Below, piece after piece: positions 1-64,000 of a DNA stretch of 64,000 nt. The number at the start of each line of letters is the position of its first letter. Positions within the stretch are counted from its first letter, which is position 1. The notes beneath the pieces are model-generated. The model made no database searches. It worked only from the letters and a program-made list of their open reading frames with translations, and was not told the origin of the DNA. Made by a program: the position numbers and the translations under genes. Location: NCBI GenBank assembly GCA_002733715.2, contig NVWQ02000058.1, positions 1 to 64,000 on the forward strand, read 5' to 3'. This DNA is from Methylophaga sp. GTDB taxonomy: Bacteria; Pseudomonadota; Gammaproteobacteria; Nitrosococcales; Methylophagaceae.

Positions 1-181
1 GACTAGTCCTTGTCAAACGTTGTAACGCAGCGCTGACATTCGTGATAATCTCCCGTAGGGCAAGAGGATAAGCCACACTCTTCGTCGTTATAAAGTCTTA
101 AATTAGAATGACTAATTCTGCGCCTTTATGCCTAGAATAGTATGGCTTCTTCTCTTGCTGAAATCCTGCATCTTCAAGTAG
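1..181 (+). repeat. Interrupted, edge-truncated copy of a MITE-like repeat
   Basis: Bases 1-43 match the right half of the complete element at 1208-1250 with a few substitutions. Bases 145-181 match its terminal part (1250-1287), but about 100 bp of unrelated sequence lies between the two blocks. The left half is outside the window. The terminal part runs into the 5' flank of the next gene, so an upstream in-frame extension of that gene would be repeat-encoded. The repeat relation is seen directly; calling it a mobile element is inference. Confidence 0.6.
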
Positions 182-216
182 ATGAACTGTTTTCGATAAG
201 GTATGTCTATTACTGT

Positions 217-711
217 ATGAATAATAGTAAAAGACGATTAGCTAGAATAGAAAAAACATTATTGTTTTTGACTGGCTTGCTCTTGTCACCAATCGTATTA
301 TCAACGACTTATTACAATAATAATGCTTGCCGTAGCGTAGTGGGCGAACGGGCTTTGTTGAATTGTTACGATGAAAACCAACAAACGATTCCTTTAGCAC
401 GATCAAGATTGCCAGAAGGTCAAGAACGGGTGGATTCTTATCGCTGTGGGACGAGATTACTGCATCCTGAAATGACAATTAATGAAGTAAGTAAGTTGTG
501 CCCAGCCAGCCAGAAAGCCGATGAAGTAGAACATTATTTACAATCGTTTGAAATATATAACAGAGGATATTATGGTCTTCATTATGTATCAATCCAGACT
601 TATGAAATGGAACGGTGGACATTCAAGGACTACGGACGTTTTAGAACTTATGTAATCTTTCGTGATGGTGTGATCTATCAAATAATTCAAGATAGGTCGA
701 AAAGAAACTAA
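217..711 (+). CDS. Putative exported protein resembling DUF2845
   Basis: This 164-residue protein has a basic N-terminus, a hydrophobic stretch (LLFLTGLLLSPIVLS) and a polar segment after it, so it is probably exported. The mature part contains a cysteine motif (YRCGTRLL), a later cysteine, an aromatic stretch (ERWTFKDYG) and an FRDGVIYQI end. That order is reminiscent of DUF2845 proteins of gammaproteobacteria, whose function is unknown. I chose the ATG at 217 because the reading frame upstream of it, from 142, is repeat sequence and would put 25 residues before the signal peptide. It stands alone, between repeats. The family assignment is from memory and tentative. Confidence 0.6.
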   Translation: MNNSKRRLARIEKTLLFLTGLLLSPIVLSTTYYNNNACRSVVGERALLNCYDENQQTIPLARSRLPEGQERVDSYRCGTRLLHPEMTINEVSKLCPASQKADEVEHYLQSFEIYNRGYYGLHYVSIQTYEMERWTFKDYGRFRTYVIFRDGVIYQIIQDRSKRN

Positions 712-752
712 TTAACCCGAACTTCGGATAAGTGAGTTTAGTTTTTTTTCCT

Positions 753-781
753 CATTCCGGTAGGATTTTTAGCCGGAATCT
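753..781. repeat. Short CATTCCGG...CCGGAATCT hairpin repeat, copy 1
   Basis: An imperfect inverted repeat with arms ATTCCGGT and AGCCGGAAT. A near-identical unit occurs at 56859-56886 inside the prophage region. It is probably a dispersed intergenic hairpin family of the host genome and could act as a weak terminator for the preceding gene. The rest of 712-896 holds nothing else I recognise. Confidence 0.55.
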
Positions 782-896
782 GTGAGCTAACTACTAAGAT
801 TCCCGCCAGCAGCATGCGGAAACGTAGTAACCGAAGGAGCAATGACTAAGTTTTTAGAATTATTCAGGCTTTCTTCGTATCCAGAACAGAGCTTAG

Positions 897-1076
897 CTAA
901 CGAACCATACTGATAAGTAGTGCGACGATAGCAATTACTATTATTAAAGGCATGATAATTGAACCCCAGTTTCCTTTAGATTCACTTGGGTTTTTCAATG
1001 CCCGTTTCACCATTGGAAAAATAAAGACCATCATTGCAGCTAAGAATAAAGCTTGTGTTATTTGTAACCAATCCAT
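897..1076 (-). CDS. Small membrane protein, function unknown
   Basis: A 59-residue reading frame with two hydrophobic segments: residues 4-22 (ending in FIFPM) and about 40-57 (IIMPLIIVIAIVALLI). Between them is a short basic/polar loop (VKRALKNPSESKGN). Start is ATG at 1076, stop TAG at 897-899. The pattern of two clean transmembrane helices joined by a charged loop argues that it is a real small inner-membrane protein. No strong ribosome binding site is visible, because the end of the MITE-like element (from 1080) lies directly against the start codon, so its original upstream region may have been displaced. I recognise no family. Confidence 0.6.
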   Translation of the reverse strand: MDWLQITQALFLAAMMVFIFPMVKRALKNPSESKGNWGSIIMPLIIVIAIVALLISMVR

Positions 1077-1079
1077 TAT

Positions 1080-1296
1080 TAATACCCAAATTACGTGAAG
1101 TTGCAGGTTTCAGAGTTTAGCACGAACGTCAGAGCAAGGCGCAATGTGAAGGCACAAAAAATATGCTCCTGCATTTTTTGCATACCGTCCATCCATGGAC
1201 ATAAATGACTAGTCCTTGTCAAACATTGTAACGCGGCGCTGGCGTTCGTGCTTCTTCTCTTGCTGAAATCTGCAACTTCACGTATTTTGGGTATGT
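1080..1296. repeat. Complete MITE-like imperfect palindrome, about 215 bp
   Basis: The ends are inverted copies of each other: 1080-1112 (starting AATACCCAAATTACGTGAAG) pairs with 1264-1294 (ending in CACGTATTTTGGGTAT). Inside, 1119-1150 is also roughly complementary to 1220-1251, so most of the unit can fold on itself. It has no coding capacity. A partial second copy lies at the left edge of the window. The structure suits a non-autonomous inverted-repeat element mobilised in trans, or a long hairpin repeat of the REP/MITE kind. I cannot identify a target-site duplication with confidence. Confidence 0.65.
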
Positions 1297-1307
1297 ATCC
1301 TATAAAA

Positions 1308-1338
1308 AAGCCGTTTTAGTAATAAACTAAAACGGCTT
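1308..1338 (-). terminator. Rho-independent terminator of the YccA-like gene
   Basis: A 12-bp stem (AAGCCGTTTTAG with CTAAAACGGCTT) with an 8-nt loop. Read on the minus strand it is followed by a T-run (1301-1308). It begins 24 bases past the stop codon of the minus-strand gene at 1362-2024. Confidence 0.85.
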
Positions 1339-1361
1339 ATTATATTATGTTTCCGTGAGAA

Positions 1362-2024
1362 TTAATCATCGCCAGAAAGAGCACCTAAGATGTGCAGTAA
1401 AGAGGTGAATAAGTTCAATATAGATAAAAACAGACTGGCAGTAGCCATAATGTAATTTGTCTCACCGCCGTTAATAATAGCTGATGTTTGGTATAAAATT
1501 AAGCCGCTCATTACCAGTACAATGCCGCCACTTAAGGCTAAAGATAGTACGGGTATTTGTAAGAAAAGGTTTAAAATCATTACACCGATTAGAACAAATA
1601 GACCTACGGCTAAAAACCCACCCATAAAACTAAAATCTTTCTTAGTAGTAATTGCATAGCCTGATAAAGCAATAAAGATAGCACCTGTTCCGCCCATTGC
1701 GGTCATTACAATTGATGGGTCCATAGCAAGGTAGCGCGCAATAATTGGTCCTAAACCAAAACCGAGTAAACCGGTAAAAGCAAAGATAACAGGAATACCT
1801 GTTGCAGAATTTGCTGTTTTAGGTAAGACAAACCACAGTAAAGCGATGGCAACAATATTAGCAACAAGTGCCATACCAAACCCCGTGCCCATAGCCATAC
1901 TGATGTATGCTGCAATGGCACTAAAAATAAGCGTCATTGATAGCAGCATATAGGTATTTTTTATGACTTTATTGGTTTGAAAGATCGATTCTTCTGAACG
2001 AATAACTGTACTATTTAATTGCAT
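1362..2024 (-). CDS. yccA: Bax inhibitor-1/YccA family inner-membrane protein
   Basis: This 220-residue, very hydrophobic protein has about seven predicted membrane helices after a 20-residue polar N-terminus. The C-terminus (GALSGDD) is short and acidic. Length and the helix pattern fit the bacterial BI-1/YccA branch; E. coli YccA modulates the FtsH protease, and related eukaryotic proteins are ion-leak channels. Conserved positions I can see include YQTSAIINGGETNYIMATASL near the last helices. The ATG at 2024 is preceded by AAGGAGC on the minus strand. It is monocistronic with its own terminator. The family call is firm; the role in this organism is inferred. Confidence 0.85.
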   Translation of the reverse strand: MQLNSTVIRSEESIFQTNKVIKNTYMLLSMTLIFSAIAAYISMAMGTGFGMALVANIVAIALLWFVLPKTANSATGIPVIFAFTGLLGFGLGPIIARYLAMDPSIVMTAMGGTGAIFIALSGYAITTKKDFSFMGGFLAVGLFVLIGVMILNLFLQIPVLSLALSGGIVLVMSGLILYQTSAIINGGETNYIMATASLFLSILNLFTSLLHILGALSGDD

Positions 2025-2319
2025 GAAAAGCTCCTTAATGATTTAAGTATCGTATGTAAGACAAAACAAAGGTATTTTAAGTTCCTATTGCTTGGAGATC
2101 AAGGTTTAGTGTAGTTATTTTTGAATACGATTTTATTTTAGGGCTGGGGTTCGCCCTTTGAATTTACTGCGTTCATTCGATTTTTTTTGTTTCTAGAGCT
2201 TTCTTCTGTTCATTCATTAAGCCCGATATCACACCAACTTTATTATTGTGGTTTTATTAATGTGTTGCAATGACCTGTTGAATTCAAGTGGTTTATTTTT
2301 CGGAGCATACACTTCATAA

Positions 2320-2607
2320 CTACTGGCTGGATTCGGCATCCATGGGTTCTGTAGAAACGGGCTCTTTTTCAATTGATGCTGGTATGATTTCGTCTGTTAC
2401 AGGTTCCGCTGTCGCAGCAGCAGCTATTTTTTCCTGTTGCCATGTTGCTAACCAATATTGGACGCCACCTCCATACCATCCTTGAGAGGACGAACCTGAA
2501 TAGACATTAGCTGCCGTTGTATAACCGTTATTTGAACCCGCTAGTAGAATGCCTGAACTAGCAAATAATGATGTTATTAATAATGTATTTATAACGTTCT
2601 TTTTCAT
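2320..2607 (-). CDS. Small exported protein, function unknown
   Basis: The 95-residue product starts MKKNVINTLLITSLFASSG, a typical Sec signal peptide. A Gly/Ser/Tyr-rich part follows (about residues 25-50, with WYGGG and VQYW), then an acidic, Ala/Glu/Pro-rich tail (KEPVSTEPMDAESSQ). AAGG precedes the ATG at a plausible distance on the minus strand. It lies just downstream of hupSLC in the same direction, but 110 bases separate them and there is no sign of a hydrogenase role. The 2025-2319 interval upstream of it contains no other gene I can support. Confidence 0.55.
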   Translation of the reverse strand: MKKNVINTLLITSLFASSGILLAGSNNGYTTAANVYSGSSSQGWYGGGVQYWLATWQQEKIAAAATAEPVTDEIIPASIEKEPVSTEPMDAESSQ

Positions 2608-2718
2608 GATATAGCCTTGTTCAATTTAGAAGTAATTAAAGTCGGCTAAATGTTACTCATTACATTCAGTAGGATGTTAAGCAACAAATAGCCGATATGT
2701 ATCATAAAGACAGATTAA

Positions 2719-3447
2719 TTAACGATCGTCGTCTTTTATATCTTCGACTTTTCCATCATCTTTAAAATTACGCCAGCCACTTATCATCGAGCTGATAATG
2801 GATTGGCGAGACATAATATCTTCACGGACAGCAACATAAATATGGATCATTACAAAAATAATAATGATCCACATTGTGACATGGTGCCAAGTATGTAGCG
2901 TAAAACTATTACCACCAAATAATGGAATCATCCATGAGCTAAAGAGTGTATTAGCCCAAGAGCCTGGCAGTGTTCCTTCTCCATAAAGCGCAAAGCCAGA
3001 GAAGATCATGAAAATAACAGGTAATAGGAACAGCCAAAACATGGATAAGATTGCTAGTGGATTATGTCCTTTGTACAATTTTGGCTCTTTTACCAAGAAC
3101 ATATACCATTTAACTTCATGCCATAATTCGCTCCAATACGATCGTTTGAGAATATTATGGAAAAATATTTCTCTAGAAACCGAGTTACCCACAAAGAACC
3201 AATAAATTCTGAGGACAAAAGCGACCCCCAAAATATAACCAGCTGAAAAATGAATAAACCGAATATACCCCATCAGATAATGGTCACTTGCTTCACCTGA
3301 CAATGATGGCATGGGCGAACCGATAAAATAGCCTGTTATGGACAGCACAACTATCGCTAAGGCATTGGTCCAGTGCCAGATCCGCATGGGTGCCTCGTAG
3401 ACATAAACAGATGGTTCACTATGTGACTCGTATGAATTAACACTCAT
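2719..3447 (-). CDS. hupC: Ni/Fe-hydrogenase b-type cytochrome subunit
   Basis: This 242-residue membrane protein anchors the uptake hydrogenase and passes its electrons to the quinone pool through two b hemes. The helices carry the expected histidines: MRIWHWTNALAI in helix 1, HFSAGYILG in helix 2, and HTWHHVTMWII plus MIHIYVAVRED near the end. These are the heme ligands and signature of the HupC/HyaC/HydC family. The C-terminal cytoplasmic tail is highly charged (DDGKVEDIKDDDR). The start has a strong GGAGG site, 13 bases after the stop of hupL. It is the last gene of hupSLC. Confidence 0.95.
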   Translation of the reverse strand: MSVNSYESHSEPSVYVYEAPMRIWHWTNALAIVVLSITGYFIGSPMPSLSGEASDHYLMGYIRFIHFSAGYILGVAFVLRIYWFFVGNSVSREIFFHNILKRSYWSELWHEVKWYMFLVKEPKLYKGHNPLAILSMFWLFLLPVIFMIFSGFALYGEGTLPGSWANTLFSSWMIPLFGGNSFTLHTWHHVTMWIIIIFVMIHIYVAVREDIMSRQSIISSMISGWRNFKDDGKVEDIKDDDR

Positions 3448-3460
3448 CTCCCACCTCCTA

Positions 3461-5278
3461 TTAACGTACTTTGACGTTGACTAGTTCTTCACCATCAGGA
3501 CTCATAACATGTGTCGCACATGCCATGCACGGATCGAAACTGTGTAATGTACGTAGTATTTCTACTGGCTCGTCAGCACGTTCCACTGGTGTATTCATCA
3601 ATGATGCTTCGAATGCGCCAATATTACCGGCAGGGTCACGAGGTGAACTATTCCACGTTGAGGGAACAACACACTGATAGTTCTCAATTTTACCATCGTT
3701 AATTACGATCCAGTGCCCTAGCGCACCACGAGGAGCCGCTGCAGTTCCCACACCTTTTGCGTGTTTAGGCCATGTGGAAGGATCCCATTTATCCATATTT
3801 GCTGTTGATGAGTCACCATTTTTGATATTAGTAATCAGTTGATTCCAATCATCGACCATCATGTCACTACAGTATTCAGACTCTAGTGCTCGGGCTAGGG
3901 TACGGCCAATCGTTGAGTTGAGCGCTGTTTTAGCATCCAGTTCGGTGCCTGCCATTGAATTGAATGTGCTTAAGCTACGGTTGAGCTGTTCTGTGACATA
4001 TTCGTTGCCTTGGGCATATGCCAATACATAACGAGATAGCGGCCCCACTTCAACAGCATGACCTTTCCAGCGTGGTGATTTAACCCATGAATATTTTGCA
4101 GATTCATCAAACTGTTCAACATTTGAGCGCGTTCCTTTGAAATTAGGGCCTGATGGATCGTAATTATTATCTGTCATACCATCCCATGGATGTAAACCTT
4201 TGGTTTCATCTGGGTAGGTATACCAAGAATGAGCAACAAATTCTTGCACATGTTCAGGATCACGTGGATCAACTTCAAATACTTCATTCCAGTTGCCATT
4301 CAGAATAACGCCACCTGGTAATTGATCCGTTGATTTATCATAATTTGTTGTAGGGTATGCGCCATAATCCATTACGCTCAATGCACCCATACCACCACCC
4401 CAAAGTTGGTTTTTATAGAAACTGGCAATAGCAATAACATCAGGGACATATACATTTTTATTAAAGTCCACCATTTCTTGAATACGCGCCATCACAAAGT
4501 TGAGGCGTTCCATATTAAGCGGTGCGCCTGCAGACATCTCACCGTCGATATTAATCGCACACGGTACGCCACCAACCAAGTAATTTGGATGTGGATTTTT
4601 ACCGCCAAACACAGTGTGTACTTTTACAAACTCTTTCTGTAAATCTAGCGCTTCAAGATAATGCGTCAATGCCATTAGGTCCGCTTCTGGTGGAAGTTTA
4701 TAAGCAGGGTTATCCCAATAGCCATTTTTAAATGGACCTAATTGACCTGACTCAATAAATTTCTTAATGCGGTTTTGTATGTCCCTAAAATAGCCGGGGC
4801 TAGATAAAGGATGACTTGGCGAAACCATTTGTTGTAGTTCAGATGTCGCTTTTGGATCGGCTTTCAATGCATTAACTGGGTTGACCCAATCTAAGGCATG
4901 TAAATGATAGAAATGTACGACATGATCATGAACTTGCAATGTTTTTGCCATCATTTCACGAATTAAATGTGCATTGGGTGGGATGATAATATCAAGTGCA
5001 TCCTCAACAGCGCGAACCGATGCCAATGCATGACAACCTGTACATACGCCACAAATGCGCTCAACAAATGCCCATGCATCACGAGGATCGCGATTCTTCA
5101 AGATGACTTCTAATCCACGCCACATGGTACCCGTTGACACCGCATTACGGATTACATTGTTTTCATCTAAGTTTACTTCGATCCGCATATGTCCTTCTAT
5201 ACGCGTGATAGGATCTATAACGACACGCTTGCCTGAGTTGTCTAAGGTATAGCCGTTTGGTGTTTGAATAACGCTCAT
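3461..5278 (-). CDS. hupL: Uptake [NiFe] hydrogenase large subunit
   Basis: The 605-residue catalytic subunit binds the NiFe(CN)2CO centre and splits H2 at the outer face of the membrane. The two CxxC pairs are present: [11 protein letters not shown] near residue 75 and DPCMACATH near the C-terminus. After that histidine follows a 15-residue tail ([15 protein letters not shown]), which the protease HupD would remove after nickel insertion. Other family marks are [11 protein letters not shown] at the N-terminus and a GALGHW segment. It exits the cytoplasm bound to HupS, whose Tat signal serves both. It looks intact, so the broken hupS upstream is the only visible defect of this enzyme. Confidence 0.97.
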
Positions 5279-6351
5279 TTATACATTCTCCTTCTTATCT
5301 TGTGCTCGTTTCACCGCTGAAAGTGCGGCATGGGCAGCAATACCCGTACCTACAGCAGCAGCAGCCGTTCCCCCGATAGTGTCTGCATTACCTTCAATTG
5401 CAAAGTTATCGAAATGTTTCAATCGGGCATACCATGAGCCTTTATCCCAGAAACCATCTTCAGAACAGCCATACAACCATGACCCGCCTGAATTGGGAAG
5501 GAAGTCCCTTCATTCCAACGAATAGTTGAACAAGCATTATAAGTTGTAGGTCCTTTACAGCCTACTTTATATAGACAATATCCACGACGCGCACCTTCAT
5601 CATCAAATTTTTCAACAAATTGACCCGCATCAAAGTGAGGGCGGCGGTAGCATTTATCATGAATACGCTGACTATAGAACATTTTTGGTCGACCTTGACG
5701 ATCAAGTTCTGGGAATTTCTCAAAGGTTAAGATATAAGTGATAACAGCCGTCATAACCTCTGCAATAGGAGGGCAGCCCGGCACTTTAATGATGGGTTTA
5801 TTAGTTTTAATAGCCTTGTGTGTTGGAACAGCTTTGGTTGGATTAGGATGTGCAGCTTGAACACAACCATATGAGGCACAAGATCCCCAAGAGATGATTG
5901 CTTTACAGTGTTTTGCTACATGGTCAAGCTGTTCTTGGAATGGCTTTCCGGCAATAATACAAGACATACCGTCTTGGTTTAAAGGTGCGTTACCTTCAAC
6001 AGCTAAAATAAAGTTACCATCATACTTTTTAATTGTTTCTTCAATGATAGCTTCAGCTTGTGTGCCGGCTGCGGCCATGATTGTGTCATCATAATCTAGC
6101 GATATCATTGATAAAATAACATCCTTCGCTAGTGGATGAGCGGAGCGAATGAAGGATTCAGAGCAACAGGTACATTCTAAACCATGTAACCATAGTATGG
6201 GTATACGAGGTTTTGTCTCCATGGCATGTGCAATCTTTCCTGCAAATTCGGGGCCTAAGCCCAACGCTGCTGCAGTCAAACTACAATATTTTAAAAAGCT
6301 TCGTCGGGATATTCCCTGACGACGCATCACTTCATAAAATGTTTCAGTCAT
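5279..6351 (-). pseudogene. hupS: Uptake [NiFe] hydrogenase small subunit, frameshifted
   Basis: The gene encodes the FeS-cluster subunit with a Tat signal (SRRSFLKY) and the proximal-cluster motif [10 protein letters not shown]. The first frame runs from 6351 but leaves the family sequence after GHGCMAV and stops at 5419. The expected continuation, [17 protein letters not shown] through the C-terminal membrane anchor (ending SAVKRAQDKKENV), is in the neighbouring frame from 5476 to 5279. Adding one G at 5469-5470 (ATGG-CTGT to ATGGGCTGT) restores [13 protein letters not shown]. So the coding sequence has a single-base deletion, either real or an assembly error. Translated as it stands, the protein lacks the last cluster ligands and the anchor. 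GGAGAG precedes the ATG. Confidence 0.9.
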
Positions 6352-6708
6352 ATTTTCTCTCCGGTTTACTTGCTACATTATTTTTGCCTTGCTAACTATA
6401 TACCCAATAAGTAAGCAAAACAAAATTCATTACAACATACATGTTTTGTGAAGCAAGTCACATGCCATGATGGTAAGTTATTGAGATTTAAGGAAATCAA
6501 TAAATATTAATAGAGGGTTAGCACTTAATTGTGTTAGTTACTAACCAGTCGATCAGGTAAAAATGAAAAGATAGTTTCCAGTTGAAAAATTAGTGTAGTT
6601 TACATTTTATACGGTATTTCCGGAAAGTAATGTTTCACTTTTTCATAAAAGTGTAATAACCTCTTACAAAACATTATTTATGGCGCGTAATTTGAGAATG
6701 TGTACTTT
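6352..6708. other. Divergent regulatory region between hupSLC and hupD
   Basis: This 357-bp AT-rich stretch has no gene. It holds the sigma-54 element for hupSLC at 6452-6467, and must also hold the promoter of the rightward hupD operon if that is not read from elsewhere. HoxA (NtrC-type) binding sites would be expected upstream of the sigma-54 element, about 6490-6600, which includes the near-palindromic TTAGTTACTAA (6534-6544). That placement is inference. An A/T tract around 6496-6510 could bend DNA for IHF, but it does not match the IHF consensus well. Confidence 0.6.
6452..6467 (-). promoter_or_regulatory. Sigma-54 (-24/-12) promoter of hupSLC
   Basis: On the minus strand the sequence reads TGGCATGTGACTTGCT, matching TGGCAC-N5-TTGCW at all but one position, with the invariant GG and GC correctly spaced. 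It lies about 100 bases upstream of the hupS start. The cluster encodes a sigma-54 activator (HoxA), and hup/hox structural operons in Cupriavidus and Rhizobium use such promoters, so the context supports it. Confidence 0.85.
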
Positions 6709-7407
6709 ATGAACGATAAACGAATTTTAATACTAGGTATCGGTAATGTGCTGTGGGCCGATGAGGGTTTTGGGGTACGGTGTATTGAAGAGTTGAATCG
6801 CCAATATAGTTTTGCTGACAATGTTCTTTTAATGGATGGCGGGACTCAAGGTATTTATTTAACGCCTCATGTCCAAGAATGCGATATTTTAGTTATCTTT
6901 GATGCGATTGATTATGGGCTTGAGCCCGGTGAGATGAAATTAGTCAAAGATAGAGATGTACCGAGTTTTATGGGGGCAAAAAAATTGAGCCTACATCAAA
7001 TGGGATTTCAGGAAGTAATGTTTACTGCAGATCTGCTTGGAGATTATCCTGAAAAAGTCATATTAATAGGTGTACAGCCTTTTGAAATTGAAGATTTTGG
7101 TGGCAGTCTTAGAGCAGATGCTAAAAAGAAGATCGAGCCCTGTCTGAAAGTGGCCATTGCTTACTTGGATGATTTGGGGGTTGTAGCCACTAAACGTAAA
7201 GAGCCACTGTCTGGAATTGATAATTTGTCTCCTCCGGAACTCGCATTGGAACACTATGAATCTGGTAGACCTTCGGTTGAAGAGGCTTGTAGGCAGGGCG
7301 ATGATCGTGTGCTAAATTCATCTAAAATGGTGTTCGATCCTAAACCGTCACCCATTAATGATCCCTTGAGTGTAGACGTGGATTATCGTGGGCAATACGA
7401 CAAATGA
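6709..7407 (+). CDS. hupD: Uptake hydrogenase maturation endopeptidase
   Basis: This protease removes the C-terminal tail of HupL after nickel insertion. The N-terminus RILILGIGNVLWADEGFGVR carries the family's nickel-binding Glu/Asp (ADEG), a second acidic position is in FDAIDYG, and the histidine is in SLHQMGFQEV. The M52 peptidase core ends near residue 160. A tail of about 70 residues, partly charged, follows, making the protein (232 residues from the ATG at 6709) longer than E. coli HyaD. A GTG nine bases upstream is possible but less well placed relative to GAG. It is the first gene of the long rightward hup/hyp operon, divergent from hupSLC. Confidence 0.93.
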   Translation: MNDKRILILGIGNVLWADEGFGVRCIEELNRQYSFADNVLLMDGGTQGIYLTPHVQECDILVIFDAIDYGLEPGEMKLVKDRDVPSFMGAKKLSLHQMGFQEVMFTADLLGDYPEKVILIGVQPFEIEDFGGSLRADAKKKIEPCLKVAIAYLDDLGVVATKRKEPLSGIDNLSPPELALEHYESGRPSVEEACRQGDDRVLNSSKMVFDPKPSPINDPLSVDVDYRGQYDK

Positions 7408-7417
7408 GGATCTTATA

Positions 7418-7747
7418 ATGTGTATGGGAGTTCCGATGCAAGTTGTTGAAATGCAAGGTACGTTTGCCTTATGCGATACTGGTGGAAAACAAGAACGAGT
7501 CGATATGCTTTTAGTCGGCGAGCAAGTTAAAGGAACTTGGATCCTTAACTTTTTAGGAGCCGCGCGAGAAGTCTTGACCAATGAAAATGCCCAGAATATT
7601 AAGAAAGCACTGTCAGCAATTAGCGATGTAGAGCAAGGTGAGCTACAAATTGATCACTTATTTGCTGACTTAATAGACCGAGAACCACAATTACCCCCTC
7701 ATTTACAAGCCCAGATTTTGGCTCAAAAACAAGCAAAGGAGTCATAA
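7418..7747 (+). CDS. hupF: HypC-family chaperone specific to the uptake hydrogenase
   Basis: The 109-residue protein starts MCMGVPMQVVE. Cys2, exposed after methionine removal, is the residue with which HypC-family proteins hold the Fe(CN)2CO precursor and the large subunit. The C-terminal extension (IDREPQLPPHLQAQILAQKQ) beyond the 80-residue HypC core is typical of HupF, which protects HupL, especially under oxygen. I used the ATG at 7418, since HypC proteins need the cysteine at position 2. It follows hupD by 10 bases. A second family member, HypC, is at 20079. Confidence 0.9.
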   Translation: MCMGVPMQVVEMQGTFALCDTGGKQERVDMLLVGEQVKGTWILNFLGAAREVLTNENAQNIKKALSAISDVEQGELQIDHLFADLIDREPQLPPHLQAQILAQKQAKES

Positions 7748-7750
7748 ACT

Positions 7751-8164
7751 ATGACCACAGATACACCTCTCATCGATCGCCTAATTAATGAATTAAATTA
7801 TCCCGTACTTGATTTAAATAATATTGATCAGTTTTTATCAAAGAATGAATATTCAGTCCTTTTTTTTACTGAAGATGTAAAGCGTTTTGCAGAGTCGAAT
7901 GATGTCGCAGTAGTGCTGCCCGAACTTATTAGTTTGTTCCCTGATCTTATTCCTGCTGTTATTGGTCGTGACGATGAAAAAAAACTGCAATCTCGTTATG
8001 GTTTTTTATCTTGGCCTGCTCTAGTATTTATGCGTGGTGATAAATATTTGGATACGATAACAGGCATTCAAGATTGGAATGACTACATTGAACAAATAAA
8101 AGAAATATTATCATCACAAACTAGCCGACCAAAAGCGATCGGTATTCCAGTAGTAAGTGGTTAA
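7751..8164 (+). CDS. hupG: HupG/HyaE-like thioredoxin-fold chaperone
   Basis: A 137-residue protein of the HyaE/HupG family, thioredoxin-like but without a CxxC pair. It contains a FLSWPALVFMRGDKYLDTITGIQDW segment, the usual thioredoxin beta-strand region in which the catalytic cysteines are absent. HyaE/HoxO binds the Tat signal of the small subunit and holds it back until cofactors are in place. It lies 3 bases after hupF. The C-terminus (RPKAIGIPVVSG) shares the IGIPVV motif with the N-terminus of the next protein, HupH. The role is by family. Confidence 0.85.
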   Translation: MTTDTPLIDRLINELNYPVLDLNNIDQFLSKNEYSVLFFTEDVKRFAESNDVAVVLPELISLFPDLIPAVIGRDDEKKLQSRYGFLSWPALVFMRGDKYLDTITGIQDWNDYIEQIKEILSSQTSRPKAIGIPVVSG

Positions 8165-8185
8165 TTAAAAACTCGGAGATACAGA

Positions 8186-9073
8186 ATGGAAATAAAACAA
8201 TATAGCGGCAAACCGATTGGTATTCCTGTTGTTGGAGAAAATTCTCAACCTAAAGAATCGGGGGATGAGAATTTTAATTTTGATAAACCCCCTGGTGAAA
8301 TGTATACCTATGATATGCCTCCTATTCCTGAGCCAGATGAAGTAGAAAATCTCGATATAGCTAAAAAAATGTTAGCGGATTTATTTTATGGAATTAAAGG
8401 ATATACAGCAGGGGAGCCTGCTATCGGTTTTGATATTAGCGATATGGATGCTGCCAATGTTGATCTTGTTAATCAGGTTCTAAATGAAGGCGAAGTAAGT
8501 GTCATTTATGAGGGGGATATGTCGATTCATATTCAAGAATCGGTGTTAACAGGTATTTGGCGTGTCCGCCATATTAATGAAGATGGCGTTTCCACGAGTG
8601 ACGTTATTGAAGTGGGGGATATTCCCTCCATTGTTCGTAAAAATACATTTGTTGGCTCAACACCCTTAGTTGCCGATCTGGAAAACCTACCTGAGGGTGT
8701 GCTGAATGCACCACCACTTATTATTGAACTCGCTGAGAAGTTAGAAGAATGGAAATTAGGTGATGAAAGTCATGTGATTAATCTTACTTTATTACCATTA
8801 TCGGAAGAAGATCTTAATTTTCTGGGACATTGTCTTGGTGTAGGACCGATTACCATTCTTTCACGTGGTTACGGTAACTGCCGGATTGGTAGTACAACGA
8901 AAAAAAACGTGTGGTGGATTAAATTTTATAATTCTGATGATAAAATGATTCTAAATACCATTGAAGTTGTTGATATTCCAGGTGTAGCAGTAGCCGCCTC
9001 AGAAGATCTTGTTGATAGTGCAGATAGACTGAAAGAAATTTTGGACGTGTATTCCGTAGTTGTTCTGCAATGA
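8186..9073 (+). CDS. hupH: HupH/HyaF/HoxQ-like hydrogenase expression protein
   Basis: This 295-residue acidic protein matches the HupH/HyaF/HoxQ family. Its marks are an N-terminal GIPVVGENSQP, a PPIPEPDEVENL linker, and the C-terminal half with SRGYGNCRIGSTTKKNVWWI and a NTIEVVDIPGVAVAASEDL end. HoxQ works with HoxO on maturation and export of the small subunit before HupL docking. The next gene, hupI, starts inside its stop codon (ATGA), so translation is coupled. Confidence 0.9.
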   Translation: MEIKQYSGKPIGIPVVGENSQPKESGDENFNFDKPPGEMYTYDMPPIPEPDEVENLDIAKKMLADLFYGIKGYTAGEPAIGFDISDMDAANVDLVNQVLNEGEVSVIYEGDMSIHIQESVLTGIWRVRHINEDGVSTSDVIEVGDIPSIVRKNTFVGSTPLVADLENLPEGVLNAPPLIIELAEKLEEWKLGDESHVINLTLLPLSEEDLNFLGHCLGVGPITILSRGYGNCRIGSTTKKNVWWIKFYNSDDKMILNTIEVVDIPGVAVAASEDLVDSADRLKEILDVYSVVVLQ

Positions 9074-9303
9074 GTAGTGAAGGTAGCCATAGTCCTTTTG
9101 AAATGTCCTATGGTGGCGATAATTCGCGCATCAAAGATACTGATCGCTTGGAATGTAAAATTTGCTGGCGTGTTTACGATCCTGCCGTCGGTGATGACTA
9201 TTGGCAGATCCCGGCCAACACTCCTTTTTCTCAATTGCCTGATCACTGGCGGTGTCCAGAATGTGATGGTGTAAAAGAACAGTTTATGGTGCTGTCTGAT
9301 TAG
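9070..9303 (+). CDS. hupI: Rubredoxin-like hydrogenase accessory protein
   Basis: This 77-residue protein is a rubredoxin with its two pairs of iron ligands, ECKICW and RCPECDG, plus the typical aromatic core (VYDPAVGDDYWQIPANTPF). HupI/HoxR proteins support uptake-hydrogenase FeS-cluster maturation when oxygen is present. The 25-residue N-terminal extension is longer than in free rubredoxins. Start at 9070 overlaps the stop of hupH by four bases. Confidence 0.93.
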   Translation: MSSEGSHSPFEMSYGGDNSRIKDTDRLECKICWRVYDPAVGDDYWQIPANTPFSQLPDHWRCPECDGVKEQFMVLSD

Positions 9304-9306
9304 CTC

Positions 9307-9909
9307 ATGGAAAAACACTCTAATCTTGCAGAACTAGAATCGACCTTTCAGACTATATTGGAAGATAGAATGGATGGCGTACCTGTTCTAAATGATCGTT
9401 TGCAGGTTAAAACTATCGGCTTTGTGCAATGGAATAACTATCAATTTGGTATTTTAATCACGCCATGGTTTATGAATCTGATCCTGTTGCCTGAACAGGA
9501 AGGAGATCAAAACCAAGCTAAAGTTGGAAGCAAACAGACACATATCTTTCCCTCTGGTCCCTACGAATTTATTGTCGGCTTCGAAGATGGCTTGGGCGTT
9601 TATTTGAGTTGCTCATTATTTTCACCCATGTTTGAATTTGAAGAGCAAGCTGTTGCAGAATTAACTGCCGAAGAAGCTTTATCCGCAATAATGGATGACG
9701 CTAATTTAGATGTTGAGTCACAAGCGAAAAGCAAAGAAATAGAACAAATTTGGGCGGGAGAAAAACCCATGCCGGATAAAACGGATAGTTTATTTACAAA
9801 TAAAGAAAAAATAGCGGACAAGAGAACGCTGTCCGAACGTATTAGCGAACCGACATCTAGAAGGGATTTTCTACGGGGAAAGGTGTTCACAGAGGATGCG
9901 GATAAATGA
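9307..9909 (+). CDS. hupJ: HupJ/HybE-family hydrogenase assembly chaperone
   Basis: The 200-residue protein carries the HybE-family core in its first 110 residues: GFVQWNNYQFGILITPWFMNLILLP, then FPSGPYEFIVGFEDGLGVYLSCSLFSPMFEF. A variable charged linker follows and the C-terminus is SRRDFLRGKVF. That twin-arginine-like string is at the wrong end for a Tat signal, and I recall similar tails in other members of the family. It lies 3 bases after hupI, and the next gene starts within its stop codon. Confidence 0.87.
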   Translation: MEKHSNLAELESTFQTILEDRMDGVPVLNDRLQVKTIGFVQWNNYQFGILITPWFMNLILLPEQEGDQNQAKVGSKQTHIFPSGPYEFIVGFEDGLGVYLSCSLFSPMFEFEEQAVAELTAEEALSAIMDDANLDVESQAKSKEIEQIWAGEKPMPDKTDSLFTNKEKIADKRTLSERISEPTSRRDFLRGKVFTEDADK

Positions 9910-11072
9910 GCATTCAGGGCGAATTGACTATTTCCTTGTCACACCAAGGTGCCACACTTCATAGTGAGATTACATCTTCACGCCCTTTACATGCCCCCCA
10001 ACTGTTTTCAGGTAAGCCAATCGATCAGGTTTTGAAAACGATACCACTGTTATTTAATATTTGTGCAAAAGCACAGGCTGTTACAGCCGTTCGAGCCATT
10101 GAAAGTGCATTGTCTTCTCCTGTTAATGACCATGTTGAATCGCAACGTGAGGCATTGGTTGCTATCGAAAGTTTACGAGAGCAGAGTTTGCAGGTCATGA
10201 TGGATTGGCCTAGCCGTATTGGTGAGCCATTAAACACGGAAATGCTCAGCGATATTGTTCAGTCGCTAAACAAGCTTATGCACACTTTTGAACCTAAACA
10301 GCTATTGAGCCATGGGGCAAATATTGAAGCCCCTATCTCATTAGAACAAAGTGCATTGTGGGAACATTGTGCAACACAATTGAGTGTGGTTATTTTTGGA
10401 GAAGAAATCTCGTGTTGGCAGCAGGGAGAACAAGCAGAAATTGAACATTGGGCAACACAAAAACAGACACAAGCAGCTCGATTTATAGCGTGGCTGATGG
10501 CGCAAGACTGGAAGTATGCAGGTCATTCAAAAATAGCGCTGTTACCTGAAATAAGTGATTATGAGTTAATGACAAAAATAAGCACTGAACAGCAGCGTTT
10601 TATTGCACAGCCTGATTGGCAATCAAGCTGCTATGAAGCAAGCTGGTTTAATCATCAGAGTGAACATTCTGTTATTAAGAAACTGACTAAAGAGAAAGGC
10701 AATGGCATTTATACTCGCATGCTGGCACGGCTGACTGAAATTGCAGACTTAATGACAAAGCTCAATAACTTTTTTATATTAAAGAAAAGGCTAGCTCCAC
10801 CAGTATGTAAAGTAAAAGGCTTAGCTAATACGGATGCTGCACGAGGTCGGTTGACGCATTATGTATCATTAGATGGTGATTGTATTGATACTTTTTATAT
10901 TCTCGCTCCAACAGAATGGAATTTTCATCCCCGTGGCGTAGCGGCAAATAGCTTAAATAATCTAAGTTATAACGATTTAAACACACTGAAAATACAGGCT
11001 GATTTATTGATCCATGCTATCGATCCCTGTGTAGGCTACCAACTGCAGATTAATCATGGAGTCGTACACTGA
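9906..11072 (+). CDS. hupK: HupK/HoxV-like scaffold related to the large subunit
   Basis: This 388-residue protein belongs to HupK/HoxV, which resembles a degenerate large subunit and carries the Fe(CN)2CO unit to HupL. The resemblance is clear at the end: FYILAPTEWNFHPRGVAANSL and AIDPCVGYQLQINHG, like the large-subunit APT(T)WN(F)SPRD and DPCxxC regions, but with one cysteine instead of two. AARGRLTHYV corresponds to the large-subunit ARGxLGHW. It overlaps hupJ and hypA by four bases or one base. Confidence 0.88.
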   Translation: MSIQGELTISLSHQGATLHSEITSSRPLHAPQLFSGKPIDQVLKTIPLLFNICAKAQAVTAVRAIESALSSPVNDHVESQREALVAIESLREQSLQVMMDWPSRIGEPLNTEMLSDIVQSLNKLMHTFEPKQLLSHGANIEAPISLEQSALWEHCATQLSVVIFGEEISCWQQGEQAEIEHWATQKQTQAARFIAWLMAQDWKYAGHSKIALLPEISDYELMTKISTEQQRFIAQPDWQSSCYEASWFNHQSEHSVIKKLTKEKGNGIYTRMLARLTEIADLMTKLNNFFILKKRLAPPVCKVKGLANTDAARGRLTHYVSLDGDCIDTFYILAPTEWNFHPRGVAANSLNNLSYNDLNTLKIQADLLIHAIDPCVGYQLQINHGVVH

Positions 11073-11413
11073 TGCATGAAATGTCGCTCTGTGAAGGAAT
11101 ATTACAGATCATTGAAGATGAAGCTCAAAAACAGCAGTTTACAGAAGTTAAACAAGTCATTTTGGATGTTGGTGTATTATCGGGAGTAGAAATCACGGCA
11201 TTGGAATTTGCTTTTGAAGTGATTATGCAAGGAACGGTTGCTGAAAAAGCAACATTGAAAATTAATGAAATTGAAGCTCAAGCATGGTGTATGCCGTGTT
11301 CGAAAACAGTCAATATAAAACAACGTTATGACGCGTGCCCAGATTGTGAAAGTTATCAACTACAAGTGAGCGGTGGTGACGAAATGAGAATTAAAGAACT
11401 GGAGGTAAATTAA
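11072..11413 (+). CDS. hypA: Hydrogenase nickel incorporation protein HypA
   Basis: The 113-residue protein begins MHEMSLCEGIL; His2 and Glu3 bind nickel. The zinc site has two CxxC pairs, WCMPCSK and ACPDCES. With HypB it loads nickel into the large subunits. The ATG overlaps the stop of hupK (TGATG). It is the only hypA in the window, so it probably serves HupL, HoxC and HoxH alike. Confidence 0.96.
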   Translation: MHEMSLCEGILQIIEDEAQKQQFTEVKQVILDVGVLSGVEITALEFAFEVIMQGTVAEKATLKINEIEAQAWCMPCSKTVNIKQRYDACPDCESYQLQVSGGDEMRIKELEVN

Positions 11414-12349
11414 ATGTGTACTACATGTGGATGTGGAACAGGCGAAGTTAAAATTGAAGGGCATGACCATCATCATGGACATGATCATTCTCATGATCAC
11501 AGTCATGGCGATCATGAGCATAGTCATGGAGAGCAAGGACATAGCCATGATCACCACCATCATGAGCATAGCGAGCAGAGTCAAGATATACATTATGGGA
11601 CAGGGCCAGCACATGCACATGCGCCGGGTTTAAGCCAGTCGCGAATGGTTGAGATTGAACAAAATATTTTGGGGAAAAACGATGAATATGCAAAGGAAAA
11701 CCGTCGTTTTTTTACTGAAAATGGTATTTTTACTCTTAATTTAGTCTCAAGTCCAGGATCAGGTAAAACAACTTTATTAACGCGTACAATTAATGACCTG
11801 AAAGATGACTTGTCATTGTCCGTTATTGAAGGGGATCAACAAACAACGCATGATGCTGAGCGGATCCGTGAAACGGGTGTATCGGCTGTGCAAATTAATA
11901 CAGGTAAAGGATGCCACTTGGATGCACATATGGTGGGGCATGCAATGGAAAGCTTGAAACCTGATAAAGGCAGTGTTTTATTTGTAGAAAATGTCGGCAA
12001 TTTGGTTTGTCCTGCTGCCTTTGATCTAGGCGAGGCACACAAAGTAGCCATTTTATCAGTTACTGAAGGTGAAGATAAACCATTGAAATATCCGGATATG
12101 TTTTTTGCTGCCGATATTATGCTACTTAATAAAATAGATTTATTACCCTATTTAGAATTTGATGTGGAAAAGTGTATTGAATATGCACGTAGGGTCAATC
12201 CTGATATTCAAGTGTTACAAGTGTCAGCTACAACGGGTGAGGGGATGGATACTTGGTATCAATGGGTTCAAGCCTCACGACAAATGCGGCTCATAGGCCG
12301 CGCAGATATTTTAAGTAGTGATAAGTCTCAAAAATTGGTTTCGGTTTAA
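11414..12349 (+). CDS. hypB: Hydrogenase nickel incorporation GTPase HypB
   Basis: This 311-residue GTPase has the N-terminal CTTCGC high-affinity nickel site. A histidine-rich stretch (roughly residues 16-70, over 20 His with Asp/Glu/Ser/Gly) probably stores nickel. The GTPase domain has P-loop SSPGSGKTT, a switch region EGDQQT, the metal site GKGCHLDA and NKIDLLPY for guanine. GGAGG is well placed before the ATG at 11414. The His-rich segment is far longer than in E. coli and more like rhizobial HypB. Confidence 0.96.
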
Positions 12350-12350
12350 G

Positions 12351-13841
12351 ATGAGTGGATTATTACCCAGCATTCTTATTATTGATGATGAAATCAGATC
12401 TATTGAAACGTTAGAACGGATCTTGGATGAGCAGTTTGATGTGCATTCTGCGACTAATATCGAACACGCCAATGAAATTTTAGAGCGTGAATGGATCCAA
12501 GTTGTGCTATGTGATCAGAGAATGCCGGATAAAACGGGTGTTGAATTTTGCACTGAAATTCGTGAACGCTGGCCAGAAACTATCCGGATGATCATGTCGG
12601 GGTATACCGATTCTGAAGATATTATTGCCGCCATTAATGAAGGTGGGATTTATCAATACATAAGTAAACCATGGCATCCTGAAGATGTTATTTTAAAACT
12701 AAATAACGCAGTTGAAATTTTTGAATTACATCGTAAAAATGAGCGTTTAGCCATCGAGCTCAAACTACAGCCTAAAACGCTTAAAGAAGCGATTGATGTA
12801 CAACGTGAGGCCTTACAAGCACATTTTAGTTGGGACACGATAATCCGCAGTCCTGATAGCTGTATGAACAATATCTGTACAACCGTAAAAATAATATCGC
12901 CATATGATGTAAATGTGTTGATTATGGGAGAGTCAGGAACAGGGAAAGAATTGTGTGCTAGGGCGCTTCATTATAATAGCCTGCGCCAAAAGGACCCCTT
13001 TGTTGCAGAAAACTGCGGTGCACTGCCTGATGAGTTACTTGAGAGTGAGTTGTTTGGACATAAATGCGGCGCGTTTACGGGCGCTATTGAAGATAGAATT
13101 GGTTTATTTGAGAGTGCACATGGTGGCACAATTTTCTTAGATGAAATAGGTGAAACGTCTCCAGCATTTCAGTTGAAACTACTGCGTGTCTTACAGGAGA
13201 AAGAGGTTCGCCCGCTAGGCACGAACAAAAAGCGCCCTATTGATGTGCGTATCATTGCTGCAACCAACCGAAATTTAGAAGAAGATGTGCGTGAAGGTCG
13301 TTTTCGTGAAGATTTATATTATCGTCTTGCTACGTTCACAGTCCAGCTTCCCCCCCTGCGTGATCGACTTGAAGATATTTCTTATCTGGCGATTGATATA
13401 TTGACAAAAACACAAGCGGAACTGGGTAAAAAAGTGGATGGTTTTACCACGGAAGCAATTGAGTGTATGCAAAAATACCAATGGCCGGGCAATGTGAGGG
13501 AATTGGAAAATGAAATTAAACGCATGCTAGTGTTAAGCCAGAGAGCAAGCTTAGGTGCTGAGCTTATGTCGCCTCACGTATTGCGAGCTATACCTGATGA
13601 TATGCGTCAGGATATGAAGCTCGTGGCTAGTCAATCTCAGGGTAATCTAAAAGCGCGCATTGAACTATTAGAAGCACATATTATTAAAGAAACCTTGGTG
13701 CGTCACCGTTGGAATAAAACGCGTGCAGCTGACGAACTTGGCCTTTCTAGAGTTGGCTTGCGGAGTAAGCTAGATCGCTATGGCCTGGAACCCATGGAGC
13801 AGGAGATTGTTCAATTGTCTAAAAGTGCAACACTCAACTGA
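12351..13841 (+). CDS. hoxA: Sigma-54-dependent response regulator HoxA/HupR
   Basis: This 496-residue NtrC-family activator has a receiver domain at residues 8-120 with phospho-acceptor Asp55 ([13 protein letters not shown]). An AAA+ domain at about 165-400 has Walker A GESGTGKE, the sigma-54-contacting GAFTGA and Walker [10 protein letters not shown] Fis-type helix-turn-helix ends the protein ([22 protein letters not shown]). It should activate the sigma-54 promoter at 6452-6467. I use the ATG at 12351, one base after the hypB stop; a GTG at 12318 would overlap hypB without reason. In Cupriavidus HoxA is active when unphosphorylated and is switched off by HoxJ. Confidence 0.94.
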
Positions 13842-13857
13842 GGTTTAAGTAGACATT

Positions 13858-15210
13858 ATGGAAACACCTTTGTCATCGTCAAAGATATTGCAAGCTGTTG
13901 ATTCGCAGAGTTCGCAATCTATTATGGGCGATGAGGCATGGGTTGAAGTCATTCAACAGATGGATACGATCTACACCGATCTTATTCATTCACAAGTTGA
14001 GTTAGAACAAAAAAATACCGAGTTAGAAGAAGCTCATCAATTTATAGAAAGTGTGCTTTCGGCGATGCACAATATTTTGATAGTTACCGATATTAGTGGG
14101 CACGTATTACGGGTTAATGCTGCGCTTGAGAAATTAATGGGTAAAAATAGTCTTGAGCTTCGCGGTCAAAAATTAGAAAATTTATTTTTGAAATCAGCAT
14201 CAAATATAAAACTGGTCAAGAAATTATCAAAAAAGATTTATTCGGGTGACTTGTCGGATTGTGAGATTGAGATCTTAAGCAAAGAAGGTGAGCCCGTGCC
14301 TATGTCGATCACCAGCAAAGCACATTATGACCATTCCGGGAAATTGATAGGCTCAGTTTTAACGGGGCGTCCTTTAGGTGAAATACGAAAAGCCTATCTA
14401 AAACTAAAAGAAACGCACGAAAAATTAAAAACGACGCAACAAAAGTTGATGCAATCTGAAAAAATGGCTTCATTAGGTCGATTGATTGCAGGGGTTGCAC
14501 ATGAGCTTAATAATCCGATTAGTTTTGTTTTTGGCAATATGTATGCATTACAACGCTATGAAGAACGATTTCAGCAGTATATAGAAGGTATTCATCAAAA
14601 TATTAGTATTGATGAACGAGAAACACTGCGAAGAGAGCTTAGAATTGATCGTATTCTCAAGGATATTCCCTCGTTATTAGAAGGCTCGTTAGAAAGTGCG
14701 GGTCGGGTAAAAAACATTGTGCAAGAATTGCGGCGGTTTTCCACGCCTGGGGCCCAAAATAGCGGCCCCATTGATCTTGTTAATCTACTGAATAAAGCGA
14801 TGCATTCAATCATTCATTCATCGGCCATGACACCTGTTGTCTTAAGTGATATGCCTGATGAAGTAATTATTACGAGCAATGAAGGATATATTCATCAGAT
14901 TGTAATTAATCTGTTACAAAATGCAATAGATGCTATCGAGGATGTCGCAAATCCCATGATTGAGTTCATTGTGAAACCGGATGATGATTTTATTAAAATC
15001 ACTGTGCGAGATAATGGAATGGGTATTTCTGATGGTGATATGTTATCAATTTTTGACCCTTTTTTTACGACCAAGTCCGTAGGTAAAGGAACGGGTTTAG
15101 GATTATATATTAGCTATGGCTTGGCAACAGAACAATGCAATGGCAGTTTAGAAGCCGGAAATCATAGAAATGGTGGTGCTATATTTACGCTGAGGCTGCC
15201 TAATGTTTAA
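13858..15210 (+). CDS. hoxJ: Hydrogen-responsive histidine kinase HoxJ/HupT
   Basis: This 450-residue soluble kinase has no membrane segment. Order: short coiled coil (about 38-62), PAS domain (about 62-170), second coiled coil (180-205), HisKA with His215 in GVAHELNNP, and a HATPase domain from about 330 ([26 protein letters not shown]). It would receive the H2 signal from HoxBC through its PAS domain and pass it to HoxA. It lies between hoxA and hoxB, and overlaps hoxB by eight bases. Confidence 0.93.
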
Positions 15211-16198
15211 TGTATTGTGGCTACAATCTGGTGGCTGTGGTGGCTGTAGTATCTCGCTGTTAAACGCAGAGTCCCCCGATCTATTAACACGCTTTAAAAG
15301 TGCTGATATTAACTTACTTTGGCATCCATCATTAAGTGAAGCATCAACCGACGAGTTCATACAGTTATTGGATAAAATATTAACCGGTGAAATTCACCTA
15401 GATGCACTCTGTCTAGAAGGATCGGTGATGCAAGGTCCCAATGGCACAGGGCGCTTTCATATGCTAGCAGGCACAGGAAAATCAATGATGTCATGGTTAG
15501 CACGATTAGCTGAAAAAGCAGATTACACCTTGGCTATGGGATCGTGTGCCGCTTTTGGTGGCATCACTGCTGCAGGTAATAACCCAGGAGAGGCGTGTGG
15601 TTTGCAATATGATGGCAAAGTATCAGGTGGTCTGTTAGGCGATATATGGCGATCATCAAAAGGCTTTCCCGTTATTAATGTAGCGGGCTGTCCAACGCAT
15701 CCGGATTGGGTAACAGATGTATTGATGCAATTAGCATTGGGTGATTTAACTGGCAGCGATTTAGACGAGTTGAATCGTCCTCGTGCTTATACGGATCACT
15801 TAGTGCATCATGGTTGTGCCCGTAATGAATACTATGAATACAAGGCGAGTGCAGAAACATTAGGTGATGTGGGCTGCATGATGGAGCATAAAGGCTGTCT
15901 TGGTACACAAGCACGAGCAGATTGTAATACGCGCCCATGGAATGGTTCAGGCTCCTGTCTCAAAGGCGGCTATCCATGCATTAATTGTACAGCACCAGAA
16001 TTTGAAGAGCCGAGAAAGAGCTTTACAGAAACGCCGAAGATAGCAGGGATCCCTATTGGTTTGCCTACCGATATGCCCAAAGCTTGGTTTGTCGCATTGG
16101 CATCACTATCAAAAGCTGCGACACCTAAACGATTAAAAGATAATGCGACGGCAAGCCATATTATTACGCCACCCGGCCAGAAAAAGGAGAGGACATGA
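15203..16198 (+). CDS. hoxB: Regulatory (H2-sensing) hydrogenase small subunit
   Basis: This 331-residue FeS subunit has no Tat signal: it starts directly with [20 protein letters not shown], so it stays in the cytoplasm. Cluster ligands continue in AMGSCAAFGG, VAGCPTHPDW, HHGCARNEYYEY, CLGTQARADC and PCINCTAPEF. Together with HoxC it forms the H2 sensor of the HupUV/HoxBC type. The frame is intact, in contrast to hupS. Its start lies within the end of hoxJ. Confidence 0.95.
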   Translation: MFNVLWLQSGGCGGCSISLLNAESPDLLTRFKSADINLLWHPSLSEASTDEFIQLLDKILTGEIHLDALCLEGSVMQGPNGTGRFHMLAGTGKSMMSWLARLAEKADYTLAMGSCAAFGGITAAGNNPGEACGLQYDGKVSGGLLGDIWRSSKGFPVINVAGCPTHPDWVTDVLMQLALGDLTGSDLDELNRPRAYTDHLVHHGCARNEYYEYKASAETLGDVGCMMEHKGCLGTQARADCNTRPWNGSGSCLKGGYPCINCTAPEFEEPRKSFTETPKIAGIPIGLPTDMPKAWFVALASLSKAATPKRLKDNATASHIITPPGQKKERT

Positions 16199-17646
16199 CA
16201 CGTAAATTATATGGTCCTTTTAATCGTGTAGAGGGAGACCTAGAAGTTGAAGTGGAAATCACGGAGGGCAAAATAAGCAAAGCTTGGGTGAATTCGCCGC
16301 TATATCGCGGCTTTGAACAAATTATGCAAGGTAAATCACCGCTAGATACATTGGTGTATGTGCCAAGGATCTGTGGTATTTGTTCCGTATCACAATCTAT
16401 TGCCTGCGCTGAGGCATTGGCTGATGCACAGGGCATACAAGCAGAAATTAATGGACAACTTGCGAGCAATATTATTCTAGCCTGCGAAAACCTTGCTGAT
16501 CATCTCACACATTTCTATCTGTTCTTTATGCCTGATTTTGCTCGTAAAGCATATCAAGATCAACCATGGTATCCAGACGTTGAATTACGCTTTCGGGCGC
16601 AAACTGGCACAGCAGCAACAACGATGCTTAGGGCGCGTGCTGAATTTATTCATATTACGGGTATTTTGGCAGGGAAGTGGCCCCATAGTTTAAGTATTCA
16701 ACCAGGCGGGACCACCACCACTGCCAGTGCATCTGATAAGGTCAAATTATTAGCAATTTTAATGGGTTTTCGGCAGTTCCTGGAAACGCAACTCTTTGAT
16801 GATAGTTTGGAAAATATATGTGAGCTTGAAAATGAAGATGCACTTCGTGCTTGGGCAGAACAACATTCAAAGGCCGATTTTGCTCAATTTCTGCACCTTT
16901 CGGACAGTTTAGAACTTCATGATTTGGGAAAAATCGATCCTAATTTTATGAGTTATGGCGCATATCGACAAAATAATGATTTTTTATTTCCTAAAGGGCG
17001 CTGGACAAATGAGGCAGCAGGATTGTTACAACTTGATTCACAACTTATTCGTGAAGATCTAAGTCATAGCTGGATGCTAGAACAGCAAGCGCCAGCCCAC
17101 CCACTACAGGGAGTAACAATACCTGACGCGGAACAAGCAGAAGGTTATAGTTGGTGCAAAGCGCCGCGATATGATGGTAGCGTTATTGAAGTGGGTGCTT
17201 TGGCACGACAAACAATTTCACAACATCCATTATTGCTTGATTTAGTTAGCAAAAACCAAAGCAATGTTACCAACCGTATTGTTGCCAGATTATTGGAACT
17301 TGCACGTGTGCTTCCTGAAATGGAAAACTGGTGTCGCCAACTTCAGCCTAATAACCCATTTTGTCATCAATCGCCTATGCCTACTTCTGCAGAAGGACAA
17401 GGCATGGTTGAAGCAGCGCGAGGTAGCTTGGGGCATTGGATCCGCATTGAACAAGGTAAAATTAGTAATTATCAAATTATTGCACCCACTACCTGGAATT
17501 TTTCACCTAGAGATAAAGATAATATTGCAGGGGCACTAGAACAGGCATTATTAGGTACAGCAGTGGGAGAAGGAGGAAATCAAGCGATAGCAATACAACA
17601 TATTGTGCGATCTTTTGATCCTTGCATGGTCTGCACAGTACATTAA
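16195..17646 (+). CDS. hoxC: Regulatory (H2-sensing) hydrogenase large subunit
   Basis: This 483-residue NiFe subunit has CxxC pairs RICGICSVSQ and DPCMVCTVH. The protein ends exactly at that final histidine, without a cleavable tail; this is characteristic of regulatory hydrogenases, which need no endopeptidase. GALARQT and APTTWNFSPRD are further family marks. It overlaps hoxB by four bases. After its stop, 80 bases without obvious terminator lead to hypF. Confidence 0.96.
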   Translation: MTRKLYGPFNRVEGDLEVEVEITEGKISKAWVNSPLYRGFEQIMQGKSPLDTLVYVPRICGICSVSQSIACAEALADAQGIQAEINGQLASNIILACENLADHLTHFYLFFMPDFARKAYQDQPWYPDVELRFRAQTGTAATTMLRARAEFIHITGILAGKWPHSLSIQPGGTTTTASASDKVKLLAILMGFRQFLETQLFDDSLENICELENEDALRAWAEQHSKADFAQFLHLSDSLELHDLGKIDPNFMSYGAYRQNNDFLFPKGRWTNEAAGLLQLDSQLIREDLSHSWMLEQQAPAHPLQGVTIPDAEQAEGYSWCKAPRYDGSVIEVGALARQTISQHPLLLDLVSKNQSNVTNRIVARLLELARVLPEMENWCRQLQPNNPFCHQSPMPTSAEGQGMVEAARGSLGHWIRIEQGKISNYQIIAPTTWNFSPRDKDNIAGALEQALLGTAVGEGGNQAIAIQHIVRSFDPCMVCTVH

Positions 17647-17727
17647 AAAATAAAATCGGAAGTTAATAGTACACTTTTCATGAAAACTGCAATACTATAT
17701 TACACTTGAGTAAATAGGACGATATAA

Positions 17728-20079
17728 TTGTTAAAAGAAAATCCCCTTCCTGCCAATACGAATTATGCTGAACACATTTATGTGCGCGGTATAGTGCAGG
17801 GTGTGGGTTTTCGACCCACTGTGTGGCGTTTAGCTCAACAGCATGATCTGCGTGGTGATGTGAGTAATGATGGTGATGGCGTAATTATCAGAGTGCAAGG
17901 TGAACAAGCAGACATAAGCTCATTTGTCCAAGACTTAGTTGACACTAAACCCGCACTGGCGCGTATTGATTCTATTGAACGGCAGCCTCAAGCAGCCATC
18001 GAGTCATTATCAGCAACATTTGACATTATTCCATCAACAAAAACGGAGGTAAACACAGGAATATTGGCAGATGCTGCAAGTTGTGATGAATGTATACAAG
18101 AAATATTTGATCCTGATAATCGCCGATATGGCTATGCATTTACTAACTGTACACACTGTGGCCCACGTTTAAGCATCATACAGGGCGTGCCTTATGACCG
18201 GGCACAAACAACGATGGCCAAATTTGTGCAATGTGCACGTTGTGAGCAGGAATATAAGTCTCCAGAAGACAGGCGTTTTCATGCCCAGCCCAATGCTTGT
18301 CCTGATTGTGGTCCACAGTGCTGGGTTACGGATAAAGCTGGAAACAAACTTACCAGTCAGTCGCCGATTTCAGATATTGCCCATTATTTACAAAATCAAT
18401 CCATTATCGCAATTAAAGGCATTGGAGGTTTTCATCTAGCCGTAGATGCTACTGATGAGATCGCGGTGCAAAAATTACGGAAACGTAAACAGCGCCCTAG
18501 TAAGCCCTTTGCTCTGATGGCTAAAAATATCGCGATGATTGAGCTATATTGCCATGTTAATGAGCACGAGAGGGCGTTGCTTAGTAGTGCCGCTGCTCCG
18601 GTTGTTTTGCTAGATAAAAAACAAAATATCTTACTTGCTGACAGTGTTGCTCCGGGGCAGAATACCTTGGGTTTTATGTTGCCTTATACGCCATTACATC
18701 ATTTGCTTTTGAACCAGATAGAACAACCGATTGTGTTAACCTCAGCTAATATTGCACATGAGCCACAGTGTATTAATAATGATGATGCAATATCACGACT
18801 CGCTACGATTGTAGACTACTTTTTATTGCATGATCGTGAGATTGAAAATCGTGTTGATGATTCTGTTGTGCGAATGATGGCTGGCAAACCACAATTTCTG
18901 CGTCGAGGGCGGGGTTATGCGCCGCATTCAATTATTTTAGCCAAAAGCTTTCAGCTGACGCCTGCTATTTTAGCGTTGGGAGGAGAATTAAAAAATACCT
19001 TTTGTTTGCTTAAAAATGGCCATGCCATATTGTCACAACATATGGGTGATCTTGAAAACTATTCTACCTATGAAGATTTTCGCCATAATATAACGTTATA
19101 TCAGCAGTTGTTTCAGCATAAAGCAGAGTATATTGCGATTGATGCACATCCTGACTATTTATCCAGTCAAGCTGGACAAGAAATAGCAGTACAACAGGCG
19201 ATAAATATAGAGTCTATTCAACATCATCATGCACATATCGCGGCTTGTCTTGCTGATAATCAATACGATATGGATGCAGAACCGGTTTTAGGAATCGTGC
19301 TAGATGGTTTAGGCTATGGTGATGATGGAGCTTTATGGGGTGGTGAGTTTTTATTGGCAGACTATGATAAAAGTACCCGTCTGGCCCATCTTAAACCTAT
19401 CGCCTTGCTGGGCGGCACAATCGCCATGAAACAGCCTTGGCGTAATACCTATGCGCACTTACACACTTGTCTGGGTTGGAGTGATCTTAGTGCGCGCTAT
19501 GCAGAACTAGATTTGGTTCATAAATTAAATCAAAAACCATTGAAGACCTTTGATGCGATGATGGAAAAGAATATGAATTGCCCATTAGCTTCATCAACTG
19601 GACGGTTATTTGATGCTGTAGCGGGTGCAGTTGGTATTTGTTTTGAAAACATTCAATATGAAGGTCAGGCCGCGATTGAACTAGAAGCGAGCATCACCAA
19701 ACAGGCATGGCAAGATTCGGCGTTGTCAGCCTACCCGTTTTCAGTGGAAAATAAGGTGTTTGATCCAACACCTATGTGGCAGTCTTTACTAGAAGATTTG
19801 GCGGAATCGGTAGAGGTTTCGACTATTTCAGCACGGTTTCATAAGGGGCTCTCGTTGGCTATTCAACAATTGGCCACGCAATTAGCCAATGACAATAAGG
19901 TAAACACAATCGCGCTATCAGGGGGGGTGTTTCAGAACAAGACCTTATTTGAAGACGTGAAGAAGGGTTTAGAACAACAATTTACAGTGCTGGTACATAA
20001 AAATGTACCCGCGAATGATGGCGGGCTTGCTTTAGGGCAAGCCGTGATCGCAGCAACTCGAATAATGAGGAAACAGTAA
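17728..20079 (+). CDS. hypF: Carbamoyltransferase HypF
   Basis: HypF makes the thiocarbamoyl group on HypE that becomes the cyanide ligands. Domains in the 783 residues: acylphosphatase (YVRGIVQGVGFRP, residues 18-100), two zinc fingers (CDECIQE with CTHCGPR; CARCEQE with CPDCGPQC), a YrdC-like domain (about 210-390), and a Kae1-like carbamoyltransferase part with IQHHHAHIAAC and SGGVFQNKTL. I accept the TTG start at 17728 because AGGA sits eight bases before it and no ATG precedes the acylphosphatase motif. Confidence 0.95.
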   Translation: MLKENPLPANTNYAEHIYVRGIVQGVGFRPTVWRLAQQHDLRGDVSNDGDGVIIRVQGEQADISSFVQDLVDTKPALARIDSIERQPQAAIESLSATFDIIPSTKTEVNTGILADAASCDECIQEIFDPDNRRYGYAFTNCTHCGPRLSIIQGVPYDRAQTTMAKFVQCARCEQEYKSPEDRRFHAQPNACPDCGPQCWVTDKAGNKLTSQSPISDIAHYLQNQSIIAIKGIGGFHLAVDATDEIAVQKLRKRKQRPSKPFALMAKNIAMIELYCHVNEHERALLSSAAAPVVLLDKKQNILLADSVAPGQNTLGFMLPYTPLHHLLLNQIEQPIVLTSANIAHEPQCINNDDAISRLATIVDYFLLHDREIENRVDDSVVRMMAGKPQFLRRGRGYAPHSIILAKSFQLTPAILALGGELKNTFCLLKNGHAILSQHMGDLENYSTYEDFRHNITLYQQLFQHKAEYIAIDAHPDYLSSQAGQEIAVQQAINIESIQHHHAHIAACLADNQYDMDAEPVLGIVLDGLGYGDDGALWGGEFLLADYDKSTRLAHLKPIALLGGTIAMKQPWRNTYAHLHTCLGWSDLSARYAELDLVHKLNQKPLKTFDAMMEKNMNCPLASSTGRLFDAVAGAVGICFENIQYEGQAAIELEASITKQAWQDSALSAYPFSVENKVFDPTPMWQSLLEDLAESVEVSTISARFHKGLSLAIQQLATQLANDNKVNTIALSGGVFQNKTLFEDVKKGLEQQFTVLVHKNVPANDGGLALGQAVIAATRIMRKQ

Positions 20080-20357
20080 TGTGCTTAGGTATACCCGGTC
20101 AAATTTTTGAAATTACGGATGCAGAGCGGCTATTGGCAAAAGTCGATGTATCAGGTGTGAAGCGTGAAGTTAATATTGCCTGTATTGTCAGTGATGACCA
20201 CCCTGTAAATGCGTGTGTGGGCGATTGGGTATTGGTACATGTGGGCTTTGCCATGAGCCGGATTGATGAAGATGAGGCGGCTAGAACCTTGCAAATATTG
20301 GAAGAATTGGGTGAGGTTCAAGAAGAGCTCGAAGCCATGCAACAAGGTGCACGATAA
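20079..20357 (+). CDS. hypC: Hydrogenase assembly chaperone HypC
   Basis: The 92-residue protein starts MCLGIPGQI, with the essential Cys2. HVGFAMSRIDEDEA is the conserved C-terminal helix region. It carries the Fe(CN)2CO moiety with HypD. Its ATG overlaps the stop of hypF (TAATG). As the general HypC it probably acts on HoxH and HoxC, with HupF acting on HupL; that division is inference. Confidence 0.95.
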   Translation: MCLGIPGQIFEITDAERLLAKVDVSGVKREVNIACIVSDDHPVNACVGDWVLVHVGFAMSRIDEDEAARTLQILEELGEVQEELEAMQQGAR

Positions 20358-20359
20358 TT

Positions 20360-21043
20360 ATGAGTGAGTCTGATAATCAGCAACATTTAAAGGAGTTGTA
20401 TCCTTTTTTGCATAATAAGACAAAAGATCCGGAACAAGATAGGGTGGGGTTGCTGGAGTCAATTAAGCAAAAAGCAGCAGAAAGTATTGCAATAAAACAA
20501 CAGTTTTTTGAGGTACATTCACAGGCTTTACTTGATGCTGCACAAGCTATTGCCAACGTTTATAAAAATAAAGGCCGCATGTATGCCATGGGTAATGGGG
20601 GCTCAAGCTGTGATGCGGCCCATTTTTGTGTGGAGTTTCAACATCCTGTTACTGCAGGTCGGCCAGCATTAGCCGCGATGAATTTGCTCGCTGATACAGC
20701 AATGAATTCGGCAGTATCAAATGATGTAGGCTACCAGCATATTTTTGTGCGTCAATTGGATGCACACGCGAGAGAATATGATGGTCTAATGGGATTTTCA
20801 ACTAGCGGATGCTCAGCTAATTTGATGACGGCGTATGCAAAAGCGAAAGAGATGGGTTTAGTCACATTAGGTTTTGCCGGCGGTGATGGAGGTGAGATGA
20901 AAACCAGCGGTCTAGTCGATCATTGTCTGGTGGTTGAAAGTGATTCCATTCATCGCATACAAGAAACACACGTTGCCTGTTACCACATTATTTGGGATCT
21001 CGTTCATACCTTGCTAGCGGATAGCCGAGGCCAATTATCATGA
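20360..21043 (+). CDS. GmhA-like SIS-domain protein within the hyp operon
   Basis: This 227-residue protein belongs to the sugar-isomerase (SIS) fold and resembles sedoheptulose-7-phosphate isomerase. Visible marks are MGNGGSSCDAAHFCVEFQH (phosphate-binding and active-site Asp/Glu), FSTSGCSANLMTAY, and HRIQETHVACYHIIWDLVH at the end. A basic, Gln-rich N-terminal 40 residues precede the fold. It sits 2 bases after hypC and 19 before hypD, in the same operon, so co-expression with metallocentre maturation is certain on layout. What it does there is not known to me: lipopolysaccharide heptose synthesis would be out of place, and a role with a phosphosugar linked to ligand synthesis or regulation is conceivable. 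Confidence 0.85.
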   Translation: MSESDNQQHLKELYPFLHNKTKDPEQDRVGLLESIKQKAAESIAIKQQFFEVHSQALLDAAQAIANVYKNKGRMYAMGNGGSSCDAAHFCVEFQHPVTAGRPALAAMNLLADTAMNSAVSNDVGYQHIFVRQLDAHAREYDGLMGFSTSGCSANLMTAYAKAKEMGLVTLGFAGGDGGEMKTSGLVDHCLVVESDSIHRIQETHVACYHIIWDLVHTLLADSRGQLS

Positions 21044-21062
21044 GCATAACAGGAACTACATT

Positions 21063-22187
21063 ATGAAATTCGTAGATGAATTCCGTGATACGGAAAAAGC
21101 AAAAACACTCACCAAAGCAATTCATGAGATTGCTAGAAAATTGGAACCAAAGTTAACAAAACCATTACAAATTATGGAGTTTTGTGGCGGACATACTCAT
21201 ACTATTTTTCGGTATGGTATTGAACAAATGTTGCCAGATAATATCGAGATGGTGCATGGGCCGGGTTGTCCTGTATGTGTCTTGCCTATGGGACGTGTTG
21301 ATGATTGTGTCTCGCTGGCGGAAAATCCAGATGTTATATTTACCACCTTTGGTGACGCAATGCGCGTGCCTGGCTCGAAAAAAAGTTTATTACAAGCCAA
21401 AGCAGATGGTGCAGATATTCGTATGACGTATTCACCCATGGATGCATTGAGTTTGGCGCGAAAGAATCCTGACAAAGAAGTGATCTTTTTTGGTTTGGGT
21501 TTTGAAACTACCATGCCGAGCAGTGCCTTTACGGTGTTACAAGCTGAGCGTGAAGGCATCAATAATTTTTCTTTATTCTGTAATCATATTACGACGGTGC
21601 CGACCATTAAAGCCGTACTTGATTCACCGGATATGAAGCTTGATGGTTTTCTTGCTCCCGGTCATGTCGCAATGGTGATAGGCGAACGCCCGTTTGACTT
21701 TATTGCTTTGGATTACCATAAACCAATTGTGATCACAGGCTTTGAACCACTCGATATTTTGCATTCTCTATGGATGGTATTACAACAAATAGAGCAAGGC
21801 CGCAGCGAGGTAGAAAATCAATATACCCGTATTGTTCAACCTAATGGCAATACACCTGCCTTAGAAGCAATTAGCCAAGTTTTTGAAATTAGAGAATTCT
21901 TTGAATGGCGTGGATTAGGTTCTATTGACCATTCTGGTGTCAGAATGAAGGCCGCATATGCCGCTTTTGATGCCGAGCAAAAATTCTCGGTACCTAATCT
22001 TAAAATCGCTGATCCAAAGTCGTGTCAGTGTGGAGAAGTTGTGAAAGGCGTCATTAAACCGTGGGATTGTAAAATATTTGGAACCAAGTGTAACCCTGAA
22101 AACCCGATGGGCGCGTTGATGGTGTCGAGTGAGGGGGCGTGTGCTGCTTATTACAATAATGGCTACCATGAGAAGAAAACCGCATGA
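21063..22187 (+). CDS. hypD: Hydrogenase maturation FeS scaffold HypD
   Basis: HypD assembles the Fe(CN)2CO group with HypC. The 374-residue protein shows the family cysteine motifs: MEFCGGHTHTI, GPGCPVCVLP and the C-terminal [4Fe-4S] ligands in CQCGEVVKG, WDCKIFGTKCNP and EGACAAYY. Its ATG follows 16 bases after the SIS gene, and hypE begins inside its stop. Confidence 0.96.
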   Translation: MKFVDEFRDTEKAKTLTKAIHEIARKLEPKLTKPLQIMEFCGGHTHTIFRYGIEQMLPDNIEMVHGPGCPVCVLPMGRVDDCVSLAENPDVIFTTFGDAMRVPGSKKSLLQAKADGADIRMTYSPMDALSLARKNPDKEVIFFGLGFETTMPSSAFTVLQAEREGINNFSLFCNHITTVPTIKAVLDSPDMKLDGFLAPGHVAMVIGERPFDFIALDYHKPIVITGFEPLDILHSLWMVLQQIEQGRSEVENQYTRIVQPNGNTPALEAISQVFEIREFFEWRGLGSIDHSGVRMKAAYAAFDAEQKFSVPNLKIADPKSCQCGEVVKGVIKPWDCKIFGTKCNPENPMGALMVSSEGACAAYYNNGYHEKKTA

Positions 22188-23230
22188 CACTAGCAAAAAC
22201 AAAATTCAGCGGTAAAACTATTAATCTCTCGCATGGTGCGGGTGGTAAAGCAATGCATGACTTGATTGACCAGATTTTTGTGGCAGGGTTTGATAGCCCA
22301 GAACTGACTTTATTAGAAGATCAAGCCCGTTTTGATTTGAGTGATTTAAGTAAACTAGGAAATCGCTTGGCGATGACAACGGATTCGTATGTGGTCGATC
22401 CTTTATTTTTCCCGGGAGGGGATATTGGCAAATTAGCCGTTACAGGCACAATTAATGATTTAGCAGTAGGCGGGGCGATTCCACTTTATTTAAGCTGTGG
22501 CATGATCATTGAAGAGGGCTTTGCTATTGATGATCTGCAACGGATAGTGGCATCAATGAAAAAAACGGCTGATGCGGCTGGGGTACGTATTGTAACGGGA
22601 GATACCAAGGTTGTGCCGAGAGGTGCAGCCGATAAACTCTTTATTAATACGGCGGGAATTGGGATGATTGCTGAATCAACCAATATTCAAGCCAATAGAG
22701 CATCTGTAGGCGACGTTGTTATTATCAATGGTTATATAGGCGATCATGGTGCCGCTATTGTTGATGCACGTGGTGAATTGGCTTTAGAAATAAGTGTAGA
22801 AACTGACTGCCAACCTCTCAATGAGTTGATTCAGGAAATGTTGGCTATTTGCCCTGATATTCATTGTATGCGCGATGCAACACGAGGCGGGCTAGCAACG
22901 GTATTGAATGAGTTTGCGAATAGCAGTAATGTTGCGATCCATCTAGAACAAACTAAAATTCCAGTGCGAGAAGAAGTGCGTGGCGTATGCGAAGTATTGG
23001 GTCTTGATCCACTTTATCTGGCGAACGAAGGTAAATTAGTTGCTATCGTGGCTGCTGAAGATGCAGACAAATTAATTGAGATAATGAAACAACACCCAGC
23101 AGGCAAGGATAGTTGCGTGATTGGCACCGTTGTGAAAACACCACAAGGCAAAGTCATTTTAGAAACGGGTTTTGGCGGCAATCGAATTATCGACATGTTA
23201 GTCGGTGAACAGTTGCCTAGGATCTGCTAA
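22184..23230 (+). CDS. hypE: Cyanide-synthesis protein HypE
   Basis: The 348-residue ATPase dehydrates the carbamoylated C-terminal cysteine to a thiocyanate. It ends in PRIC, and that last cysteine is the substrate-carrying residue. The N-terminus has SHGAGGKAMHDLI, typical of the AIR-synthase (PurM) fold, plus GDTKVVPRG and RDATRGGLATVLNE. It overlaps hypD by four bases and is followed by the nickel permease two bases on. Confidence 0.96.
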   Translation: MTLAKTKFSGKTINLSHGAGGKAMHDLIDQIFVAGFDSPELTLLEDQARFDLSDLSKLGNRLAMTTDSYVVDPLFFPGGDIGKLAVTGTINDLAVGGAIPLYLSCGMIIEEGFAIDDLQRIVASMKKTADAAGVRIVTGDTKVVPRGAADKLFINTAGIGMIAESTNIQANRASVGDVVIINGYIGDHGAAIVDARGELALEISVETDCQPLNELIQEMLAICPDIHCMRDATRGGLATVLNEFANSSNVAIHLEQTKIPVREEVRGVCEVLGLDPLYLANEGKLVAIVAAEDADKLIEIMKQHPAGKDSCVIGTVVKTPQGKVILETGFGGNRIIDMLVGEQLPRIC

Positions 23231-23232
23231 GA

Positions 23233-23934
23233 ATGACGACCTTGCTCTTATTCGGTTTTTTAATTGGAATGCGTCATGCGTTAGAGGCAGATCACTTGGC
23301 GGCTGTGGCAGCCATTTCAACCAAAGAACACTCACTTAGAGCAAGCATAAAACACGGTGTGATATGGGGCTTAGGTCATACCACCACCTTGTTTCTATTT
23401 GGTTCTATTGTTATTTTTATGAATACGGTTATTTCACAGCAGATGGCGGACAAACTAGAGTTTGCAGTCGGTATCATGTTGGTATTACTTGGGTTTGATG
23501 TACTTCGCCGGATGATTAAAGAGCGTATTCACTACCACACCCATCGTCATCAGAATTTAGATGCACATTTTCATGCACATTCTCATAGTGGGGATATAAA
23601 GCACAGCAAAAGTGAACATGAACATAGTCATAATAAATTCCCTTACCGCACGCTTTTTATTGGCTTTATGCATGGTTTAGCAGGTTCAGCAGCTCTTATC
23701 TTGCTTACTTTAGATATGATTGAATCTGTGCCATTGAGTATGGTCTATATTCTATTATTTGGCGTTGGTTCAATAGCCGGAATGGCTGTGCTTTCGGTGG
23801 TGATTGCTGTGCCATTACGGGCCTCAAGCAAGTTAACTTGGTTGCATAATAGCTTGCAAATCAGCATCGGAATTTTAACTGTTGGCCTCGGCACTTCAAT
23901 TATTTATCAGTCAAATATATGGTTTGGAATATAA
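23233..23934 (+). CDS. NicO/UreH-like nickel permease
   Basis: This 233-residue membrane protein has about six helices. The metal-transport signature RHALEADHLAAV is in helix 1, and a second motif, GFMHGLAGSAALIL, is in the second half. Between helices 3 and 4 a loop carries some 14 histidines (roughly residues 96-134), probably a nickel-binding cytoplasmic segment. The family includes UreH-type nickel transporters. Its place as last gene of the hyp operon supports nickel supply to the hydrogenases. The family is safe; the metal is inferred. Confidence 0.87.
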   Translation: MTTLLLFGFLIGMRHALEADHLAAVAAISTKEHSLRASIKHGVIWGLGHTTTLFLFGSIVIFMNTVISQQMADKLEFAVGIMLVLLGFDVLRRMIKERIHYHTHRHQNLDAHFHAHSHSGDIKHSKSEHEHSHNKFPYRTLFIGFMHGLAGSAALILLTLDMIESVPLSMVYILLFGVGSIAGMAVLSVVIAVPLRASSKLTWLHNSLQISIGILTVGLGTSIIYQSNIWFGI

Positions 23935-24109
23935 GGGTGATACCTAGGCTCACGAAAACAAAGGAATTTTGAAACAAGAACATGCAGCATAATAATTTTT
24001 TATGAATAGAGTAAAAAGGATTGATTTTACTTATTGTCACAATAAAGAGTACAGTAAAACAAAATAGCATTAGGGCAAAATAAATTTTGTAAATATAGAG
24101 GTAAAGACT

Positions 24110-25180
24110 ATGGCTTTAGTATCACTGAGACAATTATTAGATTATGCAGCAGAACATCAATTTGCTATCCCAGCATTTAATGTTAACAATATGGAACAAG
24201 TACATGCCATTATGCAGGCGGCCGATGCGGTTGATAGCCCTGTCATCATGCAAGGTTCTGCCGGTGCACGTTCTTATTCAGGCGAACCTTTCTTGCGTCA
24301 TTTAATTTTAGCCGCAATTGAAGAATACCCACATATTCCAATTGTAATGCATCAAGATCATGGATCAGAACCTGCTGTATGTGCACGATCTATTCAATCA
24401 GGTTTTAGCTCAGTGATGATGGATGGCTCACTAATGGCAGATATGAAAACACCTTCATCTTTTGAATACAATGCTGCTGTGACTCAAGAAGTATCGAAAA
24501 TGGCACATGCTTGTGGTGTCTCTGTTGAAGGTGAGTTAGGTTGTCTTGGTTCTCTAGAAACAGGGATGATGGGAGAAGAGGATGGCCATGGCAGTGATGA
24601 GAAACTTGATGCTAGCCAGCTCCTTACGGATCCTGAAGAAGCTGTTGAGTTTGTAAAACAAACTGAGTGTGATGCGTTGGCTGTTGCTATTGGTACCAGC
24701 CATGGTGCTTATAAATTTACCAGCCCGCCGACAGGTGATGTATTGGCAATTAGTCATTTAAAAGTCTTACATAAACGTCTTCCTAATACACACCTTGTTA
24801 TGCACGGATCTAGTTCTGTACCACAAGAGTGGTTAAAAATTATTAATAGCTATGGCGGTGATATCAAACAAACTTACGGTGTCCCTGTTGAAGAAATTGT
24901 TGAAGGCATCAAACATGGTGTGCGCAAAGTGAATATTGATACAGATTTGCGTATGGCTTCTACAGGTGCAATTCGTCAATATCTTGCACAAGAAGAAAAC
25001 GCTGCTAACTTTGATCCCCGTAAATTTTATAAGGCTGCCACGGCTGCAATGCAAACGATTTGCCAAGATCGCTATGAAGCCTTTGGTAGTGCCGGCCACG
25101 CGAGTAAAATAAAACCAATATCATTAGAAAAAATGATTGCACGTTATGCCAGTGGTGAGCTTGCACCAACAGGATTATAA
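24110..25180 (+). CDS. fba: Class II fructose-1,6-bisphosphate aldolase
   Basis: This 356-residue zinc aldolase of the CbbA type interconverts FBP with dihydroxyacetone-P and glyceraldehyde-3-P, and also makes sedoheptulose bisphosphate in the Calvin cycle. It shows [12 protein letters not shown], the zinc histidines in VMHQDHGSE and THGAYKF, the EGELG loop, and [15 protein letters not shown] precedes the ATG. It is the first of three sugar-phosphate genes before the soluble hydrogenase operon. The 23935-24109 gap before it is AT-rich with no gene; I see no sigma-54 motif there. Confidence 0.95.
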
Positions 25181-25257
25181 GTTCCAATACTCTCTCGTCT
25201 TTAAAGTATCAATACATTTAAAGGCTATCAACATAATTGAACTGGAGAATTCACTAA

Positions 25258-26262
25258 ATGAATACCCATAAAACATTAACGCAGTATATTGTCGAACAGC
25301 AACGGACTAACCCTCAATCAACAGGTGATTTATCTGGTTTGATGAATGACATAGCCAGCGCCTGTAAGAAAATTTCACATCTGGTGAACCGAAGTGGCAT
25401 TATTGGCATCGGTGGTGTGGCAGACTCTGAAAATGTGCAAGGTGAAGTTCAAAAAGAACTCGATATTATTACTAATGATGTCATGGTTGATCACTTAAAT
25501 TGGACTGGTCACCTAGCGGCAATGGCTTCTGAAGAAATCGAAGAGATCATTCAAATTCCTGACAATCAACCCAAAGGGAAGTATCTGATTGCTTTCGATC
25601 CACTTGATGGTTCATCAAATATTGATATTAACTTGTCAGTCGGTACTATTTTTTCAATTTTACGATGCCCAGAAGGTGTGACAAGTCCAACAGTAGAAGA
25701 CTTTAAGCAAAAAGGCACAGAGCAAGTGTGTGCTGGGTTTTGTGTTTATGGCCCCACCACCATGATGATTTTAACCACAGGGAATGGGGTGGATGGATTC
25801 ACCTTAGATCAAGATGTAGGCGAATTTATTTTGACTCACCCTAAAATGACTATTCCAGAAGATACCGCTGAATTTGCTATTAATATGTCAAACCAACGGT
25901 TCTGGGAGCCACCAGTGCAACGTTATATCGACGAATGTATCAAAGGTGTCGATGGCGGTCGTGAAAAGAACTTTAATATGCGTTGGGTCGCCTCTATGGT
26001 GGCTGAAGTGTATCGTGTGCTCACACGCGGTGGCGTTTTTCTTTACCCCTTGGATACAAAGCCAACCACACAAGGTGGCAAGCTTCGTTTAATGTATGAA
26101 GCCAGCCCAATGGCATTTATTGTTGAACAAGCAGGCGGTGTCTGCTCAACAGGGCGTGAACGTGTCTTAGATATTACCCCCGAAGGTGTTCACCAGAGAG
26201 TACCTGTCATTTTGGGTTCTAAAAACGAAGTTGAAAGAATTATTTCCTACCATCAAGAATAG
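25258..26262 (+). CDS. fbp: Class I fructose-1,6-bisphosphatase
   Basis: The 334-residue enzyme removes the 1-phosphate of FBP in gluconeogenesis and the Calvin cycle. Metal and substrate motifs are present: ASEEIEEI, AFDPLDGSSNID, and KLRLMYEASPMAFIVEQAGG. It lies 77 bases after fba with a GGAG site before the ATG. A Calvin-cycle use is inferred from the neighbours; no rubisco or phosphoribulokinase gene is in this window. Confidence 0.96.
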   Translation: MNTHKTLTQYIVEQQRTNPQSTGDLSGLMNDIASACKKISHLVNRSGIIGIGGVADSENVQGEVQKELDIITNDVMVDHLNWTGHLAAMASEEIEEIIQIPDNQPKGKYLIAFDPLDGSSNIDINLSVGTIFSILRCPEGVTSPTVEDFKQKGTEQVCAGFCVYGPTTMMILTTGNGVDGFTLDQDVGEFILTHPKMTIPEDTAEFAINMSNQRFWEPPVQRYIDECIKGVDGGREKNFNMRWVASMVAEVYRVLTRGGVFLYPLDTKPTTQGGKLRLMYEASPMAFIVEQAGGVCSTGRERVLDITPEGVHQRVPVILGSKNEVERIISYHQE

Positions 26263-26358
26263 TATTCACTTCTAGCCACATACTTGTCCTCGGACAATCA
26301 TCAAATATATTAAGTAGCCCTCCCTAGAGGGGGCCACGTTATCTAAAGGTATTTTATT

Positions 26359-27171
26359 ATGCGCAAACCACTTGTAGCTGGAAATTGGAAAATGAACTCT
26401 CCAGATGAAAGCTGTACAAAATTACTACAAAAAATGCTGGAGAAAACGCATGTCATCGAATCTATGCTTAAAACCATGCCAAATGCAGAGGTTGATATTG
26501 CCTTATTCCCACCATCTGTGTATCTAAAAGATACCCAAGAGATACTTTCTGGTAGCAATCTACAGTGGGGGTCTCAGAATGTATCAGCCTATAATGAAGG
26601 GGCTTATACGGGTGAAATTTCAGCAGCTATGATAAAAAGCTTTGGTTGTACTTATGTCTTGATTGGTCATTCTGAACGGCGCTGCCTTTATGAAAAGCTA
26701 GAGCTAGACCAACATATACTGGATAAAATTGTTGCTGAAAAATACTGCCGCTCTGTTAAAAATGGATTAACCCCTATTATCTGTATCGGAGAATCATCGG
26801 ACGACTATACATCTGGAAAAACGGAAGAAATAATTGCTAGACTGCTAGATATATTAATCGAAGAGCGCGGAGTTAAAGAATTAGCAAAAACAGTGCTCGC
26901 CTATGAACCTGTTTGGGCAATTGGAACAGGGGAATCAGCGACGCCAGAGTGGGCCCAAGAAGTACATTCTTTTATACGCCAACGAATTGCGAAGCATGAT
27001 CCTGAAACTGCAGAATCAATTCGAATCCTTTACGGCGGAAGCGTTAAAGAAGGTAATGCTCCAGCAATCTTTGCAGGGCCAGATGTTGATGGGGGGCTAA
27101 TTGGTGGTGCATCATTGGATGTCGAAGAGTTTATCCACATTTGCTTTGCAGCGGCACTAAAAACAGGATGA
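26359..27171 (+). CDS. tpiA: Triose-phosphate isomerase
   Basis: This 270-residue TIM barrel interconverts the two triose phosphates. Catalytic residues are the Lys in GNWKMN, the His in LIGHSERR and the Glu in AYEPVWAIGTG; the phosphate loop is in LYGGSVKEGN. It is somewhat longer than the usual 250 residues, mainly from an insertion around LEKTHVIESMLKTMPN. It is not paired with secG as housekeeping tpiA often is, so it may be a second, lithotrophy-linked copy; that is inference. Confidence 0.95.
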   Translation: MRKPLVAGNWKMNSPDESCTKLLQKMLEKTHVIESMLKTMPNAEVDIALFPPSVYLKDTQEILSGSNLQWGSQNVSAYNEGAYTGEISAAMIKSFGCTYVLIGHSERRCLYEKLELDQHILDKIVAEKYCRSVKNGLTPIICIGESSDDYTSGKTEEIIARLLDILIEERGVKELAKTVLAYEPVWAIGTGESATPEWAQEVHSFIRQRIAKHDPETAESIRILYGGSVKEGNAPAIFAGPDVDGGLIGGASLDVEEFIHICFAAALKTG

Positions 27172-27248
27172 TAAGATAGGGTTATACGAATGCTTTAGTT
27201 AACCTTCCTTTTAGTGATGAATTACTAAATATCAAAGGATGCATAGTT

Positions 27249-29057
27249 ATGAGTACTGAAGTTCAGTCGGTACTGAGTTGTTATAGCTCAGATAAAACAA
27301 GATTAATGGATATGTTGTGGGATGTGCAAAATCAACAAGGCTATATATCTGATAAGGCGATAACACAGCTAGCGGATGGTTTGAAAATGTCCAGCGATGA
27401 TGTGAGAGAAACATTAACGTTTTATCACTTCTTCCTCGATAAGCCTTTTGGTAAGCATCAAGTTTACTTATGTAATACTGTTATCGCTAAAATGAACGGT
27501 TACCATGAAGTTCGAGAAGCCTTGGAGCAAGAAATAGGCTGTACGTTTAATCGTGTCGACGATTCTGGGTTATTTGGTTTAGGTGATGCAAACTGCATCG
27601 GCTTAAGTGACCAAGAACCAGCTATGATGGTTGACCATGTGGTTTTTACTCGGCTTACTCCTGCAAAAGTCAAAGACATTATTGGTCAACTAAAACAAGG
27701 CAAATCAGCCGACGAAATTGCTAATCCCGATGAGATTTTAAATACCAAGCAGGATTATGTTGAAGCTATAGTTGATGCAAACCTGCGAACTGAAAGCCGT
27801 GTGCTGTTTAAGCCAAACCGTGACTATAAATCTATTTTACAAAAGTGTTTAGATACTAATATTCCTGAAGACGTTATTGAAATGATAACGGAGTCTAATC
27901 TTCGCGGGCGTGGTGGAGCAGGCTTCCCCACCGGTCTCAAATGGAAGATGGGGCGCAAAGCTGAAGGTGCCGAAAAATATGTTATTTGTAATGCTGATGA
28001 AGGCGAGCCAGGCACGTTTAAAGATCGTGTATTACTGAGTCATTCTCCCAAAGATGTATTGCTAGGCATGATAGCGGCGGGCTATGCGATTGATTCGCGC
28101 AATGGCATTATTTATCTGCGAGCAGAATATTGGTATCTCAAGGATTATCTACAGCAACAAATTCAGGATTTTCGAGATGATGGTCTATTAGGTAATAAAG
28201 TTTTAGGTAAAGACTTTGAATTTGATATTCGCATTCAGATGGGAGCAGGTGCTTATGTGTGTGGGGATGAAACAGCATTGATCGAATCTTGCGAAGGCAA
28301 ACGAGGCACACCTAGAGTGAAGCCACCGTATCCTATACAGCAAGGCTACTTAGGTATGCCTACCAGTGTCAATAATGTTGAAACCTTAGCCTGTGCTAGT
28401 CGAATCATTGAAAAAGGTGCTGCTTGGTTCAGTGATATGGGAACAGAAGACTCAACGGGCACCCGCTTACTCAGTGTATCGGGTGATTGTGAAAAACCAG
28501 GTATTTATGAAATCGAATGGGGGACAACTCTCAATGAAGTGATGACAATGATTGGAGCAGTAGATCCTCGGTATGTGCAAATCAGTGGCCCTGCCGGAGA
28601 TAGTTTGTCGGTGGAACAAGATGGTGAACGAGAGTTTTGCTACAGCGATTTATCCTGTAATGGTTCGTTAATGGTATTTGATCATACTCGCGATATATTA
28701 GCAATTGTCAGAGATTACTCAGAGTTCTTTGTTGAAGAATCGTGTGGTATTTGTGTGCCATGCCGTGCAGGTGGCGTTGACCTGATGCATAAGATGGAAC
28801 GCATTATTGCAGGTAGAGGCACGGAGCAAGATCTTGAAGAAATAACGACATGGAGCAACTTACTCAAAGGCACCAGTCGTTGTGGCTTAGGCACGGCTGC
28901 CCCTAACCCGATTTTAGCAACATTAGATAAATTCCCAGAAATTTACGCTGAAAAACTGGTTGTGCAGAAAGGACCACTATTACCTTCTTTCGATATGGAT
29001 GAAGCACTAAGTGCACATGAGTTGGCGGTTAACAACCTTATGAAGGAGGGGGAATAA
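27249..29057 (+). CDS. hoxF: NAD-reducing hydrogenase diaphorase subunit HoxF
   Basis: This 602-residue protein fuses a NuoE-like domain (about 1-165) to a NuoF-like domain with FMN and NAD sites (RGRGGAGFPTGLKW, CNADEGEPGTFKDR, GAYVCGDETALIES) and a [4Fe-4S] site (ESCGICVPCRAG with SRCGLGTAAP). In the NuoE-like part only one cysteine of each pair remains (LCNTVIAKMNG, ANCIGLSDQEP), the same arrangement I recall in Cupriavidus HoxF. It oxidises HoxH-derived electrons onto NAD+. The start lies 77 bases after tpiA, and hoxU begins in its stop codon. Confidence 0.96.
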   Translation: MSTEVQSVLSCYSSDKTRLMDMLWDVQNQQGYISDKAITQLADGLKMSSDDVRETLTFYHFFLDKPFGKHQVYLCNTVIAKMNGYHEVREALEQEIGCTFNRVDDSGLFGLGDANCIGLSDQEPAMMVDHVVFTRLTPAKVKDIIGQLKQGKSADEIANPDEILNTKQDYVEAIVDANLRTESRVLFKPNRDYKSILQKCLDTNIPEDVIEMITESNLRGRGGAGFPTGLKWKMGRKAEGAEKYVICNADEGEPGTFKDRVLLSHSPKDVLLGMIAAGYAIDSRNGIIYLRAEYWYLKDYLQQQIQDFRDDGLLGNKVLGKDFEFDIRIQMGAGAYVCGDETALIESCEGKRGTPRVKPPYPIQQGYLGMPTSVNNVETLACASRIIEKGAAWFSDMGTEDSTGTRLLSVSGDCEKPGIYEIEWGTTLNEVMTMIGAVDPRYVQISGPAGDSLSVEQDGEREFCYSDLSCNGSLMVFDHTRDILAIVRDYSEFFVEESCGICVPCRAGGVDLMHKMERIIAGRGTEQDLEEITTWSNLLKGTSRCGLGTAAPNPILATLDKFPEIYAEKLVVQKGPLLPSFDMDEALSAHELAVNNLMKEGE

Positions 29058-29764
29058 TGTCGGTTAGAGTTACTATAGATGGTCAAGAAATACAAGCTCG
29101 TTCTGGCGATAACATTATTGATGTCGCCGCTCAAAATGGTGTTTATATTCCTTCACTTTGCTATGTTAAAGGTAAGCCTTGTTTAGGTACTTGCCGCACC
29201 TGTTCAGTGAAAGTAGATGGCAGTGTAATGGCTGCATGTACGATACCAGTCAGAGAGGGCATGGAAATAGAAGTCAATGATGATGCTGAAATTGTCGATA
29301 TGCGAAAAGCGTTAGTAGAACTATTGTTCTCGGAAGGAAATCACAACTGTCCAAGTTGTGAAAAAAGTGGCCGCTGTGAATTACAGGCAACAGGCTATGA
29401 GGTCGACATGATGGTCTCGCGCTTTCCCTATCGTTTTACTCCCCGTGTGGTAGACCATGCATCTAAGACTGTTTTTTTACAAAGAGATCGCTGTATATTC
29501 TGTCAGCGTTGTGTTGATATGGTGCGTGATGAAAGAACAGGAAAAAAGATTTTTAGTATCAAAGGGCGGGGCACACATTCCAGTATTGAAATTGATGCTG
29601 AATTAGCCAATGAAATGACACCCCAGCAGGTTCGTCATGCATCGGATCTTTGTCCTGTAGGCTGTATTATTGATAAAACACAAGGCTATGATGATCCAAT
29701 AGGACAACGTAAGTTTGAAATTAAATCAATCAAAGACCGCGCGCTAGAAAAGGAGCACCGATGA
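29057..29764 (+). CDS. hoxU: NAD-reducing hydrogenase FeS subunit HoxU
   Basis: The 235-residue subunit resembles the N-terminal part of NuoG. It has a [2Fe-2S] ferredoxin domain (CYVKGKPCLGTCRTC), a His/Cys cluster region (HNCPSCEKSGRCELQ) and a final cluster region (RCIFCQRCVDM and CPVGCII). It relays electrons between HoxY and HoxF. Its ATG overlaps hoxF (TAATG) and its end overlaps hoxY. Confidence 0.96.
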   Translation: MSVRVTIDGQEIQARSGDNIIDVAAQNGVYIPSLCYVKGKPCLGTCRTCSVKVDGSVMAACTIPVREGMEIEVNDDAEIVDMRKALVELLFSEGNHNCPSCEKSGRCELQATGYEVDMMVSRFPYRFTPRVVDHASKTVFLQRDRCIFCQRCVDMVRDERTGKKIFSIKGRGTHSSIEIDAELANEMTPQQVRHASDLCPVGCIIDKTQGYDDPIGQRKFEIKSIKDRALEKEHR

Positions 29765-30393
29765 GCCATTCACATAATAAAAATGAGATTTTATCTCACG
29801 AGTTGCCCGCGACACCACTCGATCCCAAAACACAAGCTGAGCGTGATGCAAAAATTCAGGTCGCGATGATTGGTTTATGTGGTTGTTGGGGCTGCACGCT
29901 GTCATTTCTTGATATGGATGAACGTTTATTAGGCTTGCTGGACAAAGTAGCGATTACGCGTTCGTCCTTTACGGATGTAAAGCGTATTCCTCATCGTTGT
30001 ACTATAGGTTTTGTAGAGGGTGGGGTTGCCAACTCAGAAAATATTGAAACGTTAGAAGAGTTTAGAGAAAATTGCGATATTATGATTTCTGTAGGTGCCT
30101 GTGCCGTTTGGGGTGGGACACCGGCTATGCGTAATGTAGTGCCGTTGGAAGAATGTTTAATCGAAGCGTATGTTGATTCCCCCACCGCGGTGGAGGGTGC
30201 AAAAAAAGTGATTCCATTTCATGAAGATTTGCCAATTATAACTACCAAGGTAAAACCATTGCATGAGGTCGTTAAAATAGACTATTTTATCCCCGGTTGC
30301 CCGCCAGATGGCGATGCTATTATTAAGGTGCTTGATGATTTTGTTAATGGTCGTGGGTTTGACTTACCGAGTGAAATGAACCGTTATGATTAA
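29761..30393 (+). CDS. hoxY: NAD-reducing hydrogenase small subunit HoxY
   Basis: The 210-residue subunit carries one proximal [4Fe-4S] cluster: LCGCWGCTLSFLDMD, VGACAVWGG and IPGCPPDGD supply the ligands. It is short compared with uptake-hydrogenase small subunits and lacks a Tat signal and anchor, as expected for a cytoplasmic group 3d enzyme. Its ATG overlaps the stop of hoxU by four bases. Confidence 0.96.
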   Translation: MSHSHNKNEILSHELPATPLDPKTQAERDAKIQVAMIGLCGCWGCTLSFLDMDERLLGLLDKVAITRSSFTDVKRIPHRCTIGFVEGGVANSENIETLEEFRENCDIMISVGACAVWGGTPAMRNVVPLEECLIEAYVDSPTAVEGAKKVIPFHEDLPIITTKVKPLHEVVKIDYFIPGCPPDGDAIIKVLDDFVNGRGFDLPSEMNRYD

Positions 30394-30407
30394 CGGAGGA
30401 GAGTAAA

Positions 30408-31880
30408 ATGAGTAAAAAACTAGTTATTGATCCGGTTACACGAATAGAAGGCCACGGCAAAGTGACCATTCACCTTGATGATAATAATCAAGTGGTGGAC
30501 GCAAAATTACATGTGGTTGAATTCCGTGGTTTTGAGAAGTTCATCCAAGGCCATCCTTACTGGGAAGCGCCGATGTTGCTACAACGCATCTGTGGCATCT
30601 GCTTTGTTAGCCATCACTTGTGTGGCGCCAAAGCCCTAGATGATATGGTTGGTGTGGGTTATAGTCAAAATACACCGATGCTACCGACAGCTGAAAAAAT
30701 GCGCCGCTTGGGTCATTATATGCAGCAGTTACAATCGCATGTCACTGCCTATTTTTATCTTATTGTGCCAGAGATGCTATTTGGTATGGACGCCCCGCCT
30801 GAGCAACGTAATGTACTTGGCTTGGTGGAAGCTGATCCTGATCTGGTTAAACGCGTGGTTGCCCTTCGAAAATGGGGGCAAGAAGGTATTAAAGCCGTAT
30901 TGGGAAAACGCATGCATGGCATAAGCTCAATACCCGGTGGTGTCAATCAGAACTTGACCATAGAGGCGAGAGATCGATTGTTAAACGGTGAAGAAGGTCT
31001 TATTTCACTTGATGACGCCATTGAGTTCGCTCAAGATGGATTAAATTTGTTCTATAATTTTCATGAAAAAAATCGCAAGATGGTGGATACCTTTGCTGAT
31101 GTGCCCGCGCTCAATATGTGTCTGGTGGGTGATGATGATAATGTGGACTATTATCATGGCAAAATGCGTATTGTGGATAAAAATAAAGAGATCATAAATG
31201 AGCTAGATTATCACGATTATCTGGATCATTTTTCAGAAGCTACAGAAGAGTGGAGCTTTATGAAGTTTCCGTTCCTCAAGGCATTAGGACGTGAAGCGGG
31301 AGCGGTGCGCGTTGGTCCGTTAGCACGTGTCAATGTCACTAAAAGCTATTCTGATTCAACGCCATTAGCAAAAGCGGCATTAGAACGTTTTCATGATTAT
31401 ACTAACGGTAAAGCAAATGATAAAACCTTGCACACCAACTGGGCACGAGCGATTGAGATCCTGCACTCGGCTGAACAAATTAAAGTGTTATTAAATGATC
31501 CTGATTTGCAGAAAGAGCAGCTTGTTTTGAGCTATGATCAAAGTATGTGGTCAGGTGAAGGGATTGGTGTAGTTGAAGCCCCACGTGGAACTTTATTGCA
31601 TCACTATCGTGCCAATCAAGAAGGCAATATTACGTTCGCTAATCTGGTGGTAGCAACCACGCAAAATAATACAGTGATGAATCGTAGTGTGCGTTCTGTT
31701 GCAGAAGATTATATTGGCGGAAATGCAGAAATAACCGAAGGCATGATGAATGCAATTGAAGTGAGTATTCGAGCTTATGATCCCTGTTTAAGTTGTGCTA
31801 CTCATGCGGCAGGACAAATGCCATTGGTGGTTTCCGTTCTGGATTCAAAAGGTAAACTGGTTAATGAATTCATCCGTTGA
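30408..31880 (+). CDS. hoxH: NAD-reducing hydrogenase large subunit HoxH
   Basis: This 490-residue NiFe catalytic subunit has CxxC pairs RICGICFVSHH and DPCLSCATH. After the last histidine comes a 24-residue tail (from AAGQMPLVV to NEFIR) that HoxW should remove. Further marks are ITRIEGHGKV and VEAPRGTLLHHY. A GGAGGAG site precedes the ATG. The bidirectional group 3d type (HoxFUYH without HoxE) matches the Cupriavidus enzyme. Confidence 0.97.
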   Translation: MSKKLVIDPVTRIEGHGKVTIHLDDNNQVVDAKLHVVEFRGFEKFIQGHPYWEAPMLLQRICGICFVSHHLCGAKALDDMVGVGYSQNTPMLPTAEKMRRLGHYMQQLQSHVTAYFYLIVPEMLFGMDAPPEQRNVLGLVEADPDLVKRVVALRKWGQEGIKAVLGKRMHGISSIPGGVNQNLTIEARDRLLNGEEGLISLDDAIEFAQDGLNLFYNFHEKNRKMVDTFADVPALNMCLVGDDDNVDYYHGKMRIVDKNKEIINELDYHDYLDHFSEATEEWSFMKFPFLKALGREAGAVRVGPLARVNVTKSYSDSTPLAKAALERFHDYTNGKANDKTLHTNWARAIEILHSAEQIKVLLNDPDLQKEQLVLSYDQSMWSGEGIGVVEAPRGTLLHHYRANQEGNITFANLVVATTQNNTVMNRSVRSVAEDYIGGNAEITEGMMNAIEVSIRAYDPCLSCATHAAGQMPLVVSVLDSKGKLVNEFIR

Positions 31881-32367
31881 CGAGATGGCTAGGCTGTTAG
31901 CAGACTATAATAATAGCGATAGCTTAATTTATGGTATTGGCAATGTGGGTCGGCAAGATGATGGTTTAGGCTGGGCATTTATTGACTGGCTAGAAAGCGA
32001 ATCAATTTGTCCTAAAGCAGAGTTGATGCGGCATTATCAGCTTCATCTTGAAGATGCTGATATGATTAGCTATAAGAAACAAGTGTTATTTGTCGATGCG
32101 AGCAAAGTGCCTGAGTTGGAAACCTTCCAGCTAGAGAATATTAAGCCGAAAATGGATTTCAGCTTCACTTCACATGCTATTTCTGTTGAATCTATTCTGG
32201 CAACATGTCAAACCTGCTTTGACTATATGCCCAAAGTTCAATTTCTAACTATTAAAGGCTATGAATGGAATCTTCAGCTTGGACTCACGACAAAGGCAAA
32301 ACAAAACTTGAAGTCCGCAACAGATTATTTTGAACAATATATTAATTCTGGAGTTACTAATGAATAA
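31864..32367 (+). CDS. hoxW: Hydrogenase maturation endopeptidase HoxW
   Basis: This 167-residue protease is specific for HoxH. IYGIGNVGRQDDGLGWAFID carries the family acidic residue that senses nickel, FVDASKV the second, and SFTSHAISVESIL the histidine. I placed the start at the ATG at 31864, which overlaps hoxH by 17 bases; another ATG at 31885 is possible. Frame upstream of 31864 lies inside hoxH and would add residues that do not resemble the family. Confidence 0.9.
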   Translation: MNSSVDEMARLLADYNNSDSLIYGIGNVGRQDDGLGWAFIDWLESESICPKAELMRHYQLHLEDADMISYKKQVLFVDASKVPELETFQLENIKPKMDFSFTSHAISVESILATCQTCFDYMPKVQFLTIKGYEWNLQLGLTTKAKQNLKSATDYFEQYINSGVTNE

Positions 32368-32866
32368 ACCTGATAGTAAACGTGTTAAAGCTCTTTTACT
32401 AGCTGCCCCAATTGGACAATATATTGGGGAGCAAGGATCAGAAATACTTGCTGAATGTACCTCCAGCGAATATGAAGTCGCTGATAATGACTTTTTGTTC
32501 CATCAAGGGGAAGAAGATCATTGTTTCTATTTTATTACATCAGGCCATATTGCCTTGGTGAAAGAAAGGAAAAATAAAGATAAAAAGCCAAGAACACTTC
32601 ATATATTAGACAAAGGTGATCTTGTAGGTGAGCTGAGTTTTATCGATGACACGGCTCATACAGCATCGGCAATGGCACTAGGAAATGCTCAAGTTATCTG
32701 TTTTAAAGAGGATGATATTAGACCACTTATCATGAGCCAACCGCAATTTATGTTTGATTTTATGCGAGCCATTATTAAACGTGTTCATAGTACAGTGTCG
32801 GCAATTGGAAAACAGCAAATGGCACTTTCAGACTATATTTCCAGTGGTGGGAAGGGCCGATTATAG
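32360..32866 (+). CDS. hoxI: HoxI-like cyclic-nucleotide-binding-domain protein
   Basis: The 168-residue protein is a stand-alone cyclic-nucleotide-binding domain (about 35-150), with FLFHQGEEDHCFYFITSGHIALVK and GDLVGELSFID, and no helix-turn-helix. In Cupriavidus the last gene of hoxFUYHWI encodes a protein of this size and fold; two HoxI copies bind the soluble hydrogenase and offer an NADPH route for its activation. Position and fold both agree. The ATG at 32360 overlaps hoxW by eight bases and has GGAG nine bases before it. Confidence 0.88.
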   Translation: MNKPDSKRVKALLLAAPIGQYIGEQGSEILAECTSSEYEVADNDFLFHQGEEDHCFYFITSGHIALVKERKNKDKKPRTLHILDKGDLVGELSFIDDTAHTASAMALGNAQVICFKEDDIRPLIMSQPQFMFDFMRAIIKRVHSTVSAIGKQQMALSDYISSGGKGRL

Positions 32867-32913
32867 AGACATTTGTTTACTATGTTTGTTTCTACTGGAA
32901 TGGGGAGTAGATA

Positions 32914-34488
32914 TTGAAAATTGGAACAGTAAAAGAATCATATGAAGGTGAAAATCGTGTGGCGATGACCCCCGATAGTGCAAAACAGCTACAAAAACTG
33001 GGTTATGATTGTGCTATTGAAGCTGGAGCAGGTATAGCTTCTGGATTTTCAGACCTGGCGTATGAAAATATGGGTGTTGAGATCATAAGTAAAGCAGAAG
33101 ATCTATGGAAGTCTGTAGACATTATCGCTAAGGTTCGTCCGCCGACTGGAAGAGAGATAAGCCAGTTAACGGAAGGTAAAACACTTATTTCTTTTTTGTT
33201 TCCGGCACAAAATAAGCAACTATTAGAACAAGCAAATTCACAAGGTATTAATGTCATTGCAATGGATATGGTGCCGAGAATCTCGCGAGCCCAAAAAATG
33301 GATGCTTTGTCGTCAATGGCTAATATATCTGGTTATCGTGCTGTTATTGAGGCAGGGAATCACTTTGGTCGTTTCTTTACGGGGCAGGTGACTGCCGCTG
33401 GAAAAGTTCCTCCGGCGAAAGTGTTAGTCATTGGTGCAGGGGTGGCCGGTCTTGCAGCAATTGGTACAGTGACTTCTCTGGGTGCCATTACCTATGCTTT
33501 TGATGTGCGTCCGGAGGTGGCTGAACAGATCGAAAGTATGGGGGCAGAATTTGTATTCCTTGAATTTGATAATACAAGTCATGATGATGCCGGAACAGGC
33601 GGATATGCCGCACCATCTAGCCCTGAGTTTCGTGAAAAACAGCTAGCTAAATTTCGAGAATTGGCGCCAGAGATAGATATTGTTATTACTACGGCATTAA
33701 TTCCTGGACAAGATGCGCCCAAGTTATGGCTTAAAGATATGGTAGAGGAGATGAAACCGGGTTCTGTGATTGTGGATCTTGCTGCCGAGCGCGGCGGTAA
33801 CTGTGAGCTGACGGTGATGGATGAAAAAGTGGTAAGTGATAATGGTGTAATAATCATTGGTTATACCGATTTTCCAAGCCAGATGGCGGCTCAAAGCTCC
33901 ATGCTTTATGCCAATAATATTCATCATATGTTAGCTGATTTGACACCTAAAAAAGAGGGTGAATTGCTACACAATATGGAAGATGATGTCATTCGTAATG
34001 CCACGGTAGTATATCAAGGTAACATCACCTATCCGCCGCCTCCATTAAAGATACAGGCCATTGCCTCAAATACAAAAAAAGAAGCAATTAAAGAGCTGAC
34101 TGCAGATGAAAAACGTGATGCGGAAAAAGCAGAATTTAGATCTGAAACGAAGAAGCAAGTTGGGTTATTGGCCTTTGGGGGCATTTTAATGTTACTTATC
34201 GGTGCCTATGCGCCCATTAGTTTCATGCAACATTTTATTGTATTTGCGCTGTCTTGCTTTATAGGCTTTCAAGTCATTTGGAATGTTTCTCATGCACTTC
34301 ATACGCCATTGATGGCGGTGACAAATGCAATATCTGGGATAGTGATATTAGGAGCGCTATTGCAAATAGGCTCTGGAAATTGGCTCGTTGTCACTCTTGC
34401 CATGATATCTGCTTTATTAGCAACCATCAACATCGTAGGAGGATTTCTGGTAACACGGCGAATGCTCGCTATGTTCCGTAAATCATAA
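32914..34488 (+). CDS. pntA: Proton-translocating NAD(P) transhydrogenase, alpha subunit
   Basis: The 524-residue protein is a full-length, E. coli-type alpha subunit. The NAD-binding domain I covers residues 1-380 ([47 protein letters not shown]) and four membrane helices form the end (from [11 protein letters not shown] to [10 protein letters not shown]). It drives NADH to NADPH hydride transfer with the proton gradient. The start is TTG at 32914, preceded by GGGGAG; the sequence [17 protein letters not shown] confirms the N-terminus. Directly after hoxI, it links H2-derived NADH to NADPH for CO2 fixation (inference). Confidence 0.95.
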
Positions 34489-34500
34489 GGGAACTAAAAT

Positions 34501-35949
34501 ATGAGTTTTGGAATTGTATCGGCAGCCTATATATCGGCCGCGATTTTATTTATTTTGTCACTGGGCGGATTATCTAATCAGGAAAGTGCGAAACGAGCTG
34601 TTTGGTACGGTATTGTTGGTATGGGTGTTGCCATTTTAACAACAATCTTTGGACCAGGAATGGGAAGTTATTTTTTACTCATTTTTGTGGTTGCTATTGG
34701 AAGTCTCATTGGTTATTACGTGGCAGCAAAAGTTGAAATGACAGAAATGCCACAATTGGTCGCCGCATTACATAGTTTCGTGGGATTGGCTGCAGTATTT
34801 ATTGGTTTAAATGCTGAACTGGAACTAAATACTGTAACTCACTTGCTTGCTTCAGGTGGCGACACAGAAGATCTGGCAGGGTTTGCTCATAAACTAGCCT
34901 ACAAAAATACAGCTGAGATTTCTATACTTAAAGTCGAAATATTTTTGGGCATATTTATTGGGGTTATCACATTTACTGGTTCTATCGTGGCCTTTGGTAA
35001 ATTGGCGGGCAAAATTGAGGGTGTGGCAACTCAGTTAGCTGGCGGTCATATGCTAAATGCAACGGCCCTAGTCATTAGCCTTATCCTTGGCATAATGTAT
35101 TTTAATGGTGCAGATATTTGGACATTACTGGTCATGATCGTGGTTGCGGGCTTTATTGGCTGGCATTTGATTATGGGAATTGGTGGTGCAGATATGCCCG
35201 TAGTGGTATCAATGCTTAATAGTTATTCTGGTTGGGCTGCTGCAGCTATTGGATTCACATTAGGTAACGATCTTTTGATTGTTGTGGGAGCTTTAGTAGG
35301 TTCTTCCGGTGCGATCCTAAGCTATATTATGTGCAAAGCGATGAACCGAAAATTTGTTTCAGTAATTTTGGGTGGTTTTGGTGGAGCAACGGGTAGTCAA
35401 ATGGAAGTTGAAGGAGAACAAGTTGAAATCATGGCTGAAGGGGTGGCCACGGCACTTGATGATGCCGATAGCATTATTATTATTCCAGGCTATGGTCTTG
35501 CAGTTGCACAAGCACAAAAATCCGTATCTGAATTAGTAAACCATTTACGTGAAAAAGGGAAAGATGTCCGCTTTGCTATTCATCCGGTAGCCGGACGTTT
35601 ACCTGGACATATGAATGTTCTACTTGCAGAAGCACGAGTACCTTATGATATTGTTTTAGAAATGGATGAAATTAATGAGGATTTTCCACATACAGATGTG
35701 GCGATAGTAATCGGATCAAATGATATTGTAAACCCTGCTGCGCAGGAAGATCCCAATAGCCCTATTGCAGGTATGCCAGTGTTGGAATGCTGGAAAGCAA
35801 AACAGGTATTTGTTTCAAAACGTGGACAAGGTACCGGTTACTCAGGAATAGAAAACCCTTTGTTCTATAAAGAAAACACTAGAATGATTTATGGCGATGC
35901 TAAAGACAGTATTAATAAGTTACTGAATATTATGAAAAACCTAGGTTGA
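34501..35949 (+). CDS. pntB: Proton-translocating NAD(P) transhydrogenase, beta subunit
   Basis: The 482-residue beta subunit has about nine helices in residues 1-270, followed by the NADPH-binding domain III with [31 protein letters not shown] and the [10 protein letters not shown] loop. It follows pntA by 12 bases. The operon after hoxI ends here; no strong terminator lies directly behind it, the first candidate being at 36263-36288. Confidence 0.96.
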
Positions 35950-36100
35950 ACAGATAAGGTGACGGGTATAGAGCATTAGAAAATGAATTGCAATGACAAT
36001 AGCACTTTTAGCACTTGAAAGTGCCCATTACTGTTCCTGACTTTTTGGCATATTATGGGTTCATTGATCAAAATATATCGTAATCAATTGGCAACACTAA

Positions 36101-36298
36101 AATATCCTTCCTGGCCCCATTGTTGAAGCATTGGGCGGCGCTATTGCAAGAGCGATGGCCGGTGCAACAATATTAACAGAGCTAGCGAGGGCATTATATA
36201 AGCTTGGCATTCCTAAAGAAGAACTTCACAGCAGAGAGCATTTTATGAATGGTAAAGCATATAAGCCCCTAAATATCAGGGGCTTATATTATACATGA
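36101..36298 (+). pseudogene. Possible 3' remnant of a gene, function unknown
   Basis: An open stretch of 65 codons between a TAA (36098) and a TGA (36296), with protein-like composition (EALGGAIARAMAGATILTEL, then LYKLGIPKEELHSREHF) but no start codon with a ribosome site near its beginning. The second half overlaps a terminator-like hairpin. It looks like the end of a truncated gene left next to the integrated element. I recognise no family. It may be chance. The rest of 35950-36472 holds no other gene. Confidence 0.3.
36263..36288 (+). terminator. Hairpin, probable terminator
   Basis: AAGCCCC and GGGGCTT form a 7-bp, GC-rich stem around TAAATATCA, followed by ATATTATA. The T-run is poor. 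It could end transcription coming from pntAB or from the remnant overlapping it. Confidence 0.55.
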
Positions 36299-36441
36299 TG
36301 GCGGAGAGTCAGTCCGCGACAGTGGCGCATCCTATGGTCTCTCTAGGTTCTTATGTTAAATAAATATACTTTATAAACAATGGTATGTGGCGGTGTTGGT
36401 CTCTGTGGGTTTCTGGTGGTTACTCTGAATCCTGTAGTATA

Positions 36442-36463
36442 GTGGTACATTAGGTGGTACATT
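36442..36463 (+). repeat. Two direct repeats GTGGTACATT before the integrase gene
   Basis: Identical 10-bp units at 36442-36451 and 36454-36463, 12 bases apart, and only nine bases before the integrase start. Such repeats next to tyrosine-integrase genes are often arm-type integrase or excisionase binding sites. The function here is inferred. Confidence 0.5.
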
Positions 36464-36472
36464 GAGGTTAAA

Positions 36473-37777
36473 GTGGAAATAAATAAACTGACAGCTGTTG
36501 GCGTTGCTAATCATAAGAAAAAAGGGCGGTATGCAGACGGTAATGGTTTGTATTTGAATATACAAGCAGATGGCAATAAGAATTGGTTATATCGGTACCA
36601 ATTACGAGGTAAGCGCCATTGGATGGGGTTAGGTGGGTATGATAAGAAAATCAATTCATTGGCGACCGCGAGAGAAAAGGCACTAAAAGCAAAGGCTTTG
36701 GTTGGTCGCGGAATAGATCCTATCTCTCATCGGGAGGATGAAATAAGGAATAATGCTGAGAAAGTATTGATTTCTGCTCAAAATAAAGAAATGGAGGATA
36801 AGCTCAACTCTATGACATTCAAGGTCTGTGCGACAGACTATATCAATAAAATGAAGGGTGAATGGACGAATGAGAAACATACACAGCAATGGAGAAATAC
36901 ACTTGCTAAATATGCCTACCCCTTTATTGGTGAGATGCCCGTAAAAGATATTCAAATTGAGGATGTTAAAAGATGCCTAGATCCTATATGGTCAACAAAA
37001 ACAGAAACTGCCAGTAGAGTTCGCCAGCGAATTGGTTCAATACTTTCTTTTTCGATAGCTCATAAATACAGGCAACATTCAAATCCCGCGATATGGAAAG
37101 GGCTAATGGATCAGTTTTATCCTAGACCAGACAAAGTAAAACAGAAGAGAAGAGAACTTGAAGGAACAAGCGAACATCACGAGGCCTTGCCGTATCAAAA
37201 TATGCCTTCTTTTATTGTTGAACTTAGAAAGTTAGGTGGAACTGCGCCAATAGCTTTATATTTTACTATATTAACGGCATGCAGAACATCTGAAGTACGC
37301 TTTGCAACTTGGGATGAATTTGATCTTGCAAAAAAAGAGTGGAATATCCCCAAGGAGAGGATGAAAGCAAGAAAAATGCACCGAGTAGCCTTATCTAACG
37401 CAGCCGTTGAGCTTCTAAATAGCATGCCTCGGGTCAATAACTTTGTATTTTCCGGGTGGAAATATGATACTTGTTTGAGCGATGGAGCAATGCTTGATGT
37501 ATTAAAAGACAGAATGGATATGAATGTAACTGTCCACGGCATGAGAAGTACCTTTCGCGACTACATAGGTGAAGAAACAGGCTTCCCCCACCGATTAGCA
37601 GAATTTGCATTAGCCCACCAATTAAAAGATGGGGCTGAAAGGGCGTACGCTCGCGGAGATCTACTTAAAAAGCGTTTCAGGATGATGAATGCATGGGCAG
37701 ATTATATCGGAAGCCGCTTGGCTCAAGAAAATGTTATACATATACATAATAAGATCAATGCTAAATCACAGGGCTGA
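36473..37777 (+). CDS. int: P4-type tyrosine integrase
   Basis: This 434-residue integrase has the N-terminal DUF4102 domain of the P4/CP4 family (KKGRYADGNGLYLNIQADG, WLYRYQLRGKRHWMGLGGY), a SAM-like core-binding domain (about 110-200), and a catalytic domain with Arg in LTACRTSEVRFATW, HGMRSTFRDY (HxxR), the later His in FALAHQ and nucleophile Tyr in ERAYARGD. All catalytic residues are present, so it looks active. Start is GTG with GAGG five bases upstream. It probably belonged to a genomic island targeted to a tRNA or similar locus; no intact tRNA is visible beside it. Confidence 0.92.
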   Translation: MEINKLTAVGVANHKKKGRYADGNGLYLNIQADGNKNWLYRYQLRGKRHWMGLGGYDKKINSLATAREKALKAKALVGRGIDPISHREDEIRNNAEKVLISAQNKEMEDKLNSMTFKVCATDYINKMKGEWTNEKHTQQWRNTLAKYAYPFIGEMPVKDIQIEDVKRCLDPIWSTKTETASRVRQRIGSILSFSIAHKYRQHSNPAIWKGLMDQFYPRPDKVKQKRRELEGTSEHHEALPYQNMPSFIVELRKLGGTAPIALYFTILTACRTSEVRFATWDEFDLAKKEWNIPKERMKARKMHRVALSNAAVELLNSMPRVNNFVFSGWKYDTCLSDGAMLDVLKDRMDMNVTVHGMRSTFRDYIGEETGFPHRLAEFALAHQLKDGAERAYARGDLLKKRFRMMNAWADYIGSRLAQENVIHIHNKINAKSQG

Positions 37778-37873
37778 ATAGGACCCTGTAAATAGTTTTG
37801 AGCAACCGCCATCAAGGTCAAATACTATCTTACAAAAGTAGCTTCAAATTCATAAAATTAATTTTATTTAGCA

Positions 37874-38071
37874 CTACACCGCTTCCATCCTTGACTTGAT
37901 TATGAGGTTGATGATCCATTCATTTACTTCTGATTCCGGCCATACAGAACTGCGTCCTATTTTGATTGGAGCGGGAAATTCACCATTGTTGATCAAACGA
38001 TATAATGTTGTTTTTGATCGGCTTGTTCTAGCTTTAACTTCGCTAAGATTGATTAATTTTTCGTGTGCCAT
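37874..38071 (-). CDS. alpA: AlpA-family excisionase/regulator
   Basis: The 65-residue protein has a MerR-like winged helix typical of AlpA: INLSEVKARTSRSKTTLYRLINNGEFPAPIKIGRSSVW, with the basic PIKIGRSSVWPESEV wing. In P4-like islands AlpA activates integrase or assists excision. A GGAG site precedes the ATG at 38071. It is convergent with int, 96 bases apart, and is the only other recognisable gene of that element here. Confidence 0.88.
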   Translation of the reverse strand: MAHEKLINLSEVKARTSRSKTTLYRLINNGEFPAPIKIGRSSVWPESEVNEWIINLIIKSRMEAV

Positions 38072-38629
38072 GTTTTCTCCAAATTTTAATTTAATTATCT
38101 GTTTTTATTAGTTTTCTCCTTTTTTCTTTAAGCTTATTAAGTTCTTTTTTAATCAATCAATTTTCATACGAAAAGGGAACTTTCATCAGGGCTGGACTAT
38201 AACCAGCAGCAGTGATCTTGAAAGGGACTCCGTTGCCAGGCGTCGGGGGTTAGCGCGAAACTTGGCGTACCTACTTGTAATCATGTTCATCACAATAGAT
38301 ATCCTGAATAAACGCTCTATTCAGCTTTGTTTTTGTTGGGGTTTAGTTTTGAATGTTCATAAAGAATCGAGCGCGGCTGATTTGTTCCCTGATACAGCTC
38401 TGCTACCAAGCTGCCAATACCACATGACCTATCAGCAATGACACTGCTACAAGTAGCAACAACGATTGTGTGATTAACCGACTATGGAGGGTCTTCTTCT
38501 TTATGGATCCGTATGATATCGCCAAGTCTTAACTGGCAATTTATTTGATTGAGGCTACTTTGCTTGTCCTGTTAAGTCACGGTGGTACTGCGTCCTGACG
38601 GGATTCAAACTGTAGCTGCTGAACTTAAT
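38072..38629. other. Gene-free stretch between AlpA and the prophage
   Basis: About 560 bases with no reading frame that I can support on either strand and no clear repeat. It is probably left over from the integrative element, whose other cargo is either lost or separated by the prophage insertion. Confidence 0.5.
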
Positions 38630-38640
38630 TGTAGCGCGAC

Positions 38641-38712
38641 GTTCAGAATGGATCATTTTTACGTTCAGAATGGATCAAGCAAACCGAGCCGTTTTACAGT
38701 GAGAATGGATCA
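38641..38712 (+). repeat. Three repeats of GTTCAGAATGGATCA, candidate transposase end sites
   Basis: Identical 15-bp units at 38641-38655 and 38663-38677 (22 bases apart), and a third at 38698-38712 sharing AGAATGGATCA. Two close sites and one further in is the layout of Mu end sites for MuA, and also of IS21-family ends. Because the last prophage gene ends 113 bases away, I prefer a prophage end. A solo IS21-type end is the alternative. Confidence 0.6.
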
Positions 38713-38785
38713 TGTATAGATTCTTTGGTTTTAGATGCTTGTAAATGTGATAGGTATAGATTGTTAAATTATCTTTACGTGTCGA

Positions 38786-38822
38786 TTAAAGGGTGTTTAA
38801 AGGCCATTTAAACACCCTTTAA
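38786..38822 (-). terminator. Strong hairpin at the end of the late gene cluster
   Basis: A perfect 16-bp inverted repeat (TTAAAGGGTGTTTAAA and its complement) with a 5-nt loop lies two bases past the stop codon of the dam pseudogene. No T-run follows on either strand, so termination efficiency is unclear, but its position fits the end of the leftward late operon. Confidence 0.6.
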
Positions 38823-38824
38823 AG

Positions 38825-39589
38825 TTAGTTCCAGTTGGTTATTATTAGTTCATTTGATTGCTTTCTGGTCTTCACGCTTCCTACTGTGTAGGTTATGGCT
38901 ACTGTTTTTATATTGAAGTTTTTGAACAGTTTTCTAATGGTTGGGTGGTCGTTGATACTTAGGATTGCTTTGCCATTTATTGAGTCAAATAACTCGGCCA
39001 TTTTCTCGTATTGTTCTAGTCCAAAATCAACGCCGTATCCGGCTGTTTCGTAATACGGTATAAATCAGTAAAAGAAGGTGTGTTTTCGGTCGTATTTTTC
39101 GATGCATTTTACCCAATCTAAATGCTCGATATTGACCCTTGATAATCGGAGATGTGCGTCGCTTAAATCTTCTTCTAATCTGAGTAAATTTAGGCGTGGT
39201 TTTGCGGTGGTTGCGGTGCCGTAAGTTTGACCGTCAACCTTGCCTCCAAAGGCTAGTTTTTGGAGGTAGTAAAATCGGGCGGCTCGCTGGATATCTGTCA
39301 GTGTTTCTGGGTGCTTCATTTTCTCCCATTTGAACACTTGCCGACTACTTAATGCCCATTTGAATTGTCTGATAAATTCTTCTAGATGATGTTGAACAAC
39401 TCTATATAAATTGATTAGTTCACCATTAATATCATTGAGTACTTCAACTTTGACGGGTGGTTTTTTATAGAATAATGCAGCGCCTCCCGCGAACACTTCT
39501 ACATAACATTGATGCGCTGGAATGAGCGGGATAATTTCTTTTAATAGACGGGTTTTTCCACCCATCTACGGTATGATTGGTTTTGCCAT
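38825..39589 (-). pseudogene. dam: Phage N6-adenine DNA methylase (Dam-like), inactivated
   Basis: The frame of 254 codons encodes a D12-class methylase: MAKPIIP-stop-MGGKTRLLKEIIP at the N-terminus, FAGGAALFY (SAM site), and the C-terminal half YETAGYGVDFGLEQYEKMAELF to NELIITNW. Two in-frame stop codons interrupt it: TAG at 39566-39568, where TGG (Trp) is expected before MGGKTR, and TGA at 39065-39067, where the catalytic DPPY motif should follow FFY (it now reads stop-F-I-P-Y-Y). AGAGG precedes the first ATG. The frame is otherwise kept, so decay is recent. Phages of this type carry dam or mom genes here to protect their DNA. Confidence 0.88.
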
Positions 39590-39744
39590 TGTTTGCCTCT
39601 GAGACGGGTTAAATTTATGCTAGGCTTACCTTGCTGCGTCGACGCGGCGGGGATGCCTTGGCTGTCTCACAGGTCACTATCCTGTGTGATGGTGACCAGG
39701 CTGATGTTGACGCATCAGTCTGGTCGTGCCCTCTTCTTTTTACT

Positions 39745-40350
39745 TCAATGATACTGTCGGTTTATATAGATCCTGAAGGTGGGTGCCTTATAGTAATCCA
39801 GCTCAAACTCTTCATTTTGAGGTGTATTGTGTGATAGTTTTATTTTCCACCCAATCCGGCAACCGTACATAAAGCCATTTTTATTTTTATAAGGTACAAC
39901 CCAGTAAATACCAAAAGGTTTAAAGAGCCTATGCTTTGTTTTGTGTTCTGCTACTAAAACCTGAAAACCTTCACTCCCAATGTCATCACGAACGTGGTTT
40001 TGTCCTACTTTTAATATCATGCGGTGCTGTCGAATATCAACACCCATAAATACACGTTTAAAATAATTCCACGGGTTACGCCATCCTGACCATATAAGCA
40101 TCTTGATCCAATCCGGCTTACCTTGCATATAAACATTCCAATACCAGCCACGACTATCACCTGTTAAGCCGTCTTCGGGGTTTTGCAACCATAGCAACCA
40201 ATTAGGAAGATCGAATTGCTCTGTACTAGTGCTATCTCTGAATTCCCTAACACCTTGACTCACTTTAAAAGGTAGGCCAATGGCCACTAAAACTAAAGGG
40301 GCAAATATAATAAATAAGGTGATACTAATTATAATTAGTAAGGTCGTCAT
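39745..40350 (-). CDS. Phage protein with N-terminal membrane anchor, paralogue of 51672-52280
   Basis: The 201-residue protein has one N-terminal membrane helix (LLIIISITLFIIFAPLVLVAIG) and a Trp/Asn-rich soluble part: LPNWLLWLQNPEDGL, WSGWRNPWNYFKRVFMG and MYGCRIGWKI. The same order of motifs is in the protein at 51672-52280. I recall such proteins in prophages under a DUF7338 label, without known function; the label is tentative. It lies between tail-fibre genes and dam, where accessory genes are common. Confidence 0.7.
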   Translation of the reverse strand: MTTLLIIISITLFIIFAPLVLVAIGLPFKVSQGVREFRDSTSTEQFDLPNWLLWLQNPEDGLTGDSRGWYWNVYMQGKPDWIKMLIWSGWRNPWNYFKRVFMGVDIRQHRMILKVGQNHVRDDIGSEGFQVLVAEHKTKHRLFKPFGIYWVVPYKNKNGFMYGCRIGWKIKLSHNTPQNEEFELDYYKAPTFRIYINRQYH

Positions 40351-40362
40351 AATGCTTCTCCT

Positions 40363-40902
40363 TTATGGCCACACAATGGCGTCAATCTCAGCTTGGTTAG
40401 CGGCAGCGTATACTTGTGCTTTGAGTATTTCACCGGTTTGCAATGCACCTAATTTATGCGTAATACCATGATTAACGGCAGTTTGAAACTGGGTATTAGA
40501 ATGATTAATATACGACCATGTTGCACCTGCATCATTGCTGCATTTGAATGGCCAGGTGCCCCCGCTGGCGTGCAGCCCTGACAGATTTAATTGATCTTCT
40601 TGTTGTGACTGGTAGGAGTGATCACTGCCTAATGCATCTGATATAAAACCGCCAGTGATTACAGCTGCTGTCAATATGTTTATTTCGTCAATCTTTATGG
40701 ATTGAGCATCTAAGAGAATAAACGGTGCAACGTAATCGCTGACATCTTTTGTCACTGGATCGTATTGTTTGCTGTTTGTGTTTTGTGACAATTGCATAAA
40801 GACACTGTCAGTAACTTTAACCGCTTCGGATGGTATATTGTGCAAGCCATCCAACCATACATGCTCGAATGTTCCGTTTTGTTTTAGCGTTATTTTTTTC
40901 AT
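40363..40902 (-). CDS. Tail-fibre-associated protein, DUF4376-like
   Basis: The 179-residue protein begins with a short beta-rich part and ends with PFKCSNDAGATWSYINHSNTQFQTAV...AQVYAAANQAEIDAIVWP, similar to the DUF4376 domain of tail-fibre assembly or tip proteins. It lies 2 bases after the tail-fibre gene, the usual place of a fibre chaperone. The function is by position and weak similarity. Confidence 0.6.
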   Translation of the reverse strand: MKKITLKQNGTFEHVWLDGLHNIPSEAVKVTDSVFMQLSQNTNSKQYDPVTKDVSDYVAPFILLDAQSIKIDEINILTAAVITGGFISDALGSDHSYQSQQEDQLNLSGLHASGGTWPFKCSNDAGATWSYINHSNTQFQTAVNHGITHKLGALQTGEILKAQVYAAANQAEIDAIVWP

Positions 40903-40904
40903 GA

Positions 40905-41522
40905 TTAATGTCCAATTGCAATATAAAAAATCCCATCGATAGACCCTGCTATGTAAGTGTCCGCAATTAACCTGATTGTTGATGAACTAACAATTGATGC
41001 AGCTGCAGACTGAATACCGCCAGCTGTATTTGTCGTCGCTTTTATCGTCGCGAGGGGAAGCAAAAAGGCGTTTGGAAAGACAATTGGGAGGTTGGTCGTA
41101 TATGTTCCCTCTAGCGTTGTTGTATAAGTGCCCCATTGAATAATTAAGCCTCCTAGCCAAGTAGGAAAAACGATATAACCGTTTGCAGCCAGTAGGCTTG
41201 AAAACCCCCACCGCAACTTTTTCGGTGAGATATATTTATTATCAATTACACCTGCATCCGTTTCGGCCTGAGCTGCTACCGCCGACGCCGATAACGTGAT
41301 GGCTTGTTTTAGTTGCGTTAAATCGTCGTCATCGGGTGTTAAGCCTGCACCTTCGATCACATTTCGTAATGACTCACCAATTTTGTAAAACCAATGTGCA
41401 CCAGGCTTGGTGGCAGGTGTTGCTGTTTGTGGGTTGCCATCAGTAGGATAACCGGATGATGGTGATACAGGTTTGACTGGTGCAGAACCAGCTGCTCCAG
41501 CCTCATAATTACGTGGTTCCAT
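40905..41522 (-). CDS. Tail fibre protein with Gp53-like C-terminal domain
   Basis: The 205-residue protein has a Pro/Ser/Gly-rich start, a helical part (LRNVIEGAGLTPDDDDLTQLKQAI), an ISPKKL segment and a C-terminal domain LGGLIIQWGTYTTTLEGTYTTNLPIVFPNAF, as in the receptor-binding ends of many short tail fibres. It is short, so the virion probably has short fibres. GGAG precedes the ATG, three bases after gp48. Confidence 0.8.
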   Translation of the reverse strand: MEPRNYEAGAAGSAPVKPVSPSSGYPTDGNPQTATPATKPGAHWFYKIGESLRNVIEGAGLTPDDDDLTQLKQAITLSASAVAAQAETDAGVIDNKYISPKKLRWGFSSLLAANGYIVFPTWLGGLIIQWGTYTTTLEGTYTTNLPIVFPNAFLLPLATIKATTNTAGGIQSAAASIVSSSTIRLIADTYIAGSIDGIFYIAIGH

Positions 41523-41524
41523 TG

Positions 41525-42118
41525 TTATGCTCCTCCATAGGAAAATAAAACATATGTGTGTGCGGGTTTAAGTCGGGTAATAGCACATTCAAGACGCTCA
41601 TTACCCCAATTGGCCAAAGCCATATTGATATCACTAGCTACCGTGAAATAATCGATAGTTTCTTCGGGTGCATTGACTTGCCAAGCGAACTGCCAGTTTT
41701 GACCGTACAAAGATTCATCAACTGTACCGCCTACTGTAAAAGGGTTAAATTCTGTGATAGTGATGGTATAGCCTAATCGAGCTGCTAGATTAATAAAATA
41801 TTGCCGAGATTGGCCACCTGTAGATGTGAGTAAATCCCATACAGCTTGGCGACGTTGTTCAAGCGTATTAGCTTGTGCTGAGCACTCACCGGGTAGGCCT
41901 AGCCATTGTTCCCAATCGAACAACATTTCAAATGTTGAACGAGGATCTGTTTCATCTATTAACTGCTGTGTTCTACCGTCAATACGAGCAAACTCTTGTG
42001 CTAGGGCGGTTAATAATGCCGTGAAATGGGTGTCGTGTTCGGTTATTTCATCCCAAATAACACCGCGCGGCATTAAGCTAATGAGCTGGTCTGTATAGGC
42101 GGTTACATCTTGCGCCAT
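41525..42118 (-). CDS. Mu gp48-like baseplate/tail protein (DUF2313)
   Basis: The 197-residue protein shows the YmfQ/gp48 pattern: LISLMPRGVIWDE, LDRI-type helix AQEFARIDGRTQQLIDETDPRSTFEMLFDWEQWLGLP, and RRQAVWDLLTSTGGQSRQYFI. In Mu-like phages it joins baseplate and fibre. I use the ATG at 42118, which overlaps the gp47 stop as TAATG like several other junctions here; an upstream ATG at 42133 is possible. Confidence 0.87.
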   Translation of the reverse strand: MAQDVTAYTDQLISLMPRGVIWDEITEHDTHFTALLTALAQEFARIDGRTQQLIDETDPRSTFEMLFDWEQWLGLPGECSAQANTLEQRRQAVWDLLTSTGGQSRQYFINLAARLGYTITITEFNPFTVGGTVDESLYGQNWQFAWQVNAPEETIDYFTVASDINMALANWGNERLECAITRLKPAHTYVLFSYGGA

Positions 42119-43191
42119 TAGAGTGTCTGCCATGTAATTGTGCCGAGGGTTGATAGCTGACCACTGGTTAATGTGATATTAGCTGCGGGACTCACCAAAA
42201 CATGATCAGCCTCACCGGTCGCAATCGAGATCGCTTCACGAATATGACTGATTAATAACGTGCCGCTGCCATTGCCGTCTTCAACCTGGGCTTCTAGCCT
42301 AAACAGGTCTTTTAATGATGCTTCAATGGCGGTTTGAACGGCTACGGTATTCGGTGAAATCTGAATGGTCATATCTTGTGCAGCCGCTATAGGAGCAATG
42401 GCTGTGACCGATGCAGTAACAGGTCGAACGCTGTCTAAATAGGTTTGAACCGCAGCCACTTCCGATGCATCAGGAATCAGGCTGGCATCATCATCACGCG
42501 TGAAGAACACACCTACTGTGCCATCACCAAACCAGAGTGGAAAAGTCCATGATCTAGTTACGCCGGACACTTGTTTTGCCCACGTATCATAATCATGTAG
42601 TGCGCCGCCATGTGGTGGTTGCTGTACACGTTTTCGTAGTCGTTCACGCAGTGCATCAATTGTTTCAATATCAGTGCCACTGTTTAAGCCTGAACCATCC
42701 ACTACGGGTTCACTGTTGATTCCTGGAACAGGTGTCACAATGGTGAGCAGAGAATTAGCCGTTGTGTTGCTTGCTTGACCTGAACCGCTTGCTGTTATTA
42801 ATATATTGGCGGTGCCTGAACTGATGGTGGCTTCATTATCAGTGGCAAACTCAGCTTCATCGCTACGTTGTAATAAAGTGCCTGCAGGAATGACCACGCC
42901 ATCACTACCGGTAAAAACAACTGTGCCAATAGCAGGTGTAGCGGCTAGACGATTGATACCCCACCACGCTGCATGACGCTCTAATATTTCGTCTTCAGCC
43001 GTATCAGGAATAATTTGCTTACTCAGCCAATCAAGGTGACCATAAAGGCCATGTGAAACGGCTGCAACGCCGTTAACCACAGCATTAATTAATGTGACAC
43101 GTAATTTAGCATCGACACCGGGTAAGCGTGAGTCGATATCATTCTGAGCACGTGTGATAAGTTCTGTAATTGTGGGTCTATTAAATGACAT
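42118..43191 (-). CDS. Baseplate wedge protein gp47/gpJ-like
   Basis: The 357-residue protein matches the baseplate J family: MSFNRPTITELITRAQNDIDSRLPG, YGHLDWLSKQIIPDTAEDEILERHAAWWGI, PAGTLLQRSDEAEFATD, and LRERLRKRVQQPPHGGALHDYDTWAKQVSGVTRSW. It forms the wedge ring of the contractile-tail baseplate. It is one base after gp46. Confidence 0.95.
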   Translation of the reverse strand: MSFNRPTITELITRAQNDIDSRLPGVDAKLRVTLINAVVNGVAAVSHGLYGHLDWLSKQIIPDTAEDEILERHAAWWGINRLAATPAIGTVVFTGSDGVVIPAGTLLQRSDEAEFATDNEATISSGTANILITASGSGQASNTTANSLLTIVTPVPGINSEPVVDGSGLNSGTDIETIDALRERLRKRVQQPPHGGALHDYDTWAKQVSGVTRSWTFPLWFGDGTVGVFFTRDDDASLIPDASEVAAVQTYLDSVRPVTASVTAIAPIAAAQDMTIQISPNTVAVQTAIEASLKDLFRLEAQVEDGNGSGTLLISHIREAISIATGEADHVLVSPAANITLTSGQLSTLGTITWQTL

Positions 43192-43629
43192 TTATGCGGC
43201 CTTTAATTCATATTCAAATGTGTGTTGCCATGTATTGCCGTCTGCTTTGATGATGGTCACATAGATAGCCATGCGGCCTTGAGCCAGCCAATCTGTCAGC
43301 ACGTTAACTGTTTGAGCGATGCCATCATCTATAAACCATTGCAATGCTTGAGTGGCATATTCATCTGCACGTTGTAATACGTTCGGCAATTCCTTTTCAC
43401 GCTCTAGCAACCATAGTTTTGAACCCAAACTGCTATCACTATAAGTGTCTGCCCAATGACCTCGTCGGTCACCATCATTGCCCGGCAAAATGTCATCGTC
43501 ACTGGCACGTGCATCAGTGAACAAACTGATCATCACCGCTGTTCGTAGGCCTTTTTCGGTTTGAATATCAGGCCGATTCAGGCTGATATCAAATTGGTGG
43601 TTGGCATCTTGTTGTAGTGCGATATCCAT
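43192..43629 (-). CDS. Mu gp46-like baseplate protein
   Basis: The 145-residue protein of the GP46 family has TEKGLRTAVMISLFTDARA, DRRGHWADTYSDSSLGSKLWLLERE and TVNVLTDWLAQGRMAIYV. It corresponds to the gpW/gp25-like baseplate component in the gene order of Mu-like phages. Stop and start of its neighbours abut it. Confidence 0.9.
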   Translation of the reverse strand: MDIALQQDANHQFDISLNRPDIQTEKGLRTAVMISLFTDARASDDDILPGNDGDRRGHWADTYSDSSLGSKLWLLEREKELPNVLQRADEYATQALQWFIDDGIAQTVNVLTDWLAQGRMAIYVTIIKADGNTWQHTFEYELKAA

Positions 43630-44184
43630 TTAATTCCCCATCGTGTTATTAGGCACACTGGTGCTGCCACCGCTGTCACCTGTGTGGGTATGGTCATTAA
43701 AGATGTCACGCATGTCGTTCATGCTTTGGCCATCAATATCAACGCGATCAACCACCTCACCTGTCACATCTAAATCACCTTCAATGCGGGTTAGTGGTGC
43801 GGTAATAGTTAGTTGAGTATTGGCTATTACTTGAATGTGGCCATCTTGTTTAAAGTGGATGATTTGGCCTTGATCATCATGTATGGCCACTTCACCTTTT
43901 TTGAGTGATTGCACACGAAAACGACGATCGGCTATTAATAAGGTGACCGGGTGGCTTTTACCTTCGATGTTACCGACAATAGGTTCAGCGCCATTGTGTG
44001 GGTTGCTGGTGAAGCCATAGGGTTCAAAGTGTTCCATTTCTAATGTGAGATCAGACGTTATTTGCACTTGTACGGTTTGCATTTTAGCGCTGGCATTGCT
44101 GCCGGTTAATACACCTCGTCTTAGTGCTAAACGAATGCGACGGTATAGTGGACGCAGTAATTTATTGAGGGTGCTCGCTTTCAT
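43630..44184 (-). CDS. Baseplate spike protein gp45/gpV-like
   Basis: The 184-residue protein has an OB-fold part (VQVQITSDLTLEMEHFEPYGFTS, IVGNIEGKSHPVTLLIADRR), beta-helical repeats (IHFKQDGHIQVIANTQLTITAPLTRIEGDLDVTGEV) and a C-terminal DHTHTGDSGG. The HTH(T)G element binds metal at the tip of Mu and P2 membrane-piercing spikes. It is the needle of the tail. Confidence 0.92.
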   Translation of the reverse strand: MKASTLNKLLRPLYRRIRLALRRGVLTGSNASAKMQTVQVQITSDLTLEMEHFEPYGFTSNPHNGAEPIVGNIEGKSHPVTLLIADRRFRVQSLKKGEVAIHDDQGQIIHFKQDGHIQVIANTQLTITAPLTRIEGDLDVTGEVVDRVDIDGQSMNDMRDIFNDHTHTGDSGGSTSVPNNTMGN

Positions 44185-45230
44185 TACCAGCCCCCTTCAT
44201 CTTCAATTGTGGGTTCGGGCAGTGCCACCAATTCAAATGCTTCAGGCGGCATAACACGTAATTCTGTACGCTGGCCCTGGTCATCCATTATCAGTTGTAC
44301 TTCGCTGATTAACATATCGCTATTGATGCTTAAAAAACTATCTTTGACAGGCACTAAAACATTGGGCTGCCATAGGCCAGCATCATGCAACCAGCCATTT
44401 ATGGTGTAAACAATGCCTTTGCCACGGCCAAAACGGGTGTTGATTTCCCACTGGGCTTGTTTTTTTGCATCACTAAGATTAATGCCATCATTGGCATTGA
44501 GCACCATTGGTCTATGGCGGTTGATATTTTTGTCTGACGATTTAGCTTTAATGTGCGCCACCACGTTGCCCCAGCCATCATCGCTGCCGCCTTGTGAACC
44601 AATCACAGTAATATCACTATATCGGTCACGCTGGCTAAATTGGCCTGATGCACTGAGAATGTTCTCACCTAATATTAGGGCGGTATTAACGCGTGATTTT
44701 CCTGCTTGGGTGATAACGATATCGCCGTCAACGTTGCTGACTAGACGCACCGCACGATATCGGGCTAATTGTTCCAGGAACTCAAAGATGGTTTCGCCTG
44801 TTTCAATTTCTTGAGCATTTCTAAAACGCTGGCTGATATCGACACCGTCAGCAACCAGTACTTGAATATCAAAAGGCTGGCACACCGCATCGGCTAGTTG
44901 TTTTAAATGTCTATTTGAAAACTGCTGGCCCGCATGAGAACAATCAACCAAATCACCTGCTTTAGATCTACCTGATACGGTTACCGTATGATTTCTCGCA
45001 TCATATTGTGGTGTAACATCGTCAATATAGCCGGTGATGACTTTGGTATTACCAATCCACACTTCACAAGCAGATCCTGTTTTTATTCGTCGTGGCTCAG
45101 CATCATTAGCCCATTTATCAGTTAGGCTTAATTGAAAGGTGTTGGCGATGCTTTCAAGTGAAAACGACAAGACGACATCTTTCCAGCCAGCATGAATAAT
45201 GCCGTCTATTTTTAGGCGCACATCAGACAT
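44184..45230 (-). CDS. Baseplate hub protein gp44/gpP-like
   Basis: The 348-residue hub protein begins MSDVRLKIDGIIHAGWKDVVLSFSLESIANTFQLSL, with later NFSNRHLK-type hub motifs (QQFSNRHLKQLADAVCQPFDI). I chose the ATG at 45230, which overlaps the preceding gene by eight bases; the frame extends upstream but only inside that gene. It sits on the spike at the tail centre. Confidence 0.88.
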   Translation of the reverse strand: MSDVRLKIDGIIHAGWKDVVLSFSLESIANTFQLSLTDKWANDAEPRRIKTGSACEVWIGNTKVITGYIDDVTPQYDARNHTVTVSGRSKAGDLVDCSHAGQQFSNRHLKQLADAVCQPFDIQVLVADGVDISQRFRNAQEIETGETIFEFLEQLARYRAVRLVSNVDGDIVITQAGKSRVNTALILGENILSASGQFSQRDRYSDITVIGSQGGSDDGWGNVVAHIKAKSSDKNINRHRPMVLNANDGINLSDAKKQAQWEINTRFGRGKGIVYTINGWLHDAGLWQPNVLVPVKDSFLSINSDMLISEVQLIMDDQGQRTELRVMPPEAFELVALPEPTIEDEGGW

Positions 45231-46371
45231 TGAGCACCTCCAATGCATCACCACCACTAACGAAGCCCGGGTGCCGCACATTATTGCGACGAATTATTTC
45301 AGAATCGCGCCCAGCGTCACCATATAACTGATGAGCAATAACTAATGCAGATTGAGATATTAACGGTGTATGGGTGTTTAGTTTCGGCAAATCAGCACCA
45401 CGAGTGCGAATATCGTCAATGATGGCCACACGCAAATTTAATAGTGATTGATAGACACAATCACTCATATTGTCGGCATGCATTTGTAGGTCTAATTCAG
45501 CTAACAATCCATTGCGAATGTTTATTGCATCGTCTAATGAATCATATTCGGCTTCACTTGAGCTGCGGCAGGCTTCAATTAATGCACCGCGTGTTGCCAA
45601 GTCATGCACTGCTTGCGTGCTTATTGTTTGTTGCTTGCGACTTATTGTTGCTGTTGAAATGGTAGGTCTATCATCACCTATACCGAACAGGTTGGTATAC
45701 AATTTTATGGCATTAAAAGGCTCGGCTATTTTCTGGCCAATGCGATTGATTGAATCAATAATTGATGTACCCAAATTAAAAGGTGGACGAATCAGTGCGG
45801 TGATAGGATCGATAACCTCACCTACCTGATCGTCGATATCTGCTAACACGCTCTGGATGCTATTTTGCAATTGTTCAAAGTGATTGGCCTGTAATTTTTC
45901 ATCATTGAACGTCGTTGAAAAATCATCAATAACTTGTTCTTGAGCGACATCGGCTTCTGTTTGCACTTTAGCTTGGGTGTCAATCTGACGGTTTGGAAAG
46001 GTGTTGGCGCCAGCAATAATAAACGTAAGTGTGAAACGGCAACGCCCGCCTTGTTGATTGGTTTCGTTGGTTCGTGCATTAATTAAACTGACACGCATAG
46101 TGCCTAGATACGGATGCACTAACGTACCTGGTCCCGCTTTTTCTAATTCTGCCATCAAGGCATCACGATCAATATGATAATCATCGCCGATCACAAAGGC
46201 ATCAAAGCTAAATTGACGTGCTTTTAACCCCAAATCTTCTGTATAAGGCGTGTTGCGCAGTGGGTATTCATGCACAGCATTACGGCGACCTAATTCAGTG
46301 TCGGCACTTTTAACCAAAAACTCGGCATTGCGAAATTTGCCAATGCCATCATAATCATCGCGCCAGCTCAT
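45223..46371 (-). CDS. Mu gpN-like protein with DNA-circularisation N-terminal domain
   Basis: The 382-residue protein starts MSWRDDYDGIGKFRNAEFLVKSADTELGRRNAVHEYPLR. That and GTLVHPYLGTMRVSLI are typical of the DNA-circularisation/gp43 family, which in Mu is a tail/baseplate protein and, in related phages, protects injected DNA. It starts at the base where the tape-measure gene ends. Confidence 0.9.
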   Translation of the reverse strand: MSWRDDYDGIGKFRNAEFLVKSADTELGRRNAVHEYPLRNTPYTEDLGLKARQFSFDAFVIGDDYHIDRDALMAELEKAGPGTLVHPYLGTMRVSLINARTNETNQQGGRCRFTLTFIIAGANTFPNRQIDTQAKVQTEADVAQEQVIDDFSTTFNDEKLQANHFEQLQNSIQSVLADIDDQVGEVIDPITALIRPPFNLGTSIIDSINRIGQKIAEPFNAIKLYTNLFGIGDDRPTISTATISRKQQTISTQAVHDLATRGALIEACRSSSEAEYDSLDDAINIRNGLLAELDLQMHADNMSDCVYQSLLNLRVAIIDDIRTRGADLPKLNTHTPLISQSALVIAHQLYGDAGRDSEIIRRNNVRHPGFVSGGDALEVLNV

Positions 46372-47765
46372 TAGTTAGCACCCATTGTCAGGCCAGTGTC
46401 GACTTCAATGTCTAGGTTTTGGCTGGTGATTGATTTAACTTTTACAGCTGCATCGCTTTTTATTTCTAGTTCTATTTTGCTTTTTTGGGATTGGCCGCCA
46501 TATTCTTCTAGTGATAAGGGTTGTGTGGAGAAGATTGAGGTTAGGGCTTTATCAAAATAATGTTTGAAGGCACTGTAGCCAGTGACAGAATCCGCTATTG
46601 CTACGGTTGCCATGTTTAGATTGTCGAATGCCGAAACACCACTGGCCGAATTGAAAGCATTGGCTAGATCTTTGGTGGGATTGCTAAAAATTGCATCTGC
46701 CGCCGCTGCACCTTTATTGCTGATAGCTTGAAATGAAGCTTTTGCTGTACTCGCATTTTTAAGGGCATCTTTTAGTATCTCATTGCCATCCCCTCGTATT
46801 TTACTTAATACAGGTAATAACTCTGTTGATCCTTCAGAATTAAGCCCCTTGAAAACTACCAGTGCCTCTTTACTAAAGACCTTCCCCAGTAACTCCGCGT
46901 TGCCGTTGGCCGCCTGATTAATTTCAAGAGCCAATTGACTAGGCAATTTAAATGCCCCTGATTTATCTCGAACGCTGATCCCTTTTCGCCCTATTTTCTG
47001 TTGAACCTCGTCTGTTAGTAGCTCAGCAGCAAATGCCTCAATAGCTGTGACCGCTTCGGCGGGTGTACCTTTCGCTCGCTTTGCAATTTGAGCCAGCGCC
47101 GCCAAATCAGCCGTTAAAGCCTCACCAGCCAAACCCAAACCGGCCATAGAGGCAAACAACTTAGGTCCTACCGTTGCTAGATCATCAAAACTTACTGCTC
47201 CTGCTTCACTTATAACTACCAACCCATCAAGAGCTTTAAAAACATCTTCTGATTTGCGAATATTTTGCAGATAAAGTGATGATGCAACATCAGCTACTTT
47301 TCCTAAATCACTATTGGTAGCTCTGGCGGTCAGCGCTATGTTTCTGATATTGGCTTCGGCAAACTCCTTATCACCTGTCAGAGTGATTACCTTTTGCACT
47401 GCGGCCAATATCGCGCCCGGTGATAAACGTACATCTCGTTGATTAGCCACTTCAATAATCTTATTTTTCAGGCTCGCTATTTCACTGTCACTATAATTAC
47501 CACTTGTTTGCAGTTGCGTGACGTTGGCATCAAAATCAACTACCTTGCTAGCAGCATTAAAGGCTTTATACGCTACGGCTGCCCCTGTTAACCTGCCTGC
47601 AAGCTTGCCAAAACCACCACTTAATCGTCGAGTCTTTTTATCCATTCTATCTAGATCACGGCCACCGTTACGCGAAAACTTACTAATAGCTTGCGTATTG
47701 CGTTTGAGTTGTTTTTCAAGGTTGCCTACCAAGTCAACAACAATGCGGGTTTCTAGTTCACTCAT
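46371..47765 (-). CDS. Tail tape-measure protein, short
   Basis: The 464-residue protein resembles TP901-type tape measures: helical N-terminus (IVVDLVGNLEKQLKRNTQAISKF), then a region VDFDANVTQLQTSGNYSDSEIASLKNKIIEVANQ and AEANIRNIALTARATNSDLG. It lacks a long membrane-active segment, and is shorter than I recall for Mu, suggesting a short tail or loss of part of the protein. ATG at 47765, four bases after the stop of the predicted frameshift product of the preceding gene. Confidence 0.85.
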   Translation of the reverse strand: MSELETRIVVDLVGNLEKQLKRNTQAISKFSRNGGRDLDRMDKKTRRLSGGFGKLAGRLTGAAVAYKAFNAASKVVDFDANVTQLQTSGNYSDSEIASLKNKIIEVANQRDVRLSPGAILAAVQKVITLTGDKEFAEANIRNIALTARATNSDLGKVADVASSLYLQNIRKSEDVFKALDGLVVISEAGAVSFDDLATVGPKLFASMAGLGLAGEALTADLAALAQIAKRAKGTPAEAVTAIEAFAAELLTDEVQQKIGRKGISVRDKSGAFKLPSQLALEINQAANGNAELLGKVFSKEALVVFKGLNSEGSTELLPVLSKIRGDGNEILKDALKNASTAKASFQAISNKGAAAADAIFSNPTKDLANAFNSASGVSAFDNLNMATVAIADSVTGYSAFKHYFDKALTSIFSTQPLSLEEYGGQSQKSKIELEIKSDAAVKVKSITSQNLDIEVDTGLTMGAN

Positions 47766-47769
47766 GGGG

Positions 47770-48250
47770 TTAGATATAGCTCCAAAGTTTGCGTAATGTT
47801 AATTTTTCAAAGGTGGTTTGAGGCCACCCATACCGTTTAGTTAGCAACAGCGTGACGTGTTCAATCAGCTTCGCTGTCACTATCAGTTCGCCCCCGTGTC
47901 GCTACCTCCTTGAGCGTATTGTTTGAGGCGTTATCCATTTTTTGTTGTGCATCAAGCAATAGATTTAGATCGCTTGGGTGTAGCTTCTTCAGCTCCGCTA
48001 AATCTAAAGGCCCTTGATGATCATCAATGCATTTAATTTGACGTCGCAGCACATGCCCTGTCATTAACGCAGGGCTGACTACGAATTGGGCTTCAACGCC
48101 ACCTTCTGCTGTTGGCACCATCATTAGCTTTTCGCTATCTTCTTGTGCCTCCATAATGTCACCCGCAATGGCCTCACGTAGCACGGCTTGTTTGTAAGTG
48201 ATATCACCGACTTTCAAGCCATGCTGTAGGGTTACTTTTACTTGTGCCAT
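47770..48250 (-). CDS. Predicted -2 frameshift product of the tail chaperone gene
   Basis: At CGGGGGCGA (47896-47888, minus strand) a shift of two bases back lets translation continue into a second open frame that encodes 40 more residues, including LIEHVTLLLTKRYGWPQTTF and LTLRKLW, before TAA at 47772-47770. It gives a product of 160 residues. The extension looks like the T/E' part of other tail chaperones (aromatic, hydrophobic helices, LTL.KLW). It fills the otherwise unexplained gap before the tape-measure ATG. I recall that Mu itself uses a -2 shift on such a G run. The frame change and the open frame are seen; the frameshifting is inferred. Confidence 0.75.
47861..48250 (-). CDS. Tail assembly chaperone gp41-like, zero-frame product
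   Basis: The 129-residue protein (LQHGLKVGDITYKQAVLREAIAGDIMEAQEDSE) is of the Mu gp41/P2 gpE kind: it coats the tape measure before tube assembly. It lies between the tube and tape-measure genes, as usual. The final codons run over the run of five G that is the presumed slippery site. Confidence 0.88.
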   Translation of the reverse strand: MAQVKVTLQHGLKVGDITYKQAVLREAIAGDIMEAQEDSEKLMMVPTAEGGVEAQFVVSPALMTGHVLRRQIKCIDDHQGPLDLAELKKLHPSDLNLLLDAQQKMDNASNNTLKEVATRGRTDSDSEAD

Positions 48251-48252
48251 GA

Positions 48253-48606
48253 CTAAATCTGATCAACTGATTCGGCTGACATTTTCAATGGTGTCTTGCC
48301 TGATGAATCAAGTGCTAGTGGCTCGGTAGTAAAGGCGTTGCGCATTACAAACTGTTGCCCCGTGTCCGCTTCAAAAAACACGGTGACATTAGTCATATCG
48401 TTTAACTTAGCAATGTTGGTGTCTTTAGTAATGAGAACGCTGCACTCCATTAATGGTGCTGTTTCTTCTTCAGTGAAGTAGGTTTCGCCACCATGACGTT
48501 CTGGGCTTCTGTTAACACCCTGCATGGTTAATGTGGCTTGATTTTCAGTGGCTAATACAGATCCATCGACGCGGATAACTGCTTTTCCTGACATTTGTCC
48601 TGACAT
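48253..48606 (-). CDS. Tail tube protein gp40/gpM-like
   Basis: The 117-residue tube monomer begins MSGQMSGKAVIRVDGSVLATENQATL and carries VNRSPERHGG, typical of Mu tail-tube proteins. The ATG has an AGGAG-like site and lies 16 bases after the sheath stop. Confidence 0.92.
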   Translation of the reverse strand: MSGQMSGKAVIRVDGSVLATENQATLTMQGVNRSPERHGGETYFTEEETAPLMECSVLITKDTNIAKLNDMTNVTVFFEADTGQQFVMRNAFTTEPLALDSSGKTPLKMSAESVDQI

Positions 48607-48621
48607 TATTATTTCTCCTAA

Positions 48622-50088
48622 TTATCGACGGAATTCAGTGTGAACAGCTGTCACACGTAATTGACCCACTAACAATGGTGAGTCATAGACATTGAGACGA
48701 TCACGATCATTTGCATCGACCTCGGTTAATAAGGCTTCTTTGTAGCCTTCATAATCTTGCACCCAGCCGCGCTGTTCCATCTCGGTATACAGCACTAATA
48801 ATTCTGCTTTAGCTATTTTGGGTTGCATAATCGCTTGACCCGGTGGCACACGCATAGTGTCTTCTGCCAATTTATGACGTGGGTATTTTTGAGCAAACAT
48901 GGCGCGTTGTTCAAAGCGAATACGCTCCAGTGTTTCGGGCGTGTTGATATTGAGATAACTATCATCAGCCAGTGATGCACTGTTGGTTTGATACATTGTG
49001 ATTTGACGCTCAATGACCACGCTGCCATCGTTATCAACGGTGTAGGTGGCAATACCATCAAACAATAATTGATTACGCTCAGTGTCTGTCCAACGTTTTT
49101 CTTTAACCGGGGCTTTTAGGCCGGTTAAGTCTAAGCGTTGTAATGGCCGCGCAGGGTCGATAGATAAATATTTAGCACCCACAATGGCATTAATGCTGGC
49201 CCATATATAGGGTGGCTCAGGTACGATATTTGTACCCATGCATGTGATATGTGGATTGTTGCGCGCATTACCAAACGAACCTGACGCAGCATGTGTGCCA
49301 CGATAGGCTGTGAAGGCACGCATGCCGATTTGACGCAATGGCCCCCAACGGCTATCAAGTTCAGTTTCAAGTAGAACAAGGTTGGCCGTATCGGTAAACG
49401 GCATCACGATCCAGTTGTACCATTCGTCACCCATTGCAGCGATTGTAGCTGTAATATCGGGGTTGGTTGCACCTGTGGCCATACCACCAAACGTCATCAC
49501 TACACCTGCTGGCGTACGTTCATCAAAATAATTCATTCGCACATCGATGTCGTTTCCGGTTTCACCTTTCCATCTGCATGTAATATCAACTTGATTTGTG
49601 GTGACACCGTTTACAACTGCTGTAACAGGCAAACTTGTATCGGCATTTACAGCTGCTGCGATGGCCGTTGCAATCGTGTCTTGACTATCACCTGAAGTGA
49701 CGCCCACCCGAATACGTTTGCCTGCAATATAAACGGCTAGCGTGCCGTTTTCTGTAGCGGCACCTGTTGCAGTGATGGTGCCTGCTGCTGCACTGCCTGC
49801 ACCGACTTCGTCAGATGCAATTGCCCATGTCTCCATAAACTGTTCAGCATTTTTAATAGCTCTAAATTGTTCTGCTAGCATACTGCCTCGGCCAAAGAAC
49901 TCTTCAGCTTGTTCAACCGTGTTGACACGCGTTGGCACGCCTGCAGCTACAGTGCCTGTTGATAGTCGTTGACCTGCCACCAGTACTTTAAAGTTAATAG
50001 AAGCATTGCCCGCTAGTCGATTATCAAACTCGATATAAGTACCTGGAATGCGTAGGCTTGATGGAATTTCGTTAAATCCGATACCCAT
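48622..50088 (-). CDS. Contractile tail sheath protein gp39/gpL-like
   Basis: The 488-residue sheath protein starts MGIGFNEIPSSLRIPGTYIEFDNRLA and has the inner-domain segments WKGETGNDIDVRMNY and DEWYNWIVMPFTD. The C-terminus includes MRVPPGQAIMQPKIAKAEL and PLLVGQLRV. This shows the phage is a myovirus. It overlaps the DUF2635 gene by one base. Confidence 0.94.
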   Translation of the reverse strand: MGIGFNEIPSSLRIPGTYIEFDNRLAGNASINFKVLVAGQRLSTGTVAAGVPTRVNTVEQAEEFFGRGSMLAEQFRAIKNAEQFMETWAIASDEVGAGSAAAGTITATGAATENGTLAVYIAGKRIRVGVTSGDSQDTIATAIAAAVNADTSLPVTAVVNGVTTNQVDITCRWKGETGNDIDVRMNYFDERTPAGVVMTFGGMATGATNPDITATIAAMGDEWYNWIVMPFTDTANLVLLETELDSRWGPLRQIGMRAFTAYRGTHAASGSFGNARNNPHITCMGTNIVPEPPYIWASINAIVGAKYLSIDPARPLQRLDLTGLKAPVKEKRWTDTERNQLLFDGIATYTVDNDGSVVIERQITMYQTNSASLADDSYLNINTPETLERIRFEQRAMFAQKYPRHKLAEDTMRVPPGQAIMQPKIAKAELLVLYTEMEQRGWVQDYEGYKEALLTEVDANDRDRLNVYDSPLLVGQLRVTAVHTEFRR

Positions 50089-50279
50089 TATTTTTTCTCC
50101 TTAGTTGGTTTGACTGGTTTTGCAGCAACCACATCACCATCTGCTAGACGACGATGCCAATATGAATTCTTCGGCACAACTTCGCCCTCGAGGGCAAGAT
50201 GGCCACCACGCTCTGGGTTGCGAACTAGCACGTCTGGATTGGCTGGTTTTAAAAATTGTTGTGTTGAATCGTTATTCAT
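50088..50279 (-). CDS. Mu gp38-like small protein (DUF2635)
   Basis: The 63-residue protein (FLKPANPDVLVRNPERGGHLALEGEVVPKNSYWHRRLADGDVV) belongs to DUF2635, found just before the sheath gene in Mu-like phages. It ends with a Lys-rich tail. The role is unknown, presumably in tail terminator or sheath assembly. Confidence 0.9.
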   Translation of the reverse strand: MNNDSTQQFLKPANPDVLVRNPERGGHLALEGEVVPKNSYWHRRLADGDVVAAKPVKPTKEKK

Positions 50280-50291
50280 TGTTTAGGTTCC

Positions 50292-50828
50292 TTATTGCGG
50301 TAACGTTAGTTCATCAATGGCTAACGGCTCATCATCACCGGCTGTCATTGAATGTTCTGCGTGATAGGTTATAAAGTCGTTTAACGCGCCATAATCCGGC
50401 GAATAATCAAACGAGAAGTTAGGCATGCTGAACGTTAATGCATGCACTCTGGCACCGCTTTTGTCTTTGCCGATTGAGAATAAATTATCAATACGGGTGC
50501 AGAACAATGTGCCTACATCGGTAATGGTGTGACCGTGAATTAAGGGGGCCAATACATTAATAATGTCGTCGGGACCAGGAACATGAGCGCTGTCATTCAT
50601 GCCGGTGATAACATAGGCCACCCAATTCACATCTAGGCGCACATCATGGCTTTGGCCATTGCCTCGACCACCAATAAAGGCGAAGTAAATAGCAGGCTGC
50701 ACTAATAAAAATCGTTTCAACATGGCGTCATCTAATCGACCAGGTAATGTGTCAACCGTTTTGATAATGCCTGCAGGGAAATTGGCTTTAACTAAATCCA
50801 CTAAGGCTTGTGTAGTTTTAATGATCAC
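50292..50828 (-). CDS. Mu gp37-like tail protein
   Basis: The 178-residue protein (TTQALVDLVKANFPAGIIKTVDTLPGRLDDA...) corresponds by position and sequence to Mu gp37, related to tail terminators. The start is GTG at 50828, overlapping the preceding stop by four bases (GTGA). Confidence 0.8.
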   Translation of the reverse strand: MIIKTTQALVDLVKANFPAGIIKTVDTLPGRLDDAMLKRFLLVQPAIYFAFIGGRGNGQSHDVRLDVNWVAYVITGMNDSAHVPGPDDIINVLAPLIHGHTITDVGTLFCTRIDNLFSIGKDKSGARVHALTFSMPNFSFDYSPDYGALNDFITYHAEHSMTAGDDEPLAIDELTLPQ

Positions 50829-51265
50829 GGCATCACCGCCCGATAATAGTCTTCAACGATGCCATCAATCTCTGCTTCGTCATCCGCATTAATTCCCATC
50901 ACAGCACGGATAGGCATTTCAACTGCCAGATTACGGCCAGTCTTGCCACCAAATTGGTGTATGGCTGCATAGATACTATTTGAACCATGTTCAACACCGC
51001 TGCCATCAGCAAATACATTGTGGGTATAGGAGTCACGCAGGTGACCAAAATCAACTAGGGTCTTGCCACCTTCACGCTCGGCACGCTGACTTGGTTGCAA
51101 AGGGTTGCCTTCCCAGTCAATGCTTTGTGCAAATCGCAGTGCAACTTCGCTGTCGAGATAGGCACCAATCTCATCAAACATAGGCGCAGTATCAACATTG
51201 CCCAAACGTTTTAAAAATTCGCGTGCAGCCTTGTCATCGATGCTGTATTTAAGACTAAGCCCCAT
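50825..51265 (-). CDS. Virion morphogenesis/tail completion protein gpG-like
   Basis: The 146-residue protein (AREFLKRLGNVDTAPMFDEIGAYLDSEVALRF, LVDFGHLRDSYTHNVFADG, YAAIHQFGGKTGR) belongs to the phage virion morphogenesis/Phage_tail_S family. I place the start at the ATG at 51265 (TAATG overlap with the preceding gene) rather than a longer frame that begins inside it. Confidence 0.85.
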   Translation of the reverse strand: MGLSLKYSIDDKAAREFLKRLGNVDTAPMFDEIGAYLDSEVALRFAQSIDWEGNPLQPSQRAEREGGKTLVDFGHLRDSYTHNVFADGSGVEHGSNSIYAAIHQFGGKTGRNLAVEMPIRAVMGINADDEAEIDGIVEDYYRAVMP

Positions 51266-51672
51266 TAGTAAGACTCCCAATCATGTTTGCTAACACCTTG
51301 ACGAACTGTGGTGGCGTGTGATGAATCGCTATCTTGGCCACCGGTATCACCCAAGGTAACTTTTCCTTCAGCCACTTTTGTCAGCCACTTAATCGCTTTC
51401 TCGTAACGGTCTTTCACTTCATCGGTGGTGCGGTCGTCATAGAGTCGATAGCGTGCAATATCGCAGGCATAAATAGTAAGCACTGCAGGTGTACTGCTTA
51501 ATGGCAGGGTGTAAACCGTAGCTAAATAACTGTCAATTTCAGCTGCGGCATCGGCAATCGCTAAATCAATAATGGCGCTGTCTAAAGTGCCATCTTGATC
51601 GCGATCTATGATCAGCAATAATTCTTGATTGCCATAGCGGTCGATTAGGTTTTGTTGGGTGCAGTAAGTCAT
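51265..51672 (-). CDS. Mu gp36-like head-tail protein (DUF1320)
   Basis: The 135-residue protein starts MTYCTQQNLIDRYGNQELLLIIDRD, with AIADAAAEIDSYLATVYTLPL, matching DUF1320/gp36. It is a head-tail joining protein in Mu-like phages. The ATG at 51672 overlaps the upstream stop (TAATG); the frame upstream is in the other gene. Confidence 0.88.
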   Translation of the reverse strand: MTYCTQQNLIDRYGNQELLLIIDRDQDGTLDSAIIDLAIADAAAEIDSYLATVYTLPLSSTPAVLTIYACDIARYRLYDDRTTDEVKDRYEKAIKWLTKVAEGKVTLGDTGGQDSDSSHATTVRQGVSKHDWESY

Positions 51673-52280
51673 TATTGATATCTGCTCATTAGGCCGATCC
51701 GAAACGTCATGCCTTTCCATAACTTGCGAATCGGCTGATGTATATCAACGGGGAAATGACGTGGCTCGATTTTATGACCAAGTCTTACCCAAAAAATATC
51801 GCCCACGTAGAGGAAATTGTAATAGCGAAAATATTTACCTTTAACGGCAAAGAACTGATGGCCTTTAAGATTGTATTTAGCACTGACGCGGTCAGATGTG
51901 CCTGCAAGCAAAGTATATTCCCGCACTTCATGTAAATTAACAGCTAAGCCCCGTGTAAACTTCAAGTTGTTTGACGGGTTTCTAATCGCCAACCATTGCC
52001 ACATTGATAGCAGTGACTTTGGATTTTTATCCCAACATATTTCTGGCCATTTCTTCATCCATGACATAGCGCCTTCGCTAGCGTTTCCCCATATCCACGC
52101 CCACTTGGGCAGGTTTACTATCATACGAGTCGGATAGCTCTGCTTTAAAGGGTCTCGAACGGGTGAGGTTATACGCCATCGCAGTGCGATAGGCACAACA
52201 AAAATGCCTAGCACATAAAGCGGCAACTTAACTAATAAGAATAGTATCAACCATGAAATAATCGCTTTTAATATATGCAT
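51672..52280 (-). CDS. Phage membrane-anchored protein, paralogue of 39745-40350
   Basis: The 202-residue protein has an N-terminal helix (AIISWLILFLLVKLPLYVLGIFVVPIAL) and a soluble part with LPKWAWIWGNASEGAM, WQWLAIRNPSNNLKFTRGL and MTFRIGLMSRYQ. The order of motifs repeats that of 39745-40350. I start it at the ATG at 52280, with AAGGTG nine bases upstream; a GTG at 52292 is also open. It is an addition inside the head-tail module. Function unknown. Confidence 0.7.
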   Translation of the reverse strand: MHILKAIISWLILFLLVKLPLYVLGIFVVPIALRWRITSPVRDPLKQSYPTRMIVNLPKWAWIWGNASEGAMSWMKKWPEICWDKNPKSLLSMWQWLAIRNPSNNLKFTRGLAVNLHEVREYTLLAGTSDRVSAKYNLKGHQFFAVKGKYFRYYNFLYVGDIFWVRLGHKIEPRHFPVDIHQPIRKLWKGMTFRIGLMSRYQ

Positions 52281-52343
52281 TTTGGTGTGCACCTTAATTA
52301 CTGTAAGCGTCTACAGCATCTTTTTTTGCTGTTCTTTGCTTAT

Positions 52344-52994
52344 TCATTTTGTGTCTCTTACTATATTATCTATAACAGATAACTCATTCTTTACTTCTTC
52401 AACCTTGCCGTATAAGTCGGCGACACTTCTGAGCACTTTGCCCGCGTCATTGCCGCTAGACACTAGGTTGTCGAATTGCTTGATAACGCCTAGCAATTGC
52501 GCTTTAGATGTGCCTGAATCAGTGTAGTAATCAACTACCGAGCATTCTTCGATAGTTGCATCAGTGATTAATCTTGCGTACCTCCAGCCCCAACTAAAAG
52601 ATACAACTGTTGCATTGGGATCTACACTACCGTCAGGTAAGGGAGGTAAGTAAATAATGGGTTTATCTGCTTGTTCGATAATAAATGATACGTATTTATT
52701 GACTGCTTCCATTTCTGGAAACTCTTTACCTGTTCTTGCTGTTACAGCTGCTAGGTCTTCATGCTGCCAAATAGTGCCTATATAGTTACCGATAGCGGAA
52801 TCACTGAAATCTGCAAACATGCTAACTTCAACTTGTGGAGGATTAAAAATATCGTAATTAACAGGTTGATTTTCTAGCGTGATGAACTGTGTACTGTCAG
52901 CCGGTATCTCGCCAATGATGTAAGCTTGCGCAGTACAAAACCCTACCGACAAGGCAAGGCAAAAACCAATCAAAAAGTATTTTAATAAACGCAT
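52344..52994 (-). CDS. Exported phage-region protein, function unknown
   Basis: The 216-residue product starts with a signal peptide (LLKYFLIGFCLALSVGFCTAQA). The mature part includes FITLENQPVNYDIFNPPQVEVS, SFSWGWRYARLITDATIEECSV and a helical tail. No family is recognised. It is next to a small basic protein and the membrane-anchored paralogue, so the three may form one accessory unit between capsid and tail genes. Confidence 0.6.
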   Translation of the reverse strand: MRLLKYFLIGFCLALSVGFCTAQAYIIGEIPADSTQFITLENQPVNYDIFNPPQVEVSMFADFSDSAIGNYIGTIWQHEDLAAVTARTGKEFPEMEAVNKYVSFIIEQADKPIIYLPPLPDGSVDPNATVVSFSWGWRYARLITDATIEECSVVDYYTDSGTSKAQLLGVIKQFDNLVSSGNDAGKVLRSVADLYGKVEEVKNELSVIDNIVRDTK

Positions 52995-52996
52995 AA

Positions 52997-53263
52997 CTAC
53001 CTCTTCTCATAATGAACGCATTGCAGCTGATGCTTGCATTGCTCTACAACGATTGGAGGTGGCTTTCTGAACTCGCGACCAATCATTTTCTCAACCTCAA
53101 ACGCAATATCTTCAGCTTTTAATATTGCCAACCTAGTCTCGTCGCTAGGTTTTTTTATTGTTTTCTGGATATCAATCAAGGCTTGCTGATATGTTCTGTT
53201 TAAAGAAGAAGCCTCTTGCCATTTACCCTGCTTTGCATTGCGCTTTGATAAGCTATCAACCAT
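52997..53263 (-). CDS. Small phage protein, function unknown
   Basis: The 88-residue, basic, mostly helical protein (LNRTYQQALIDIQKTIKKPSDETRLAILKAEDIAFEVEK) ends with CKHQLQCVHYEKR. No family is recognised. It starts seven bases after the gp35-like gene and is two bases before the exported protein gene, so it is co-transcribed with both. Confidence 0.55.
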   Translation of the reverse strand: MVDSLSKRNAKQGKWQEASSLNRTYQQALIDIQKTIKKPSDETRLAILKAEDIAFEVEKMIGREFRKPPPIVVEQCKHQLQCVHYEKR

Positions 53264-53270
53264 TAGCCAT

Positions 53271-53660
53271 TCAACTTAATACGCTTGCAGCTTCATCACG
53301 CAATGCCGCCGTGACTTTCCAGCCTAATAATTGGCTTAACACTTTGGTGTCGGCCTTTTTATTTTTTGTCCAGTTGGCTTCATCGTCTGTCGCTAAACCA
53401 TTAATAGCGCGCTGTATGTCGTCAAGCTGCTGTTGTTTGTCTTCGGGTGCCGTGTTGTTGATGGGCACTACGTTTGAATTTTTGTCTTCAGGCTTGCTGT
53501 CAGTGTCAGTAGCTTCATCTTCAATGACGCTAATGGCCGCTACTGCCAACAATGGCTCAGCTTGCTTGTCAGATAATTTAATGGTGGTGTTGTCCGTTTC
53601 AGGGTGATAACTTTCGCCATCGTGATTGATAGGCGTATCAACGTTATAGATCTTGCTCAT
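53271..53660 (-). CDS. Mu gp35-like protein
   Basis: The 129-residue acidic protein (YNVDTPINHDGESYHPETDNTTIKLSDKQAEPLL, then a charged linker and LSQLLGWKVTAALRDEAASVL) fits the small protein after the capsid gene in FluMu-like phages. I use the ATG at 53660 with a proper site; the longer frame from 53717 begins in the leader. Role unknown. Confidence 0.75.
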   Translation of the reverse strand: MSKIYNVDTPINHDGESYHPETDNTTIKLSDKQAEPLLAVAAISVIEDEATDTDSKPEDKNSNVVPINNTAPEDKQQQLDDIQRAINGLATDDEANWTKNKKADTKVLSQLLGWKVTAALRDEAASVLS

Positions 53661-53726
53661 GATAAGTGCTCCTAAACCCCATCGGCTTAATGAAAAGCCG
53701 ATGGGTGGTCTAAACAAAGGGTGAGA

Positions 53727-54656
53727 TTAAGCTACGGCGTTCTGAATCAAGAAGCCGCTGGTGATACCAGTGAGCTGCGGTGCACGTTCATACTGTGTGC
53801 CGTAAACCCAGCTTTTAATGCCGTTTTCCCAATACGGCTGCTCGACCATTGGGTTGTTTTGCATTGTATAAGTGTAGCCAAAGCTTGGCTCTTCAAGTGC
53901 GGTGACAATCGTTGGCACATACGCAAGCACCACGTCTTTGCCCCAGATATCAATCGCGCTTCCTGCATCATCAAAAGCAATAGCCTGACCGACAATTACT
54001 TTAGCAACGCCAAATACGGCGGCCAGAATATCAGCGGTGACAATGCCGCGTTCTGAATATTTAATTTTTTCAACAATTTTCGGGTGTTCCTTTAATACAT
54101 CCATAACTAATGATGGGATTTCGATAACATTAGGATAGATCCCTGTTGACGATCGCACCGCTTGCTTGCCCGCAATAACATCAGAAATAGGATTGGAATT
54201 AGCGTAATCACTCCACTGGCTTGTGCCAGATAATGTCGCCTTGTGATTAGCATCATACTTAGCTGCATCACGCGCTAAATCAGCCTGTTCTTTTTCTAGA
54301 GACAATGATTCAATACGCATCACGCCATTAATTGCACCACTTGCTAAGTCAATGCCAGGCACTTCTTCAGCATCACGCATATGCTCACGAGGCACCACTG
54401 CTTCAAGCGCGTGGTTAGATAAGCCATAGTTGCCAGCGGCATAACCGAATTGCACACGTTTGGTGGCTGAGCCGGGTGCGCGAGCTGTGTTATAAAGCAA
54501 GAATGCATCTTTATTAAACTGAATGATTTTGCCAGCACTCACATTAACGGGAACGCGTGGAAAAAGTTCCATACCAACATGTTCAGGATGCTTGTATCCT
54601 AAAACCACGTTGCTTAAAATTGGGTCGATTACACGACGTTGAGCAGAAGAGGGCAT
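53727..54656 (-). CDS. Major capsid protein
   Basis: The 309-residue protein (RRVIDPILSNVVLGYKHPEHVGMELFPRVPVNVSAGKII, LARDAAKYDANHKATLSGTSQWSDY, VEQPYWENGIKSWVYG) is of the Mu-like gpT/gp34 capsid family, HK97 fold by family. It follows a small decoration-type protein and the protease/scaffold, the usual order. Confidence 0.9.
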   Translation of the reverse strand: MPSSAQRRVIDPILSNVVLGYKHPEHVGMELFPRVPVNVSAGKIIQFNKDAFLLYNTARAPGSATKRVQFGYAAGNYGLSNHALEAVVPREHMRDAEEVPGIDLASGAINGVMRIESLSLEKEQADLARDAAKYDANHKATLSGTSQWSDYANSNPISDVIAGKQAVRSSTGIYPNVIEIPSLVMDVLKEHPKIVEKIKYSERGIVTADILAAVFGVAKVIVGQAIAFDDAGSAIDIWGKDVVLAYVPTIVTALEEPSFGYTYTMQNNPMVEQPYWENGIKSWVYGTQYERAPQLTGITSGFLIQNAVA

Positions 54657-54704
54657 GATGTAGCTCCTATATATAAGGTATAAATAAAAATAATTACGGG
54701 TGGT

Positions 54705-55040
54705 TTAAGGTGTGAGCAGCACTTCAAGCTTGTCGCCATCGGCAGCGGCCGCTTGCAATGCGCGGGCAACAATAATGCCTGCTGTTTGAGTGACTAACTT
54801 GCCGCTTGAGCCGACTTGTAAATCAGCACCATTGGCAATGGCTGCACCCGCAATGGCCACACCTGTGCCTAGCGTGTCAACACCCACTTGTGTGCCTGAA
54901 GGCGCTTCACTAATGGCTAAGCCGAGCATTTTTCCTGCTGCACTGGCAACCGCGCCATCGTGACCGACCGCTTGTTCTTCAGCAATAGTGGCGGTGGCTA
55001 AAATAGATAAGGTTAATAATGGGATCTTAGACGCTGGCAT
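54705..55040 (-). CDS. Capsid cement/decoration protein, DUF2190-like
   Basis: The 111-residue Ala/Gly-rich, beta-rich protein (GHDGAVASAAGKMLGLAISEAPSGTQVGVDTLGTGVAIAGA, VARALQAAAADGDKLEVLL) fits the small capsid-decorating or cement proteins between protease and major capsid genes. The DUF2190 label is by similarity in memory and tentative. Confidence 0.75.
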   Translation of the reverse strand: MPASKIPLLTLSILATATIAEEQAVGHDGAVASAAGKMLGLAISEAPSGTQVGVDTLGTGVAIAGAAIANGADLQVGSSGKLVTQTAGIIVARALQAAAADGDKLEVLLTP

Positions 55041-55084
55041 GATATGCCCTCCTGTCGTATGTTTTTAATAAGGTTCAGTTCAAG

Positions 55085-56308
55085 TTAAATCGATTGTTTT
55101 TCAACAATTTTGACCGCTTCGATATAGTCAACATCGCCATGCGTCGACATGTATTCATTTGCTTTGTTGTGAAGTTCAAGACGATCAGCATTTACTGTGG
55201 CGCCATTCGTTTCAAAATCACTGCTTGGTGTTTCATGGTCTGAGCCTGCATCGCTTTCTTCTAGATCAATCTGCTTGCCCTGTGAAGCCATGAAATCTTG
55301 GAACCATTTCAGTGGTGATTTTTTAATGGTTTCTTTTTTGTCGCCTTCACCTGCAGAAAATTCAAAGCTGGCATCATCAGCATCAGATAATTGCAACATG
55401 AAATTAGCCATGCCTTCAGCTTGTGCTGGCAACACCTTGCCGTCATCAATGAACGTGCTAATGTCGGCACTGAACTCAACGGCTAAACGCTTGTCGGTTT
55501 CAGCCTTTAATAGCGTTGCTGCTGCCTGTTCTTTTTGGGCGAAGTCTGCTTGTGATGCTGTGTTTGCAGCCTCAGTAGCTTTAGCAACGGCTTTAGCAAC
55601 GGCTTCATCCATTTGCTTTTGTGAAAATTCGGGCATGGGATCGTCTCCTGTTGGGGCTTGGGTAAAAGTGGGGGTTAATTGGTCGGGATTGTCTTCACGC
55701 AGCTGCGTGGCAATGTCTGATAATTCATTTATCTGGTAATCGGGCAACACCTGATCAGCCGTTTCAACGTCATATTTATCAATAAGAAATTCACGTAGTC
55801 GTCGCATCATGCGGCTTAACATGCCCGGTGTTCTGGCATCGACTGAATAATCAAAGTGCTCATCGTCGCTGGCACTATATATAGAATCCATACCCTCAAT
55901 GGCAGGCGGCACTGCACCTAAAAAGCCAAGGTGGCGTAAGTAATAACCGCTTGAGTCTTTGCCTATTGATACTGAGCGATTAGGCCATAGGCCCTCTTTC
56001 ACGCCAGTGGCAAAGGCATCTTGCAGATTGCTGCCTTTGACTGCTACTGTTTTACCGACTCGTTTGATGTCGCCTATCCAGCCATAAGCTGGGGCATCTG
56101 CTTTGGGGTGACCAATAACCATCGGTGCACCGCTGTAGATATTCTTATCTATACGCTTTTGGGTGTTGGTCACAATTTGGTCTAGGTCAGCTTCTGTCCA
56201 AGCTTTTTTATTACCTTTAGAGTCAACTTGGCTACCGCCTTGAAATGCAGTGAACCAGTCATCGAGACCTTTGAAGTCGTGTGTATTGTGTGTGTTTTTA
56301 TTTGACAT
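55085..56308 (-). CDS. Prohead protease/scaffold, Mu gpI-like
   Basis: The 407-residue protein combines an N-terminal protease (residues 1-160: TEADLDQIVTNTQKRIDKNI, MVIGHPKADAPAYGWIGDIKR, NRSVSIGKDSSGYYLRHLGFLG) with a Gln/Ala-rich helical scaffold (residues 220-350). The Ser in RSVSI and the His in GHPK are likely catalytic. I start at the ATG at 56308, because the frame from 56320 lies in the inverted repeat, though neither start has a good ribosome site. It is the first gene of the leftward late cluster; terminase and portal genes are not upstream of it. Confidence 0.86.
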   Translation of the reverse strand: MSNKNTHNTHDFKGLDDWFTAFQGGSQVDSKGNKKAWTEADLDQIVTNTQKRIDKNIYSGAPMVIGHPKADAPAYGWIGDIKRVGKTVAVKGSNLQDAFATGVKEGLWPNRSVSIGKDSSGYYLRHLGFLGAVPPAIEGMDSIYSASDDEHFDYSVDARTPGMLSRMMRRLREFLIDKYDVETADQVLPDYQINELSDIATQLREDNPDQLTPTFTQAPTGDDPMPEFSQKQMDEAVAKAVAKATEAANTASQADFAQKEQAAATLLKAETDKRLAVEFSADISTFIDDGKVLPAQAEGMANFMLQLSDADDASFEFSAGEGDKKETIKKSPLKWFQDFMASQGKQIDLEESDAGSDHETPSSDFETNGATVNADRLELHNKANEYMSTHGDVDYIEAVKIVEKQSI

Positions 56309-56310
56309 GT

Positions 56311-56333
56311 CACACATCATAGGGTGATGTGTG
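56311..56333. promoter_or_regulatory. 9-bp perfect inverted repeat before the late cluster
   Basis: CACACATCA and TGATGTGTG with a 5-nt spacer lie three bases upstream of the protease start, where a ribosome site would be. It is either an operator in the divergent 56309-56450 promoter region, or a stem in the mRNA limiting translation. Both are inference. Confidence 0.5.
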
Positions 56334-56450
56334 TTTGGGTGAAATCCGTGAATTATTTCACTGGTAGATATAGATGTAGCCTGTTTTTATACTACATACG
56401 CGGCTGGCAAAACGTCAAGCCTTTTACAAAAATCAATTAGGAGAGGTAGT

Positions 56451-56825
56451 ATGAGATTCCGTTCTATATTAATGAGTGTGGTGGTGGCCTTTGCGTTTGC
56501 AACAAGCTTTGCGTTTGCTGAGCCTGTTAATGATGTTGCCGCTTTATCTGATCAGGTGGCGGCTGCTAGTGTCGGTGCTGGTGAAGGCATTGCTATTGCA
56601 CACAACGATGACGATGATTGGGGTGGTGCAGTGCCAGCAGATGCGGTGGCAGCACAACATCAAATGGCACAACAAGCACGACTGACGGCAAGCATTGCCG
56701 ATAAGGACAAACAGCTGCTGACATTATCAGATGGTTCAGTGTTAACGCTTTACAGTTCTAATACGGAGTGCCGACAAACTACAGTGAACAGTCCTAATCA
56801 GAAAGTTGCTTGGCATCCTTGTTGA
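56451..56825 (+). CDS. Small exported protein, possible prophage cargo gene
   Basis: The 124-residue product has a clear signal peptide (MRFRSILMSVVVAFAFATSFAFA). The mature part is Ala-rich, acidic (HNDDDDWGGA) and ends with a beta-like part with two cysteines (YSSNTECRQTTV and WHPC). GGAGAGG is ideally placed before the ATG. It is on the plus strand against the late genes, with its own terminator, like an independently expressed moron. No family recognised. Confidence 0.65.
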   Translation: MRFRSILMSVVVAFAFATSFAFAEPVNDVAALSDQVAAASVGAGEGIAIAHNDDDDWGGAVPADAVAAQHQMAQQARLTASIADKDKQLLTLSDGSVLTLYSSNTECRQTTVNSPNQKVAWHPC

Positions 56826-56858
56826 CAACCAACCATCATTCCGACCACAAGCCCCCGT

Positions 56859-56886
56859 CATTCCGGTAAGCTTGTAGCCGGAATCT
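56859..56886. repeat. Short CATTCCGG...CCGGAATCT hairpin repeat, copy 2
   Basis: Near-identical to the unit at 753-781, with the same arms. Being between the cargo gene and its terminator, it suggests that this segment came from the chromosome of the same or a related host. Confidence 0.55.
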
Positions 56887-56892
56887 AAAACT

Positions 56893-56924
56893 AAAAAGGC
56901 CGCTATTGTTAGCGGCCTTTTTTT
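56893..56924. terminator. Bidirectional rho-independent terminator
   Basis: AAAAAGGCCGCT and AGCGGCCTTTTT form a 12-bp stem with a 6-nt loop, T-runs on both sides. It serves the plus-strand gene at 56451 and the minus-strand gene at 56927. Confidence 0.9.
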
Positions 56925-56926
56925 GT

Positions 56927-57463
56927 TTACCAACTGGAATCAGGTTCTGGCTTTAATACTTTTTTACCTTTACCATACCGCGCCTCAACCCGCTCGGCAG
57001 TATACTTTCCCGTGCTTTTTATTAATTCTGTCACCTGACTATACACGCCATATTTAAGCTTTCCTTCCATTTCAGACATCGCAAAAGACCAATGCGTCCT
57101 AACCATGTGCCTGAGAATTTCAACCTCTGCATCACCATCACGATATATAGTCCCATAACGACCATGAGAATTAATCCGCTGGTGAATATGAAACACCCGA
57201 AGCTCACCTTCGCCCGGTCTAAGAAAATAGGACTTATCCTGTTTATAAAGAAAGATCATGGTGCTTATGCCGTCAATTCGCTGCCACATGTCAACCAGAC
57301 CTAACGCATCCACCTTTTCTGTTATAACGGGGAACTCATCAACAAACACCATCACTTTCTTGTAGAAAATATCGTTAAACTCTTGGTCCATTTCTTCAAT
57401 TGTTTTCCCCAAACTGACAACAGGTATCGTCATTAAAATCAAACCAACCATAAACTTATTCAT
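56927..57463 (-). CDS. Exported protein, function unknown
   Basis: The 178-residue product starts MNKFMVGLILMTIPVVSLG, a signal peptide. The mature part is helical and rich in aromatic and basic residues (DMWQRIDGISTMIFLYKQDKSYFLRPGEGELRVFHIHQRINSHGR), ending in a Lys-rich tail. No family is recognised. It shares a strand and style with the next gene; both may be cargo of the prophage. Confidence 0.6.
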   Translation of the reverse strand: MNKFMVGLILMTIPVVSLGKTIEEMDQEFNDIFYKKVMVFVDEFPVITEKVDALGLVDMWQRIDGISTMIFLYKQDKSYFLRPGEGELRVFHIHQRINSHGRYGTIYRDGDAEVEILRHMVRTHWSFAMSEMEGKLKYGVYSQVTELIKSTGKYTAERVEARYGKGKKVLKPEPDSSW

Positions 57464-57507
57464 CTTGCACCTCTAATATATAGACATCGAACTTGAATGC
57501 TGTTTTA

Positions 57508-57532
57508 AAAATCAGTCTTTTTGACTGATTTT
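57508..57532 (-). terminator. Rho-independent terminator of the gene at 57536-57904
   Basis: AAAATCAGTC and GACTGATTTT form a 10-bp stem with a 5-nt loop, and a T-run follows on the minus strand. It starts three bases past the stop codon. Confidence 0.8.
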
Positions 57533-57535
57533 AAT

Positions 57536-57904
57536 TTACATATCTCTAAGGGTTTGTTTGGCTTTAATGCATGCTGGTGCACTAGATGGATTACAATACA
57601 AGCAACTAAACACCTGACCCGCGGCTACAACCAAATCAATTTGATTGCTACCCAACTCATAAGAATCATTTATTTGCTTTTCGATCAACTGAGTTTGGTC
57701 ACGAGCGGGATGACTGCGAACAGCACATTGCTTGCGCTGCTCTATATCATCAGGATCAGTCATTAATAAATGCAACTCAATGCCAAGCTCATTTAGCTCA
57801 GTTAATTGATTTTTGTATTTTATTGCGTGATTAACCTCTACAGCATCGTTAGCAATTACAACCATAGAAATCATAATCAGCAGCAACCCTACAACCTTAT
57901 TCAT
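57536..57904 (-). CDS. Small exported protein with four cysteines, function unknown
   Basis: The 122-residue product starts MNKVVGLLLIMISMVVIANDA, a signal peptide. Cysteines occur in RKQCAVRSH, FSCLYCNPS and PACIKAKQ, so it may be disulfide-linked after export. The ATG at 57904 has GGAG five bases upstream and is preferred over the frame start at 57946. No family recognised. Confidence 0.6.
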   Translation of the reverse strand: MNKVVGLLLIMISMVVIANDAVEVNHAIKYKNQLTELNELGIELHLLMTDPDDIEQRKQCAVRSHPARDQTQLIEKQINDSYELGSNQIDLVVAAGQVFSCLYCNPSSAPACIKAKQTLRDM

Positions 57905-58033
57905 AACCACTCCTTCGGTAGCAACACAACCCCATTCAAAACCCATTCAAAAATTTGATGGCTGGCAGTTTAAACAATTAATACATCATTACTTAATATT
58001 ATTAATTAAGTCGCTTAAAACGGCTTAAATTAA

Positions 58034-58531
58034 TCATGTCGATGCCAACTCTATTAGGTCGACTATATCCTTTTTAGCTGGCATTTGTTTTTTTTCATTT
58101 AGTTCGTCGTTTACCATTCTAATAATTTTTGCTTTCTTTGCCGCTGTTATAGTTTTACCAATTTCAGACACGCAGACCTCAACATATTCTATAGCGCTTT
58201 CTAGTGTTTTTGTTTGGCACACCAAATACTCAAGCTTGGTCTCAGACACTATAAGATGATCACCCATATCTTCATCATACATATCCATGTCGTCACACAT
58301 CATCGGAGGCGCACCTCGGAAAAGCCACTCCAAGCTAATGTTTTTCACAAATGCGAACTCTATAAAAACATCATTTGAATAACTATGCCGTTTCCTCCAT
58401 GTTGATATAGTAGACGTACCTATACCAAGAGCTTTGGCTACATCAACATCCTTGTTAGAGCCTAGATATTGCTTCACCCTACCAAGCAATAACTCAAGAC
58501 CTTCATTCTCATTTGAGATATTCATTGACAT
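58034..58531 (-). CDS. Phage repressor with CI-type helix-turn-helix
   Basis: The 165-residue protein has an N-terminal DNA-binding domain (VKQYLGSNKDVDVAKALGIGTSTISTWRKRHSYSNDVFIEFAFVKNISLEWLF), typical of the Bacteriophage CI repressor family. No LexA-type peptidase region is present; the rest is helical. Divergent from the Ner-like gene, it is in the place of the Mu c repressor and should maintain lysogeny. Confidence 0.88.
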   Translation of the reverse strand: MSMNISNENEGLELLLGRVKQYLGSNKDVDVAKALGIGTSTISTWRKRHSYSNDVFIEFAFVKNISLEWLFRGAPPMMCDDMDMYDEDMGDHLIVSETKLEYLVCQTKTLESAIEYVEVCVSEIGKTITAAKKAKIIRMVNDELNEKKQMPAKKDIVDLIELAST

Positions 58532-58635
58532 ATGCGAACCCTGTAAGTATTATTTCTCTCATACGCGAATTAATTCGCTTTCAAATGCAAAAAAACAAGC
58601 ACTGTAAAGATGCCTGTCTATTTCAAGGAGTAATT
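58532..58635. promoter_or_regulatory. Divergent operator region between repressor and Ner-like gene
   Basis: It contains the perfect 14-bp palindrome GCGAATTAATTCGC (58565-58578) and a half-site TGCGAA near 58533. A 10-bp sequence TGTAAGTATT at 58542-58551 recurs at 58905-58914 before the next gene. These are likely binding sites for the repressor and Ner-like protein. Confidence 0.65.
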
Positions 58636-58863
58636 ATGCACCATGCCGAAATTTTCTGCTTACTAATGAAGCGTAACGTCACGATGGTATCTATTGCACG
58701 ACAAGAAGATGTTAGTCCGAGCGTTGTCACTGAAGTTATTCGGGGTAAAAAAACCAGTTTTGCCGTTGCTACCGCCATTGCAGTGAAGGTAGACCGCAGC
58801 TTAACAACATTGTGGCCCGGTAAATATGACCACCGCATATCAGATGAAAGTAAAGCAGCTTGA
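58636..58863 (+). CDS. Ner/Nlp-like early regulator
   Basis: The 75-residue protein (MHHAEIFCLLMKRNVTMVSIARQEDVSPSVVTEVIRGKKTSFAVATAIAVKVDRSLTTLWPGKYD) has a Ner-type helix-turn-helix. In Mu, Ner represses the early promoter after the start of lytic growth. The ATG at 58636 has AAGGAG five bases upstream; the longer frame begins in the operator. Confidence 0.88.
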   Translation: MHHAEIFCLLMKRNVTMVSIARQEDVSPSVVTEVIRGKKTSFAVATAIAVKVDRSLTTLWPGKYDHRISDESKAA

Positions 58864-58930
58864 TGTTTCATTTGTTTTCCCGTTTAAAAATTCAATGCAC
58901 ACAGTGTAAGTATTCGCAGGAGAATTGTTA

Positions 58931-59407
58931 ATGGAAAAAGACGAGCAAAGTTTTACCAGCGTTCAGCCTGATCTGTTTCAGCAACTCGCTGACCATGAGC
59001 CTGAATACTTAGCCGCCAACGCACCCGACTTAGATATTGAGCAAGAGTTTATGGGGGCCATTAAATACGCATTACGCACCGCTAAGAAGCGGGGCTTAAG
59101 TAGAGAGCGCATTGTTGACCGAATGAACTTATGCCTACCTGAAGAACTGTATATCACCAAGCGCCAACTAGATGCATGGTGTGCCGAATCAAAAGAATAT
59201 CACCACTTTCCAGCTATCTATTTATCAGCCTTCATCTGGGCAACCGGCGGCATTATCTCACCACTAGAAATATTAAGCCGCGCGCTAGGCCTGCATCTAT
59301 TAGATGAACACGAACAACTGGCAGCACAACTAGGGCAATCAATGCTCACTAAAGTGCAAGCCAGCAACACTGAAAAACGAATCAAAAAACAATTTGGATT
59401 TAATTAA
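58931..59407 (+). CDS. Early phage protein, function unknown
   Basis: The 158-residue protein, mostly helical (EQEFMGAIKYALRTAKKRGLSRERIVDRMNLCLPEELYITKRQLDAWCAESKEYHHFPAIYLSAFIWATGG), resembles early proteins of BcepMu-like prophages, in my memory. The SRERIVDRMN part could be a DNA-binding helix-turn-helix. Start at 58931 has AGGAG before it. Confidence 0.7.
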   Translation: MEKDEQSFTSVQPDLFQQLADHEPEYLAANAPDLDIEQEFMGAIKYALRTAKKRGLSRERIVDRMNLCLPEELYITKRQLDAWCAESKEYHHFPAIYLSAFIWATGGIISPLEILSRALGLHLLDEHEQLAAQLGQSMLTKVQASNTEKRIKKQFGFN

Positions 59408-59417
59408 GGACAACACG

Positions 59418-59681
59418 ATGACTGATGAACAATTTGAAGAAGGCATGTCAATTATAAACCCCGTGCTAGCCCACCTCACTTACTTAACATTGCCAAGAGC
59501 AGATGGCAAGCTAAGAACGATGGATGATATTGCTTCAACCTTCACTGCAGGATGCCAAGCAAACAATATAGACGTTGATCTAATGCTAGAAGATTTAGTG
59601 CAAACAGCAGAGGGCATTAGAATTTTTGGCAAAGGATTAATGATAGCGGTGGCACGACAAAAGGAGCGTGGCAATGACTGA
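59418..59681 (+). CDS. Small early phage protein, function unknown
   Basis: The 87-residue protein (EQFEEGMSIINPVLAHLTYLTLPRADGKLRTMDDIASTF...) is probably helical. AAGGA precedes the ATG at 59418. It overlaps the next gene by eight bases, showing translational coupling. Confidence 0.6.
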   Translation: MTDEQFEEGMSIINPVLAHLTYLTLPRADGKLRTMDDIASTFTAGCQANNIDVDLMLEDLVQTAEGIRIFGKGLMIAVARQKERGND

Positions 59682-60693
59682 TACTAATCTTCCCCAAACA
59701 ACTATTGAAGACGACCAGGCTAACAGCGGCCTAGTAATGCAAATCATTGGCAGAGTGCAAATGGGCAATGCGATGAGTAATTTTTTAGCTACCGTTAGCA
59801 CTTTAGAAATGCGTAAAGTTAAAGAAAGCAAGGCTTATAGGGCGTTAAAAGGGCATTCACTACCAGATAAGCATGGCAATAAAATAGCTAACGTTAGCAC
59901 TTGGGCGGGTTTTTGTAGGGCTTGTGGCCTCACCGATAAAAAAGTAGATGAGGATATTCGCAACTTAAATACCTTTGGCGAACAAGCTTTAGAATTAATG
60001 CAACATGCGGGCATTGGTATTCGTGAAATGCGCCGCTTGCGTCAGCTACCAGAAGAGGAGTTAATCCGGTTAGAAAACAAGGTCATCAATGCTAAGGATA
60101 CCGTTGAGGTTGTTGATGTTATTGAAGACTTAGTGGCCACCAATCAAGAGCAACAGCGCCTAAACGGTGACTTAAAAGCCGATAACGTTAGTCAAAACCA
60201 TCAACTCGATGTGCTCGAAGTTGAAAACGAACAGTTGCGTGATCAACTAAAAGCACAAAGTGTGAACTCATGGCCGCAATACACCAACATGATCCGCATG
60301 GAATCATCGGCACTGGGTGATAAAGCGGTGATGGCGATTGATGAGCTTGAGCGGCTATTGGTCAAGGTTGAACAACCTGAACTTGATATTGATGACCCCG
60401 AGCGGGTGGCTCATTACAGTGCAGCCGTTATTTCGTATTGGACTAACTTGCGCTTTATTCAAGCCCGTATTAGTCGATTAATCCCCATTGTTCATGATTC
60501 ATTATCTGAAGCGATTGATGAAGCACCAGAAGCCTTGGGAATGGCATCAATGGAACCCGAAGAAATCATTAGACTGACGAACAATAGAAACCTATTAGTG
60601 CATGAGTTTGAGCGTGACGCATTAGCACGAGAAGCACGCCGAATGAATAATAAACCCAAGCGTCGACGCTCAAAAAAAGCAAAGGCTGAATAA
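59674..60693 (+). CDS. Early phage protein with coiled coil, function unknown
   Basis: The 339-residue protein has DUF3102-like helical features, ending with a coiled coil (LDVLEVENEQLRDQLKAQS) at about 178-196 and a Lys/Arg-rich C-terminus (KPKRRRSKKAKAE) likely to bind DNA. It lies one base before the transposase gene. Start at 59674 has AAGGAG; function unknown, perhaps part of the transposition machinery. Confidence 0.65.
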   Translation: MTDTNLPQTTIEDDQANSGLVMQIIGRVQMGNAMSNFLATVSTLEMRKVKESKAYRALKGHSLPDKHGNKIANVSTWAGFCRACGLTDKKVDEDIRNLNTFGEQALELMQHAGIGIREMRRLRQLPEEELIRLENKVINAKDTVEVVDVIEDLVATNQEQQRLNGDLKADNVSQNHQLDVLEVENEQLRDQLKAQSVNSWPQYTNMIRMESSALGDKAVMAIDELERLLVKVEQPELDIDDPERVAHYSAAVISYWTNLRFIQARISRLIPIVHDSLSEAIDEAPEALGMASMEPEEIIRLTNNRNLLVHEFERDALAREARRMNNKPKRRRSKKAKAE

Positions 60694-62369
60694 TGAGTGC
60701 CAGCACTAATGTCGTGCCGTTAACGCCACAAATGCAATTTGCTGTTGCAATGAATGATTCCGATTCACTGTGGAGCAAACTGACAGACAAAAAAAGGCAA
60801 AAAGCAACGGACATTGCTACGCTTATCAAGCCCGCCATTGACTATCAACAAGCCACTAATCAGCACCATATTCGACCTTTGGCGGAGTATTTACATTTTC
60901 ACCTAAGTCAGAAGCGGTTGCCCGAAAAGCTATTGAAGCTAGCCAAATTATTAGCACAAAAGGATAAGGCGCTTCCCAGCCAAACAACACTGCGTCGTTG
61001 GATAGAGCGTTACATGGAGCAGGGCTTAATGGGTTTGGTTCCTCAGCAAAAAGGCAGCGTTCCAAAACCATTAGGCTGCGAGGTACGCATTCGTCATCTG
61101 ATGCGGTCAGGCTCTAAAAACAACCCGGGCAATATCACTAAGATGTTGCAACAAGAAGGCCACGATGTTGAATATCATCAAATCCGTAGACGGGTGATAG
61201 CGATGCCCGCCATTGAAGGCACACATAATTCAGGGCGGCTTGGCGCACTTGCCTTTGATAGCATGATGAAACCTTATACACGCCGTAAAACAGGGCATAT
61301 GCCGGTCGGCTCTTGTTATCAAGCTGATGGCAATATGATGCCTATTTATTTACAGCATCCAACGGGTAATCGTCCTGCTCGGTTTGAAATTACGCCGATC
61401 ATTGATGTGGTGAGCCGTTACATTGTGGGCTATTACATTAGTGAATCAGAATCAGCGATAAGCACTGTAATGGCATTGACTGACGCTATTATAAAAGAGA
61501 ATCATGTGCCGATTGATCTGCAAGCAGATAACGGCCCCGGCTTTAGCAATTCATTGGTGACTAGATATTACGAAAAACTCGGCATCACTGAAGTTCATCC
61601 CCGCGCTAGAAACCCTAAAGACAATGGTTATGTTGAGCGCTTTAATTTAATACTGAAAGAAGAGCTTCTTAAACAGTTCCCCGCTTATTGTGGCAAAGAT
61701 GCCGCGCCAGAACCATTGCAATTGTATCTTAAAAAGGTCGATAAAGGCGAAAAGCAACTGATGAGTGTTGAGCAGTTTAAAGTGTTCCTTGATGAATACA
61801 TTCATTGGTATAACCATAAACGTAAACACGGCTCTATTGGCAATAAAACACCTGCACAGTTATGGGCAAACGTAGAGCGTAATCCACCTATTGACGTGCA
61901 AGATGTGTTCTTTTGGGACCAAGCAGAGCGCGTGGTTCAGCGTAGTGCCATTTCGTTTGAAAGCAGGGAATATTATTCGCCTGAACTTATTCAATACAAC
62001 ACTGAGAAGGTGATTGTTGAATTTAATATTAACGACGATAGCTTTGTAAAAATACGTGATCTTGATGAACGTTGGTTATGTGATGCTCAAAAAATCAACG
62101 CTGCACCTTATCGTTCTATCTCTATTCTTGAAGATAGAAAACAAAAATCACTTATTCAAAAACGTAAGCGTCTGCAAATCAAAATGGATGAGGTGGAAGA
62201 TCGGAATGCGCTGAACATCACACATGAAAATTGGCTTGATGGTGCCATGTTATTAGATCCAACACCAAGCCTACAACAAAAAACGGCATCCGAAGATGCC
62301 GTCTTAAACGCTAACGGCGACCAGACCGAAAGCGAAATCAATATCGATATTTTCGATACCGACTACTAA
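60693..62369 (+). CDS. tnpA: DDE transposase (TnpA, MuA-analogous)
   Basis: The 558-residue transposase has helix-turn-helix domains near the N-terminus (about 60-190), an rve-type catalytic core and a beta-rich C-terminal domain. The catalytic residues are Asp212 (QADGN), Asp279 (QADNGPG) and Glu315 (NGYVERFN), giving DD35E spacing, which is that of Tn552/IS21/retroviral integrases and of BcepMu TnpA as I recall, not the longer DD55E of MuA. It cuts and joins the prophage ends. It overlaps the preceding gene by one base. Confidence 0.94.
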   Translation: MSASTNVVPLTPQMQFAVAMNDSDSLWSKLTDKKRQKATDIATLIKPAIDYQQATNQHHIRPLAEYLHFHLSQKRLPEKLLKLAKLLAQKDKALPSQTTLRRWIERYMEQGLMGLVPQQKGSVPKPLGCEVRIRHLMRSGSKNNPGNITKMLQQEGHDVEYHQIRRRVIAMPAIEGTHNSGRLGALAFDSMMKPYTRRKTGHMPVGSCYQADGNMMPIYLQHPTGNRPARFEITPIIDVVSRYIVGYYISESESAISTVMALTDAIIKENHVPIDLQADNGPGFSNSLVTRYYEKLGITEVHPRARNPKDNGYVERFNLILKEELLKQFPAYCGKDAAPEPLQLYLKKVDKGEKQLMSVEQFKVFLDEYIHWYNHKRKHGSIGNKTPAQLWANVERNPPIDVQDVFFWDQAERVVQRSAISFESREYYSPELIQYNTEKVIVEFNINDDSFVKIRDLDERWLCDAQKINAAPYRSISILEDRKQKSLIQKRKRLQIKMDEVEDRNALNITHENWLDGAMLLDPTPSLQQKTASEDAVLNANGDQTESEINIDIFDTDY

Positions 62370-62388
62370 CTAACAAAAGGATTATAGC

Positions 62389-63399
62389 ATGACTAATAAA
62401 ATTGAATACCCTGAAAAATGGCACGACAGTTACACGCATAGAAATCGGCAAGATGTGCTAAACGCAATTGATTGGATGAACAAGCACCAACGGTCACAAG
62501 CCAAACTGGCTAAAGCATGCCACGTGTCTGCCACCACCTTTAATAACATTATTAAAGGTAGCTACCCCAGCCAACCCTTGCATCATATTCGCAAGATAAT
62601 GGATGCCATTAAACTATCAGACCAGCGCCAAAAAGAAGGCGTACACGATTGCCCATTCGTTGAGACCAGTGTTTATCGCACTGTTATTGCCGCTTGCAAG
62701 CGCGCGCATTTATATCGCAACTTTTCAGTGGTGTCAGCCTTTGTTGGCACAGGCAAAACACGCGGGCTTAAACAGTATGCCGCTGATAACTCAAATGTAA
62801 TATTACTTGAAGCCACCCCTGATATGAATGCGGGTGTTTTAGTGTCAGAGCTGGTTGATAAAACCAACGCCATTGTCCATAAATCAAACCGATATGCGGT
62901 CGGCACTAAGGCTGAAAAGGTGGTGGCCGTTGTCAATGTGCTGCGCAATACCGACAGCTTAATTATTCTTGATGAGGCCGAAACAGTGTGCACCGCAACG
63001 CTTGAGTATTTGCGCCGCATTAGCGACAAAGCCAATATCGGTGTGGTGCTGGCTGGCACTGAAAGATTGAAGCCTTTAATTAAAGATCCCCGTGGTCGTT
63101 TTGGTCAAATAAGTTCACGCGTTGGCTTCTGGCCCCCCGTGATTCAGGGCATAACTGAAGATGATGCAGCGGCATTATCAGCAGCCGCATTTGGTGACAA
63201 TGAAGCACTATCTGATGACGTATTAAACGCCTTATGGCAAATGTGTGATGGCTCTGCGCGTGTATTAGTGTCGGCTTTAATCCCCGGTGTTAAGGATTAC
63301 GGTCTTAAAAAAGGCAGTGAGCTATCGCCCGAACTGATTATTGAAGTAGGACAAAAAGTTTTAGGCTTCACACCGCGCCCTGTGCGGAAGGATTTCTAA
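62389..63399 (+). CDS. tnpB: MuB-like AAA+ transposition ATPase (TnpB)
   Basis: The 336-residue ATPase chooses target DNA and activates the transposase. An N-terminal helix-turn-helix (QAKLAKACHVSATTFNNIIKGSYPS) is followed by the AAA+ domain: Walker A SAFVGTGKTRG, Walker B LIILDEAE, sensor VLAGTERL. AAAGG precedes the ATG region. It follows the transposase as in Mu. Confidence 0.93.
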   Translation: MTNKIEYPEKWHDSYTHRNRQDVLNAIDWMNKHQRSQAKLAKACHVSATTFNNIIKGSYPSQPLHHIRKIMDAIKLSDQRQKEGVHDCPFVETSVYRTVIAACKRAHLYRNFSVVSAFVGTGKTRGLKQYAADNSNVILLEATPDMNAGVLVSELVDKTNAIVHKSNRYAVGTKAEKVVAVVNVLRNTDSLIILDEAETVCTATLEYLRRISDKANIGVVLAGTERLKPLIKDPRGRFGQISSRVGFWPPVIQGITEDDAAALSAAAFGDNEALSDDVLNALWQMCDGSARVLVSALIPGVKDYGLKKGSELSPELIIEVGQKVLGFTPRPVRKDF

Positions 63400-63782
63400 T
63401 GAATGAATCAATTATTATTTCAGATGAGTTGCTTGAGCATTGGGGAATGATATTTGTTGATAACAATATCGTGCAGCACCACATTACTTTTGAGCAATTC
63501 TTAATGGATCCAGAAGAGATCTTGCACGCGCACGCCTTTAGTAAGCCGATGCCATTAGTTGATGACTTTTACTCATTACTTGATAAACAAGTGGCTGTGC
63601 AGCAAAAGGTTGATCAAATAGATGACATTGAACAAATGCAGCAAGATATGGATGAAGAATACGAACGCCAAGGCCACATTATTGAGTTACATGGCAACCG
63701 CCACTTTGAACCTATTCACAAGCGCAGCTTTCCTAAGCGCTATAAAACCGGCATGAAACGCAAACTACAGAGGGCATCATAA
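63399..63782 (+). CDS. Early phage protein, function unknown
   Basis: The 127-residue acidic protein (SDELLEHWGMIFVDNNIVQHHITFEQFLMDPEEILHAH) has a coiled-coil-like middle (LDKQVAVQQKVDQIDDIEQMQQDMDEEYERQG) and a basic end (HKRSFPKRYKTGMKRKLQR). It starts with the last base of the ATPase stop. Family not recognised. Confidence 0.6.
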   Translation: MNESIIISDELLEHWGMIFVDNNIVQHHITFEQFLMDPEEILHAHAFSKPMPLVDDFYSLLDKQVAVQQKVDQIDDIEQMQQDMDEEYERQGHIIELHGNRHFEPIHKRSFPKRYKTGMKRKLQRAS

Positions 63783-64000
63783 TGATTGATCACGACCGTG
63801 CAGATCTTAAACAAAAAGTAGATTACTTATTACACCAGCATCTAGGCAGTGACAACTGCATCTTGATGAATGAAATATATGTGTCTATTACCGGTGGTCA
63901 CATCATCCCTAACCGGCGATATGACCAAACACGCATCATTAGGTCAATCATTAAAGAACTACGCGAGGATGGCAGACCTATCGGTATTAAATCGGGTAGC
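63782..64000 (+). CDS. Early phage protein, partial at the right edge
   Basis: Open from the ATG at 63782 (TAATG overlap with the preceding gene) to the window end: 73 codons. The start is MIDHDRADLKQKVDYLLHQH, then a winged-helix-like stretch (YVSITGGHIIPNRRYDQTRIIRSIIKELREDG). No family is recognised. The continuation is not visible. Confidence 0.6.
   Translation, partial: MIDHDRADLKQKVDYLLHQHLGSDNCILMNEIYVSITGGHIIPNRRYDQTRIIRSIIKELREDGRPIGIKSGS

Follow-up and report, generated by a model that had tools for sequence, protein, structure and literature searches.

What is encoded in the 95 nt (47860-47766) that separate the tail assembly chaperone gene from the tape measure gene in the window (the whole 64,000-nucleotide stretch of Methylophaga sp. 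DNA that was analysed)? A reading made from the sequence alone proposed that this gap is an open frame read as a continuation of the chaperone, reached when ribosomes slip by -2 at a run of G. That proposal is supported: the gene is a homologue of Mu gp41, its G run is in phase and leads to the same frame as in Mu, and the extension is homologous to those of relatives. The locus is very probably a programmed ribosomal frameshift of the phage Mu gp41 type, directed -2, in a variant with an internal Shine-Dalgarno (SD)-like element.

Gene layout and reading frames

The tail genes in the window are part of a Mu-like prophage and lie on the minus strand in the order found in Mu: sheath, tube, chaperone and tape measure, then the baseplate hub and wedge genes. 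The tail sheath protein gene (48622-50088) is a homologue of Mu L (phrog_165, E = 2.2e-184), and the tail tube protein gene (48253-48606) matches PF10618 (E = 1.3e-25). The chaperone open reading frame (48250-47861) ends in a TGA at 47863-47861 and encodes a zero-frame protein of 129 aa with matches to PF23746 Gp41_Mu (E = 2.9e-30), PF10109 (E = 1.4e-5) and phrog_508, tail assembly chaperone (E = 7.9e-26). The tape measure protein gene (46371-47765; 464 aa), whose ATG begins at 47765, matches PF10145 (E = 3.7e-13) and phrog_973, tail length tape measure (E = 5.3e-25).

The prophage has divergent arms, with the tail genes on the minus strand and the transposition genes and portal on the plus strand. 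At 58034-63399, a repressor is encoded on the minus strand and a MuA-like transposase and a MuB-like ATPase on the plus strand; the Mu portal gene lies on the plus strand past the end of the window (G000:C60:72573-73586). A tyrosine integrase gene (36473-37777) is found near the tail-fibre end of the prophage, adjoining an NAD(P) transhydrogenase beta gene. Two prophage proteins, encoded at 39745-40350 and 51672-52292, match phrog_2143, a family of unassigned function (E = 2e-16 and 6.6e-9).

The putative slip site, CGG_GGG_CGA, is read in the zero frame as Arg-Gly-Arg at 47896-47888 of the minus strand, with the G run at 47891-47895. The sequence-only reading had placed this run exactly where a -2 shift needs it, and the sequence bears this out base for base. 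A -2 slip on GGG would yield a product of 160 aa, of which 40 residues, counted from the GGC at 47892, are new. The extension, 40 codons and a TAA stop (47772-47770), thus spans 47892-47770, and four bases (CCCC) separate the stop from the tape-measure ATG; the length of the product and the four-base interval had both been predicted correctly. A +1 slip would lead into the same tail with one Gly fewer, giving 159 aa. For a -1 slip, the same reading expected a TGA at once; the TGA is reached, but only after two codons (Ala-Asn), and the site is not a tandem heptamer of the form X_XXY_YYZ with a -1 shift. Upstream, the extension frame is closed by a TAG at 47904-47902 and is open from 47901 to 47773 (43 codons), which confines any shift into it to the interval from 47901 to the zero-frame stop. 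This interval comprises the last dozen or so zero-frame codons and contains the G run.

The extension in related phages

An alignment with Mu had been suggested as a check, and in it the homologous gene, the gene order, the in-phase G run and the frame all agree. The Mu chaperone gene carries an in-phase CGG_GGG_CGA identical to the window's, and in its GenBank record, AF083977, a joined product is labelled 'verified -2 translational frameshift in PMID 15469818' (the paper of Xu, Hendrix and Duda, 2004). In-phase GGGGGCGA is present in all nine of the phage loci first examined (Mu, D108, SfMu, B23, Pmp9, martha 12B12, MuM16-2, Vibrio 1.028.O and Klebsiella Kp4866-3), three of which are Mu or its near relatives. 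In the eight loci with an annotated tape measure gene, the -2/+1 frame runs without a stop as far as that gene or slightly into it; Kp4866-3, whose record lacks annotation, likewise has a long open extension. Among ten phage records examined at the chaperone region, one of them without any annotation, AF083977 alone annotates the long product. The gene for gp39 of Burkholderia phage KS10, as read, has no run of at least four G or at least five A or T, and the part of PMC2628397 available to us reports no frameshift region for this phage.

A wider set was drawn from phage records, viral contigs and genomes. It comprised 138 gene readings, 85 of them distinct, of which 83 were kept and grouped into 35 clusters at 70% protein identity, clusters that are not fully independent; a looser clustering at 50% gave 13 groups. 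Left out were one distinct reading of the same gene as L096 (L093, L095, L097, L099, L100 and L105) and L140, which has an early stop. L001 and L013 (the window itself), L003 (Mu again), L017 (a weak match) and L018 (on the minus strand) were not entered, and L050 and L065, with frames that disagree with those of close relatives, are described only. Related-locus searches of viral contigs with the window protein and of genome contigs with A2 returned no relatives.

In-phase GGGGGCGA occurs in 66 of the 83 distinct loci, the window included. The extension lies in the -2/+1 frame in 29 of the 35 clusters and in the -1 frame in the other six. The slip words of the 29 are GGGGGCGA (21 clusters), AGGGGCGA (3), CGGGGGGAG (2), CGGGGAGAG (2) and CGGGGGAAG (1); the sites of the eight clusters without GGGGGCGA were set by eye, which could favour G-rich choices. 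Among the -1 clusters, L015, L016, L043, L068 and L072 have a G_GGA_AAN-type word and L071 has its site at GGGGGAA; in four of the six, anti-SD pairing at the spacing tested reaches at least -5.1 kcal/mol in strength. The SD and codon tests below cover the 29 -2/+1 clusters only. Within this one chaperone family, the mode of frameshifting looks to have changed, between -2 on GGG_CGA and -1 on G_GGA_AAN, while the extension stayed.

Three loci have features of their own. L018 (genome G240, reverse strand), which enters none of our counts, shows an in-phase CGG_GGG_CGA and a -2/+1 frame that stays open to an ATG, but no GAG at the SD place, which makes it a further instance of the slip site without the usual SD. 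In Marinomonas rhodophyticola (NZ_JAPEUL010000004.1; L089:1201-1680), there are four G rather than five, and chaperone and extension form one open frame, either through a natural fusion or through a homopolymer sequencing error; this locus belongs to the cluster of L059. In a single genome from the host's family (G437), the Mu-like chaperone gene of L096 occurs twelve times; the copies agree at all of the 420 bases compared, have the slip word CGG_GGG_AAG and reflect either a phage that transposed many times or an effect of assembly.

We assessed the extension itself with a profile built from the extensions of 46 relatives, leaving out the window's own. The window extension, within the open segment 47773-47901, matched with E = 5.4e-10 and was the sole clear match, the next best of the 1794 open segments in the window reaching E = 0.069. 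The -2 extension profile also gives 8.9 to 25.0 bits for the -1 extensions and 7.4 to 39.2 bits for the non-standard -2/+1 extensions, with other frames of those loci at 2.3 bits or less; it supports the frame weakly in L036 and L096 (7.7 and 7.4 bits). The extension looks homologous across the change between -2 and -1 mechanisms, the lowest of these scores being weak.

The extensions of relatives evolve as coding DNA in the extension frame. Past the zero-frame stop, substitutions at codon positions 1, 2 and 3, counted over pairs so that one change is counted in many of them, number 35, 53 and 274 in the B23 cluster, 5, 0 and 35 in the Mu cluster, and 4, 4 and 32 in the L109 cluster. The largest cluster (L006, from Vibrio and Shewanella), in which the pairs are more diverged, has a weaker position bias (1164, 523 and 1671), with 1256 synonymous and 1192 nonsynonymous codon changes. 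Searched against Pfam, the window extension gave nothing meaningful (best, TARBP1 at E = 0.033, under its cut-off), and against PHROGs it had no match. Two PHROG families of unassigned function, phrog_12783 and phrog_10716, match the -2 extensions of Mu and MuM16-2 (L002:1126-1281 and L007:1132-1281; E = 5e-30 and 9.6e-15), and these families are probably frameshift tails annotated as separate proteins.

Codon choice and candidate stimulators at the slip site

Codon use at the site was compared with that elsewhere in the same genes across the 29 cluster representatives. Where the first codon is Arg, it is xGG in 25 of 25 cases, and xGG makes up 0.17 of Arg codons elsewhere. The Gly slip codon is GGG in 27 of the 29 (0.17 elsewhere), and all 24 third codons that encode Arg are CGA (0.11 elsewhere). 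The ratio of CGA to AGA at the third codon is 24:0, against 16:7 elsewhere (p = 0.00016), and AGA would be silent in both frames. CGA is a codon that E. coli reads slowly, by inosine wobble alone. The host has 39 tRNA matches, several of them without typing and some cut at contig ends. At these loci ARAGORN identified Arg anticodons ACG, CCG, TCT and CCT, with TCG absent among those typed, and Gly anticodons TCC and GCC. CCC was likewise absent among the typed matches, an absence that is not firm because several matches were not typed.

Upstream of the site, the window contains the SD-like sequence AAGGAGGT (47911-47904, minus strand), a presumed stimulator of frameshifting in which the last G of GGAGG lies nine bases before the G run. 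This feature was not mentioned in the sequence-only reading; it is an added, statistically supported part of the site that is absent from Mu's own. To measure it, we paired 8-mers from the 29 representatives with a generic anti-SD tail. The mean pairing energy is -5.9 kcal/mol at a gap of 9 nt, whereas gaps of 14 to 39 nt give means between +0.24 and -0.84 kcal/mol, and in ungapped register the best element stands at 9 nt in 15 representatives, at 12 nt in 10, at 8 nt in one, at 14 nt in one and elsewhere in two. With synonymous codons drawn afresh from the genes themselves, best energies averaged -4.35 kcal/mol (sd 0.44) and none of 300 redraws reached the observed -6.50; redrawn from pooled usage, the mean best was -3.99 (sd 0.47), with none of 2000 reaching it. 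The amino acids therefore carry part of the SD signal, not all of it. Single-cluster versions of this test have little power, with p = 0.15 for the window, two of 29 below 0.05 and L094 going the opposite way (p = 0.97).

The Glu codon within the element is GAG at all 26 codons scored (in 24 of the 29 representatives), compared with 137 GAG to 144 GAA elsewhere (p = 8e-9). Across 75 distinct loci, a count that excludes the L089 fusion, 65 have GAG and five GAA, these five (L049-L053) carrying the GAA directly after a GAG. At 50% clustering, GAG occupies the SD place in 11 of 13 groups, Mu and Pmp9 being without it. Exceptions among the 29 are Mu, with no element (-1.1 kcal/mol), Pmp9 (-3.6) and L036 (-3.0), where it is weak, and L063, where the best position is at 21 nt; the SD is thus not essential. 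The element probably raises the slip rate. Service to the tape-measure start was considered and rejected, the element lying about 140 nt before that ATG. In the literature searched, which included few subscription papers, no SD at a -2 frameshift site came up, nor did one in the available portions of PMC5009743, PMC4378225, PMC2628397, PMC10885494 and PMC3711429.

Downstream, a hairpin is predicted at 47882-47842 (minus strand) that may be a second stimulator. An 11-bp outer stem (47882-47872 with 47852-47842) encloses an inner stem and begins 8 nt after the GGG codon, with a folding energy of -15.9 kcal/mol on 60 nt (z = -1.9) and z = -2.32 on 84 nt. In 50-nt windows of the 29 representatives, mean z is -1.07 (se 0.26) immediately downstream of the site and -1.01 (se 0.31) a further 20 nt along, with means of -0.72 to +0.39 at the other offsets tested. 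This modest signal, on which the sequence-only reading was silent, is no more than suggestive of a stimulatory hairpin.

Proposed mechanism and comparison with known systems

The frameshift reading is supported by the sequence, by homology, by the coding signal in relatives and by conservation at the nucleotide level. From these we infer that the slip occurs, which way it goes in the window phage, how often, in what order the tRNA moves, how the stimulators act and what the two products do, as follows. Most ribosomes would stay in the zero frame and produce the chaperone of 129 residues. In a minority, while glycyl tRNA sits on a P-site GGG and a poorly read CGA waits in the A site, the ribosome would slip back two bases and the tRNA would re-pair with the first three G of the run. 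Reading would resume at GGC-GAA-CTG and onward, giving the 160-residue chaperone with its 40-residue C-terminal extension. The SD-like element 9 nt upstream would probably raise the rate of slipping, and the hairpin 8 nt downstream may do so. By analogy with lambda gpG/gpGT, an analogy of place and layout, the short form may coat the tape measure protein and the long form may recruit tail tube subunits; in lambda, according to the portion of PMC5009743 available, the tape measure is bound by the short chaperone and tube subunits are recruited by the long one.

The same frame could be reached by a +1 shift at the same codon, glycyl tRNA moving from GGG to GGC, with a product of 159 residues. 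Three clusters with NAG_GGG_CGA (L036, L038 and L042) fit this better, since there a -2 slip lands on AGG with a mismatch and a +1 slip lands on GGC, and L089, which with one G fewer reads straight through, is what a +1 event would give. The first two G of the run, however, are needed for -2 re-pairing only, and they are kept: neither reading constrains the third base of the first Arg codon, which is nevertheless G in all 25 cases. In L094 and L117 the site is CGG_GGA_GAG, on which a -2 slip lands on GGG and a +1 slip would land on GAG. The part of PMC5009743 consulted gives the spacing of a stimulatory SD as 9-14 nt in -1 shifts and as 3 nt in +1 shifts; because the SD-like spacing of 9 or 12 nt falls within that published for backward shifts, the element argues for a backward rather than a forward slip. 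The GenBank annotation of Mu is also -2. A +1 shift is improbable, and, if a shift occurs, we take -2 to be much the likelier direction on this comparative evidence.

Explanations without a frameshift at the ribosome fare less well. The extension might be a separate small gene with its own start, translated by ribosomes that reinitiate or that bind at the SD-like element, an element able in principle to start translation; in D108 a gene of this kind is annotated as 41.5, and the two PHROG families treat extensions as separate proteins. The window's only ATG, GTG or TTG in frame within eight codons of the site, however, is a GTG that follows GGC by four codons and lies over 20 nt downstream of the SD, eight of the 29 representatives have no start codon within eight codons on either side, and a separate gene gives no reason for the conserved G run and CGA. 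We regard it as very unlikely. RNA polymerase slippage on the G run, producing a share of mRNAs with an altered G count that are read straight through, would draw on the homopolymer and on the genomic fusion with one G fewer in L089, but the run has only five G, and longer stretches of A or T are the usual place for such slippage. The variants GGGGAGAG and AGGGGCGA shorten the run, and these, together with the SD spacing and the retention of CGA over AGA, point to the ribosome, leaving a polymerase origin extremely unlikely. Just as hard to credit is an ordinary intergenic gap whose frame is open by chance and from which nothing is read: at 43 codons the open stretch is short enough for this, but the homology of the extension, the third-position excess of substitutions in relatives and the conserved slip site all speak against it. 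We therefore retain the -2 ribosomal frameshift as the preferred reading.

This type of frameshift is already known from Mu, and the new part is the SD-like element at a -2 site. In the part of PMC5009743 available, Mu is named as the only phage with natural -2 frameshifting, alongside arteriviruses and a Trichomonas virus. Somewhat tentatively, we favour a broader reading in which SD-stimulated -2 slipping is the usual mode in Mu-like phages, with the internal SD at 9 or 12 nt and often a downstream hairpin, in which the family has changed between -2 and -1, and in which Mu, the sole verified case, would be an exception that lost the SD or never had it. With 29 clusters, a core that does not vary, an SD at a set position and variants found in nature, a two-base slip of the bacterial ribosome would become testable. 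For annotation, it matters that the long product is mostly missing from the phage records examined and that two PHROG families of unassigned function probably consist of such extensions.

The closest known system, Mu gp41, shares with the window a homologous chaperone, the slip site CGG_GGG_CGA in the same phase, the same target frame and an extension that reaches the tape measure gene. It differs in lacking the SD-like element that the window has at 9 nt, in a downstream structure that is no better than shuffles (z = 0.09) where the window has a predicted hairpin at 8 nt, and in the length of the post-slip extension, 51 residues in Mu and 40 in the window. In lambda and P2, the chaperone gene is placed between the tube and tape measure genes, the P2 gpE/E' pair being a like case. 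As with lambda gpG/gpGT and P2 gpE/E', the window would use one gene for two chaperones, a short and a long one (for lambda, in the part of PMC5009743 available), but those systems shift -1, whereas the window site would shift -2 with only the one tRNA in the P site. E. coli dnaX, as described in PMC5009743, has a similar three-part layout of upstream SD, slip site and downstream stem loop, and the window's SD-like element at 9 nt falls within the 9-14 nt spacing of -1 shifts. There, about 50% of ribosomes shift -1 on A_AAA_AAG, whereas the window's predicted shift is -2 on GGG_CGA. The window site may thus work like dnaX, yet it is not a -1 site of the dnaX type.
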